The notes beneath the pieces are model-generated. The model did no database searches and was not told the DNA's origin. It saw only the letters and a list, made by a program, of their open reading frames with translations. Shown here piece after piece: positions 1-64,000 of a stretch of 64,000 nucleotides of DNA (position 1 is its first letter; each line of letters begins with the position of its first letter). Source of the stretch: Dichotomocladium elegans (taxonomy: Eukaryota; Mucoromycota; Mucoromycetes; Mucorales; Lichtheimiaceae); assembly GCA_025716815.1 (NCBI GenBank), contig JAIXMN010000012.1, positions 1 through 64,000 of the forward strand, given 5' to 3'. The translations under genes and the position numbers were made by a program.

Positions 1-602
1 GGAGTAGACATGGTGTTGTGTACACATTACACGGATTAGAGCTGGGTGATTCCAGTTTTTCCACATCATGACAGACAGTATGGTTTCAGGCATCGTAATG
101 ACGCGAGTGTCGGCTTGCCTTTTGCCTGTCTGAGACTTCTTGGAGTTGCACCGCACCGCAACATAATATGTCATTCATATAAGATATCCTGATGTTTTGT
201 ATTTAGAATGTTTAAGCATCTGCGATTCTATTGCTATGGGTAAATATAATCAAGATACATTATAGGTGGAGACGAATTAGATCCTCGCCTTATTAATCTT
301 AGTCGGTTGATATATGGACGTTTAATCTGGTAAGGCTTTTGAAGCATCCTTATCCTCGGGCATGAGTCGGTATAATGGAAGCCTGGGATTCAAAAACAAG
401 TTTTTAGACCTGATGCAGATGATGTACCACACAATAAAGATTGTTTGTTTACTAGTAAAGCAGCCACAAACATAGAAGTTTCTATATATTGTACAGGAGT
501 ACTCTGGTGTGTGTATATGCATGTGGGTGGCACTGGCAAATATGAAGGCAAGGAGGGAGGAATATCTTACGCAATATGCGTCTGTGTCTCTTCGCGACAA
601 GT
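1..602. other. intergenic, nothing recognised
   Basis: AT-rich sequence beyond the 3' end of the phosphate carrier gene. Only short, low-complexity reading frames are present on both strands and none resembles a protein family I know. It probably holds the carrier's 3' untranslated region and the flank of a gene outside the window. Confidence 0.5.
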
Positions 603-1740
603 TCACTTGCTAATTTCGACACCGCCTGTTGCGCCAAGGACGCGTTTAATATCGCCATAGATAGCAAACTGACCAGCCGTGAGAGTAGCCACCATGACGA
701 TACGGGGTCCAAGGCCTAAGAAGAGTCCTTTCATCCCAAGCTGGCCGGCCAATTGCACAAGGCGTGAGCTCACCGATTGACCTTCGGCGCCAGGGGCTTT
801 GTTGATCTTGGACAGCAAAGTATCAGCGGGCTGTGAGATAATGGCTGCTGCGGTACCGGCGATGATGCCCGCCCCAAGATTAACTGTAGTAATTGTTCCT
901 GGCGAAAGCTTGTCTTTGGGTGTAGACATCGTACTGTAGATAGCCTCGCTGCGAATCCAGGAAAGCACAAGCAATCATGGTCAGCACAAGCAGGATATGC
1001 AGTTCTCTTTCTGCTTTTTTTTTTTAAAAATAAAACTTACGCAGCGCGCTCATAAACTACGAACTTGGCCATTGTATAAGGAACCTGCTTGAATAAAATG
1101 GGACCAAACCCTGAGTAGAAGCCTTTGATGACTCCCTCTTCCTTCAATAAACGGGAAAAGCCGCTGAGAAGGCCAGTCGCAAATGAGGGTTGTGAGACAA
1201 GGCGAATGCGTGTGGCCTCCAAGGGACATAGTGCCACGTCAGCAAAGAATTCTGCAATCGCAGACGCGCCGAGGTAGATGGATGTACGGTTCTCGCGGGC
1301 CTTGTCAACACCAACCATCTCAATAAAGGTCTTTTTCCAGAATTCATAGCCACCAAATTTGAAAGCGCCTTGTAGAAAATAGCCAGCCGCGGTAGGACCA
1401 AAGCCAGTCAGCAAGGCCCCAGCGCCTTCGTTTTGGATAACCTGACGGAAACCGGCAATCATTCCCTTAAAAAAAAGCACCATGCGAATATGTTAGCAGC
1501 TTCCTTACAGTAACTTGAATCAAGTGAAGTCTGATGCACCTTGTTATACACCTCAGGGGAGAGCTGAATTCTGGTCTTGACGACGTCGACGGGCGTCATA
1601 GCACCGTGAGTGATGGCACAACATACGGCACCCGCAAATGCAAAACGAGCATACAAACTGACGCCAGTAGGAGCTGCGTAATCAGCACCAATGGCGGGGA
1701 TGTAGAAACGCTTCTTCAGGGTATCGTTAGGAGGAATCAT
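603..1740 (-). CDS. mitochondrial phosphate carrier (PiC), SLC25 family
   Basis: Three exons (1540-1740, 1041-1465, 603-948) join in frame to 323 residues. The protein belongs to the mitochondrial carrier family and should import phosphate with protons across the inner membrane for ATP synthesis. The three carrier signatures are visible: [10 protein letters not shown] in repeat 1, [12 protein letters not shown] in repeat 2 and [10 protein letters not shown] in repeat 3. The opening residues match the N-terminus of phosphate carriers of the Mir1/Pic2 type rather than other SLC25 members. Donor and acceptor sites are standard GT-AG. The gene is divergent from the 2-oxoglutarate dehydrogenase gene, with about 280 bp between the start codons. 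I cannot decide between Mir1 and Pic2 orthology without a tree. Confidence 0.93.
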
Positions 1741-2021
1741 GTTTATTAATGAAAAAGAGAAAGAGAAGATCGGTAAACACAACAAGGTTCCCTTTCATCC
1801 CTAACAATTTTGTGGACAAACATTGCCCATGCAAATGAAGCCTGTGGGAGGGGGAGTGGAGAGTGTCCTCACTTTGTGAAAGTTCCCAACGCTTAATACT
1901 AGTGCCTGAGAAAAGCAGATCTTCCGACTGTTACCATCCCCGAAATAGACACCATATAAGAACGCCACCTTCACCCTCTCACTCTGCTTCTTTCCTTTCA
2001 CATCTCGACCCCATCTCCACC
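1741..2021. promoter_or_regulatory. shared divergent promoter of phosphate carrier and 2-OGDH E1 genes
   Basis: This 281-bp gap separates the two start codons of divergently transcribed mitochondrial genes. A TATA-like TATAAG lies at 1955-1960, about 65 bp upstream of the E1 start. Pyrimidine-rich tracts precede the E1 ATG, as is common in fungal promoters. Co-regulation of the two genes is an inference from the arrangement. Confidence 0.5.
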
Positions 2022-5000
2022 ATGTACCGATTGTCGGCACTCTCACGTGCTGCCTCCAGACCGCTCACTTTTAAACTGAGAACTAGTGCTCCTGTGGCCG
2101 TCCACCGTGTTTTTGCGAGATCATTCCATACGAATCAAGTCCGGTGGGCCAAAGCTGCACCAGCGGCCAACGACGGCTTCCTCCATGGTAATTCTGCTCC
2201 GTACATTGAGGAAATGTATGAAGCCTGGCTGAGAGAACCGTCTTCGGTTCATCTCTCCTGGCAAGTGTATTTTAAGAATATGTCCAAGGGCGTTGCTCCC
2301 GGTCAAGCATATACGCCGCCGCCTACGCTGGTTCCGTCTGCGAGCGCAAGGCTTCCTAGTCTTCCAGACGCGGTGATTCCCAACGCAATCAACGGCTCCT
2401 CCTCTGAGATCATCGACCACATGAAAATACAGCTTCTCGTCAGAGCATACCAGGTGCGGGGCCACCACCTTGCCAACCTTGACCCACTCGGCATTCAGCA
2501 CGCAGATATTCTCCATTCTAGCCCACCTGAATTGTCTCACAGTTATTACGGCTTCACCGAGAAGGACCTTGATCGCACCTTTTCCTTAGGTCCTGGCATT
2601 TTGCCAGGCTTTATGAATAAGGCCACATCATTACCACTACGAGATATCATTGACAATCTCAAGAAAACCTACTGTAAGTCATGTGTGTGTGTGTGTATCT
2701 GCATGATCAAAGGAGCTGGGATTAAACACAAAAATGGCATGGCAGGTGGGTCAATCGGCGTCGAATATATTCATATCCCCGACCGTGCTCAGTGCGACTG
2801 GATTCGCGAGCGCATCGAGAACCCTCAACCGTTCAAATACAGTGTCGATGAGAAACGCATGATTCTAGACCGTCTCACTTGGTCAGACAGCTTCGAGCGA
2901 TTCGTTGCCAGCAAGTATCCCTCTGAGAAGCGCTTTGGACTCGAGGGAGGAGAGTCGCTTATTCCCGGTATGAAGGCCTTGGTACGTAGTGCACATTTCC
3001 TGGTCACATGCGTAATCAAATTTTTGACATCATATTTTTTTTAGATTGATCGTTCGGTCGATTTGGGAGTCGAATCCATCGTCATCGGTATGCCTCACCG
3101 TGGCCGCCTCAATGTCCTTAGCAACGTCGTCCGCAAGCCGAATGAATCCATCTTTTGCGAGTTCAGTGGTTCCGTTGAACCCTCCGAGGAAGGGTCCGGC
3201 GACGTGAAGTACCACCTTGGCATGAACTATGTCCGCCCCACACCTTCTGGAAAACGCGTCCATCTTTCACTCGTGGCCAATCCCTCTCATCTAGAAGCTG
3301 TTAATCCTGTCGTTCTTGGAAAGACTCGCGCCCTCCAGTACTACAGTAAGGATAACAGCCGCGTCCATTCGATGGCCATCCTCATGCATGGTGATGCTGC
3401 CTTTGCTGGTCAGGGCGTTGTCTACGAGACCATGGGGTTCCACGATCTCCCCGCCTACTCCACAGGTGGCACAATTCATATTGTTGTGAACAATCAAATT
3501 GGTTTCACCACCGACCCCCGTTTTGGTCGTTCTACTCCCTACTGTACCGATATTGCAAAGGGCATCAACGCTCCTGTCTTCCACGTAAACGGTGACGATG
3601 TCGAGGCAGTCACGTACGTGATGCAGCTAGCTGCTGACTGGCGCCAGACCTTCCACAAGGACGTGGTCATTGATCTCGTGTGCTACCGCAAACACGGTCA
3701 CAATGAAACAGATCAACCAAGCTTTACTCAACCCAAAATGTATGAGGCAATTGCCAAGCAGGAACCCGTCGCGAAAAAGTATACCGACCAGCTCATCAAA
3801 GAGGGGAGCTTGACTGCCGAAGAGATTGAACAGATGAAGCAACGTGTTTGGAATATCCTAGAAGAGAGCTATTCAAAGAGCAAAGATTATAAACCTACCT
3901 CTCGTGAATGGCTAACCAGCTCATGGCCAGGTAATCAGTGGTATAGGAAGGGTCGTGGAAGAGGCCTATTGTGATTCGGGTATTTACGGGTATGGCTGTC
4001 GCACATAGGCTTCAAGTCACCCAAGGAGTGCGCTGAAGAGATCCTTCCGCACCATCCCACCGGTGTACCCAAGGAGGTTCTCCAGCAAGTAGGCGCAGCC
4101 TTGACCAATGTTAAGAATGGCTTCAATGTCCATCGGAATCTAAGCCGCATCATTCAGACCCGCGGTAAGGCTCTGAAGTCTGGAAAGGACATTGACTGGT
4201 CCACTGCCGAAGCTTTGGCCTGGGGTTCGCTATTACTTGAGGGCAAGCATGTTCGTTGCTCTGGCCAGGATGTCGAGCGGGGCACTTTCTCCCAGCGACA
4301 TGCAGTCCTGCACGACCAAAAGACAGATGAGCTCTACACACTCTTGAACCATATCTCTCCCGAGCAAGGCCAGCTTACGATAAGCAACTCATCACTCTCG
4401 GAATTTGGTGTCCTTGGATTTGAGCTTGGCTACTCTCTCGTCGATCCCAACTCGTTGGTGATCTGGGAAGCCCAGTTTGGTGACTTTGCGAATGGCGCGC
4501 AGTGTATCATTGACCAGTTCATATCTGCTGGCGAACAGAAATGGCTTCAGCGTACTGGCCTTGTGATGTCACTTCCTCACGGATACGATGGACAGGGCCC
4601 CGAACACTCATCGGCTCGCATTGAACGCTACCTCCAACTCTGCGATGACAACCCGTATGTCTTCCCCTCCGCAGAAAAGCTGAACCGCCAGCATCAGGAC
4701 TGCAATATGCAGGTTGTCTATGCCTCCACACCCGCACAGCTGTTCCATGTCCTCCGCCGGCAGATCAACCGCGAGTTCCGAAAGCCCTTGATCTTACCAT
4801 TTTCAAAATCTCTCCTCCGCCACCCCATGGCTCGCTCCACTCTCGATGAGATGACCATGGACACGAGCTTCCAGCTATATCTGCCTGAGCCCCATCCGGA
4901 ACACCTCCAGTCCCCCGAAAATATCACCAAGCATATTCTCTGCTCTGGTCAGGTTTACTACAACTTGCTCAAGGCCCGCGATGCCGGCAATTTGACGAAT

Positions 5001-5300
5001 GTTGCCATATCACGTGTCGAACAGCTTAATCCTTTCCCATATCAGCAGCTGAAGGAACACGCAGACAAATATCCCAATGCAGAGATCATCTGGTGTCAAG
5101 AAGAGCCGCTGAACATGGGCGCCTGGAACCATGTTCAGCCCAGAATTACCACTGCTTTGTCGGAGACTATTCACCACGCTGGCAGGACTCCTCGATATGC
5201 TGGTCGTGAGCCTTCTGCCTCTGTTGCCACTGGTAATAAGAAGAAGCATTTCAAAGAAGAGCAAGACCTTATCAACGCTGCATTGACGGATGAAGCTTAA
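2022..5300 (+). CDS. KGD1: 2-oxoglutarate dehydrogenase E1 component, mitochondrial
   Basis: Four exons (2022-2673, 2746-2981, 3045-3930, 4009-5300) give 1021 residues, the usual length for E1. The enzyme is the thiamine-diphosphate-dependent subunit that decarboxylates 2-oxoglutarate in the TCA cycle. The first about 45 residues are rich in Arg, Ser and Ala with no acidic residues, as in a mitochondrial presequence. The following N-terminal region ([18 protein letters not shown], then QVYFKN) is typical of eukaryotic and bacterial SucA. The ThDP-binding core shows [17 protein letters not shown] and the long [11 protein letters not shown] block. The C-terminal transketolase-like part ends at residue 1021. 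The start was chosen at 2022 because it opens the presequence; the reading frame is open further upstream but without that feature. Confidence 0.97.
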
Positions 5301-5703
5301 GGGGTTCAACGAATCATTGCTTCCATCCATCCCATTTAATGGATTCATTATTGTCATAAGCATTGACCTCTTCTCTGATTTCCGTATGTACAAAATCTTT
5401 TATTTTCCTCGTTTCATTTAGATAAAAGAACTATGTTTTTTTATCGTATGCTTCATTGCCCATCGTAAATACGTATGTGCTTTGTGTGCATATACTTCTA
5501 CACACACAAACACATGGGATAGCTCCATATCATGGCATGTTCCCTGGAGAGAATGATTTGCGCTGGTGCATAACCAACATGTAACAAACAGATTTTCCTA
5601 GTCTCCATGACGAACCTTTAGCACCGTTCGTTTAAAAATTCAGCCTTAAACCAGACATCTCAACTCATATTTCCTATCTTCTCTTCCATTTGTGATACAT
5701 TTT
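5301..5703. other. intergenic, nothing recognised
   Basis: AT-rich spacer between the 2-OGDH gene and the next reading frame on the same strand. It probably holds the terminator of the former and the promoter of the latter; no specific site stands out. Confidence 0.4.
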
Positions 5704-7113
5704 ATGATCAGTGGAAGTACTTTTCTTTTAATGATGGGCTATGTCGCCCTCGCATACACGCATACTACAAGATACCAAACGCCTGCGGTTGTAGATCAAT
5801 GTATTATACATGTTCGCGTGGTGTCTCTCCTTTTTGTCGAGCTAATCAAGGTTTCATTAGCACTGTCGTCTTTGTCTTTGCCTCCGTCGTCGCCGACATT
5901 CATTGTCAGCTTACCTCTAGATTTTGTCGACATTGGTGATGAGGATCTCCATGCTGCTCGCGCTGCACCGCCTGTAGGGCATGCTCAACAGACACATCAT
6001 CCATTATCGTCCGCTCCGCCAACCACCGAGGAACAGACAGCGAAATTCCCCGACAATACAGCCCCTGGTACGGGCGAGAGCAGCAACAAGATGATAGTGG
6101 CCATCGTCAGCGCAAGCACAGGAGGTGTTGTCGTTCTTGGGGCAGTCGCTCTCTTTGTCTGGCACACATACAACCGCCGTGATATGGGCTCTCTGCTGCC
6201 TGTCACAGCAGAAGATGACACAATCCCACATAATATCTCGAAATTTCCCGAGCCAACTCACCCGTCCTCGTATTCTTCAAGTGCTTCCTCTTCGATGAGT
6301 GAGAGCAGCAGCCGCAGCAGCAATAGTAGCGATGACCATAGTCATGACAATAATCCAATTTCTACCCAGAGCCTCTGTTCAGCAGTGAACACATATGGAA
6401 GATATGACTCAGCAACCACCAGACACCCGCACCCACAGCGCCTCTCTACGATTGTCGAGGAAAGAAATCATGGCAGCTGCATACCAGCTGCAGAGGATTT
6501 TCAGATCTCAACGCTTGGCGAGTTGGCCAAGGTGACTGCTAGGTTCATGGGCATTGAGAATCCTGTCGTTCGCGATGAAACTCCTGAGGTTGTAAACAAT
6601 CCAGATATGTGTTCGATCATCAACAACAACAGCAGCAGCAGCACTACTCAATGTCATCCTCCCGGCCCCAGCAATAACACCAGCATCAAGACCACCGACA
6701 CCTTAAATAACGCAACCCAGAAAATCCTCAGGTATCCACCATTCTTTGTTGCGCATGGGGAACGTAAAGAAATATGTCAGCAACAAGAGAATTATCATCA
6801 GCTTGTCACGTCCACCTCATCACCATCCATTGCGACACATTATACGGATGCACCGAGCCTTACCTACTCTATCAGAAAACTCATACGTCATCCTCAACGT
6901 CTCTCGTCTCCAGTCCGACGAAAAAGGCAGAGTTTCGACATTGGTTCGATCGCGGAGCAGCGGGAGATCATTCCCGCCACCCCGTTAGGGATGCCTGCAA
7001 CGCAGTTTGTACCACTTCAGAACAGTCCATTCCACTTTGTTCCTCGACTATCCATCATGTTGGACCCTGAGAAGCGCCAAGGCATTCATGAAATCCCAAA
7101 GAACACCCTATAA
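5704..7113 (+). CDS. hypothetical single-pass membrane protein
   Basis: An uninterrupted frame of about 469 residues. I do not recognise a family. It starts with a hydrophobic stretch that could be a signal peptide (residues 1-17), then a Pro/Thr/Ser-rich segment, then one clear transmembrane helix near residues 125-147 (MIVAIVSASTGGVVVLGAVALFVW, split here as MIVAIVSASTGGVV and VLGAVALFVW) followed by basic HTYNRR. The C-terminal half is long, low in hydrophobic content and has runs of Ser and Asn. This is the layout of fungal cell-surface sensors or mucin-like anchors with a cytoplasmic tail. The frame also opens upstream at a non-ATG codon, so 5704 is the first ATG; an upstream intron cannot be excluded. 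Confidence 0.6.
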   Translation: MISGSTFLLMMGYVALAYTHTTRYQTPAVVDQCIIHVRVVSLLFVELIKVSLALSSLSLPPSSPTFIVSLPLDFVDIGDEDLHAARAAPPVGHAQQTHHPLSSAPPTTEEQTAKFPDNTAPGTGESSNKMIVAIVSASTGGVVVLGAVALFVWHTYNRRDMGSLLPVTAEDDTIPHNISKFPEPTHPSSYSSSASSSMSESSSRSSNSSDDHSHDNNPISTQSLCSAVNTYGRYDSATTRHPHPQRLSTIVEERNHGSCIPAAEDFQISTLGELAKVTARFMGIENPVVRDETPEVVNNPDMCSIINNNSSSSTTQCHPPGPSNNTSIKTTDTLNNATQKILRYPPFFVAHGERKEICQQQENYHQLVTSTSSPSIATHYTDAPSLTYSIRKLIRHPQRLSSPVRRKRQSFDIGSIAEQREIIPATPLGMPATQFVPLQNSPFHFVPRLSIMLDPEKRQGIHEIPKNTL

Positions 7114-7244
7114 TTCGCTATCAGTCTCAACCATCCCGTTGTAGTGTAAAAATATGCAAAATATACCCTAAGATGGAAGCCATGTTGCACACGGACAAAG
7201 ATGTCATTTTACCAATCACATGCGGGAATCGCTCACCAAGAAAG

Positions 7245-7292
<48 letters not shown>

Positions 7293-8189
7293 GAGCAGAA
7301 CACGTCACTGCCGACAATGATTATAGGAATGGCGCAAAATGGGAAATCACCATACAGCATATGTCTCGTTGACGTTTCTCTGATTCTACGTAGAAACTGT
7401 GCCTTGAACTAGAGGAGATTATAAAAGCCTTGAAAATGTGGGCAATTATCGATGTCGACAAAGATGATCAAGTCAAATAGGTTTACTGCAGGAAGGCCTG
7501 ACATAATTGCAGCAATAAAGCCATCTTGACCATCTATTGTGCCATACCCGGTAACCATTTACTGGAACACAATGCGAGAGAATTTGCTGCTGGGAGGCTA
7601 GAGAGCCTGCTGCTTGTGCAATATCTCGGATGAAAGCGATCTGCTGCAAAAAGGAATATCGGCAGTATTAACCTAGTCACGAGAGCGCTATGTAGATTGA
7701 GAGAGTGCCACACTCGATGTCTCTTTTCGTCAGTCCACCATTGTTTTTTTTAGGCTTTGGTCCTGTGTACATCAGGGGTAGCCACTGAGTGCGTGTGAAT
7801 GCGTGCATGAGTTAAGTCCGCCTCATCCTAGATTATCATGCTCGGATTACATCAAACAGCAGCGCGAGAACAAGATTCATTATTGTTTACACTTCAAGAA
7901 TAGGATCTAGGAGAGGTAAATATAATAGAACAAGGCAAAAACGTACATCAAGCCCTTGATCTTCTCTATGGCACCATAAACAGGATGTTCTACTTCTTTA
8001 TATTCCTCATAACAAGCCAGCTTCTCAGCACGCCCCATATAAGTCCGTATGCGACATGATCGCAGACGGAAGATCGATTGCTGATATACACTTGCTTGTG
8101 TCAAAGGTTGGAGACGTCAAAATGAACTACAACCAAAGTCTCTTTTCCATGCCTTCATCCGGTATGATCACTATCATATTAAATTGTTC
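7114..8189. other. gene-poor region
   Basis: No convincing gene is seen. A (CT)n tract lies at about 7246-7289. The other reading frames are short and lack family resemblance. Confidence 0.45.
7246..7289. repeat. (CT)n microsatellite
   Basis: An almost perfect CT dinucleotide run of about 44 bases that produces artificial Leu-Ser and Arg-Glu reading frames on the two strands. Confidence 0.95.
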
Positions 8190-8589
8190 TATTGCAACTG
8201 ACATCCTTTCTCCTTTGTGGACGCGGGTCTGATGACTCACGGAAGAGAGGAGACCCACGGGCTCTCCTGCTCTCTCTGCTCGTTTACTTACCGCCTGTCA
8301 TTCCCTCGGTTGGTGCCCTGGCTGCTGCCACTATTCTTTTTCGTTGTGATTGCTCTTTTCTCTACTTCTCCGCCCCTAGTTACATATCCCCCGAACTATC
8401 CGGACTAATTCTTGGGTTGCCAAGGACTGTTAGGGTGAGTTAAAGTAGTGTTTCAACTGACTAACAGGACTCCAATCAACCGATGCGGAAACTTTTTGCC
8501 TATTAATACGACAATTTTTTATCCCCATTTATGCGATCTCTTTTCGTATTTTGTACGACATTATTTTACCTTGTGTTCGAAATTTAAAG
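8190..8589 (+). mobile_element. decayed right end of a Fanzor-type transposon (solo relic)
   Basis: The stretch 8430-8589 matches the right end of the element at 54.6-54.77 kb: GTAGTGTTT, then CTGACTAACAGG, GATGCGG, CCTATTAATACGACAA, TATGCGA-like sequence, and an end in AAATTTAAAG next to TA (8590-8591). The part from about 8230 also resembles the inverted right end near 22.4-22.6 kb (shared GGAAGAGAGGAG, TTCCCTCG, GCCCTGGC). The RNA hairpins seen in the other two copies are not preserved here, and no transposase or Fanzor coding sequence is adjacent. The left limit is uncertain. Confidence 0.7.
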
Positions 8590-8591
8590 TA

Positions 8592-9478
8592 GACGCGAGT
8601 CAGCAGGACATAGCGTGAAAGGTTACACGAATCCTCCCACAGTTAATGTCGATCCATTTCAGAAGGGAGGTGTGATGCGCTGCTGATTCCTTGACTCCCC
8701 TAGGGAGGAACAGTAACTTAAAAAGATTGTTCATTCGATCAATTACTTTTTTTTTATAATACCCGAATATCGTGCATGGGAGTAGTTACGTGGAACTCCA
8801 TTAATACCTTTTGCTATTTTTAATGGTAGCTCTCATCTTTTATGTCAAGTGTGCTGAAGATAATCGCGTATGGTTATCAGCAATGTATCACTTCTCGGCT
8901 TCCATCCTATGTAGATCTGAATGTAGTATATATTGCAATTCGTCAACTGAAGAACAAATTGTAGCCGAGAAAGATAACCTGCTCATCCATCTGTAGGTGC
9001 TACAACAATAAGCTGGCTCTGTTCAAGTCACAGCAGTACCTTACCATTGTCCAAGTTGTGTGACTGACAATGCTGCGGATATACAAGAGATCAGGCAATC
9101 CAATGCCAATCCTCGCGGCAACCGCACCATCAGCAGTGGTACCATTCACACATATCACCAGCTATTTCCCTCTTTAAAGAGTTGAACGGAAGCGAAAGAT
9201 AGAAACATTTTTATGTTTCCGCTCGAACCACATACAACAATCCGCATTCACTGACAACCTGTCTGCCCCGCAGCTACGTCAGCAATTTTAAAAAGCGCAA
9301 AAAAGAAGCTGTGGTGTGATAGTGCACATCCAAAAAGGGTCCTTCATTTTTTACTGAATATCCCAGTGGCTCAAAAAAGGAGTTACAGCAGCAAAAACAA
9401 ACGGGGACCTCAGCATTCATCGTAAACACAACGCTTCAATAATCGCGGAACACTGATCAGCAACCAGCACACGATCGG
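8592..9478. other. intergenic, nothing recognised
   Basis: No family-like reading frame is seen. The last 300 bases are probably the promoter and 5' leader of the bromodomain-kinase gene; AAAAAGCGCAAAAAAGAAG-type purine runs occur, but no distinct motif. Confidence 0.4.
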
Positions 9479-12400
9479 ATGGACAATTGGGCCATGAACG
9501 AAAACGGAGACCCCACTGTTGGGACCGTCAATAACGTTCAGCTGCTCTGGAAGCTACAAGCTTTGCAACAATCACTTGGAATACCACTGGACCACAACGA
9601 AAGTATGGAACAATCTCAAGATTTTGCTGCTAGTCTTTCTGCAGACAATGGTAGCTTTGTGGACGGTGATTTAGCCCAGGAAGTGGACGATTTGTTGAAT
9701 ATGCAAGGTATTTGAGTCAGCCATGCTGACAACAATCGCTTAAGACGAAAGTATGCCCAACACCCACCAACTGCTTTTGTTTCTTTAAACAGACACGCTG
9801 AAGCAAGCCAGCTCGTCTGATTATTCGTTCCTTTCTAATAACGCGTTCTCGCTCCCTCCACCATCCTCCCAATATGGCATCCAGTCTTTCCAGCAAACAC
9901 CACAGCTAGCAGTGGTCTCCACAACTGTACCTGCCACACCAACAATGACAGTAGCTCCCCGAAAGCGCTCTCGATCGCCATCCTACTCAGATAGTCAGGA
10001 GAAGCGGCGCACCCCGTCGGAACGGAGCTATGAACAGCCTGCGCTTAATAGCCCTTCTTTTTTCCCTCCACCAGACAAGCGATTCGTCTTTTTCCCACAG
10101 CCCGTGCCCCCACCTCCCGTACCAGTCGACGTGCAAGCCGAGCACGATACCCAACTGTCCATACCTGCCAGCGAAGATAAAGACTCTCCTCGCCCTTGTC
10201 TGCGGTTACATATACAAAAGGACGATTCCGCAGCACATGTCCTCCACGAAAACACTAGAAAAGAGCAGGTTAATGAAGACCCCATGCGGCATCGTTTGGA
10301 CGTCAATGTAATTCGTCGCCTATCACTCGCCATTCTTCGACGACTCGGCATAACCATGGCGTTGAACGAGCTTCCCGAAGTGGACATTAGTCAATACACC
10401 ACGGAAGATTCCCAGCACCTTCTTCCGCAGAAAGCTATGGAGGTCATCACGACCATGATTCTCGGTACCTCAGGTGACAGAGATGTCAAAAAGACAGGCA
10501 ACTCCCAGATCTCCAACGGCGATCTGGTTGCAGTGCAGCAGATGGTGATCGCGGCTCTTCTGCATAAGGGTATTTCAATCAGCACGATTTTACCGAAGCC
10601 CACTCTGGTGGCAAGTTCAATTCCTGAATACGAGTCTGCCGCGGAAAATATGGATGAACATGGGGAAGGCTATGTACCGGGACCACTTTTTGTCGATCTT
10701 ACCGAGGTGCACTACGATATGCCCGTCAATATGACCCGCTTATTTCTACGTCTTTATCGATTCATCCTGAACATGCTCTTGGCGACGCCTGACTGCTGGC
10801 CGTTCGTACAGCCTGTCCCGGAAACAGCCGTCTTATACCATAAAGAGATCAAAGAACCAATGGATCTGTCAACAGTCGAACGCAAAATGTGGAATGGTGT
10901 CTACACGACATTTTCCAGATTCGAGGAAGACATCCAGCTTATATGGCAAAACGCAAAATCCTTCCATAGGAACACCGGTACAATTCCGAAGCACGCAGAT
11001 AATCTCGACAATTTGTTCAAGAAAATTGTTCGACAACTGAAGAAGCAAATACTGTAAGTGATTATCCTATCAACGTATAGTCCTTCAAAGCAGCTAATGA
11101 TGGTTGATAGCTTTGGCCCTGCTCAACGGAGCCCTGGTCATAGCGGGATCTATTTTGATCCGCTCAAGCCACTTCCGGAGGAGGTAGACCTATCCAAGGC
11201 GTTGTTATCTCGTTTATTTTCGCGAAACAGGTTGCTTCTGTGATAATTAATGAAATAGCTGCAATAACTAATCGCCATTCTGCTTAGCACTGTATATACA
11301 ATTTATTCCATGTCATCCTCAGATAGCCGTGTGAAAATGCATGGGCTTTCGCACGAAAAATTGCTTTATCTTCAACTTAACAGTCCGTTTTTCGAAGCTG
11401 TGCGCAGAATGAAAGAAAATCCCGAGGCGGATCACAGTGTAATACCTCGCTTCTTCATTGCAAAGAATCGAACTTTCCTCGAGCAGGTCAGCAGCCATGG
11501 CGTACTTGCTATCTTCCATAATGTGCTTGTCAAGCGAACCGAGCCTGGGCAATACGAAGTTGAAACGGATGTTGTCGTTGCCTATCCAGGTAGTCCTCTT
11601 TACAACATTGATTTACTTAATCAAGTGACAGACGAGCAATCACCACGCGCCTATATTTACCTCCGTCCGCTTCGAGTGCTCCAAAATATCAAGCTCCAGA
11701 TTAACCAGACTGTTGAGCGTGACTATTTTAAACGTCTCAATACGACAAGCAAGATCACACCCATTTCGCAAGCGGCAAATGTCAACGAAGACATCGAAAC
11801 TAAGGTCATTCTCTGGCGGATAGCACATACCGTTCTTTCACTGCCGTTTGACAAAAAAAGTGAAAATCAGCTGCGAGAACGACATCAATATAACAAAGAT
11901 CGGCGATGGACTACACGTAAATCGCCCTCTACGCCGGCCAGACTCAAGGCGGAAAACTCATCCCCGTCAAAATCCCAAGATACGACTATCCGCATCCCAA
12001 CATCGACTTTAGCCAGTGTAACACAAGAGGCAAAGTTTAAACATGCCGAACTCGCCCAATCTTCCCCTGACCTTTCCGAAGCCATCGCCACACATAGCAC
12101 CCCAACAACATCATCAAATACTCCTAGCATTCAACATGAACCTGTATCACATACCACACCGACCACTGCAACCGTAAGCAAATCCAGTAATAATTCTTCC
12201 CCTCTTACCAGCGTCCAATCCGACCCGAACTCTAATCGAGAGATGGATACGGACGTATGGCGGCGGTTATTTAAAGGTATGAAGTTGGAAATTTAGGCTC
12301 GATGGTCAATGCTAATTTATATTATAGAATGCCATAACAAAGGCGTCCGTATCGAAAAAATCTCAGAGAGGTACAAGGACTACAGCTGGTCTGTTCCCAA

Positions 12401-13839
12401 CAACGATGTTATACCCAATTCAGAAGGCTACTTCAAACAAGTGTATTTCCTTGACAACGTCGTTGTTCAAAAGTTCCGCGGCATGTCCATGTACCAACGG
12501 ATCACGGAGGTTGCTTGTCTCATGTAAGTGTCCTTTTATCAATAAAACGAAGGGCTACCTTAACTGTTGATTTTTTATGTACAGGAAACTCAAGAACTTG
12601 CCTCACATGGCGCAGCTCGTGGAGGTGTTATATAACGACGAGGGTGACGTTGTTGGGCTGTCATTAGAGAGGTAACCACGGAGACAGTGACCTTCGGATA
12701 CAGACACGCTACTAACTGATTTTCTGAAGATACCAGCAAACCCTCAAACAATATGCACATGTCCATTCTCACCACCGGCTAACAGCACACCAAAAATACG
12801 ACATCATTTGTCAAATGATTGAGTGCATGAAGGTGATTCACGAAGCCGGATTAGCACACCGCGACCTTTCAGAAGTGAATTTTATGGTCAACAAACTCGG
12901 CGAGAAGTTGGAGGACGGAAGTGACAGGGTGATGGTATACATGATTGACTTTGGCAAGTCCGTGTTTTGCAATGCAGAGGACGTGAGGGAATGGTTTGTG
13001 GATGTCCCACGTGCAGCGAATGAATATGATGGAGATGTGGTTCCCGAGAATAAGAGTCAGCTGGATGAATGGTGCCAAAACCTACCATGGATAAAGGCCA
13101 AGCCGGATCATGGGTACCGGATGTATAGGTGAGTAAAAGAGAACTATAAAAATGATTTACGATTGACACATCCTGCAGGTCAATACAAACATTACCAAAG
13201 ACTCGGTCACACACCCAGGTGCTTGAGTGGTTAATTCAGCCTATGGCGGAAGATATGTATTCCATCGGTGTGATGATCTGGAAATTGTTTTCTGAGACAG
13301 AACCTTGGCGGGGAATTCTTGATTCGGATCTACAAGGACTGCGCTACGCGGCCGAGGATGATTATCGGATCGAACGTGCATTGGAACGCGACGTCCAGGG
13401 ACGAACGAGTCGGGAGCTGCTACTAAAATGTATTAAAGTGCATCCCAGGGATCGAGTCACAGCCGGTGATCTATTAAGTTGGATTCAGCAAGACTCTGTA
13501 AAGAAGGCGCTTTTGGAGGAATGGAAGACATTTTCGTCTGAGACACGCTCTTCACGGAAGGCCAAGGTCATGTATGGGTTCGAGGAGCCGGATTCCGTCG
13601 CACCAACGCGGGTTAAACGGCGGAAAGGCAACCATAACAACAACAATAATAATAATAACAATAATAACAGCTCGACAGCATCAAGTTCGTCAGGCCGACC
13701 CCAGCAGCAACACCAACAGAAACCCAAATCTCCTCCTCTTCCGCTTCTCTCTTCTCACCCTCCTCCTCCTACTCCTTCACTCGCTCGTCCTCCTCCTCTT
13801 CCGGCACATTCCGCATCACACTTATTTGGTGGACACTAA
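9479..13839 (+). CDS. bromodomain-protein kinase fusion protein
   Basis: Eight exons (9479-9707, 9793-11053, 11111-11230, 11288-12276, 12328-12523, 12585-12671, 12730-13128, 13179-13839) join in frame to 1313 residues. A bromodomain lies at about 386-497 (PMDLSTVERKMW, then an NAKSFHRNTGTI helix end). At the position of the acetyl-lysine-binding Asn the protein reads His (FHRN where YN is usual). A protein kinase domain spans about 890-1160 with Lys915 (VVQKF), Glu927, HRD Asp1006 (HRDLSEVNFMVN) and DFG Asp1034 (IDFGKS), so catalysis looks possible. The glycine loop is weak. Between them is about 370 residues I cannot assign. The tail is Asn-, Gln- and Pro-rich. It could be a chromatin-associated kinase; the function is inferred. 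A wrong merge of two genes is the alternative, but every junction keeps phase and no start or stop lies between the domains. Confidence 0.8.
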
Positions 13840-13960
13840 TGAAAAGAAAGAACAACTCCACTCTGATAATAAAAAAGAAAGAAAAAAAAGAGAGGAAATG
13901 ATGAATGAATTTTATTGAGATATGCATGGATGAGCGGGAAGGAAATGCATGTACGTATGT

Positions 13961-15598
13961 TTAGGCTGCTGCTTCGATAGCTTCTGAGAGAGTGACATCG
14001 TCAAAAATGGGAAGACCTGTGGGTGACAACGAGCCTTGCAAGGAGATACAACGGATACCCAATGCCTCGATGGCTTCGGCGTCTACAGTAACTGCACTGT
14101 TGTCAAGGTAAATCATGTGGGATATGAACGATGAAGGTGGGTAGGGAGAAAACTCGTATTCGGGAAAGGGGGGAGTGGCAAGTTGGCCGTTGTCTGATGC
14201 TGCGCAAGTTTCATAGAATGCGTGGCGGGCATCGACGTTCCTGCTCTGGTTGAGAGCAGCGGTGATGGTCTGTATAAAATCCATGGCGGTATAGCCGCTT
14301 GTCTCGCGGTCATTGGAGCCATTTAGGAGCAAGATTTTGCGTTTTAGGGAAGAAGAGTGGGCGATGGTGTTACCGACGTGGCGCAGGATCAGACAGGGGA
14401 CGATGGAGGTGTAGAGGGAACCGATGGAGAAGATGAGGGTATGTTTTGAGGATAGCTGGCTGATGAATTTCGGATTGGGGACCGGATAAATTTCCTGGCC
14501 ATACTGATTAATGTAGTTGATGCGCTCGATCGGAGCCGCCAGTTCCTCGCAAGCCGCCTTGTCAAAGAACAAATTACTGCTGCTACGAGCGTTGCTGCTG
14601 CTGCTGCTGCTGCTGCTGCTATTGTTGTTGCTGTTCCCATTGGATCCAAAGATCGGAGACATTGGCTCATCTTCATTTGACAGGGCAAGATGTGAAAAGG
14701 CTTCAATCGGATTGGCATGCGTCCATCGGCAGCCCGGAGTGGGCGGACGGCGCGAGCCTGTTGAGGATGGTTGCTTGGCGGGAGGATGAGAAATCTCGTT
14801 CTGGCCAGCAAGGGTCTCGCCATTGGCGAGCTGCGCGGCAATGGTGGCGGTGTGGTTGGTGTTGATAACCGGCAAAACCGTTGTGCGCTCCGAGATACCG
14901 GTAATAGCCGAAAACAGAAACAACGCAGCGTCGAGGGACCCAAAGAATAGGCGGGCGCCTGTTAAGAAGAAGTTGCCGATGCTGCCGTTACGAAAGTCAA
15001 AACGCTTGTGTGCTCGCTTCAAAATCTCAAAGTGGAAACTCGTTAGGAAGCCACGGATTGCCTCCCTCTTTTCGCTCGGTATTGGCTGCCAGAGACTATA
15101 TAGAACAAATTTACGCTTTAGTCCTTCCAATGAATGGGAGAGAGAGAGAGAGACGGCGCGCGCGCGCGCGTAGAGAAGAGTGGGATATTGATGAAACTTA
15201 CGGATGCCGCCCCTCGACAATCGAGAACCACTCCTCCTTAACCTCTGCTTCTGACACGTCTGAAGGAAGGCGATATGACAAGAGATCTTTCATGGCCATG
15301 CGCTCCGGCGATGGCGGCTGTGGATCGGCAAAATCGATTAATCGGGTCAGTCTTGATCGCATGTCACCAATACTAGGACCGCCCAAGACTCGGAGGAGTT
15401 CACTCTTTTTTATTTTACTCGGTAAGACAACATGTTCAACCACACGCATCCTCCGAATATAAATACCGATGATCCGCCATTATCAGAAATACTTAGGACG
15501 TAGCAAACATCGCTATTAGGAGATCCGTGGAATGAACGAGCAATGTGATTACAGGCTGTTCCCCCTGAGACTATTACATAGGATGCGTTTTTTGACAT
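13961..15598 (-). CDS. CofD/UPF0052 (YvcK-like) family protein
   Basis: Three exons (15467-15598, 15202-15404, 13961-15095) give 489 residues. The N-terminus carries the family's nucleotide-binding loop (VIVSGGTACNHIA) and the strand-turn motif SISDNGGSSSELLRVLGG, followed by SIGDMRSRL. Family members include the archaeal lactyl transferase CofD and bacterial YvcK, which binds UDP-sugars and affects wall and gluconeogenic growth. Fungal UPF0052 proteins have no proven reaction, so no substrate is claimed. A Ser/Asn run near the middle is encoded by a CTG-type trinucleotide repeat (about 14578-14634 on the + strand) and probably forms a loop. The second intron contains a (CG)n and (GA)n tract. 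The gene is convergent with the bromodomain-kinase gene, 120 bp apart. Confidence 0.87.
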
Positions 15599-16379
15599 TG
15601 AAGAAACAAACGGATAGGGGAGGTTGGGGCGCTTAAATAGAAGAGAGGATGGAGCTTTTCGGAGCGAGACGGTTGATAGAAGGTGTTAGATTGTCGTACC
15701 ATCTCCTTTAAATACCTATGTGGTTACTAAAAAAACCTCAATCCAACGATAACAAGATCTTATCGGCCAATGGGGGAATGAGTTTCGGATGAAACCTGTA
15801 GCACTTTTATGAGCGCAACACTAAGTTGAGAATTGCCGCTCCTCTTCCCACCTGTTCGTTCAACAGATATGAAAGACTGTTGGATTCAAACCCTTTAAGA
15901 CGATAACAACTTCTCTCCGAGTGTGTGCAAAGCAAGCAGTGTATTTCTTCAGAAGACATCCTGTACCTTTCGAATTGCCACCATGCTGCAAGGCTGTATA
16001 GTAATGCTTATCGGTAATGATACTCCGCTTTATCTTAGTGCTGCGCCCTTATTACTCTTGCGTGCTGATGAGACAGCACCAAGGGCCTTGGCGTCCCCGA
16101 TCAACGGTATCGTTTGTGTTTAGACTACCTGCACGACTGACATCAACCGCGCCTGCACGCGAACGAAAGTGACGTGGGCGCAAAAAAGCGAGATTTTCCG
16201 ATATGCTAAAAATAATCAAGTAGTGCCTCCTATTTTCCTATGCCACGGGGATCTTATCTTCTTCCGCTGTACCGCTTTCTTTGTCCATTCATAAACGTGG
16301 ACAAATGGACACAGCTTGACTTTCTACTTCATTAAAGGAATTCGCAGAAAACGAGTCTCACGCACTCCCAACAGATTCG
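15599..16379. other. intergenic, nothing recognised
   Basis: About 780 bp between divergent genes: the CofD-like gene on the minus strand and the decayed ArsC copy on the plus strand. No further gene is supported. Small plus-strand frames lack recognisable motifs. Confidence 0.4.
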
Positions 16380-16740
16380 ATGGGCTCATCGAAACTGGCA
16401 CCCCTTAATGCTCGCAGTAGCAAGAATCGTGGAGGCAAATATGCTGTTAAATTTTTAGGGAATACCCCCCCCAAAAAAAATCTTGCAGAATACTTGAGCA
16501 CCTCGTTGCGTTACCCAGGCTTGCACAACGAGCACGAACGGGATCTTCTGTGGATCAACGAACGCCTCACCTGGGATTGCTTGTCTCGTCCTGAGGCTCA
16601 AAATAGGGTGGGACCGTTTGAAACAGAACCTAACACGTTTGAGCGGCCCATTCAATAATTGACCGGGATCGCAAATTGGCTGGCATTGCAGAGAGTCAAA
16701 ATGTGCTGTGGACTTATTGTTTCGGCAGGCACTTGGCATA
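16380..16740 (+). pseudogene. decayed tandem copy of the ArsC-like gene
   Basis: The translation repeats landmarks of the intact gene 600 bp downstream in the same order. SRPEAQNRVGPFE corresponds to LRPEAQKKVGSFE, then TFERPI to LERPFVI. DNA for DRDRKLA-like sequence follows, out of frame (gaccgggatcgcaaattggctg against gactgggatcgcaaactggctg). The N-terminal part with the cysteine motif is missing or unrecognisable, and a frameshift and stop near 16656 break the C-terminus. A tandem duplication followed by decay is the simplest reading. Confidence 0.8.
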
Positions 16741-16935
16741 TGAATAGTGCTGGACTCATCGGAAAGGCTTCACCATCGTTTCGCAAACCCATATCATGTG
16801 AAGCCTAAAAAGACTGGATTGGTTGGTTGTGTAACGGCCTTTCTCGATCGGCGGGTGGCTTCCTCATCACCAAAAGCAGACGTAACCGCGGGGATTCTTT
16901 TTGGGATATTTTTTAACTCCCCCCCCAGGTGCGCA

Positions 16936-17403
16936 ATGTGGGGAAAGCTCTTTGTTCGCGCGTCCACTTTTGCAATCAGAACCCGCATTATGGCCAATCC
17001 TCGCACCGGCATCACGATCTATCATAATCCCAGTTGCAGCAAGTGCCGCAACTCGACAAAATTCCTTGAGGAGAATCAAGAAAAAGGCCATTATAAGCTC
17101 AATATTGTAAAGTATAAGGTGGATCCCCCGACTCGCGACGAACTCGAGCAACTCGTCACGTTCCTAGGCTTACGCGACGGACACGATGGTACTAAGCCCT
17201 GGCAGAAGGAGCGCCCCTGGGATTATTTGCTTCGCCCGGAGGCTCAAAAAAAGGTGGGATCGTTTGAAGAGGCCTTCGACCTGATTGAAAAGGACCCTGC
17301 CTTGCTTGAGCGTCCCTTTGTCATCGACTGGGATCGCAAACTGGCTGCGCTGGGGCGGCCCGATATGAGTCAAATCGAACAGATTGTTGAAGGACGTGTT
17401 TGA
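16936..17403 (+). CDS. ArsC/Spx-like arsenate reductase family protein
   Basis: A single exon. The core protein of 137 residues starts at 16990 (MANPRTG) and holds the ArsC thioredoxin-fold motif IYHNPSCSKCRNS, with a CxxC pair where bacterial ArsC has its catalytic Cys. The family signature near the end, LLERPFVIDWDRKLAALGRP, includes the conserved RP. In-frame ATG 16936 adds 18 residues (MWGKLFVRASTFAIRTRI) that are basic and hydroxylated like a mitochondrial targeting sequence, so I take 16936 as the start, with the shorter form possible. Family members reduce arsenate with glutaredoxin or act as redox regulators; whether this one reduces arsenate cannot be told. A C-tract (16920-16926) precedes the start. 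A related but broken copy sits directly upstream. Confidence 0.88.
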   Translation: MWGKLFVRASTFAIRTRIMANPRTGITIYHNPSCSKCRNSTKFLEENQEKGHYKLNIVKYKVDPPTRDELEQLVTFLGLRDGHDGTKPWQKERPWDYLLRPEAQKKVGSFEEAFDLIEKDPALLERPFVIDWDRKLAALGRPDMSQIEQIVEGRV

Positions 17404-17902
17404 AGCATCTATTCTCAGACTGGGACATATTCTGTCTTCTTTTTGCAGCCTCGCTTCATCCCATTATCCCCAGAGAATAAAGACAGATCGTCTTCTCCTT
17501 GGCCTACTGTTTCAGTATAAACGAAGAAGTACGTACATGACGCGAGTGATGAAGATTCTGGGACTCATAGGAAGAACTGCCCCAGTATCGTAATATCCTT
17601 AACATTGCCTTCCCGTCTCCCGTCTCCCCATCCCAACCAGAAGAATACAATCATGTTAGTTTGGTATGGGACTTTTGGTGGTGGAAAACAGCAACATAAA
17701 GTCATGATATTGTGTTCAAAAACAAGGTAAATCATATCAGCGGTAGTGGTTGTAAGCTTCTCGAGTCCCTGGCGCTGCTTCACCCCAAGCAGTAAGGATA
17801 AGAGTCGTTCGTCAGTCTTCAAGCTCATAGAAGTCTCTAAAGAAAGCAGGTGAGAACCATCATGTGAACACCGGCACGTATCACACCCATTGCGTAGACG
17901 AC
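17404..17902. other. intergenic / possible 3' part of the bHLH gene
   Basis: Gap between two convergent genes. The bHLH gene might continue here if a GTGCGT donor near 17925 is used with the TTTCTTTAG acceptor near 17837; that would replace the last five residues with a short tail ending in GluAsp. Nothing else is recognised. Confidence 0.35.
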
Positions 17903-18365
17903 TCATGCTGACCGCACGCACTTTTCATCGAGTAGCAGCTGGAGATCTCTGATCTGTTGCTCCAAATCGTTCTTGGCTGCAAGAAGATGTCGAATATGCT
18001 CCACCGCTAACCATCGAACTCGGGAAGTCAGCCCTTCTGTCCCTTTTCTTTTCCCCCCTCTTCTCCTGAGTACACTAAGTGGTATCCTGTACATTTTTGG
18101 AGAATCACAGCCTCGCTTCTGCTACCCTGTGTTAACGTCGGAACTACATCAACGAGCTGTTCAAATCCGAGACGGATATTCTGTCTGCGTCTCTGTTCCG
18201 ATGCAATGTGGTTTGCTCTCTTCTCGGATTCGGTCAAAAGCTCATGAGGCGCTTTGCGTGATCGGCGTTGGGGGAGCTTTGTCGATCGGTCGTCATTGCT
18301 ACTGTCACTACAGAGATGGCCATCGTTCTAAGTATTACTTCCATGAGCAATGCGTTAAGTTTTTG

Positions 18366-18399
<34 letters not shown>

Positions 18400-18466
18400 G
18401 AACTTCCTTGTTCTCTGTCTCGTTCTCTGTTCTGGCTACCGAATTATGATGACTTTCGTTGGTCAT
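17903..18466 (-). CDS. bHLH-leucine zipper transcription factor
   Basis: Three exons (18398-18466, 18093-18327, 17903-18006) join in frame to 135 residues. The basic region reads RANHIASEQRRRQNIR, with the His, Glu and Arg positions that contact E-box DNA (CANNTG). Helix 1 (LGFEQLVDVVP), a short loop with Gly-Ser, and helix 2 (EAVILQKSVEHIRHLL) follow, then a zipper with Leu spacing (NDLEQQIRDLQLLLDEK). This resembles small fungal bHLH factors of the Ino4 type; the exact regulator is unknown. The first donor lies inside a GT microsatellite. The last junction is uncertain because a splice just before the end could give an alternative short tail. Confidence 0.85.
18369..18397. repeat. (CA)n microsatellite abutting a 5' splice site
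   Basis: A CA run that reads as (GT)n on the minus strand. It begins exactly at the donor site after exon 1 of the bHLH gene, so many consecutive GT dinucleotides could serve as donor. Confidence 0.9.
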
Positions 18467-18775
18467 GGGAAGTTAGAAAGGTATAAAAACGGGATATTGT
18501 TACACTAGGTATTTTCCCCACACTCTCATGAATTATCCACAGAACTGCCGGATTGCCGGGACATGAAAACTATCCATCCCTTTCCTCGGCCCCTCCTGCC
18601 GGCACATCCCGGAGAAGGAGATGTGCGGGAGTCTACAAAGTCAGTGCGGGAAGCCTGTATCTTGTGGCACCTAATATGGCCAATGCACTTGTCCTAGAGG
18701 ATCCAGGTCGCGATAAATCAAGTATGCAGAACACCCTCTTTTCTTTTGATAAAATAAAGCAACTGTACATGTACG

Positions 18776-18814
<39 letters not shown>

Positions 18815-19064
18815 AGGGGATCCGGCTCTGCTTGGTTTGCCAGAAGAAAAGGCGGAGTATTGAGTTGGATAAGGACAGTTGGTGCTGCTTCTTTTTTCTT
18901 CTTTCATTTCCCTAGCACCGCAGGTCGATCAAGCTTTTGTGTTCCCCCTGTGTGTCTCTCTTTCTCTCTTCCCTATCCTCCTTGATACGTTTATTGTATC
19001 GCCATATATTGGTTCCTGTTCGTTTCCTGAATCCTCTCCTTTTCCTCTCTCTCTCTCTCTCTCA
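18467..19064. other. divergent promoter region with (GA)n tract
   Basis: About 600 bp between the bHLH gene (-) and DNM1 (+). It holds a (GA)n tract at about 18777-18805 and CT-rich runs up to the DNM1 start. A plus-strand frame of about 120 residues overlaps the repeat and looks like chance. Confidence 0.45.
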
Positions 19065-21851
19065 ATGGACAACGTAATCGACCTTGTCAACAAGATCCAG
19101 AATGTCTTTTCTACTATCGGCATAGCGAGCGATTCTCTCGACCTACCGCAAATAGTGACAGTTGGTTCGCAAAGCTCTGGCAAGTCTTCAGTCCTTGAGA
19201 CGATTGTCCAGCGAGATTTCCTGCCGCGTGGGTCTGGCATTGTTACCCGTCGTCCATTGGTCCTCCAACTTGTATCCTTACAGTCAGAGTCATCTGACGC
19301 AGATTATGCTGAATTCCTCCACGTACCCAACAAACGGTTTTACGAGTTTGACCAAGTCAGAGAAGAAATAGAAAAAGATACAGCTCGCATTGCCGGCAGC
19401 AACAAGGGTATTTCACGTCAACCAATCCATCTCAGGATATACTCAACCAAGGTCCTCAACCTGACCTTGGTAGACTTGCCTGGTCTAACAAAAGTAATAT
19501 ATGAGTCAACTTGGTGGTTTATTCAGCTTGATACACGTTGTTTATTTTGTTGTCTTTGTCTTTTTCTGTCGTTGTCTGCTATCACTCACATGCAAAACTG
19601 GACATTTGACAGATTCCAATCGGCGACCAACCGCCTGATATCGAAAAACAAATCCGCAGCCTTGTTTTGGATTACATCTCAAAACCAAACAGGTTAGATA
19701 AACTGGGGTTAGGTGAAGCGCTAGATATTCAGTCGATCAGTATGTAGCATCATCCTTGCGGTGAGTCCTGCGAATGCGGATATCGCTAATTCGGATAGCC
19801 TCAAAATTGCGCGCAAAGTTGATCCGTCAGGTGGGACCATGGAGAGGGGCGTCTGAATAGGAGACGAGTGATTGAATATAATAGCTGATGCCCAGTGGGG
19901 ACACTTTGCGATATGTCATTGTATAGGCAAACGGACCATTGGAGTAGTCACAAAGCTGGATCTCATGGATGCGGGTACAAATGCGTTAGATGTCTTGACC
20001 GGTCGAGTATTTCCTTTAAAACTTGGTTTTGTCGGTGTGGTGAACCGAAGTCAACAGGATATTCTGATCAACAAACCGATGGAGGTTGCAATCAAGGCTG
20101 AGGAGGAATTCTTTGCAAAACATCCAGCCTACAAAGGAATCGCGTCTCGTTGCGGTTCTCAGTACCTCTCCAAACAGCTCAATACGGTAAGGACGTTTGT
20201 TGGCTTCCGAGAGTGAACTTCTGGCTCATGTATAGATACCATGATAGATCTTGCTGGGCCATATCCGGGAGAGGCTGCCAGATCTCAAATCCAGGCTGAG
20301 TTCCTTAATAGGCCAAACCCAACATGAACTATCACAATATGGTGATCCGGCATTTATTGGGAATGCCCACAAGGTACCTATACTCGAGGAACTCGGTTTG
20401 CGAGTGGGCCCGTTATTTACTGGAACATTGCGCAGGGATCCATGGTTCTGAAAATGATTACAACGTATGCGACCCAGTACATGGCCTCTATCGATGGTAC
20501 ATCCGCAGACATTTCGACCAAAGAACTGTAGGTGTAGGGAAGAAAATGATGAGGGGAATGGGATCATTATAAATTGCCTTATTTTACTCACGAACTAAAT
20601 CATAAAGGTCAGGCGGCGCACGCATCTACTTCATCTTTAACAATATATTTGGTCACGCGCTTGATGCGATCGTCCCATGCGCCAATATCACCAATGATGA
20701 TATCCGAACCGCCATTCGCAATTCCATGGGCCCTCGCTGCTCGCTGTTTGTTCCAGAGTTGGCGTTTGACTTGCTTGTACGACCGCAAATCCGGCTCCTC
20801 GAGGCTCCGAGTAAACGTTGTGTCGAGATGGCCTTTCAGGAATTGTCGAAAATCTGTCACACGTGCGGTACTCGTGAACTTTCCCGATTTCCGCGACTTC
20901 ACTCGAAGCTTGTCGAGGTTGTGTCGGCTCTCTTGCACGAACGTCTTGGCCCAACAACATCATACGTTGAAAGCCTGATTGATATCGAGTGTGCTTATAT
21001 CAACACGAATCATCCAGACTTTCCTGGAGCAACGGGCGCGATGCAACAACTTGAGCAACATGGTAAGATTGTCACCGGCCGGACCCGGAAGATACACGGC
21101 TCCGGAGAACATAGAAAAGGGATGCAAAGCGGTGCAAATGACACCTCTATCCCTGGTTCTGCAACATCTATCTATGTTGCAGCAGCTAAGTCAGCCTCTG
21201 CCAACACGAACACGAACGCAATTGGCACGTCCTCATCACCATCCAAGGATTCGTTCTTAAATTACTTTTTCGGAAGTGGTGGTATAGGCAGTGGAAAGAC
21301 GAACATAACCACAGCCCAGTCAACCGCATTGTCCGGTACACCGAAAATGGCTGAATCAAAGAATCTCGACCTTGAGCCTCAACTTATGCAGCCGGTAAGT
21401 TATTTACTTTTTAATGGAATTTACTTGTCAAATTGGATTGAGTAAAATAATCAATTTCAGATGGCCCTGGACGAGAACTTGGTAACGCAGTGGACGGACC
21501 GGGAAGATATGGAAGTCGAATTGATAAGTAAACAGCGATGCCAAAAAAAGAAACAAAAAGAAAGATATCATTGATGTATGTGTGTGTGCTACCTTAGGAA
21601 GTTTAATCATTTCGTACTTCAACATTGTCCGCAAGACAGTCCAGGACTTGGTCCCCAAAGCCATCATGCATCTGCTGGTCAATTTTACAAGGGAATCTGT
21701 ACAGAATAGGCTAGTTTCGGAATTATATCGTGAAGATCTCTTCGGTGATCTACTTCAAGAGGATGAAGCAGTGACATCGGAGCGATTACGGTGTAAGACA
21801 ATGCTGGACATGTATCGGAAAGCATTTTCTATTATCAGCGAGACCCTCTAG
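19065..21851 (+). CDS. DNM1: dynamin-related GTPase, Dnm1-type (copy A)
   Basis: Nine exons (19065-19493, 19613-19692, 19748-19830, 19927-20186, 20248-20373, 20436-20527, 20608-21394, 21461-21527, 21598-21851) give 725 residues. Dnm1 GTPases assemble on mitochondria and peroxisomes and cut their membranes. The GTPase domain shows P-loop [12 protein letters not shown], switch 1 [18 protein letters not shown] and TKLDLMDAG. The middle/stalk domain holds STKELSGGARI and a block ([19 protein letters not shown]) closer to Dnm1/Drp1 than to Vps1. The variable insert is Ser/Asn/Gly-rich with FLNYFFG. The GTPase effector domain ends in [11 protein letters not shown]. No PH or Pro-rich domain is present. 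A second copy lies at 31.8-34.7 kb on the other strand. Confidence 0.93.
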
Positions 21852-22230
21852 GGAGTAATGAAATTAGCTAAACGAGATATCACTAAAAAGACGCTATCTT
21901 ATATTACACAGTCAAACAGCGACACTTTAATGGTAAAAGACAGAGCTATGTATTATGTTCATTACCTAAGCGTTTTCGGCAACTACCTTTCTGAAGTATG
22001 GGATTAAACATGAGGGGTCATTGCCCTGCATACACTTCTTAAGGTAGAAGATCAGTGAAGCAACGGTAGACCCATGTGATGGCGGGGAGGAATTATATGG
22101 ACCAGGTCTCGCGTGTGAGCATATACTGATGCAGAGTCTCTAGAGCCTGTCAGGTGCTAGATGCTGAAGTGAGTATTTCAATCGTTCATCCACGAAAGCA
22201 AGTCAGCCGGCATCTTAACGGCAGTAAGTA
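21852..22230. other. intergenic, left flank of Fanzor element 1
   Basis: Sequence between the DNM1 stop and the proposed TA boundary (22229-22230) of the first Fanzor element. No gene is seen. Confidence 0.4.
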
Positions 22231-22450
22231 CTTTATTTTCAAAAATATTGATGTCGCACAAAATACAAAAAGAAAATGTCGCAGAGTTGTATAAAGTTGT
22301 CATATCAGTAGGTAGAAAGATTTCGCATCCATGGATTAAAACCTGTTAGTCTACAGAAAACACTACTCCATATGCTTTAACTTACGCTCAAGGATCCCGA
22401 AGGACCCACGAGTTATCCTGGGTAATCCCGGCGATAACCGGGACGGAGAG
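22231..22450 (-). ncRNA. candidate omega-RNA / right-end RNA module, copy 1
   Basis: On the minus strand, hairpin 1 is TCCCGG-TTATCG-CCGGGA (22443-22426), a linker TTACCCAGGATAACTCGT follows, and hairpin 2 is GGGTCC-TTCG-GGATCC (22407-22392). The loop-side GTTATC can pair with GATAAC of the linker. The remainder to 22231 matches the right end of element 2. Stem sequences differ from copy 2 at 54.5 kb but still pair, while loop and linker are identical at the core. Guide-scaffold function is inferred from the position next to Fanzor elements. Confidence 0.6.
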
Positions 22451-22964
22451 ACAGGACGAGAGAGCCAGCACTTCAGAAGAGACAGGCGGCGGCTGCCAGG
22501 GCGCCAGACGAGGGAAGGAGCGGAAGGGTGTTCAGCAACTCCTCTCTTCCATGGCTCATCAAGCACGGGTACGACTGGTTAATCTAAAAAGGACAGTGGA
22601 TGTTAGTTGCAATAAAATAATTTGATATTATAGGATAAGACCATGGAAGAGAGGGCCGGGATGAAGTTGATGGAGAAAGGTGATTTCTCGGCTGTCCATT
22701 ATTTATAGGAAATCAAGGAAGAGCAGAAGAAATTTCTTTGTGATGAACGATGCTGCAGTAGATACAGCGGCGGATCGTATGCTCTTTTCATCGACGAATT
22801 TTATCATTTACTGATATTGTTTATTTTGGTATTTTAAGCCCTAGGCCGCTCCCATAGTGTATTTCAGCAATCAACATGCCGTCCTTGATGCTGTTAGAAA
22901 CGGGATTGTATTGGGCGTATTCAGGTGTCGGTTTGGTAAGAGTTGCATGTGCATTTATGTTATA

Positions 22965-23117
22965 GCGGTGGCCCTTTATAGTGAACCCTCGGTTCCAAGA
23001 GATCGCATCACTATAACGAATTGGAATAAGTCCTATCTGGTAATTTTGGTCTGTATAACGTGTATCGCTATAATGAATTATCATTATAATGAATATCACT
23101 ATGAGGGGCGGCCACTG
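22965..23117. repeat. pogo-like MITE, copy 1
   Basis: A 153-bp element flanked by TA on both sides. The right end CGGCCACTG is the inverse of CAGTGGCCG; the left end is worn (GCGGTGGCCC). The interior consists of repeats such as ATCACTATAACGAATT and TATCATTATAATGAA. It is the same family as the copy at 51880-52067 and has the same position just upstream of the Fanzor coding sequence. Confidence 0.8.
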
Positions 23118-23284
23118 TAATTGATTTCCCGTTAATCCTACCATCTGAATACTTGTATGAGACTAGTCAAATAAGAAAGAATAGATAATATGTACTTCCG
23201 CGAAGAAAACGGCCTATTTACTCTCACTCGCACTTTTTCTTGGATACACTCGTTTCATCGATAACCTACTGTACTAAAACGATC

Positions 23285-24010
23285 CTTCCAAGTATGAACG
23301 TTCATCGACCTGCAAATTACGAAGGCTCCGAGATGGTTGTTGCTCACACCAATAACGCTCAAATGCGATTCGGCCAACACTTTTGGCCGGGCCATCATTG
23401 TCTTGCTGAATATTCGACAGCGGAAAGAGGAGCTCGAAGAGCAGTTGATCGGCCAAGGTCTGGACGCGACACAAATCAGTCAATGCATCCGAGAGACAAT
23501 CATTACACCCGCAACAACATTCAAACAGATTGTAGCTGGCCGAAACGTATCTAGAGACGACATCCCCGAAGACCCAGCTTATCTTTAGGAAGCTTTCGAT
23601 GCCTACACCAGTACCCACGCCTTTGACAACGATAGCATCTACTACGTTGCAAAGGTTCATTCAATCCAACATATGACAGTCTTTTACAGCTCGCTCTCAT
23701 TTCCGAGCGACTTCAGTTGCCTACATTTGCCTGTTTCCCTCTTCGTCGGTCATGTTCTCTGTCATACATAATGATTGACGCAAAAATCATATGGCAAAAC
23801 ATTCTGGGTCGCTCATGGGCCAAATAGGTTCCTTATCCTGGCGGATGGGATGAGGTCATCGATGTCCATTCCAAAGCTCTCAACCCTGCAGAAAATGGAG
23901 TACTTTCGATTTCGTGCTACACTTGAAACGGATGGCGTAGGAATCTCCATTATCAAGAAGAGAAGGGACAAGGACGCACCCCTAAGAACCGGAGCAGGTC
24001 CGAATGTGGA
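23285..24010 (+). pseudogene. Fanzor core relic (internal fragment)
   Basis: Several frames together match residues about 140-365 of the intact Fanzor at 52.3 kb. Landmarks are YEGSEM, NNAQMRFGQH, VLLNIRQRKEELEEQLIGQGL, RDDIPEDPAYL and ETDGVGISIIKK, against YEGTKI, NNVHMRFGQH, VILNLRQRKADRKRELIAQGL, REDINAEPGFL and HTDGVGVTVFKK. At least two frameshifts and stop codons break it. The N-terminal part, the RuvC catalytic residues and the zinc ribbon are absent. It ends where the transposase fragment begins on the opposite strand. Confidence 0.85.
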
Positions 24011-24029
24011 GGAGCAGTTGGATTCGCGG

Positions 24030-25322
24030 CTGTTCCCATTATGCCACTTAAATAAGCACATATGAGAATGAGAAACAAAACTTTTGAAATTGCTCAGCTT
24101 TAAGCCATTGGATGTTTCGCTGATTCGTGTCATCAACGTTTCGCTTTCCAAGAACCTATTGCATTTAACTTTGCTCTTGACCACTGACCAAAACTGTCCA
24201 ACAGGATTGAGTTCAGGCGAGTATGGTAGAAGATAAGCATATCGATATCTCGACACTCGATGTATTCACAGATATCCTGAGCCGTATGGATAGGTGCATT
24301 ATCCATTACCAAACAATGGCCCTTCATATATTCATACTTATCCGTCTCGTCCATTGTTACCTTATGGAAGCTGAGATGATGTCCAGTTGCAGTTCCTCTG
24401 CGCGCAACTCCAGATTGACCTGTCCTCTCTCTATTCTTGGTTGATGGCTGCGGGAGTCTCAAGCTACATTTAGTGATCCCTGATGCTGAGATTGCTCCCA
24501 AGATTGTGGTTGTCTTTGCTCTTGTCTTTGGTATTGTGACCACAGCAGGGGTCCCTTTCTTGGACCATGCTATGATGCGTTTCATATTAATATGGAATCC
24601 AGACTCATCAAGAAAAACGCAGTTTTTTTCTAAAGTCGATGGCGTCCCTGTCCCATCTGCACACCCAGCCAAAGTGCTCTTGGATCTTCGCAGCACTATT
24701 CCTGTCTACAGGCTGAAACAGAGCCATTTTTAAATGACAAGCTGCATTTGTTTTCCGTAAATCGATGGAGCGTCGGTTTAGATACTTTGAGACCCTCAAA
24801 TCTCTGGAGGAGTTGCTCCCATCATCTCATCTAGGACAATCGATGGATTCTCATCAACGATTCTAAAATAACACTCTTATACTCTTCATTGAGAATACAC
24901 CAACGATCCCTCGCGCTAGGTTTCTTGAAGATGCTATCAGGGTCCTTTTCGTACTGTAATGCCCATCGCTGGGCAAAACGAACATGGACTCCTAGCTGTT
25001 TTACAGCAGCTGATGCACTCAAGACATTCTCATACGTCCGTTTGAAAAATCTGACCTTGCCTTGGGCAGTGTACGCTGTGTAACTGCGCTTGATCTCCGC
25101 TTCTTTCATCCTAATGTCTGTATCCTTTCGCGTGGTAATAAGAGCAAAGTTATCTCTGCAAGATATGCTGCGCAGATATTCAGTACGAGAACAAACGTAT
25201 TGCAGAGAGTACGTTTCTTCATCAACAACATAGTCCATAGGTACAGGACAGTCACGCTCATCAACAACATGACCTTGGCCATCGTAGTAGAAAGTAAAAG
25301 TGTATAAAGGAGAAAGAATCAA
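24030..25322 (-). pseudogene. Tc1/mariner-IS630-like DDE transposase, broken
   Basis: Four overlapping minus-strand frames form one transposase: an N-terminal region with FYYDGQGHV and a helix-turn-helix-like RFAQRWALQYEKD, then the DDE_3 domain. The first Asp is in FLDESGFHINM and the second in LVMDNAPIH. In the third motif the expected NPxE reads NPVGQFW, so the last acidic residue appears replaced by Gly. Frameshifts near 24.8, 24.6 and 24.2 kb make it inactive. Known relatives cut at TA sites, which fits the TA next to both element ends. Its N-terminal third recurs at 51.0-51.6 kb. Confidence 0.85.
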
Positions 25323-25671
25323 AAGGACAAATTTTTATGGTGATGGATTTGCCCAAGTGATCCTGAGACTTTGGAACTGGCAGGGGTGCGACTTTTTTGA
25401 TTTTGCGCAAAATAGTGTATGCCTGCTAGCGCAATAAAAACCAAAGTCCGCATGTGCAACGCCATCCAACCTCCCACCCCCGCACTCACGCTAGCAAAAG
25501 TGAAAAAAGGAAAAGGAAAAAAAGCAAAGGATCACTCTCCATCAGGAAAACAATAACGAAAGGAAAAGCAAAACTCCTCCTAGCAAAAGCTGTTTACCGC
25601 AATCTCACAAGCAGCAGCTTCATCTCATCCTACTCCGCTGATCTTCATCTCTCTCTTTTTATTTTCCAACC

Positions 25672-27780
25672 ATGACTACAAAAACCATGACGAACCTCAG
25701 AGGTCGCAAGTTACCTAACAAACTCCCTCTACCGGTATTCAGGGAGTCACAGCTCCCAGACCTCGATGACTCTGCAAACCTCCAGCGCTCAGCGCCTCAG
25801 ATAGAGACTGGCGTGGAGAAGGAGGAGGAGGAGGAGGTACACATATAGTGCGTTTAGCTTTACACGTCTTGGCACTCATTGATTGGCTATTGCCACATGA
25901 TGTTCTTCCCAGCATGACCTTCAAGCAGCTATTACAGCCGCAAGAGCCGCTGTAAGCTCTGGATCCAGCCAGGCAGACAACAAACTGCGCTATATCCCGA
26001 CTCCGGATGCTTCTCGGCAAATTGAAGACCAGGAACATAGGCGTGCTTATCATGCGACCTACAAGCAGCCCAGCAACCTGATACGTTTCTCCATGACTGT
26101 TGAGGAGATGCTTGGTGGTCGGAGCTATGCGATGGATGAGGAGGACGCCCGGTTCCTGGTGCTCCACAATGCCAAGCCTGAAGTAATAAAGATATCCGAA
26201 GACGAGTTTGAGCTGATCATGGACAGAATCGAGACCACTGTCAAAGTTCAACTGCCCCACCTTTACCTCGACGCATCCGGTACCCCAGATTTTCCGCAGG
26301 TCGTCACCATGATACCCAGCCTAGCTCAGGAATTCAAGTTTGATCTAAAGCCTGTGATCACCCACTGGCGCGCTCGTCGACTTGCGCGTGGGGCAAAGCC
26401 CATCATTCCCGAACTCCTGTCCGAAGACCTCAAGGGCGAAAGCGATCCCTATGTCTGTTTCCGCCGCCGCGAGATCAAGCCCATTCGCAAAACAAGGCGA
26501 ACCGACCAGCAGTCCCTTGAACGGTTACGGAAATTGCGTGGTGAAATGGAAAAGGCCAGAAACCTCCTTGAGATGACTCTTCGCCGCGAAAAAATACGCA
26601 AAGAGGGTCTTGTCCAAGAACATGCTGTCTTCAACAAACGCTGCGATATTCGCGAGTATCAGCGACTCCTGGGCATCAAGGACGAGGAGGCATTCGTGGC
26701 TAAGAAGAAACGAAAGGCAGACACCGAGCTCGGTACATCAAGGTGTGTGTCTGATAGAAAAGGGATATGCAAACGCTGATAAGTTCTGCGAACCGTCCTA
26801 AAATACCCTTATCTTTTATAGCACAACCATCAAAATTCCCCTCAACAAGCGCAAGCGAGATGAGCAGGTCGTCGAAAGGACCCCGATGCAGCTTGCCTTG
26901 GAAAATGAACTGGCCAAAAAGCGGGAGGAGGACGTTGGCTACGAAGACGTGACAGAAGTAAGGCTCCCTCTATATTCGTTTGCTTGAACGTTGCTTATTT
27001 TTGTATATATATATATATATATATTCTACAGTCTCCATATCAGCCTTTCCCATTACCGCTGCCTTATCAGTACTATCAATCGCTACAAGGGACCGGTTCA
27101 TTGTCACAAATACCTCACTTCCGAAAACGAGTGGGCCGCGGCGGCCGAGTATTCATCGATCGCATCGGTCAGACAAGGACTTATTCACACAAACGATTTC
27201 GCTTCGACCCTGACTGCGACACAATGATGGAGGACGTTGAGGAAATAGACGAAAATGACGACAGGTAAAAGGAAAGGAAAAAAAAAGTTAGAAACGGATC
27301 TCCTAAATTATAAATAGGTTTTTGCGTCACCGTGGCAACCTTTCCGAAGCACAACTCCGCAGCTTCGACAAGGCATTAACACCCTTGACGATCAGCAACC
27401 GAGGCAACAGCAATGAGGTTCTCTCGAAAGATACTTCTAACCCGACAACTGTCAGACCATCAACAACATCGACAAAGCGTCAAAACACCAAGTCTCACAA
27501 TACTCCCCAACAAGCTGCTATTGCCATGACAAATGGTACGACTGCAGCCAATCTGTCGGCAGCGATGAACGGCCCATCGATGTCCCGAACAAAAAGCTCA
27601 AGCGGTAAGTCGTACCTCCAGCTAAGTAGCAACCGAACCAGTTGAAACCAACGCAACAGCGCTATCCTAGGGATTCCTCTTCAGCAACCTACACCACCAC
27701 CCCATAAATCTTCGCCTTCGCCCGTCTTACCCACTTCATGCACTACTACTACCCCAGTCTCTGCTCATCAGATACCTTGA
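25672..27780 (+). CDS. EPL1: enhancer of polycomb-like protein Epl1 (NuA4 subunit)
   Basis: Six exons (25672-25836, 25913-26742, 26822-26957, 27032-27264, 27318-27604, 27671-27780) give 586 residues. Epl1 is the scaffold that links the acetyltransferase Esa1 to the nucleosome in NuA4 and Piccolo NuA4. The EPcA region is clear: HDLQAAI, RYIPTPDASRQIEDQE and YAMDEEDARFL. The following basic helical part has DPYVCFRRRE and RRTDQQSLERLRKLR, typical of the family, and GRGGRVFIDR appears later. A Lys-rich stretch (KKKRKAD) could be a nuclear signal. The C-terminus is Thr/Pro/Ser-rich. The last intron (27605-27670) was added because it keeps frame; without it the protein would end at 27645. Confidence 0.93.
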
Positions 27781-27935
27781 AACAAATAACATTTGCATTG
27801 TAAATATGTCTCTTCTGGCTTCCTCATCATCCACCGTTCGCCCCACCATCCATTTGCATCTTCAGACTTCTTATGTTTATTTGCTTCAAATATAATACTC
27901 CACATGCTCTTATCCATCAGGAACCATTCTTTCTA

Positions 27936-27972
<37 letters not shown>

Positions 27973-27975
27973 CAT

Positions 27976-30023
27976 TCACGAGAGGAATTTAATATTTTTC
28001 GATTCTGGCGCCATAAAGACGCTGCCCGACTCGATCATTCCGCGCACCGGTACCACGAGAGTCATGCTTCTAGTACTTTGGTTTTTTATGTTGATCTGGA
28101 CGTCTCGACCGATTTGTTGGACTGTACCAAGCGGTGTCTCGATGAGGATCATATTGGGCGGCATGGTGATTTGAATCGACACTCGACTCCCAAAAGATGT
28201 CAGACTGTCTGTACGGCGGGCATTGATCACAGCATCAAACATGGTATCATTTGTGACCTGGGTGACCACAAATTGGGCAGTGACGCTTGAGGTTGTTGAA
28301 ACATAGGCTTTTGGAAAGTAGCTTGAGGAGGAGTAGAAAGCGTGTGGATTGTTGGTCATGGGCGTGACCGGTCCGCAGTATGCGGATAAACCATCCGTTG
28401 TAGGCAAGCAAGCGTAAGCCGACGCGCATGGTCGGACAGCCCATTTGCCATGCTCACAAATCCAGACACCATCACCAGCAGCTACGCACATGGACTGGCC
28501 GTCCATAGAACAGATCTCGCCTTCCTTGACAGAGGGTGTTGCGGGACCGGTGACGGTAGCAGCGGGGTCGGCATGAGTCGATAGAGTCATGGCTTTGGAA
28601 GATCTCAATTTCTTGCTGTTGCTGCCATGGACAAGCTTTCCAACCGCGGCAGCATAGTTGGGTGATGCGGCTTTGTTCTTGTATGACTGAGATGCATCTA
28701 CGTAGTACCGTTACGAAGTAAAGGAATAGTAGGTGATTATAAGTACATATTCAATGAGAAGGGTACGGCCCGCCCGCTTTTCATGCAAGCAATGAGTCGC
28801 TACTGCAATTTTTTTTTTTTACCCCAGATGACAACGCCGCCATAGCTCGAATAGCGTGACCGGACCATGTTCACCGTCGACTTGAGCTTCGCGAAGGACA
28901 CATACCCAGAGCCAGCAGCCGACTTGGAGCCGGGGATACCTATGAAGATCTTGACCTTTTTATTGGGAGAGGACGTTTTAGCCCACTTGTCCCACGCGGC
29001 GAAATTAAAGCTCGATGTTCCGAGCGCGCAGTAGTTGTTGTAGAATTGCACATGAATGGCATCAAAGCCGACCGAGTTAATAACTGATCCGAGAATGACG
29101 TCCGGATAGGGACACTGGAGACAGATGCTATGCATTGAGCGGATCATGATGACAAAGGCGATATATCATTTGCTGAGATAAAAGTTTACCTGAGGCGCAG
29201 CCGTAATGTAGTAATGCTTCGACCGATCCTTTTTAAACAACGAGCGTAGTTCCTTGACAAGCGTCTATGAACAAAGCAGCGGTTTTCAGTGGCAAATTAG
29301 TTAAATGATTCTTGTCTGGCTGGGGTGGGTGGGAGGGTGCATTTGTCGATACGTGCAACATAGCCAGTGGATCCACCACCTTCAATGTCCAGATCAAAGC
29401 CGTCAATGACAGCAGTTCCAAAGGGGCGCGTTTTGCTGTGACCTCCACCAAAGAGATTCCATAGGGTTTTGGCAAACTTCTTCGCTTCAGCGTTATTCCG
29501 GAATCCGTAAGCACCGCTGGCACCACCTAGCGATAACAGGACCTTTTTGCCTCTGGATTGACAGGTCTTGATATCTTTTTGAATAATGATGTTTTGTAAG
29601 GTAAAATCGTTTGTTATTCCTTCTTTCTCGAGATCTCATTTTATCTTTTACCGCGACCAATCTTGTCACACTTTAACAATTCTGTGCCCGGAAAGGTGGA
29701 GCCAACACAGCTGTTGGCAATGTTAAGGACTGGAAGTTTGCCAACGTTGAACTGGACGAGAAAACTAATGATGATTACGTCCGTACTGCTGTCGCAATAG
29801 TAAGCCAAGTTCTTTTGGGACGAGGTCGAACCTGCCGAATTCTAATGCAATATAATCCATGTTCATTTGCAATGTTTTGTTTACTATTTGTATCTGTTTT
29901 CCGAACCTGCCCCCAGTACTGGATGACGTTATGTCCCTTTGGAAACGCTGCTGACACCAGCGAGGTCAGGGTAAAGAGGAGAAGCGAACCTGTCGCGACA
30001 ATAGCTTTCTTCCTAAAAAGCAT
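27976..30023 (-). CDS. class III (GH18) chitinase with C-terminal chitin-binding module
   Basis: Six exons (29907-30023, 29652-29841, 29360-29574, 29190-29264, 28823-29114, 27976-28697) join to 536 residues. A basic start and a hydrophobic helix ending at SLVSA (residues 1-26) form a signal peptide. The GH18 barrel begins [21 protein letters not shown] and the catalytic motif [10 protein letters not shown] follow, with Glu167 as acid/base and Asp163 and Asp165. Late barrel motifs VQFYNNYC and VVIWGDAS fit class III enzymes. The C-terminal part has a six-Cys segment like CBM19 ([17 protein letters not shown]) and a Ser/Thr-rich region. It should hydrolyse wall or external chitin outside the membrane. 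A TATATATA element sits about 90 bp upstream. Confidence 0.92.
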
Positions 30024-30110
30024 CCGAAAAGACAATCAAAAAAGGAATGGAAGGGAAGAAGTTTAATGGCAAAGTTGCCGCTCACAGGGTTCGGCTTTTA
30101 TTGCTTTGCC

Positions 30111-30118
30111 TATATATA
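30111..30118 (-). promoter_or_regulatory. TATA box of the chitinase gene
   Basis: TATATATA about 88 bp upstream of the chitinase start codon. Position and sequence fit a core promoter; it is an inference. Confidence 0.5.
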
Positions 30119-31769
30119 CACGCATCCATTCGATAAAACCATCAAATAACCTGGCTAGCGGCTGATGACGATGCACTCAGCTCATCTAGCCCGGGAGAAC
30201 AACATACACATCCTAATTAGTTGCCAAGTAAGGCTGTGCTGTAACTTTTTTTCTGCCACCGGGTAGAATGTAGTACTTTTTGAGAAAAAAGTACTCGCGT
30301 AAGGGGGGTGCACACGCTATAACGTTGTACGAAAATATAAATAATGTCGCATAAAGATATTAAATTTGGTTGCATAGCATGCGTAACAAAAAGATATCCG
30401 TCATTGAAGAGAAACCATTCCCGCCCCTTCTCCATACACTTTTTCTTCCTTTCGAAGAATGCGTACATAGCCCAGATGCACCACTGAGATAGCAACGGTA
30501 GGAAACCATCAACACGAATAGACTGAACCTGTCGAGCATTGCTACGTAGACCAACAGACATCTCGCCTGCAGAAGCGACGGAGAACTGCCCAGGAAGCGC
30601 GGAATGACTGGACTTTAACAAAAGCCACAGTGATAATTGCACGGGTGTGACCAAACAGTTATCCGATCCAAAGCCCCTGGGGGGTGCCTTCCATTCCACA
30701 GGTGGGTAATTCGGATAGGTACGTCTTTAAAGCGTCCTAAGCGTTGTAATTTTTTTTTTGCAGCACAAAACCAGCCAACACGATAGGATCATACACAGAT
30801 CATTTGCGGCATAGGGTAGTAAGAGGAATGAATTGTACATAAAGAAAGCTGCTTATCCATTATTGATAATAAATACTGTAATCACATTCAGGAACAAAGA
30901 TACATTGATTTCAAAAAGTTTCCTACTATGTCAATCAAACGAAACCACGAAACAGAGAGAAAGGATCTCAACCCATTATATTTATTCCTCTCATCAGCAT
31001 ATCGACATGCGAAAGGTCGAAATTTGGATACATTACCGATCATGTATTCACACAAGTTGTTCGATAATTCTTCAGAACCGGCCCACTAAATACTTTGACC
31101 CACATCATGGATTAAAATGTTAGACTATGTCCATTGTATGGGCTGAAAAGTACTAATTAAAGAGAAAACTCACCTGACAGCATCACTGAAGCGCCAATCA
31201 CCCGGTTGTTATCATCTTCAAAGTCTTTAAGACTACGGGTCTCTGGTCCGTCCCCCACCTCATCAATCGATTGGTTTCATCATCTTCCACAGTCATCCAG
31301 GGTTGCACTCGGAGCCTAGGTAGACCAATTCCTGAATTTGATCTGTATAGTACTGTACTGTACATACGACGGCGCCATACTGTGTACATAACGGTCACGA
31401 TACATACACATTCAAGCGCAAGGCGGTCGCATACATCCCGTCATACCGTGCAGCCAAACAATGGCCCAGATCCGGAAGTTACATACCTCTGGGGGAGGGG
31501 AGGAACTAACAGCTCGACGTGTACCTGTTGATCCCCCCCCCGGGAGAAAGGTAGAGACTTTCTCGTCCTTTCTGTGCATGCGCTACGTATTAGTACCATA
31601 TCACAGGCTTATTTTGCAGTTTCTCGATATTGTGCAGCACAATAGCAACGCAAATACAGCAAGATCGCCAATATGCGCAACTAGAAGGGATGGCCGCCGA
31701 GTCCCACCACGCTCCGGGGTATAAACACAGCTTCTTGTTTAGAGAATATACGGGATTTTATTTTTGATA
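30119..31769. other. gene-poor intergenic region
   Basis: About 1.65 kb between the chitinase and second DNM1 genes. A 160-codon minus-strand frame at 30217-30699 starts only at a non-ATG codon and shows no recognised motif. Other frames are short. A C-tract lies near 31533-31542. Confidence 0.4.
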
Positions 31770-34659
31770 TCACAATGCGCTGTTGACAATCTCTAATGCC
31801 TGTTTGTATACATCCAGCATTGTCTTGCACTTTTCGCGATCGGCAGCCACGTTCTCGTCCTCCTGAAGAAGATCGCTGAAGATGTCTTCTCTGTAAAGGG
31901 TGGCCACTAGCCGGTTCTGCACAGATTCACGGGAAAAATTGACGAGCAAATGCATGATTGCTTTTGGTACAAGGTCCTGGATATTTTTTCGTACAATGTT
32001 GAAATAGCTTGTGATCAAGGACCCTACGGCGGGTGCGCGTGTTAAAGAGAGTAGGCATCTTTTTGATTTACTTACGAATCAACTGGATTTCTATCTCCTC
32101 ACGATCTGTCGCTTGCAAGAGGTGCTCCTCGGTGGTTTCGCCGAGCGAAATCTTTTCATTGAATTTGCGCTCGAGCTCGCTTTCCATCATCCCCGTCACT
32201 GAAACGGGCGAGCTAAAGCTGGACTGTCCGAGCGTGTCCGACGGACCGAGCGCCGCACGTTCATTCTTGCTGGCCGCTCCAAAAAAGTACGCGAGGAACG
32301 ACTCCTTGCTATCCGACGGATGAAGACCGCTGCCGTTCCCGTTCACAAGTGCGTGCGCAGTCGGCTCGTCATCAAAACGACTCCCTGTACTCACTACGCT
32401 CGATGCAGGCGAGCCTGTTCGTATATGCTTATGTATGCGCAACTCAGCCATCTTTGCCATCCAACCATTGCCCACAGCATGCGTATATAATATATTTACA
32501 ACTTTGCTTACCCTTCGTCGGTCAACTTTCTTTTTCTTTTTGGATTCCAGCTCCAAGCTGGCCATGGCCCCCGACGCACCGAGGAAATCAGGGTGGTTGG
32601 TATTAATGTACGAACATTCGATGGCCACTAGGCTCTCGACGTACTCGGACGTGGGCCTCAAGCGTTCTCGTAGCAGTTCGGAAACGACTTCAACAAGTTT
32701 GGTATGCAATCGTGGATATCGCAGGAGCTCCTACCGTTGTCAAAGGAAGTGATGTTTATAACATTTACACGTATCAGGCGTGGCAGCAAGTTTTTGTTTA
32801 CCTTGCTGTCTGAAATGTGGCAAATCTTCATAAGCTCTTCGTATACGAGCTCGACGCACCGTAGACTCGGTGTCTCGAGCATTTTAATTTGGGGACGGAC
32901 AAGCAAGTCAAAGGCGAGCTCTGGAACGAAGAGCGAGGGACGCGGGCCTGTCGAGTTGCGAATCGCGGTGCGAATGTCGTTATTGCTTAGGTTAGAACAA
33001 GGTTCAATGGCGGCCAGGGCACTGCCAAAGACATTATTGAATATATAATAAATGCGAGCGCCACCGCACCTACATCAACGTTTAAGATTTGTTGCGATAT
33101 TCTTATATCACGTCGGCTTTCACCTACAGTTCCTTCGTCGACATTTCCGAAGATGTACCGTCAATAGCCGCGACAAAATCGTTAGCAAATTTGGTTAGCA
33201 TCTTGAGTACGAGCGTTCCCTAGTGAATATATACGAGGTCAGGGGTGTGTTTACAGCTTATTCTTTCGTGAGTAAACCTTACATGATGAATCTCTGCCGA
33301 TGTAAATGGGATATCGCCATATTGGTTGAGTTCTTGGTGTGTCTGGTTTACAAGTGTGCTCAGCTTGGACCGCAACTCTGGCAGTTTTTCCTTGATTCGA
33401 ATATACAGAATCTAAATATAATCCGATCAGCACAACACTGGACAGCTTTCCCCGGAAGGTGGCCTGGAATCAACTTGCATTATTTAACTGTTTGCTCAGG
33501 TACTTTGTGCCACATCGCTTGGAAATGCTGCGGTACGCAGAGTGCTGGCGGAAAAAGTCCTCTTCTGCCTGGAGAGCGTCCTCCATGGGCTTACTTGTCA
33601 AAATGTCCTGCTGGCTGCGATTGACTACACCCACAAAGCCTAGCTTGAGCGGGTATGCACGTCCCATTAATACATCTAGCGCGTTTGTTCCTGCATCCAT
33701 CAAATCCAATTTCGTTAAAACGCCGATAGTACGCTTGCCTATTGAAGTCATCAGCCTCTCGTTTACGTTTTGGTATCTCTTTCTCTCTCTCTTTTTAACC
33801 ATACCTTCGGGATCAACCTGGCGCGCCAGTTTTAAGCTGTCCGAGTTGGCTACATCCGCATTGGCCGGGGACACAGCCAAGATGATGCTAACCAGGGTCA
33901 TCGTATATCAGTTAAACAAACAAAAGCCAAACGTATCGTTAACCATTCCCTTGTACCTGTTTGGATTCGAAATATAGTCCATGATCAAGCTACGGATCTG
34001 CTTTTCGATATCCTGCGGTTGGTCACCTTTAGATCACATCCATCCTTATTTAGTTCAGCCTCTTCGGTTCCAAACATTCGACATTGGGAGGGGGTTACCA
34101 ATAGGAATCTAATATTTTGGGACCAGGTAGTTATTATTAAGAATATTGGTGGAGAAATCGTATCCACCATCTTTAACCTCTCCCCATTTCAGAAAGCCCG
34201 AGAGTCATGTTCCGGGTGTAGAGGACTATACATTACCTTTGTTAATCCCGGTAGGTCGACCAAGGTGAGCGTGAGCACCCGCGGTGAATGAATGCGCAGT
34301 TGAATAGGTGTTCTTGAAATGGCTTTGTTGGCGCCTGCCAGACGAGCAGTCTCCCGCTCAATCTCTTCACGGATCTCGGCAAATTCGAAAAACTTTTTGT
34401 CCTTGATATGTAAAAACTCGCCATACTCTGCTGCCTTGGCATCACGCTGCGTGACGAGTTGGAGGATCAGTGGCCGGCGAGTGACAATGCCGCTGCCGCG
34501 GGGTAAGAAGTCGCGCTTCACGATCGTCTCGAGCACAGAAGATTTGCCCGAAGACTGGGATCCAACAACTACTATCTGTGGCAAATCAAGACTTTCGTAC
34601 GAGCTGATGGACGACAGCACTGTCTGAAGCTTGTTGGTAAGCTGAATGAGATCGTCCAT
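31770..34659 (-). CDS. DNM1: dynamin-related GTPase, Dnm1-type (copy B)
   Basis: At least ten exons (34237-34659, 34099-34108, 33957-34026, 33805-33887, 33479-33738, 33283-33411, 33128-33219, 32802-33069, 32076-32730, 31770-32023) give 747 residues. Domains match copy [64 protein letters not shown] and a C-terminal effector domain with [11 protein letters not shown]. Compared with copy A it has an extra intron in IPIG, which leaves a 10-nt exon, another extra intron after ISDSK, and a GC donor after 33479 (GCAAGT). Exons of 80 (10+70), 83, 260, 92 and 254 nt have the same length as in copy A, which supports these sites. An additional in-frame intron inside 32076-32730 (donor at 32511) is possible. 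Confidence 0.92.
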
Positions 34660-35469
34660 CGCGAGAGCGGATCGGTGTAGAGGAAATAAAACGGATGGGG
34701 AGTAATTGGAGAAGAAGATAAGAAGGAAAGAGAGAGAGACACACACGCAGGCACGCACAGAGAGAGAGAGAGAGAAAGTCTTATTGCTCCTTGTCCCTCC
34801 TCTGGGCCATTAATGGTGCAACATAAGAAAAAAAAATATGGTTGCTCTACGCTATGTGAGTTGTCGGTTCACTACATCGCTCCTGTTTTGGGTACCTCGC
34901 TCGTTCAGTATCCATCAACAAAAGTGGTCGAAGATGCCCTCCGTTGAATCTATAGTGGAACGCGGGCAAGCTATTGCTATCTATTTATTCTGATACTTGC
35001 AGGCGGCTTGACACTTCAGGCACACCGACGACAACAAAAACGGATGTCACGTGTTAAACTTGTATGAATATTCTGTGCCTCACGTATCCTACTGACCGGA
35101 GTTTGAGTGCCTCGGCTTGCAGAGTACAGGAACACAAACATTACTTTCCTGGGAGGGGGTGAGGAGGGGTGGTGGAGAGAAGACAGTATGAATCATATGG
35201 CAATCGAATATATGCAGTGCTTTGTAAAGGATTCAGATATTTTCATTATTGTCACTCTCTGGATGAACTAAAATTCCTGACCATGAAGAAATAGTTTTGT
35301 AATATGGAAGGCATCTCTGTCGGAGCTCGGAATCGTTTGTCTTACAGGGTACAAACCCGATCTATATTCCAAGCCATAAAGGGTGATTAAAGTAAATAAA
35401 CGAATTACGGATAACATTGTATAACTGTGTACTGTATGGGAAGCCCAAATCGTGGTTCAGTGTGCACCT
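34660..35469. other. intergenic, nothing recognised
   Basis: Spacer upstream of the second DNM1 start and downstream of the SKT5-like stop. A GA-rich tract lies at about 34758-34777, at the position of the matching CT tract upstream of copy A, probably in the 5' leader. Confidence 0.4.
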
Positions 35470-38349
35470 TTACATGATGTGGCACGCGGGTGACTGTTCT
35501 ATTCCTTTGACCGAATCGACGGCGGGCTCGTCGTCTATTGGCCGTTCAGCCGCGGGCTGCTTCTTGATCCGGAGCGACGAGAGCCGATTGGCGGAGCTTT
35601 GCGTAGAGTCGTTCACTGCTGGATCTGCTGTTGCTGTTGCTTCTGCTACTGCTGCTGGTGATAGTGGACCAGCTCCGATACGTTCTGAAGTTGGAGAGAC
35701 TGTCGGTAAATTTAGTCTCTCTGCCGCGGGCGCATAACCCTTAGATGCAGCCTTGCTGTAGCATCGAAGAGCCAGGGGGTAATCGGGCGGGGTGCCGATG
35801 CCGTCCTCGTAATAAGTCCTAAGATGATCATTTATCAGATTACTGCAAAAATTAACAATGTCCAAGCATGACTTACCCCAATACATATTCCGCCTCCTGT
35901 AAGCCCTTTGCAGCAGCCCGCTCGCACCATTTGAAGGCGACCTCGTGTTGACGCATCAAGTGCCCAGGGATACCTTGGGCGTACAGACGTGACAAGTCGA
36001 GCATGGCTCCCTCATGGCCGTCCTCAGCGGCACGCACGTAGAACGAATAACCCAGCCATGGGTCGCGTGGCTGGTTCAGAAGTCCATGTTCGTGAACTTG
36101 ACCCATTCGGTGTACTGCCATTGGAAGTCCTGCCTTGGCTGCCTTGTGCAGGTACTGTAACGCCAAGACCGGATTCTTGCGTGACATGGTCGCGTCCCTG
36201 CATTTAGACAGGGACATAAGGAATCCCATTAGTATGCCAACATAGGCATGTGTGTTATTTCTGGAGGTGGAAGCGACTTTTTTTTACCGAGCAATGCCAA
36301 CGCGGTCGAGCTCATCGGCGTACACACAACTTAGGACATAGGCAGGTTCAGCGCTGTCGGAGTCATGTGCATCTGCGGCTTTATGAAGGTATTGCAGACC
36401 GAGCTTGATGTTCCGCGTCTGCTGCAGCTGGCCCCGGAGGAGGATCTTGGCCATTTTCTAGGCAGATCTTATTAGTCCGGTTTCTCAGCAGAGTGAAAAC
36501 GCGTAATTCCACTTACATAAGTTGCAAGGGTGTGCCCCTTTGCGGATGCCCGTTTGAATGACGCAACAGCCTGGGTAGACTCGCCTCGGGACTTTTGTAG
36601 CCGTGCAAGCTCGTAATACGCCTCGACCCAGCCCATATTCGCAGCCGTGTGGAAGCACCGGAGGGCTTTTGAAGGCTGAGGTTTGGCACGGTATGACTCG
36701 GCGCAGTCTTCGTCCTCTGGCCGAAGGTGCCATTTGCCCTTGATAAAGAGTGCCTCAGGCACACCTCTTTTGGCTAGTTTCTCGATCCAGTAACTGGCCT
36801 CGGAGAGAAGACGCTCGCGAGTCGCGCGGTAAGCTTTGCTATTGTTGTACAGCCGTGCAACGTCGAGAAGATACTTTGTGTACGTCATCTGAAATTCACT
36901 GTTGTTGATTTTGCGGGCCATGCGTCGATAGGTCTTGATGGCGTCTTTGTCGTGCGTGAGACTAAAGGAGGCGATGCTCAGTCGAGATTTGACTGGGATG
37001 GGTTGGAGTAGCGGATGAGGAGGCAACGCGCCTGATGTTTCTAGTGGGCCACCAGCAATGAATGCGGGACGCAGCGGGTTTGCCTGAGTTGTTGATGCGT
37101 CCGATGCCGATATGGGTGACATGGTCACGTGAGATTGTTGCAAATGATCTCTTCCTGTTGCAGCCACCGCCACGCTCGAGTGCGTGCCGATCGAGACGGC
37201 GGAGGCGGTCCGGGGCAGCGCATGGGCAGCCGCCACCGCACGAACCAATTCATTGTTCGATAAAGCAGACGTACTGGCGGACGAGATGGAGCTGCATCGA
37301 CTGCAGAGAGATGTGCTCGACGAGACCTTGTGCGGATGCTGTTGTAGCTCCTCCTTTGAAACCCGCCGCCGGAGCATGGGTCGTATATCACTCTCGTTGT
37401 CTGTCCCGACGTTGTCGACAGACCAGATCGTGGGCGGCTTGGTCCCCTCGGGTGTATGTGGGATCTGCATAGCGACTACAGAAGATGACCCGGTCGGTTC
37501 GAATGGTTTCTGAAGAGGCATTGCGGATACAGTCGAGGAAGTCTCGTCGGATTTTGCTATTGCTGTTGCATGCGACACATTTGCATCATTGGCTGCTGTC
37601 AAATTGCCATCATGCCTTTCGTTTTCTCTCTCTTCTTGTATATCTTCAACAGTCGTCTTCTCGTCGTATGGTATGGTTGTTGCCATTGACGGTGTGTCTG
37701 GAGCTTGGCATTCGTATTTTTCCGTTGTGATATCAAAGTCTTGCTCTTCGTCCGTGTCGGGCTGCCCGTTTTCTTCTTCTTCGTGCTTGAAGCTCGACTC
37801 TTCTTCTATGGCGCTATCGAGTGACTCTTGGATTGGCTCGAGCGTCGGTATCATCAAGAACGGAGTCTCGCTCATCAGCTTTGTCGGCGTGATAGGCGAT
37901 GAAGGCTCGTCTTGGTAGTACTTTGGAGACTCGTATTGAAGCTCTGGAATGTATACTGGAATCTGTGGTAATGGTTTACACCGTTCGCCGACGGACGTAT
38001 CAGGGCTGGCATTGTGTATTGGTTCTTCGATTATACAAGAGCTGCCTTCGTTTGACTTGGCGGTAATTCTAGTGTCATAGTCATCTTCGTCGTCATCGTC
38101 GTCTTCACTGTCGCTTTCAATGATCAAGAAACCTTGCATGGGTTCGTTGTGGAAGACGTCCCGCACAGTCGCCGTGCGCATGACAACAGGCTCAGCTGGA
38201 GAAAAGACTTTGTCGCGGTTGTCGATTTCGGTCATTTGGGGTGGTCTGCTTCCTCGGTACCAACTGTTGCTATTCACAGCGGCTGCAGTTGGAGATTCAT
38301 CCACCATGGTTTGCGGTTGGGAAGGATAAACCATGGCCATTGACATCAT
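35470..38349 (-). CDS. Sel1-repeat protein, chitin synthase regulator (Skt5/Chs4-like)
   Basis: Four exons (36517-38349, 36288-36457, 35877-36197, 35470-35818) give 890 residues. The first about 480 residues are disordered: acidic clusters, Ser runs and Pro. From about 500 to 810 a chain of Sel1/TPR-like repeats follows: AASYW-type helices, LRCFHTAANMGWVEAYYELA, SFKRASAKGHTLATY, LQYLHKAAKAGLPMAVHRMG, YVRAAEDGHEGAMLDLSRLY and CERAAAKGLQEAEYVLG. The protein ends in ACHIM, a possible CaaX farnesylation box; yeast Chs4 ends in a similar box. Such proteins recruit or activate chitin synthase III at growth sites. The assignment rests on repeat order and the C-terminal box, not on a search. Confidence 0.83.
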
Positions 38350-38824
38350 AAAGCCTTGTAAAGTAAAAGAGCTGGAAAGAGTGAAAAGAGTGAGGAAAAA
38401 AACACATCATCTTGCAGGATGTCAAAAAGGATAATGCATAAACACGATGTCCAAATTTGTACATTTGTTTGCTTTTGTTGCCTTGAATGGCGAAGAGTTG
38501 GCTTTTTCCGGGATGCCGATCCTCAATAATGGCAGTATAAGCATGACCTGCGCATGATACCTTTCTGTTCAGAATACTTTCTACAGTAACTTTCATTGGC
38601 ATGTCTCGTACTCGAGCTTAAATAGTGGAGATTTTGGGGGGAAATACAATATCTTTTGGGTAGCTAGCATAAAAGGGCTGGGGTTTGGGGGTATGAGCAC
38701 AAAGGAATCAGGGGGGAGGATCTGGGGCAGTTATAAAGAAGGATGAAAACAAAGCGCTGGCGCGATTAGTTGCACAAGAAAACACTCATGCTGTGTAATC
38801 CGCCCTGTGGACAGCACTTGAGGT
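38350..38824. other. intergenic, nothing recognised
   Basis: Gap between the SKT5-like promoter and the 3' end of the ankyrin-FYVE gene. It has G-rich runs near 38630-38720; no gene is seen. Confidence 0.4.
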
Positions 38825-41482
38825 TTACGCCCTTCTCATTCCGAGATCAGCATAGCACTTGTCGCAAACTCGGTGGTGCTGTGACGCCAACACTTGGGCC
38901 TGCTCATTGGGAGCATTCGGATCTTGCAAAATCTCGGACGCATTCAGGTACGTGCGTGATGTTGAGCATCGATCACAAACAATTAAACCACATCGTCGAC
39001 AGTGATGGCGGCGGACAAGCAGGCCAAAGCGGCGTTCGCACCAGCGGCATTCTTTGACATTGACGTCTGCCTCCCATACGAACGACCGCGGTCCGTCTTG
39101 AATATCCACATCTTCTGCACCGTAAGCACCATTCTCTGCGGGGTCCTGGCCGAGCACTACGGCATTTAACGTAGGACTGCCGTCATCATGTTGAACGATT
39201 GTCCATGCGGGTTGGTCCTCGATCGTGCCACCGCTATCGCGGCTCCATGGATTTGCGTCCAGGTCTGTCGTTAGGCTGCTATCAGGCCCGTAGCCTTCAC
39301 GTCGGTCTCCGCTCTGCATGCTGACCGAGTTTGTCAGCCCAAGCTCTCGGGCAAGTTCCGAATTGTGTTGAACAGGGCCGACTGGAGTTGAAAGTTTGGA
39401 TCCAAGTGCCGTAATCTGCGCGTTGAGTTTCTCAATATGCGCACTGTGAGACTTTACCAAAATTGTCGCCTGGTGCTTTCTGAACTGGTTCATGTCCGCT
39501 AGAAACAAAAAACAAAAAAAAAAAAATATATCCAGCTTTCTCTATCGTATGGACTTTCACCTACTCTTAATTCCTGCCAAAAGCATTTGAACCGCTTCTT
39601 CATAAACGCGTAATTCGCTTGTTACTCTCCGGAGCATTGTCGCATCGTAGGAGGCGGCGGAGGGTTCAGGTGCCGCAGCAGCCGCAGCCGCAGCCGTATC
39701 TTTTGCGTTCTGCACTAGGTCCTCTGCCTGGTCCAAATAATCGCGTTGCACATCGACCGCAGAACCACCCATACCCTCGCCATCCTCATTCCCGCGGACA
39801 TACCCCTTGTCCAAGTCCATACGGCGCTTCATCACCCGCACCCAGCGACGCCGACGGACCCACCCGTAACCTGACGTGGGTGCGACAGGGGTCCACAAGT
39901 CATCCGGGTCATCAAAGGAACGGGAATACTGCCATCCCGATGTAGGGTCAACCCGCGGATCGCTGTAATCGATCTGCCAATCCGTCAGCCAAAACCAGTT
40001 GGATGCACCGTTGCTGCTACCTCCGCTACGGCTCTTTGTCATCGGCAGCATGACCTTCTCTTTGGAGGTAGGGATTCCAGACGGGTGATAAGACCATGGA
40101 CCGCGCTTGTCATGTCTTGTCAGCGAATTTGCGCTGAAATGTGGCCGCGAGAGGCCAAGGAGCGACGAAGACCGCTCGTTTTCGTGGAGAATCACCATGA
40201 CAGTGACATGGTACTCGAGCAATTCGTAAGACGAACTTGGCGACAACTCACCTTTACGCCCCGCACATTAACCCCAATAAAAAAAAGGCGTAAGAAAGGA
40301 TGTTGCTCAGAATCTTCGGTGATGCCTCATTATTTCCCAGGATGCAGTACTGCTATTTACCTTCCAGCTGCCGTGTTCGCCACCATTTGCTACCTGCCTT
40401 TTCAAGCATCTCACATATGTATGCCTCGCCTGCTTCGCCCGATGCGGCACTCACGTCATAAGCCGCCTCCTCAAAATTATTTTTGATGAGGGGATTTGCG
40501 TTTGCAGTTTCTAAAAGGTACTCAACAATGGACATATAACCCTTCGATGCGGCGTTGACTAGTGAGAATAAGACATATCAGGGGGATGAAAAGGGGATGC
40601 GTTGCAGAGGAGCAAATCAGTTGAGAAGGAAGAAAAGTGTGGAAGTGTAGAAAGTTCCTCCTCGTTCCAGACTTACTGAGCGGTGTATGGCCCGTCTTGT
40701 TCTGCGCATTAACACGCGCACCCCGCTCGACGAGAAGTCGGACTACCTGGAGATTCCCGCGTGAACAGGCATTGTGCAAAGCTGTCCAGCCGTCCTTGTC
40801 CTTCTGGTGGATGTTTGCCTTTTTCGAGAGTAAATATTTTACCACGTGGTAATGGCCTGCATACGATGCCTTCAGTAGCGGCGTCTACAAGTATACGCCA
40901 TAGAAGAGAGAGGGGGGGGAAATCAGGAAACAGCACTCAGCCAGGAAAGAAATAACAATAGTACTGGTCCACGCTCGTCTTTGTTACCTCGCCCTCCTTG
41001 TCTCGTGAATCGACTGAGACATGGTAATCTTCCACAAGGCATCGCACAATGTCGACATGACCGCGCGATGCGGCGAAATGGATTGGGGTTAACCCGGTGG
41101 ATGGAAGAGGATCGTTCACTGCCTTGAGAGGATCGGGCAAGAGCTGCAGCACTTGTTTGAAGACCGAGAGGTTACCAGAGGAGGCAATAGTATGGAGCGT
41201 CTTTTGTTGATCGACCTTTTTGGCAGCAGTCGTAGAAGACTGGGCAGTTGCTGCTGTCGGCGGGGGACTCCGTACGGGAGAGACGAGAGTAGTGGCTGCC
41301 GCAATAGTGGCGGGTCCGATGGTCTCTGTGTTGGCAGAGGAGTCTGACTGAAGCGGTTGGGAAGAGAGCGGCGGAAGTGGCTGGAGGTGAGGAAGCTTGA
41401 TGAATCTATTATGAGCATCTCCATAATACTTGTGCCGCTCTCCAGGAACAGGAGGGGTGCAAAAATCGACGATGGTGGTCAT
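38825..41482 (-). CDS. ankyrin-DysF (peroxin)-FYVE protein
   Basis: Five exons (40988-41482, 40677-40884, 40361-40558, 39565-40251, 38825-39498) join in frame to 753 residues. Ankyrin repeats cover about 80-270: TPIHFAASRGHVDIVRCLVE, TPLLKASYAGHYHVVKYLL, TALHNACSRGNLQVVRLLVE, then NAASKGYMSIVEYLLE. Around 350-430 is a DysF/peroxin-type module with paired Trp and Arg motifs (WFWLTDWQID, GWQYSRSF, GYGWVRRRRWVRV). A FYVE zinc finger lies near 660-740: WEADVNVKECRWC, RRHHCRRCG and a final CDKC. FYVE binds phosphatidylinositol 3-phosphate on endosomes, so an endosomal or vacuolar adaptor is likely. DysF modules occur in peroxin Pex23/Pex30 and in TECPR1. Its partner and exact task are unknown. Confidence 0.85.
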
Positions 41483-42457
41483 AAAAAGAAGAATGGGATA
41501 AAAAGAAGGTGTAAGAAACGCGTCCGACAGGACTATGGTTTTGGCAAAACTTCACAGCTTTGTGTCACCATTTCATTACTTTCTCCCTCTCTCTCTCTCG
41601 AATACCATATAAGGAGCTGATCTCTTGCACATAGCGAACGTCGTCTGCAGCATCTTAATAAGATAATCAACATTGACTTATACGTGCGTGTAAAGGCAAT
41701 GGGATAGGTTTGCCTCGATAGCAATGGCTAGATTAATGTTTCGTTCTACTTGGGGGAAGGGGACCAGGGATTTTGCGTCAACTGATCAAAATGGGATATA
41801 GCAGACTATCTAGTTTAGTGAAGGAAACATGTCGAGCTGCAAGTTATGCACACACGTACCTTACATAGCTGTTCATAAATAGCCAATAAGTCATCTCTGA
41901 GTCGAAGAGACTGGTAGATAACCAACTAACCCCCTCCCGGCTACTTGATCCGCAGGTCAATAAGCTTCATCTGCATACCGCCAGGATGTGGACGCCGCAG
42001 CTTCCCCGTGATTAATAGCTGTCGATTAAAATAGGAATTGGGATACTCTTCAGTCGATCTTGTATCATTCTGAATACAAATTCTTTCTTCACAGCCATTC
42101 CTGCCACATGACTCGTGTGGGCTACGAGTATTTTTGGATGGGAGAATGGTAGACTCTTCTTCGACGACGGGCTTAACAGAAAAGCCCGTGTCCGAAAAGC
42201 GCTTAGTGGTTCTGCTATTGGGTAGAACTCATTCAGCCGGAAGGGTGAGCTTGAATCTTTTTTTTTTTCCCTCAATTCTGAAAGGGCTCGCTGCAGCTCC
42301 TCGTTTTCATTTTTCAGGTGCGCTGTATTTTTAGCGGTTCCCCAAAAGGGGTATCTCTCTCTCTCTTTTTTTCTTTTTCCAATATTTCTTCCGCTTCTTA
42401 ACTCTCCAACTTGGTTAATTACCACGATCTGGCGCGTTCTTCTCCCTTCTCTATACG
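41483..42457. other. divergent promoter region
   Basis: About 975 bp between two divergent ankyrin genes. CT-rich tracts occur at about 41580-41600 and 42354-42400. A minus-strand frame of 156 codons overlaps this low-complexity sequence and is not supported. Confidence 0.4.
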
Positions 42458-45334
42458 ATGACGGGAACATCAGTTTTATCATTGCCTTCTTCAGAGGCGA
42501 CCCCCGCCATCATCGACATGTCCCCCCACGTAAAGACCGCCCCTGGAGATGCCGCCGACACTGGGACTCCGAATGAAACCATGGGCGGCTTGCACATGAT
42601 CAAAGAGCGTGACGATGAAACTGACCAGGATGGAAAAGACGCTGTTCGCCAGCAGTATGAGAATATGACCTATGACGATCTCTCCCACCGAATGGCCGAG
42701 AACTATAAGCAGCTTTCTGCAATGTTAAGCACAACGGCGCTCACTGCGCTTCAGGAATCCCACAACCATCAGTCTACGGAGGAAGACACGGCCTCTACTC
42801 TTGCTACAACCCTAGCTTCTGCAAACAACAGCACGGACGATCTCGACATTACCGAAAACGTGATTGCTAACCCCGACCTGGACGACAAGGCGAAGCGAAC
42901 CAAGATGACAAAACTCTTTTGTCGAGCAACGTCCCAGGGCGACCTGGCCAAGGTGATGCAGTTGCTCAATGATAGTCAGATGCGAGCGTACATTGATATC
43001 GATGCCAGAGACGAAGATGGGACCACACCACTGATATACGCTGCCTGTTTTGGAAAAGTTGATATTGCGCAAGCCCTATTGGATGCAGGTGCCAAAACGG
43101 ACGTTCAGGATTCTTGTACGGCCTCGACTGGTGTAGTGTATGACAAATATAATTGCATTATTTTTAACTCTCTCTTTTTTTTCGTTTATGACTACTAATA
43201 GTCGGCTGGTCCGCGCTCATGTGGGCCACGAACAACAATCATGATGCGCTCGTCAAGGTCTTGCTGGAAAATGGTGCATCATCACATACGAAGTCTGCGA
43301 AGGGGCGTACAGTATTTGATTTTGTCAATACAGAGAACCAAAAGATCGTCGAAATCTTGGCAACGAATCCACGAGACAGCTTGTCTTCCACTTCAAGTAC
43401 ATTAGGTCGCACCGTGGGTAGCTTATCGTCCTCGTCATCCAATGCTGGGGACTATGACTTCTATTATCATTCCACTACGGAAGGTTATGACAATTTTATG
43501 GCCGAGGAAGCTGATCGTCGCAAGAAGCTCCTCGAGACTGCAATGGCTCTGGCAGGTGGCCATTGCTATAGTATGAGCGATGCAGAGTATGACGATGCAG
43601 ACGGACACGATCATATCGGAGACGACGACGACGACGACAATGACGACAATGACGATGATGACGATGAAATTGACGAAGATAACAACGAATTTTATTGGGA
43701 CAAATGTCTACCCGATCAAATGTTTGTTTTCAGCGCCGACAACCTACCGTATATCCTCAACACCGTTATCACCGAAATCCAGCTTCCTGTGCGATCCCGT
43801 CAGGAGATGTGTGTCCCTGCTAACGTGGTGTTCCTAAGCGCCCGGTTTGCTCATTACTTTTCCAGCAACGAATTGCTGCAAGAGGTGATGGAGGGGGCCA
43901 TTGGTCGTATTAGTGCCGAAATCAAGGTTCGTGTAGAAAAATAGGGGGTGTGCCGTTGAGGCTTGCTAAGGAGTTAGCATGACCTGTTTTTTAACAACCT
44001 ACCTATCATGTCTTGTGCAGGGCAATGCACGGAATGTACATGTACTCGCCTTCTGGATCACAAACGCCACGCAACTTCTTTATTATTTAAAGAAAGATGC
44101 CGCACTCGTCGTTGCAACCGCAGAACATCAGCTGCGCATATCCGAACTTATTTCCGAGATCTACAACATGATTATTTATGATACCGAGCAACGATTGGTC
44201 AAAATACTCCCGTCGGCCATCATCGACTACGAGCAGATTCCGGGCATGGACGATGTGAACTTCGCCGATGACTGGCAGCGCTTCTTCCGGCGGAGCACTC
44301 GCCGAACGGTAACTGCCTCACCGGACGGTGGTCTTGCTGTGCAAATGAAGCGGAACGCAAGTGCACGTTCTGCGCCTGTCACCAATCCAAATAGTGCCTG
44401 CTCATCTCACGCGGCGTCGCCGCAATCGGTTACGAGTCTCCTCACCTCCACCCTCTATGTCCTACAATCTTATGACGTTCATCCTACAATCATCATTCAA
44501 GCCCTAGCTCAATTTTTCCATTACATTTCATGCGATATCTTCAATCGCATCCTCTCTAACAAGAAACTCCTTTGTCGATCAAAGGCCATCCAAATGCGCA
44601 TCAATATGTCGCAGCTCGAGGACTGGATCTGCGAGGAACACTTACCATCTAGTCTTGTTACATATTTGGATCCGACGAATCAGCTACTGCAAATGCTCCA
44701 ATGCCTGACTCAGCTTCAGGATCTCGATAGCTTTAAGCTCACAGTCCAATCCTTCGATGCCCTTAACTCTCTCCAGCTTAAGCGTTGCGTGATCAACTAT
44801 CGGTATGAGGTCAATGAGGAGCGACTGCCCGATGAAGTTGAGAAATACGTGATACAGCTGGCAGAAGAAACAAAGCGATTCAAGCGTTGCCGGTCCGCAA
44901 CAGTAAATTCCACAACGAGTACGACAAGCATGGTGCGATCCCAGAGTAATGCGTCGCTGCAGCGTGCAAGGTCCCGTCGGGAAAGTATGTCAAGCCTTAT
45001 GGGATCGCTCATGTCAAGTGTCAGCATGACACCCGCAGCGGCGGTACAAGCCCAGTTACCTTCGCCGCCTGCGGAGAAAGAAGATCTGAGGAGTGAGGAA
45101 GGGCACTATGTTGTAAACGAAGAGGACGAAGACGACGGTGCAGAAGAAGATCTGAAGGAGACACGAGATACCAAGTTCATGCTGCCATTCTCCGTGCCTA
45201 CAACAGCGCACATGGTGAGCGTCCGCAGCTGGGCGGTAGACCATGGCAAGCGCGAAGAACGCCTGGTCTCACCCGTGATACCGGCTGAATGGATGGATAG
45301 ACTCGACAATGTCAATGCCCGAATACTGGACTAG
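42458..45334 (+). CDS. ankyrin and DIL (dilute) domain protein
   Basis: Three exons (42458-43115, 43202-43926, 44021-45334) give 898 residues. Ankyrin repeats lie near 165-275 (TPLIYAACFGKVDIAQALLDAG, and SALMWATNNNHDALVKVLLENG). An acidic Asp run follows (about 390-415). The C-terminal half is a DIL domain: FWITNATQLLYYLKKD opens it, and VLQSYDVHPTIIIQALAQFF and DIFNRILSNKK lie in the middle, as in the cargo-binding tail of type V myosins. Fungi have soluble ankyrin-DIL proteins without a motor; a role in vesicle or actin-linked transport is inferred. The C-terminus is acidic and Ser-rich. Confidence 0.9.
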
Positions 45335-47169
45335 ATGTCGTGTTCTTCTTCTTGATTGTCTCATATTTTTTTTTTGTTGTTCTTCTCGACCTCCTTTTCA
45401 CACGATTCACCCACGCCTTTCCTTACAGTATCCCCCCTCCGATTTTTATCTTTTTGCTTTCATCCTTCTTCATGTTCTATGTATATTTTATCTATGCTAC
45501 ATTAAAACCCTGACATTTTTGATTTGCAACCCTCACCAATTATTGGAGCGGTGTGAGAATGGGATGACCGACGATGTATCACGAACGTGGAGTGCAACCA
45601 CGGTGATAACCCATTTACTATTAGGTACAGTATACCGGTTTGCTTTCTGCGCGTATCGTTACGATGTACGGTGAGGATAGCCTCTCGTGTCTCAGCGGGT
45701 AAGACTGGGGCATCCGAACAAGCAGCATACTTACTAGAATGGGTAGGAGGAGGGGACAGGAAGCTTGAAATGGATTTTAAGTTATCCTGCCTTCCCATGC
45801 ACGCTCACACATGCACGGGAAGTTGAGCAGCATTGCACGTGTTTGTAGCTATGCATGTATATATATATATACGTGCAATCGCCGCTCAACTTGGCATGTA
45901 CACACACACAACCCCCCCCTGTGGGCCCCACTGGAAGAAGTAGCGTTCATGTGCACGTGGTTTCGCAGGCGGAAGGGAACCAGTCATCACCTCCCTCTCT
46001 TCCCTTTCCGCAGCAGACGATGAACATCCATGAAAGTGATGTATATGGATGGGGACTATCCCGTCGTTCCTTGTTGAGTAGTCCAGGCGCCCTTTCTTCC
46101 CCCCCCCACATGCTCCTTTGCTCCAGTATTACCCATCTAAAGAAGGGAGGGCGGAACAAAAGCAAAAGAAAGCGTCTCAGAGCACCAGACAATTAGATTT
46201 ACCATGAGATTTGAGGGGAAAAATATTGTTTCGGGGTGGTTGGGTAGAGGCGAGAGAAGGGTGAAGCCTCGCGATAGCTTCGATTTGTAAACTGAGATGA
46301 CCAAGACAAATTAGAGAAAGAGAGAGAGAGAGAGAGAAAGGAAGAAAGAAAGAGATTCCAACTTTTTTTTTTCTTTTTAGTAAATAACCTAGGCATTTAA
46401 ATACTCGACCTGATTAAAGGGGGGGCATCGACCGGAAACTGCACGATAAAAGCTTTCATGGCTGAATGATCGACAGACACGCTTCGATCAGGGCTTTGTT
46501 ATTTTGTTTTTTGGTTTTTTTTTTTTGTGCCGCGTGGTGGGGGAAGAAGCGGCACAGACACACCTGACCCAAAGAGACCACGAAGGGGAAGGGGAGAGAA
46601 GGGGGAGTATATGTAAAAGGCTTACAGACGATGATGAACATTATCGGTACGATGATAGCGACGGACCGCATGCAAATCCATCCTATTGTTGACTGCTCGG
46701 CGGAGGCACAAACACAGTATCCCAAGCAAGCTAGAAGGATGCACTCCTTTGAGAGGGGAGTCGTCGCCTGCGAGCAGGTGGGTGATCTACGTATGTATTA
46801 CAGATGGACTAGTGTGTGGAAATCCCCTCATCCACCCACTCATTTTCCTCCATGACCGAGTCTTTCAGACTCTCCAAAAGGCAGCAATGCTCTTGGAGTC
46901 TTATAGTCGATAGATCTCTCTCTCTCTCTTCAGAGCAAGAAAAAGCCGTGAGGGGATTTTATCCACTTGCTTTTGAAGACAAGACACTCCTTGCGTCCCT
47001 CCTTTATTTTGTTCTTGGGTTACTCCCTGTCTGAAAGGATCAAGGCGGTACACTCGCTCACTCCCTTTTCTTCCCTTTCCCCGGTACAGTAGTCCCCAAA
47101 CCAATTCTTCTTCTTTTTCTTCCTCTTTTTTTTCCCCGTCTTGATCCATTTTCTTGAACACTTCACAAC
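45335..47169. other. gene-poor intergenic region
   Basis: About 1.8 kb between the ankyrin-DIL gene and the septin gene. It has AT and GA microsatellites (about 45859-45872 and 46319-46337) and homopolymers. No reading frame shows family features. The last 300 bp, pyrimidine-rich, are likely the septin promoter and leader. Confidence 0.4.
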
Positions 47170-49159
47170 ATGTCTCATGTAAGCGAAAGCGCTTCATTTG
47201 GTCATCATGGCATTTGACAATTCTCTAGAGACTCGGTGGTCGCAGAAAAAATGTCAAAAAGGGATTTCAGTTCACCTTGATGGTTGTTGGTAAATTTCGA
47301 GAGATTTATTCTTCCTTCCATTCATTTTTCGCTCATTAAATCGCGTTTTTCCACCACAAAAAGGTGCTTCGGGCGTAGGCCGCACAACATTCATCAATAC
47401 GCTTTGCAACTCGAATGTGCTTGCTAAGAAGGTGTGCGATAATCCAGAGGAGGCTCACAATGAAGAGGGCATTACTATCAAGCCCATCTCTGTCGGTGAG
47501 TCATGGACGGGATATATACTGTTGCTTTCTATATGCTCATCACAAAGGCCTGTACGTACACACAATCATACGCTTCTCGTTTTTTGAAACCAATGCTTTT
47601 AGAGTTGGACGAGGATGGTGTGCGGTAAGGGGACGGGCGAGCGGAGGAAAGGGGAAAGGGAGGGGAAAGGAGGAGATAAACGAAACGAAATCAGGGATTG
47701 ACAACTTTCCCCTATTTATGCATCTTCTCTTCTGCCTTTCCCTCCGAAACAGAATCTCGCTCACCATTGTCGATACTCCGGGCTTTGGTGACAATATTGA
47801 CAATGAGCAATGGTAGAAAAGCATGCCAGTCATCAGATGATGCTAGCTCGGATACTGACCTTATATATCTATGTTTCTCAAGTTTCCAAGAGATCGTGGG
47901 CTATCTGGAGCGCCAATACGATGATATTCTTGCAGAAGAGTCCCGCATCAAGCGAAACCCTCGTTTCCGTGATAACCGTGTCCATGCACTCTTATATTTT
48001 ATCTCACCGACGGGTCATGCGTAAGTCGATGGTCGGGAAGGCGAGGTCTCTACTACGAAACATTCTGACGGTCCCCTAAAATATAGGCTTCGTGAAATCG
48101 ATATAGAAACTATGCGTCGCCTCAGCCCGCGTGTTAATGTCATTCCTGTCGTCGGCCGTGCAGATTCGCTTACACCTTTTGAGCTAAAAGAATTTAAACG
48201 ACGTGTAAGAATATGCAGCACAAACACACGCGACATGCATGCCTTATAATCTCGCCTTTTCAAATCAGATCATGGAAGATATTGAGCATTATAACATCCC
48301 AATCTACAACTTCCCTTACGATATCGAAGAGGATGATGAAGACACGGTAGAAGAAAACAGTGAGCTCAGAGCGCTATTACCATTTGCTATCATTGGCAGC
48401 GATGAGGAAATTACAGTGGATGGCCGTACCGTTCGCGGCCGCCAATACCCATGGGGCGCGGTGGAAGGTGAAGAGAGTTATCTGAGCTTTTTTCTTATTC
48501 TGATCTATATCTCCCAATTCAGTTGATAACCCTCAGCACTCGGACTTTGCTCGTCTTCGATCTGCGTTGCTTAGGTATGAAAGCACCCCGCTCCCCTGGC
48601 CTTCACACTCTACCAACTCAGCGCTAACATTACGTACACCGCAACTCATGCGAAACCCTCGACTCTATAACTTTTTTTTTCTTTTGTGCAACCCTCTAAG
48701 CTCGCATTTGCAGGATCTCAAAGAGATCACGCACGATTTCTTGTACGAGAATTACCGTACCGAGAAACTCAGCCGCACTGCGAGTGGAGGAGGAAACGGT
48801 GGCAACGGCGCCGAGATAGAGTACGTTTTGATCTCTCTGTCTGAATCAGAAGACCATTTCTAACCATGAAATGTGTCATCATTTTTCCAGTGAAGGGGCG
48901 ATTCATGCAGAAGACATGGCTAGTCAGACAGTCAGACTCAAGGAAGAGCAATTACGAAAGGAGGAGGAAAAGGTAGCGTTGGACAAAGAGAAGGCAAGGA
49001 TAGTGCTACAAACTAACTCCCAACTCCGCAAAGCTCCGCGATATTGAGCTCAAAGTCCAGCGCGAGATCCAAGAGAAGCGAGCAGAACTCTTGAGCAAAG
49101 AAGAGGCCTTGCGCAGTCTCGAGTCGAGATTAGCACAGGCACAAATTGCCGATGCCTAA
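47170..49159 (+). CDS. CDC11: septin, Cdc11-type
   Basis: Twelve exons starting with a 9-nt ATG exon (47170-47178, 47229-47289, 47364-47495, 47603-47624, 47753-47812, 47883-48020, 48087-48204, 48269-48467, 48523-48574, 48701-48820, 48891-48972, 49034-49159) give 372 residues. Septins form filaments at the cell cortex and septa. The P-loop reads GASGVGRTTF with Arg in place of Lys, a known trait of Cdc11-type septins. DTPGFGDNIDNE, GRADSLTPFELKEFKRR and the septin unique element (PYDIEEDDEDTVEENSELR onward) also fit Cdc11. A C-terminal coiled coil starts near residue 300. The last intron is uncertain: a GT donor at 48973 or a GC donor closer to the acceptor would both keep frame, the latter adding ten residues. 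Confidence 0.92.
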
Positions 49160-49593
49160 AAGAAGCAAGATGAGCCGCCGTGCCTTCCCCTTCCACACAG
49201 ACACACACACACACAATCGATTTTTTATCTTTACGTATCTACACCCAAGCACAAGCCAGTATTTTACTCATTGTTGTTTGCTAGTAGAAAAGTGCTATAC
49301 TTTTATGCTCTTCATTCCATCTTTTGGGTCTCGTTAATATAATTTATCACATACTACCTGTCTCATAGCTGCCCTCATGCCCTTCCTTCGACATAGAGAT
49401 TAAGCCAAAGCCCAACCCGACCCATCATCGTTGTTGTACGGAACCGGCCCGATGAGGGTTGCATCTCAGACGGCTCTCTTTTTTTTTCATTTTCTCTGGC
49501 GACACATACCCTCCTTCCCCTCAACACACCCTTGGCACTTTTCCTCCGCCCTTTCTCAACCTCTTTTCCTTTCTTCTCTTCCTTACTTTACCC
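49160..49593. other. intergenic, nothing recognised
   Basis: Spacer between the septin and YPT6 genes on the same strand. A CA tract lies near 49198-49213. The CT-rich final 100 bp are likely the YPT6 leader. Confidence 0.4.
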
Positions 49594-50803
<1,210 letters not shown>

Positions 50804-51029
50804 ATGAATGAACACGGCTATAGCCACTATCTACTTGTTTATCGAGATTAATCTGTTGTTTGTATGGTAATCTATTCAGTTTTATATACCATTTTTCAAA
50901 ATCAAAGTCGCACCCTGCCAGTTTTGAAGTCGCAGGATCGCAAAAATACAAATCGCATTTTTGTCCGGAAATCTTACCCGTGATGACAAAGCAAAAGTCG
51001 CATACGTACACGGAAAGATGTCGCAAATC

Positions 51030-51600
51030 CATCTCATCCTTATGACTCTTTCTCTTTATAAACTTTTACATTTTGAAATGAGCAATCTATTATTTTACAA
51101 CGATGGTCAAGGTCATGTCGCTGATGAGGAAATGTACTCACTTCAATCCGTTTGTTCTTACACTGAATATCTGTGTAGCATATCGTGCAAAGATAACTCT
51201 GAGTTTACTCTCACACACATTCCCAAGCGAAAGGATACATACATTCGGATGAAAGAAGCGGGGATCAAGGGCAGTTACACAGCATGCACTGATCAAGGCA
51301 AGGTCAGAATGTTTCAAACTGGTGTTTGAGGAGGTATTGAGTGCATCAGCTGCAGCAAAACAGCTAGGACTCCATGTTCGTTCAGCACAGCGATGGGCAT
51401 TACAGTAAGAAAAGGATCCTGACAGCATTTTAAGAAACGTAGAAGCAGGGGGCCGATCGTGTATTCTCAATGAAGAGCATATCGAGAAGACTAAGTTTAT
51501 TCTTGGAAAGAACAAAGAACTATCAGAGTGTGCTTTCTTTGTCAATGAGCCATTTAGCCTGGGGATTGTAACTCCGAAGCTGGTTATCAAATGGAATAAT
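51030..51600 (+). pseudogene. transposase N-terminal relic
   Basis: Broken frames repeat the N-terminus of the transposase at 25.3 kb. FYNDGQGHVADEEMYSL matches FYYDGQGHV plus DEETYSL; RKDTYIRMKEAGIKGSYTA matches RKDTDIRMKEAEIKRSYTA. EVLSASAAAKQLGLHVRSAQRWALQ, split by a frameshift near 51330, also corresponds. A stop follows QRWALQ. The catalytic DDE domain is missing; sequence after about 51600 is no longer recognisable until the MITE. Confidence 0.85.
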
Positions 51601-51879
51601 GAAGTAATGGCTTTCAGGAGACTCCTGTGTTCTCATTGTAATATTCAGAGAAATTATTCATTATGTACCTACACTTTCTGAACGTATGGATAAGGATGAC
51701 AGCAGTGTCGTGTTTTGTTGTGTTGTAAGAGACTGAGAGAGTACGAAAAGAAGTACAATCTTCCTACACTACACAAGTGCCGGATATGTATCGGATTATT
51801 CTTGAGATGATCTCTTGGAATTACTTGTTGGAATTGTTTGGGATTTCATTGTTGATTTCAGACCGCCCTCACGTCGATA

Positions 51880-52067
51880 CAGTGGCCGCCCCTTATAGTT
51901 ATACCCTCGGTCCCAGGAAATCGCATCACTATAATGAGTTATCACTATAATGAATTATCACTATAATGAATTGGAATAAGCCCTACCTGGCAATTTTGTC
52001 CTTCATAAAGTGTATCGCTATAACGAATTATCATTATAATGAATATCACTATAACGAGCGGCCACTG
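51880..52067. repeat. pogo-like MITE, copy 2
   Basis: A 188-bp non-coding element flanked by TA (51878-51879 and 52068-52069). Its terminal inverted repeats are CAGTGGCCGCCCCTTATAGT and, inverted from the other end, CAGTGGCCGCTCGTTATAGT. The interior has repeated ATCACTATAATGAATT units. Ends starting CAGTGG and a TA duplication are typical of the pogo/Tigger branch of Tc1-mariner elements. Confidence 0.88.
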
Positions 52068-52133
52068 TAAAACCTCATTAAAGAACCCAGTGGGAAAAAG
52101 AAAAACACTGTGGAGATGGATCATTGCTGACAC

Positions 52134-52141
52134 TATAAATA
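52134..52141 (+). promoter_or_regulatory. TATA box of the Fanzor gene
   Basis: TATAAATA in CACTATAAATAGTG, 172 bp upstream of the Fanzor start and 67 bp downstream of the MITE. The best core promoter candidate in the element. Confidence 0.5.
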
Positions 52142-52312
52142 GTGATGCTCAAGCAAGCTGTCCCTTTCCATTATCCACATACAAAACTAGAGCCCATTCA
52201 GCCTACAGAAAATAACACAGCACCACATTTACGGTTGAAAGGTAATACGGCCGCTTTCATACTCGGCTCTGCGATACTAAGAAATAATATACCCTAGGTC
52301 TTCACCCACCAA

Positions 52313-54511
52313 ATGGCCCAACCCCACCGCCCCGTCATTCCCGAAGGCATGCGCACTGGCCACAGCATTGACCGCACTGGCCGTATAATTGGGGTGAAAT
52401 CGTCCATACGGGGCATCGGCTGGCGACAGCAGTACCGTGAACGTCTGTATCAGTTGGTTGACCTTGTCCACAACACCACAACACAGGCGTACGCGTTCGC
52501 CAAATATATTTTCATCAACGAGGCAGCGCGCGATCCAACTTTTAACATCCAGGAAAACATCACGGAGAAGTTCTTTTCAGAAGTTTGGCTCTCCATGGTT
52601 AACAAAGCCGAACGCCGCACCCAAGGTGAAACTGCCCGCATCCGAGAACTAATTAACCGCCACAAGGATGAGTACCTTCGGATATCCGGATACGACAGGC
52701 CTGCGTTCCCTTATTCCCAGCAATGTTCTTCTTACGAAGGCACCAAGATTTATACTGCTTACGTGAATAATGTCCACATGCGGTTCGGGCAACACCTTCG
52801 GCGTGTCATCAATGTCATCCTGAATCTTCGTCAGCGAAAAGCCGACCGCAAGCGAGAGTTAATCGCACAGGGCCTAAGCCCCGATCAAGTACGCCAGGAC
52901 CTTTATGAAACCATCACCCGGCATGCCACAGGATTCAAGCTAGCAATTGCCCGTCGAGGTGTTTTGAGGGAAGACATTAACGCCGAACCTGGATTTCTTC
53001 GGGAAGCATACGATATCCTACAACCTGTCTTAAACGCTTACCCCCGAAACCACCAATTCCAACACCAGAGTATCTATTACGACGCCAAGGCCAATCCTGT
53101 TAAGCATTTCAACGCCTTCTTCCAGCTTGCACGCGTTTGTCAACAGAACGGAATACGCGGATTCAACTGTTTTCCACTTCGTCGCTCGTGGTCACCATGC
53201 TACATGGAGATCGATACGAAAATCCTTTGCTACCATATCCTGGGGTGCAAAATGGAATCCCACACAAGCAATATGGAGTACTGGAGACGTGTTGTAAACC
53301 TGAAATCAAGAGCTTTCAAACCCCAAGAATCCGAGCTGCTCCAATTCCGTGGGACTATTCACACTGACGGCGTCGGTGTTACTGTGTTCAAGAAGACAAA
53401 TGGCCTTCAATCGGGTTTCGGACAGAGATTTGGCATCCAGAGCGAAGATATCGAATACGTCACCCCACAGATACTCCGGAACGAAGACTATAGAGGACAA
53501 TGGGTCACCATTGATCCTGGCAGAAGGGACCTGTTGTATTGCGTTCATGAGAACTCGTCACCCGACAACCACCAGACCTTCCGATATACAAAGCAGCTTC
53601 AAGATCATACACGGAAGACCAAACGGTACCGCAGACTCCGAGAACGACTCAAGTTAGAGCGACCCGAGGTCGCGTTGGCTGAGCAGAATCTATCTCAATT
53701 TCAAAGTCATACGCTTTCCGTGCCCAACTACGACGGATACCTCGCCGCCAAGAATCGGGTCTCTGTAGTTCTCAAGTCTTTCTACGCGACAACCACTACG
53801 AACCACCCGAACCCGCAATTTCTTTTTCGAAAACTTCGCCTGTCAGCGTTTTACAAGAAGCAGCAAGCAGATGAAAAGCTTCTCGATTCTTTGAATGCGA
53901 AGTTTGGCAGTAGATCCGTTTTCGTGATGGGAAATTGGTCTGCGCCGCATACAAGATATCACGAGCCTATCCGTGGTGTCGGCTTCCGGCGGCTGTTGAA
54001 GAAGAACAATTGCAATATTTATTTGGTCGACGAGTACAAGACAAGCAAGTGCTGCCCTGTATGTGACAATGAAAGCCTTGCTACCTTTAAAATGGTTCCT
54101 AATCCACGCCCATATCGACGACCCGACAATCCGCTCACGATCTGCCATGGCCTGCTACGGTATGAAGGACGGGCATGTTGTGTTATACTTCCAAAAGATT
54201 ATAATACAGTATTTTGATGTTTCAATAGATGCACAAATCAAAACTGTACAGCAGGCATGGCAGAGGGTGTTTGTCAACCAAGGTTATGGAACCGGGATCT
54301 GGCGGCGGCTCTCAACATGCATCATATCCTCCGGGGTCTTCGGGAAGATGGTATCATCCCAGCAAGGTTCCAGAGAAGAAATGCTGCACAAGCATCCGCA
54401 GCTGGTGGAAGACCACACTCACCTGAACCAGAGCAGCGCAGCGTGAGACCACGACGGGCAAGGCCAGGAAGGCCACGAGGTGCACGCTCTGGCGGGTCGA
54501 GACGACCGTAA
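52313..54511 (+). CDS. Fanzor RNA-guided nuclease (eukaryotic TnpB homologue)
   Basis: Two exons (52313-54159 and 54229-54511) give 709 residues. The family is known: Fanzors are transposon-encoded eukaryotic relatives of TnpB and Cas12 that cut DNA guided by an omega RNA. Visible here: a long N-terminal half with Arg-rich helices (about 1-395), RuvC-I Asp401 in WVTIDPGRRDLLY, candidate catalytic Glu574 in LVDEYKTSK directly before the zinc ribbon, ribbon cysteines 581 and 584 (CPVC), then 611, 617 and 622 (CHGLLRCTNQNC), and RuvC-III Asp639 in WNRDLAAALNM. The tail after about 685 is rich in Arg, Pro and Gly and may bind nucleic acid or enter the nucleus. The intron splits the codon of Arg616 inside the zinc ribbon; unspliced RNA would stop at 54217 without Asp639. 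No frameshift is present, so it may be active. Confidence 0.9.
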
Positions 54512-54524
54512 CCCCAACCAAGAA

Positions 54525-54768
54525 TTTTCCGCGTCAGTTATCGCTGACGCACCCAGGATAACCACAGCCCTTCGGGGCAAGCCCCCTTCCTTTGGAAGGA
54601 CGGTGTGTTGTAAGTCAACGGGATTGGAGAAGGCGTAGTGTTTTCTGCTGACTAACAGGGTTTCATCCATGGATGCGAAATCTTTTTACCTATTGATACG
54701 ACAAATTTATATAATTCTATGCGACATTTTTCTTATCTTGTTTACGAAATTTATTTTTGAAAATAAAG
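54525..54768 (+). ncRNA. candidate omega RNA / right-end scaffold, copy 2
   Basis: It starts 14 bp after the Fanzor stop codon. Hairpin 1 is GCGTCAG-TTATCG-CTGACGC (54531-54550). The linker ACCCAGGATAACCACA follows. Hairpin 2 is GCCC-TTCG-GGGC (54567-54578), and hairpin 3 CCTTCC-TTT-GGAAGG (54585-54599). GTTATC in loop 1 can pair with GATAAC of the linker. From about 54640 to the end, sequence shared by three copies follows (TGACTAACAGG, ATCCATGGATGCGAAATC). In TnpB and Fanzor systems the scaffold is transcribed from the 3' end of the gene to the element's right end and the guide comes from the flank, which would be the DNA after 54768. Confidence 0.65.
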
Positions 54769-54916
54769 TATACCGACCATAAAGTTTGCTATCCCCTCTT
54801 CAAAAGGCGACTACCCATTCCAACAAATGCATATATTACATCATCGATAGGAAATGCCATATAGAGGAGTTGAAGTAGATGAACGATAAAATAATACATG
54901 ATAGGGGGGGGAGAAT

Positions 54917-56965
54917 CTAGACAGCAGACTTGCCGAGCTCTGCCGCGGCCGCATCTGGGAAAAAGTAAAAGCAAATGGCGAGAATAATGTAGAGTGTGAT
55001 GAGCATAAACCCTTCGAGCCAGTTGCTCTTGCCATCCTGCAAAAAAAAAAAAAGTGGCATGTTAGGGGAGAGAGAGAGAGAGAGGCAGGGAGACAGCGAG
55101 GGGGCCTTACCATGATCAGATAATTGACCATCACAACCGATATCAGCATGACGGCCGTCTCGAAGACGTTGAAGAGCAGACTCATCTCGACATGAATACC
55201 CCAACCAATGATCACCATCAGCGGTGTGACCAAAAGCGCAATCTGCATGCTACTTCCTACGGCAACGCCGAGCGCAAGATCCATCTGTGTAGAGATAAGT
55301 TGAACGAACCAGAGTACGCAACGTTTAGCTTTTCCCGGGAGGAGCTATATAAAATACCTTATTTTTATACGCAACGGTGATGGCAGTGACGTGCTCGGCA
55401 GCTATGAATGAAGTTGTGTTAGAACAACCCCCCATCTCTGCCTGGGTTCATCGATGGATAACTTTACCATTTCCGACAATAGGAAGCAAGATCAGACCGA
55501 CAAACGTCTCACTAATATGCCACTGTTCCACAACGTCTTCGATGGCAGACACTAGAAATTCGGCGCATACGGCGACCAAAGCCGTGACGATCAAAAGGCT
55601 AATTTTTTTTTCGTATAAGCCCATGTTACTCAAAAGAATGTTCTTGACCTTACACACATGCACACACACTCACTCACTCACAGAAAGAGAGAGAGAGAGA
55701 GAGATCGTGTACGCGGATATGTGTGTGGTCCCGGGTGAGAGGATTCAGTACTTACAAGACGATAGCCATCCAAAAAGGCATTTGCGGCATTTCATTCTCA
55801 TCATCGTCGTGTCTTGCATGATTGACAGCATCCTGGGTGGCTGCAAAAGCTTCGAGGTCAGTCGAGATGCGGGTCTTTGTACGGACATAGGACTCGCGTC
55901 TTGCGTCCTGAGGCGCTTGTAAGAACTAGATAAAACAAAATGTCAGTTGTAAAAACTTTTTTTTTTTGCTGCATCCAAGTATCTGTGTAACGAGCTGTAC
56001 CACATGCTTGTGCGTCCTGAGCTTTTTTTTTTTTAAGTCAAAAAAAGAAAAAATAAATAGAATGAGGGAATACGTTTATGGTTCATTTTTCGTTGAGAGC
56101 CACCCGCCTTTCCTTACCTGGAAAAACAAGAACGAAAAGTAAATAATGAGTAAAATAACAGAAGTTGCCCGAGAAATGTTGAGGATATCATCCTTGAGTT
56201 CCGCTGTGGTTTCCGTAGATCCTACGGACGCGTTAAAAGCGGCAGGGAGGAGCAGAGAAATGGTGGCAATGAACAGGAGCGATGCAGATGTCTGTGCAAC
56301 GACAGGGTTGAAGGACTGCTCCTTGTGTTTGATACCTCCGGCCCAGAAACACATGCCAAGAACCAGCAGGAGATTGGAAAGGATGGAGCCCAGCATGGAT
56401 GCCTGCACGACAGTCACCAGATTCTGGGTCAAGGCCATGACGGAAATGATCAACTCGACTGCGTTACCAAACGACGCATTCAATAGACCACCAATCACCT
56501 AAGTAATGTATACCAAATTATTAGTTGTTCCAAATCAGTTTTTCCCCGGTTCCCACAACACACCTCGCCTGTTCGAAGAGCAATGTCCTCAGTTGCCCAG
56601 CCCAAAAGCTTTGCCAATGGAACGATAGCGATAAAGTTCAGCACAAAGGTAACCGTCGGGCTCCACACAAAGTGGCTGGCGATACCAAAGGGAATCATGA
56701 TCACCATCGGATTGAGCCACGACGACTTGACGATCGCCACAAGACCGCTCTTAAAAGTCGGTGGCGGCGGCACGGCAGGTTCCTTCTTTATGCCCTGGAG
56801 CTCGAACTGTGGCGTGCTCGATCCATCGCGCGTGGGTGTGTCTGCGGGCGTAGCGTTCTTATTAATCATGGACCTTTCGCTGTTTACTGAGCCTGCAGTG
56901 TGATCAGTACCGGTCTCCATGTGGAACTTGCGTAGAAGAGATGCGTTGGGTGATCCAGACGTCAT
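54917..56965 (-). CDS. VCX1: vacuolar Ca2+/H+ exchanger (CAX, Vcx1-like)
   Basis: Eight exons (56564-56965, 56118-56498, 56001-56021, 55756-55925, 55468-55598, 55358-55401, 55111-55284, 54917-55036) give 480 residues. It moves Ca2+ into the vacuole in exchange for protons. The polar N-terminus (about 1-85) is followed by about eleven membrane helices. The two alpha-repeat motifs are visible: GNAVELIISVMAL in the first half and GNAAEHVTAITVAY in the second, the latter across a junction. Acidic residues between the halves (DDDENEM) fit the CAX loop. Exon 3 is only 21 nt (LRTHKHV). A TATATATATA run lies about 95 bp upstream. Confidence 0.94.
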
Positions 56966-57059
56966 TTTATTTTATTTTTTAAATTGACTGTATTTGGATA
57001 AGAGCGCGCGGAGAAAATAAGGGGGGGGAAGAGTAATGCGGCGTTTTGCTCGGCTTTAT

Positions 57060-57072
57060 ATATATATATACA
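57060..57072 (-). promoter_or_regulatory. TATA-type repeat upstream of VCX1
   Basis: A TATATATATATA run about 95 bp upstream of the VCX1 start codon, a plausible TATA box on the minus strand. Confidence 0.4.
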
Positions 57073-59157
57073 CGTTCGTTATCCAGTGTAACACTTGAAT
57101 CTCGCCAAGTGCACATTGTTGGGAATAAAAAAGCCTTGGCTAATTTTAGGGCTTGCATAGGGTTCCCTGTATCTTTATGTTGGCTTGTGGAAGAGGATGT
57201 CGCTCAGCTGTTTCCCGCGAACGGATTACAGACAAACAAACCTCAATCTGCCAAACGAACATATCTTTGTAATCGATTAACGCGCAAAAGTCTTGATAGG
57301 AATTTCATTGAGTCCTGATTTTAATTATTTTTTCTTTATGCAGCTCATTGAACGCGCATTATTCGTTATAAATTTCACGTCTTGTGAAAAAAGTTACATG
57401 GTTCTTCAATGTACCGTTGGACCTGGCATCCGAACGGATAAGAACATCACGGATCACGACAATGATGCTAAAACTGGTTACCACTTTCAAGAATTTCCAT
57501 TTGAGAATTTGCCGTTCAAGCTTTTGATTCACGGTGCAGGTAGTAGTGTTTCTATTGTCATTGGAATATTTTCATACTATCCCCGCTCCTGATTATCGTG
57601 CCTCATTGTTTGAAAAACATTGATCGGTGATAGATCGGTGCCAATCCGTACCCGTTCTACCGGGAAATAGATGGCTATCCTACTTCATCACAGCAACAGT
57701 TCCTCTCATCATTCTGGATCCATGAGAGAACACCATCGGGAGACATGGCCGGCGTATATATAGCAACCGTCAACTACGCTTGTAGCAAACCATGCACAGA
57801 ATACGTATGCGAAAAAGGTTTTTTTCTCGGGGGAACTCTTTTATATCCTTTTTAAGATTTTAATCTCAATATGTATAAATATGGGATTTTCCATAATCAA
57901 ACCACAAAAGAAAGAAGACCGCGTAATATTCCGAGCTACAGCAGCACACTATAATGCGCTGTCGGTCACCATCCATGGTCACCTTTTTTACGTATCTCTC
58001 GAATACGTGAATGGCACATTTTGCATGCGGGCCGATGGTCGTTCGACGAGCTTATTGACTTTCATATTTATAGTCTGATCCATTGTCTGATGCTTCTGTT
58101 ATTTATTTATAAATTTGCCCAAGAGTCTGCCACTATTTGATCATTGTCAAAGGACGCTAAACTACTCGGGTGGCTTTCGAATATCTTTATTTTCTTCTTT
58201 TCTATCTGTCGAACACGACTGAGAAAAATGCTCTTTTGCATTTTGTGGGCAACGATGTTATCGATTTCGACAGACGGTACATCTTTTATCATGTATATAG
58301 CAGACAAGACAGTGGGCATCATCGTGACCCCTCTTCGTTCCGTCCTTGGTTCCTCCAATCCCGGTGGTCGAGCTCTTCATGGCACCAGGGTCATCTGTGC
58401 GTAAGAGCACCGCCACCCCTCGCCCTTGAAAATAGATCATAGTCCTGCAGGCTGACATATCGGGCTGGTTGTCCGCGTGGACTATGCACCCGCGGAATCA
58501 ACAACGAACCCATCTTGCACACGCACACCTTTATCTCCTCTCTCTTCCTCACACCATTTTGGATATCCCAGTTACCCGTTTTGACCGGTCGTGATTCATT
58601 TCACCATGTCAGAGATATCATTAAATCTCAAAAAGTGGGAGACGTAGAAGTGCAGAATGTGAGATCAGAGCGGCCGACTATCAGTGCTTATGACTATCCA
58701 GACTTTGCCTCACAAAATCGCATTGCATCCGAAGCCTTGATCAATCTCGGTCACAATCACGTCTTGGATGTCGTAGAGATAGTTGATCTGCCTCATCACG
58801 ATGGGATTGCAAGAAGTGGCAAGCTGTTTTGTAAGAGCTAGTATTAGCGCGTAGGCGTTGATACTAACCAGGAGAGGTATCCCATCGAAGTGAATCCATC
58901 ACAAACATTTACAATGACATCACACTAGATTACAGGAACCACAAGGGCATAACCGGTTTACAGTCCTTACTGAAAAGCGAGACCGTCGGCTTTAAGCTAC
59001 GTATCCATTGTTTGTACATAACTAACAAACGAATGTTATCAACTGTTATATTTTCCTATGGTCGATGTGGCAGTTCGAATCCATCTTTGCCCCATCCCCC
59101 AACATTTAACATGCTTTCAACACAGTTTGCACCGTCCGCTTGTGTCTGCAACCGATT
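57073..59157. other. 2-kb region with unassigned reading frames
   Basis: No recognised gene. Three plus-strand frames look more protein-like than chance. 57293-57592 has about 99 codons. 57881-58078 has 65 codons with IHGHLFYVSLEYVNG. 58515-58841 has 109 codons and contains SERPTISAYDYPDFASQNRI. None has a start context, splice pattern or family motif that I can support; they could be exons of a decayed gene or chance. Confidence 0.35.
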
Positions 59158-59724
59158 TTAGTGCGTTGTCCAAAAGTTGCGATGATCCTCGGCGACTTCT
59201 TCCTCAAGTTGTGGAAACGGCCCGATGACACGGATTTTCCGTGTCGCGTGTTTAAGCACCTCTCGGCATGGCATCCCAAGCGTGGGATTTTCTCTGCTGC
59301 CTGCTGTAAATTCATGGAGCTTTGACTCTGGCATGGCATACACGATCGTCCCGATATTGGCCCAATAGATGCTTCCCGTACACATGGCGCATGGTTCAAC
59401 GCTTGTATAGAGCACGCAACGATACAAATAGTCCGGTGTAAAATTGGTGTCTATGTACATATCCAAAAAGGAGGAATGGTTACCTACTGCGCGCTGAAAC
59501 GTAGAGTACGTTTATTTTTGGTTACTTGCAACCCGTGCCAGTTCGCTTTCGGCGTGATGAACTGGACTATAGTTACATTGGGACAAGAGTATCTCGCCCT
59601 CTGGGCCCACAAGCACGCTACCGAAAGGATGGTGATTCAGTGTCATAGCACGTTTTGCGACCTTGATCGATTCTCGAAGGAATTTTAGCATCTCTTCGTG
59701 ACTAGGAATTTCTGCGGAGGACAT
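59158..59724 (-). CDS. CMP/dCMP-type nucleoside deaminase (guanine/tRNA-adenosine deaminase-like)
   Basis: Two exons (59526-59724 and 59158-59486) give 175 residues. The zinc motifs of the cytidine deaminase superfamily are complete: HAESEL near residue 60, with His and the catalytic Glu, and SVEPCAMCTGSIYWA near residue 105 with the two Cys. PFGSVLVGPEGEIL in the N-terminal part is typical of the guanine deaminase and TadA branch. The C-terminal extension NPTLGMPCREVLKH is seen in fungal nucleoside deaminases of unclear substrate. Both acceptors CAG near 59487-59496 were tested; only the one before TAGGTAACC keeps frame. Substrate (guanine, adenosine in tRNA or cytosine) is not decided. Confidence 0.88.
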
Positions 59725-60072
59725 TGTCGAGCTACGTTAGAGAGGCGACTGCTGTGTATTTGTGTGAGTGAAGAGGGGGAAAAAAAAAAGAGAAAGAGAA
59801 AAAAAAAATAAACGAGGAAACTTTTTGTCTTTGCTTTTGAAATACACGGAGAAGTGCTTCAACTTCGTATCACCCGAAGCCAAGGACACGTATAATGTTA
59901 TTGATAGGGAATGAGATAAAAGCCTTATCTTCATTACGGGCCGCGTTCTTTGAATAAGCGTCATTATGCATATGGAAGTATACTTTCATGCTGAAAAACC
60001 GGGAACTCAACCATTGTTCGCAAGGCTCAAAGAATTCTGTCAACAAAGCATAGATGGCTTCTTTTTTTAATT
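59725..60072. other. intergenic, nothing recognised
   Basis: 348-bp gap between two minus-strand genes, with A-runs near 59781-59810. Nothing else seen. Confidence 0.4.
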
Positions 60073-61363
60073 CTATGTTGAACCAGTCTCTGACTCCTGC
60101 TGTTGCCAACTCAACAATGGTGACTGAGATGACGTGGATGCTAATCCGCCTGCTGGTGCCTGTGCTGCTGGTGCTAGTGCTGCTTCTGTGGAAGTGTCCA
60201 GGTCGATTTGTGGTGTATCATCCTCATAATCGTCGTATTCGTGGATAGGATCACTCTGCAGCTCAGGTGATTCGAGCGCAGGTGATTGCATGGCTGGTGA
60301 TGAGAGCCCTGAATAATGTCCCGCGATGCCTGTGCTTGTCCCTGTAGCTTCTATCTCCACTATCTCCTCGTCTTCGTCCTCGTCTTCAGCCGCCGCCGCC
60401 GCCGCCGCAGCAGCAGCATCGTCCGCCTCAGCATCGGCAACTTCAGTCTCGGCCCCGGAAGGCGGTAGTGCGCCAGATGATTGATAAGATTTCATTGCCT
60501 CCTCATACTCTTCCATTTCTTTCCTGTACATGTCATAATATTTCTATTCCAATAGGACATCAAACGCCTGTCTTTGTCTCTCTCTTTCTCTCTATCTCTC
60601 TTGCCTGTTTTCCTTCTTTTGTCAGGTTTTTCCATTTTTGGCCTAGCAATTTCGTGACATCGCCCAGATTCTCTTGGGGAAACGCATCCTTGACCTTATC
60701 GCGCTCCAGTCGGCAAAAGAGAAAGAAAACATTGCCAGGACCTTTAGGGGCGTTGGGATCCTTCTTTTTCCTTGGCGTCTTGTCGGCTATTCTTGCACGT
60801 TTGCCACGGAAGCGGATTCCCTTTTTTTGGGCCGGCAGAATGAGGTTTATCTTTCTCTTTCTCTCTAGTTCTCCTTATCTCGTGCTGTCAACGCGAACAG
60901 ACCGAGAGGGAGTACCACTCACCAGATCAATCCCATCATGCGACAGAAGGTCTGAAACACCATCAGACTGGTCACTTTCTCGTCCGTTCTGCATCTTTTC
61001 CATGCGCTCCAGAAGGAACCTGTTTACGTATCGAAAAAACTGAGTAACGCTGTACTGCTCCTCCACCCCTGGGTTTCGGCACTTACGTGCGCTCTAGACG
61101 AAGTCGATTGATGCTCTTACGTGCTTTGTGGATCCTTATGTTGAGTACGTCATTTTCCTTTAAAAGTTGACAAAGTTTCAGCCATTAGAAGAGGATTCAT
61201 GCTAGCATTAAAACAGACGCTCTAATCTATTTACATCTTCTATTTCTCGGATCCGTCGCTTGAGATCCCTGTATTTGTCCTTGTACTTGTCTGCTAAAAA
61301 AGGCTGGCATTAGCAAGTGACGCGTCCGGGTAGCGATTATATGGGGTCAACACCTTCCGTCAT
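60073..61363 (-). CDS. HMG-box protein, Nhp10-like (INO80-type)
   Basis: Six exons (61354-61363, 61235-61293, 61087-61157, 60923-61019, 60605-60820, 60073-60543) give 307 residues. The first exon is 10 nt. Residues 1-80 form a basic coiled coil (KYRDLKRRIREIEDEN, RIHKARKSINRLRLER). After a basic stretch (FRGKRARIADKTPRKKK) an HMG box begins DPNAPKGPGNVFFLFCRLER, then LGQKWKNLTKEGKQKYYDMY. The coiled coil followed by one HMG box is the layout of Nhp10, an INO80 remodelling subunit. The C-terminus is acidic with Ala and Glu/Asp runs. The junction after KQ uses a GC donor (GCAAGA). The parts are not in one continuous frame, so the model depends on the splicing, but all junctions keep phase. Confidence 0.85.
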
Positions 61364-61665
61364 GCTGGATCGATGCAATGAGTCTCTTTGAAAGAGGATG
61401 GGGAGAAACACAGACAGAAAAGAAAAGGACTAGAAAAATAAGGAGGAAATAAAAAAGGGGGGGGGGAGAAGGAGTTTTTGCTTTTCGTTTAGCTGGGGTT
61501 GGGTAAGTTGTGCTGCATGGTATGTGCTCTGTGTGTGAGCGTCGGTCGCGCGCGCGCGCGCTCTCTCTCTCTCTGTGTGTGTGTCTCTCTCTCTCCCGCG
61601 GCAGACGCTAATCACAATGGGACTTTAAATTTAAGTGCACTTTTTTTTTTACTGTTCAAATCAAA
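61364..61665. other. intergenic with microsatellites
   Basis: Short gap between two minus-strand genes holding G-tracts (61457-61466), a (CG)n run at about 61548-61560 and (CT)n / (GT)n runs at 61561-61595. No gene seen. Confidence 0.6.
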
Positions 61666-63700
61666 TTAATTGATGGATAAGCCTACACCATCCTTTCCTA
61701 CAAACGATCCATGGAGTGTCAGTGCATTAAAGCTGCCGAGTGTCGCTCGACCCAACTCCAGCATAGTGCGTGCGTCGAGGATTAGCAAGTAGCATAGGTC
61801 GATATTGGCTTCGGTGGTCGAATTGACGATGGACAGGACAACGCCGTCGTCTTCATCATCGCTGTGCGGATTCGGTACGAAGACCGGCTCGGAGCAAGAT
61901 GCACCGGGTTGGTCCCACGTTCTAGCCGTGGTTTCTGGATGGACGTTGGGGCCCTCAAAGGGCCGGTCGAGGTCTACTTTGATCAGGCCATTGACGACCG
62001 CGCCAGCCGCATAACTTGGTGCATACCGCGACTCGCACACGCCGTAGAGATACCGGTATTTTTGCAAGTTTCGACGCTCGTCAAACCGCGGAAGCTCCAC
62101 ATCCGACGCAAGCACTTGGTAAGACGCTACCCGCCGCTGCTCAAAGTCCAGCATGCCTTTGAAGAGATACCCGCTCGTCCATCCCTCTGCCGTCCAGCGT
62201 GCCGTGCTGGATGTGTCTGGGAGCTGTCCGAGCCGATACCGTCGAACCTGGGAAGGAGCGATCTTGTTGCCCGCCTTGCCCTGGGCTTTCTTTTTTACCA
62301 CATACCGCACTGGCTTGACGTGCGGAATAGGATCTACGGCGTCACCATCACCACCACCAGCAGCAGCAGCAGTAGCAGCATCAAGCTTGCCGAGTTCAAA
62401 GCTGGCATCGACAATATCGGTATTTTCATAGATGCAATAATCGAGGTAAATCACCCGCTCGGTCTGACCACCAGGTAGCGTCACTAACTCGTCCCAGGCA
62501 TTCGCAGCATGGAATCCGAAACAGGGATCAGCTTCATATGTAGCAATATGGCGTTTCGTATGTCGGTCAATCACATGGAACAGAGTCCGTCGGTTGCTCT
62601 CCCAGTGAAATGTCTGGTATGCGTTAGAGTAGTAGAGGGCCGCCATCCCACCAAATCCATAGTAGTATGGAAAGTTGGGTATGATAATGTAGTTTTTGGT
62701 CATGTTGAACGAGTGAATGTACGCAGGCTTAAGCGTCTCCATTGTGTTCCATGACCCGAGATGGCGCCAGATCGGTTCATGGACAGTCGTGGTAGGCGGA
62801 CTCATTTCATCATCGCCGCTATTTGGTTCTTTCAGAAATGGCCGGATCGAAAATGTCTGGAAGCTTGGAATGGGGCCCAAGCGAACCATAAAGTTGACGT
62901 ACTCGTTCGTCTCACGATCATACTGATGATGCGATGCACACAGCAGACCCCATAGCTTCTTGTCGATATGGGAGTAGGTGAACATCTTGAGTGGTTCTAT
63001 ATGGAAAAAGTCAGTCCATCTCTCGGCATCGAGGGCGATGCAGTCTAGCACTAACTTAACGTGTCCTTATCAACCAATTGCAATGTATCAGCATCGCGCT
63101 TTATCACAAGCGCCTCGCCTCGTTTGACACCTGTCTCGGCCTCGAGATGTGGCCCAATCGGGAAGTTGGGTGTGATCGTGACATTGACGAGATCGTACTC
63201 TGGATCTTGCTCGAGTTTCCGTTTCGTGTCCTGATACTCAGACAGGTGGTAAAAGAAGGTCTGCATGCGACCAAAGATGGTTTTGCACGGATCAGGACCA
63301 AAAGTTAGCAGCGTCCTGTCGTTTTGACGGATACGATCTTCGAGTCCGTGAGATGTGTGTCGCGAGTTATACAGCACCGTCTGCCTCTCGCCCGAGACTT
63401 CAAAACGATGCAGCATGGCAAGACCATCGAATGGATGGGTAATATGGTGAGTGTCGCCGCGGCTATCCAGGATGTTATATCGGCCAGATCCTTAGTGGTG
63501 CTCATTAGAACAGCTCTTCCATGGACGTGCACTTTTTTCTCTACTATACCGGATCGGTAAAGAACACCATTGACCCAGGATGGGATAGTGCCCTGGATGG
63601 GGATCTCGACGGGTTCTTCTACAGCTGGGACGTTGGTAAAACCAAATGGAGAAGGGGCTGGTTCACCCGGCGTTGGGTTATGAGCGGCTGGAGTCTTCAT
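61666..63700 (-). CDS. carotenoid cleavage oxygenase
   Basis: Three exons (63550-63700, 63056-63490, 61666-62996) give 638 residues. Carotenoid oxygenases bind Fe(II) with four His and cut polyene chains to apocarotenoids. The family opening is present (PIQGTIPSWVNGVLYRSGSGRYNI), and later HPFDGLAMLHRFEV, LKMFTYSHIDKKLWGL, NYIIIPNFPYYY, CFGFHAANAWDE and a final LTLHGSF; the His residues in HPFDG, YSHID, FGFHAANAW and LTLHGSF are likely iron ligands. In Mucorales such enzymes make trisporoid sex pheromones from beta-carotene; that role is inferred from lineage. An Ala/Gly/Asp-rich insert near residue 430 is encoded by trinucleotide repeats. Confidence 0.93.
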
Positions 63701-63739
63701 ATGTAGAGAAGAGAGGAGAAGACGGTCTGCATTGTCCGG

Positions 63740-63746
63740 ATTTATA
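63740..63746 (-). promoter_or_regulatory. TATA box of the carotenoid oxygenase gene
   Basis: TATAAAT on the minus strand, 40 bp upstream of the start codon. The leader would be very short if this box is used. Confidence 0.5.
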
Positions 63747-64000
63747 TGGTCATGCAGGACGATCCGACCGAAGGGGGAGGTAGATAAAATTTTTCATTTC
63801 ATTGTGCCTTGTTTCCCCCCCCCCTCTCATGAATTTTCCAGTAATCAGGAGACGACTGCACACGCAGGCCGCCACTCCTCTGGTGGCCATCGATACCTGG
63901 TACGACATGATTTGGCATCCAGAACTCGCTTGGAATAAACATCAGTAATAAATTCGTCCCGTGTCCTCAAGGTTAAAGCGTCTCAAAGGCAAAGACCTTA
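63747..64000. other. upstream region, nothing recognised
   Basis: Promoter side of the carotenoid oxygenase gene with a C-tract near 63816-63824. No gene visible before the window ends. Confidence 0.4.

Follow-up and report, generated by a model that had tools for sequence, protein, structure and literature searches.

The right end of a Tc1/mariner-like transposon in Dichotomocladium elegans carries a module of a 7-bp hairpin (SL1), a linker and a second hairpin (SL2) that is probably the scaffold of a Fanzor1 omega RNA, a reading given a rough probability of 0.8. Fanzor proteins are eukaryotic relatives of CRISPR nucleases, and the assignment draws on the position of the module by the Fanzor gene, the relationship of the encoded protein to Parasitella PpFz1, and the size and shape of the module. 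SL1 itself is strongly supported as a real RNA-level stem kept by compensatory change. As in OMEGA systems generally, the putative structured module lies at a transposon right end beside a nuclease gene; SL1, linker and SL2 would bind Fanzor, while the DNA flanking the TA target site would supply the guide, from a few to about 20 nt long. The Mucoromycota Fanzor1 group would thereby gain a covariation-supported guide-RNA stem, in a genome with hundreds of copies.

Two copies of the element lie in the window, the whole 64,000-nucleotide stretch that was analysed. Copy 1 (family A) spans 50889..54768 (+) at a TA target site, with an approximate left end whose TIR was placed by eye. Comparison of copies sets its right boundary at 54768, where it ends ...TTGAAAATAAAG|TA; the boundary is common to the copies compared, flanking DNA diverges right after AAAG|TA, and the TA target site (54769..54770, +) is followed from 54771 by the flank that would act as the predicted guide. 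Copy 2 (family B) contains a decayed Tc1/mariner-like transposase in pieces (23816..25334, -), matching Pfam DDE_3 with E values of 1.3e-12 (above the cutoff) and 3.1e-5 (below it), and a decayed Fanzor relic (approximately 23387..23959, +; tblastn on locus L031, 33% identity) that runs opposite to the SL1 of this copy. A possible transposase helix-turn-helix remnant in copy 1 (51259..51408, +) matches HTH_23 weakly, below the cutoff (E 0.0076), and is the repeat partner of copy 2 sequence. The TA at the right ends, the ends to which this observation applies, and the DDE_3 transposase of copy 2 agree with a Tc1/mariner assignment. Tc1/mariner elements with a TA target site, a mariner-type transposase and Fanzor1 are described in the available text of Bao and Jurka 2013 (PMC3627910), whereas the zygomycete examples given there (ROr-4, PBl-3 and MCi-4) are MuDR-type with a 9-bp TSD, unlike the elements here. 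The genome (39.4 Mb, 122 contigs) holds 361 candidates for the copy 1 right end and 267 for that of copy 2, with 40 of each scored, and a search of the window with Rfam at gathering thresholds returned 0 families.

The Fanzor gene of copy 1 consists of exon 1 (52313..54159, +), a predicted intron (54160..54228, +; GTATGA...AATAG) and exon 2 (54229..54511, +; stop codon TAA at 54509-54511), which join into a 709-aa frame (HGLLRCTNQNC...NRDLAAALN) free of internal stops. The closest solved relative found by phmmer against the PDB is PpFz1 (E 9.5e-120, exon 1), with SpuFz1 at E 1.7e-43, and the best-scoring protein relative, among 112 proteins at E up to 1e-30, is from Mucor mucedo (47% identical). 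The published Fanzor1 pattern, D-X(125,275)-[TS][TS]xx-C4 zinc finger-X(5,50)-RD in the accessible part of PMC3627910, is present as D401 (of DPGRRD), TSKCCPVC at 577 and RD at 638, with spacing judged by eye, and the predicted protein is a Fanzor1 by homology and motif pattern. In 22 of the 30 family A loci L001-L030, the exon 2 frame stays open until roughly where its stop is expected. At least 79 Fanzor matches occur in this genome (863 candidates, 70 scored), including those of family C, which are 51-57% identical.

SL1 of copy 1 (54531..54550, +) reads GCGTCAG-TTATCG-CTGACGC, letters and place as given in a preliminary description of this DNA, which also reported the hairpin in copy 2 and was right that the loop there is the same; the copy 2 stem (22425..22444, -) is one pair longer than the 22443-22426 that it listed. 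This stem, GTCCCGG/CCGGGAT, counts 7 bp, the terminal one a G-U; in most rows of family B the 3' strand reads CCGGGAC. Six families were distinguished, with stems GCGTCAG/CTGACGC (A), GTCCCGG/CCGGGAC (B), GTGTCGG/CCGGCAC (C), GC-CATGG/CCATG-T-GC and also CGCGG/CCGCG and CGTGG/CCACG (D), GGCCCTG/CAGGGCT (E) and GTCCTGG/CCAGGAC (F). The stem has 7 bp in typical rows of A, B, C (one U-G), E (one or two G-U) and F, and 7 bp with one bulge in D. The A and B loci L001-L060 were collected by DNA similarity and family C downstream of its Fanzor genes, in both cases with loop and linker not fixed; L061-L090 were found with loop and linker fixed and the SL1 3' strand inside an N gap (14 of these 30 rows repeat an earlier locus), family D with TCCG, the loop and GGATA fixed, and families E and F with TCCG and the loop fixed, the SL1 3' strand being free in D, E and F. 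The loop varies in two loci of L001-L060 (TTATTG in L048 and L057). The loop-and-linker pattern TTATCN{6,16}ACCCAGGATAA has 134 exact matches in the genome versus 0 for the reversed control, and TCCGN6TTATCG has 349 versus 59.

Covariation at SL1 scored 0.485 against 0.185 for shuffled data in 35 distinct segments from 104 oriented rows, and 0.551 against 0.195 in an alignment of 49 distinct rows of families A-F, where 89.8% of cells were paired and slid partners scored at most 0.129; these shuffle figures are not probabilities, because the rows are related. The 14 rows added to the alignment were picked by the author by 5' strand and loop from 100 places listed of the 349; six of them pair 7/7, two pair 7/7 with the D-type bulge and six pair 6/7. 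For the five inner pairs, pairing is seen in 96.3% of cells, and both sides have changed in five of the seven pairs. Counts of double-change pairs alone are not above shuffles for SL1 (5 versus 4.5), and the stronger covariation point is the variety of pair types found at columns 8-21 and 10-19. The selected RNA structure that the preliminary description had read from compensatory change in two copies is thus strongly supported for SL1.

Two other accounts of the conserved stem bear on the same data. That the inverted repeat is kept as DNA, for transposase binding or as a cruciform at the transposon end, is very improbable: SL1 does lie no more than 250 bp from the end and close to subterminal repeats similar to ones at the left end, but a DNA-binding site would be expected to preserve the sequence of its stem, whereas here the pairs are rewritten and the loop is fixed, and SL1 was seen at one end and in one orientation in the copies read. 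Still further down the scale is the idea that the region encodes a peptide, prompted by an open frame through SL1 in the family B consensus (by eye), since the stem changes keep pairing rather than codons, the three frames of copy 1 have stops around SL1 or, in two frames, just after it, and the frame with an ATG on which that idea depends is broken in copy 2.

Between the two hairpins lies a linker (54551..54566, +) that contains GGATAAC and could form a pseudoknot of 4-6 bp with loop 1. The linker core, ACCCAGGATAAC, is common to families A and B, which bears out the earlier observation that it is identical in both copies. GATA is present in 30/30 A and 28/30 B loci of L001-L060, one of the two remaining B loci having GGTA, which still pairs, and the other neither; it also occurs in 4/4 C, 3/6 E and 1/5 F rows, F having mostly CATA, and the D rows found without fixing the linker (n = 3) have GATA once and GGTA twice. 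The pseudoknot, loop UAUC with linker GAUA, is accordingly possible in most rows of A to D, in 3/6 of E and in 1/5 of F, and no covariation was found for it in the rows of families A-F because the SL1 loop hardly changes. The conserved pseudoknot proposed earlier is compatible with these rows, but covariation does not support it and it is weakened in F. As in IS607 TnpB and Fanzor2 reRNA, the loop of stem-loop 1 could pair with a later strand, which in the TnpB accounts available flanks the guide, whereas the partner here would be the linker, with no covariation; the consulted portion of PMC10711439 reports the pseudoknot absent from Fanzor1. SL2 follows in copy 1 (54567..54578, +) as GCCC-TTCG-GGGC, 4 bp with a UUCG loop, and in copy 2 (22392..22407, -) as GGGTCC-TTCG-GGATCC, in letters identical to those first described; in other families a hairpin with a different sequence can fold at this position (by eye). 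A third hairpin, SL3 (54585..54599, +; CCTTCC-TTT-GGAAGG), is seen in the rows of family A only.

The relation of SL1 to the Fanzor gene differs between families. SL1 begins 19 nt after the Fanzor stop in copy 1, with a sense Fanzor match upstream in all 30 family A loci L001-L030, and 6 nt after the stop in three of the four family C copies read. In family B, Fanzor lies within 1.5 kb in 14 of the loci L031-L060, antisense in all 14, and was found in none of the other 16. Among L061-L090, the B rows have it antisense in 10, sense in 1 (L081) and absent in 5, and the A rows sense in 13 and antisense in 1 (L084). The stem is thus kept where Fanzor points the other way, so SL1 is not merely a Fanzor 3'UTR element, and the same transposon lineage would have carried Fanzor in both orientations. 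By eye, the family B consensus of L031-L060 has, in the region some 180-320 nt upstream of SL1, a TATA-like box, TATAAATA, together with the intron-like GTATGA...CAACTAAC...TATAG, signals that suggest a guide RNA with its own spliced transcript. The fourth family C copy (L092, at G000:C40:584332-586643) has lost, through a deletion, the splice-like signals described below and most of the right-end zone; it was considered as a counterexample, an intact Fanzor without such signals, and rejected, since its exon 1 frame has no stop but its exon 2 has one, marking a broken copy.

In dimensions, the basis on which the RNAs were compared, the module resembles that of PpFz1, the closest solved Fanzor (PDB 9cf0-9cf3), whose 75-nt omega RNA has a 7-bp SL1, a 4-bp SL2 and a short scaffold according to the available text of PMC11423790, in which no intron-like separation is described; its guide segment is named from C50. 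In known Fanzor1 systems the scaffold continues into the transposon end (PMC10711439 and PMC10432273, in the parts accessible), whereas in copy 1 SL2 stops 190 nt short of the boundary and the module ends 159-190 nt before it. A scaffold reaching the boundary would exist here only if the RNA is spliced or the whole stretch is scaffold. SpuFz1 of Spizellomyces punctatus and its ghost elements are alike in having a right-end omega RNA and many copies, many without the gene, as far as the published descriptions available go, but its 75-nt scaffold lies directly at the IR, whereas a 159-nt intron-like stretch intervenes here.

That stretch opens with a 5' splice-site-like GTAAGT (54610..54615, +) and contains a branch-point-like GACTAAC (54650..54656, +), both conserved among copies. 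Exact GTAAGT is found in 40/44 A, 43/46 B, 3/4 C, 6/10 D and 3/5 F rows, and family E has GTGAGC in three of four long copies, with a consensus of GTGAGCC plus CTGCTAAC. A GACTAAC-type motif (GACTAAA in C) lies 32-41 nt past GTAAGT where detected in A-D, and CTAAC lies 42-44 nt past it in F, so that the consensus of all six families has a splice-like 5' motif and a CTAAC-type motif after the module. We take the CTAAC-type motif to be a branch point and GTAAGT a 5' site from the fungal splice consensus. The module, measured from SL1 to the 5' splice-like site, is longest in A (77-80 nt), followed by B (59), D (51-55) and C (39), and splicing at that site would therefore yield a scaffold of roughly PpFz1 size with the guide adjoining. 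An internal guide placed right after SL2 was rejected, since it would not fit ahead of the splice-like site in family C and the extra stretch of family A is a hairpin.

Past the branch motif, a zone of copy 1 with subterminal ACGACA-type repeats (54659..54768, +) is free of AG up to the terminal AAAG, and copy 2 has the same intron-like layout from GTAAGT (starting at 22385) to the terminal AAAG (22231), also with 0 AG in the zone (22231..22385, -). The AG-free zone measures 88-130 nt in the consensus or representative of five families, with 0 AG in the consensus of A, B and E and in representatives of C (L095) and D (L099 and L106), a count that leaves out the terminal AG and the AG touching the branch motif in A and B. 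Both branch point and terminus were found in 2 of the 10 D rows, which supplied the two D representatives, the other 8 not being measurable. Composition shuffles gave P values of 0.003 (A), 0.0055 (B), 0.03 (C), 0.015 and 0.029 (D) and 0.0001 (E), where the A-D zones are related rather than independent and the E zone, of different sequence, was examined after the idea had formed; AG is the lowest dinucleotide in the zone in each family tested (A-E). Among L001-L060, the zone is AG-free in 51 of 56 measurable copies, with one AG each in L022, L037, L040, L054 and L057, and is not measurable in L013, L024, L030 and L055. The four long E copies have 2, 1, 1 and 1 AG versus 6.7, 6.4, 6.5 and 3.9 expected from composition, each AG at a different place, as expected of decay; the zero for E thus belongs to its consensus, as no long E copy is AG-free. 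Among variants that recur in at least two of 66 distinct A and B copies, AG is created once versus 4.5 expected, a deficit that is only suggestive, and singleton variants (9 versus 11.4 expected) look neutral. No clear A-to-G bias was seen in the terminal motif genome-wide, with 175 intact, 14 at five AG-making sites and 9 at two others. The outward strand of the left end has 2 AG versus 7.3 expected in copy 1 and 9 versus 11.6 in copy 2, and with the copy 1 left end also AG-poor, motif composition explains part of the missing AG.

Together, GTAAGT, the branch motif and the AG-free run to the boundary suggest, without proof, an intron that ends at the transposon boundary. On this reading the intron would start with GTAAGT (54610), run for 159 nt to the terminal AAAG (54768) and have the boundary itself as its 3' splice site; the spliceosome would remove the subterminal repeats and TIR from the precursor and fuse the 39-80-nt scaffold to TA and flanking host DNA as guide. 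Each insertion would then make its own guide, and transposase sequences would stay out of the RNA. Such spliced attachment is put forward tentatively, from sequence patterns. Its terminal AAAG departs from YAG, families A and B have an AG directly abutting the branch motif, and the branch-to-AG distance of 78-134 nt in these two families is unusual. A heuristic list of introns in the window (30 entries, some by chance) has branch-to-AG distances of 0-38 nt, and the entries judged convincing have 9-19 nt, mostly to a YAG. The right-end stretch therefore matches a spliceosomal intron in 5' site and branch point but lies outside the usual spacing, and is proposed only to work like an intron. The pattern GTAAGT-CTAAC-YAG has 0 matches in the window; with CTGAC there are 2 (0.27 expected), at 48021 and 54610, the match at 54610 relying on the AG adjoining the branch motif.

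The preliminary description implied instead a continuous RNA from about 54520 through the boundary. Its reading as a Fanzor omega RNA is well supported by position, PpFz1 relationship, size and shape, and its end coordinate, 54768, is indeed the right boundary of the element, followed by TA, but the continuous extent to that position is doubtful, as the module ends at GTAAGT (54610) and 159 intron-like nt follow. An unspliced omega RNA of about 240 nt, running from SL1 through the TIR into the flank with the terminal AU palindrome by the TA as last stem, is likewise a tentative reading, and it and splicing are weighed about equally, splicing being the bolder. Other Fanzor1 scaffolds include TIR and TSD in the descriptions available, and the last 80 nt of copy 1 fold into a terminal hairpin; yet this RNA would exceed those of PpFz1 (75 nt), SpuFz1 (90 nt) and GtFz1 (150 nt) as given in the accessible text of PMC11423790, by eye L099 has an imperfect palindrome and E no apparent one, and the splice-like signals and missing AG would be left unexplained.

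The same signals could also belong to a plain 3'UTR intron, or reflect cleavage by the spliceosome with no ligation, as in fungal telomerase RNA, unrelated to a guide and leaving the hairpins in the mRNA or at a free 3' end. Fungal telomerase RNAs are described as structured RNAs that stop at a 5' splice site, beyond which lies a branch point, and a long distance from branch point to 3' site favours the first step only in S. pombe TER1 (PMC4299874, in the portion available), a point that speaks for cleavage; there the first step alone makes the end, whereas ligation to the flank would be needed here for the guide. This reading is unlikely, considering that the family C module ends at the 5' site with no room for a guide, that Fanzor is antisense where detected among the family B loci L031-L060 so that the module lies outside its 3'UTR, and that a kept loop with a rewritten stem points to a protein-bound RNA.

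If the guide is attached by splicing, the element would be using a new means of having both transposase-bound ends and a compact guide RNA. The open literature, at the level of titles and abstract openings and with subscription papers and bioRxiv outside its scope, yielded no description of a spliced omega RNA for Fanzor, and none was found on IStron, TnpB, guide RNA and splicing together, or on transposon-end introns. The main texts of PMC10432273 and PMC10711439 do not contain the word 'intron'.

Two further Fanzors, 49-52% identical, were noted in the genome (L093, L094, L098, L109 and L110). No TTATCG hairpin was found for them in a guessed 0.8-kb upstream stretch (L109, L110) or in downstream stretches of 0.4-0.5 kb (L093, L098, L094), and the sequence of another locus, L096, ends before its module. 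At the very end of the element, an AATAAA (54762-54767) is present in the A-E copies read; with the usual signal spacing, poly(A) cleavage might fall in the flank at about guide length. A 114-nt AT-rich repeat with CACTATAATGA units occurs at 23007-23120 and 51957-52070 of the window (89% alike), in both copies 5' of the Fanzor reading direction, and is perhaps promoter DNA or another small repeat.
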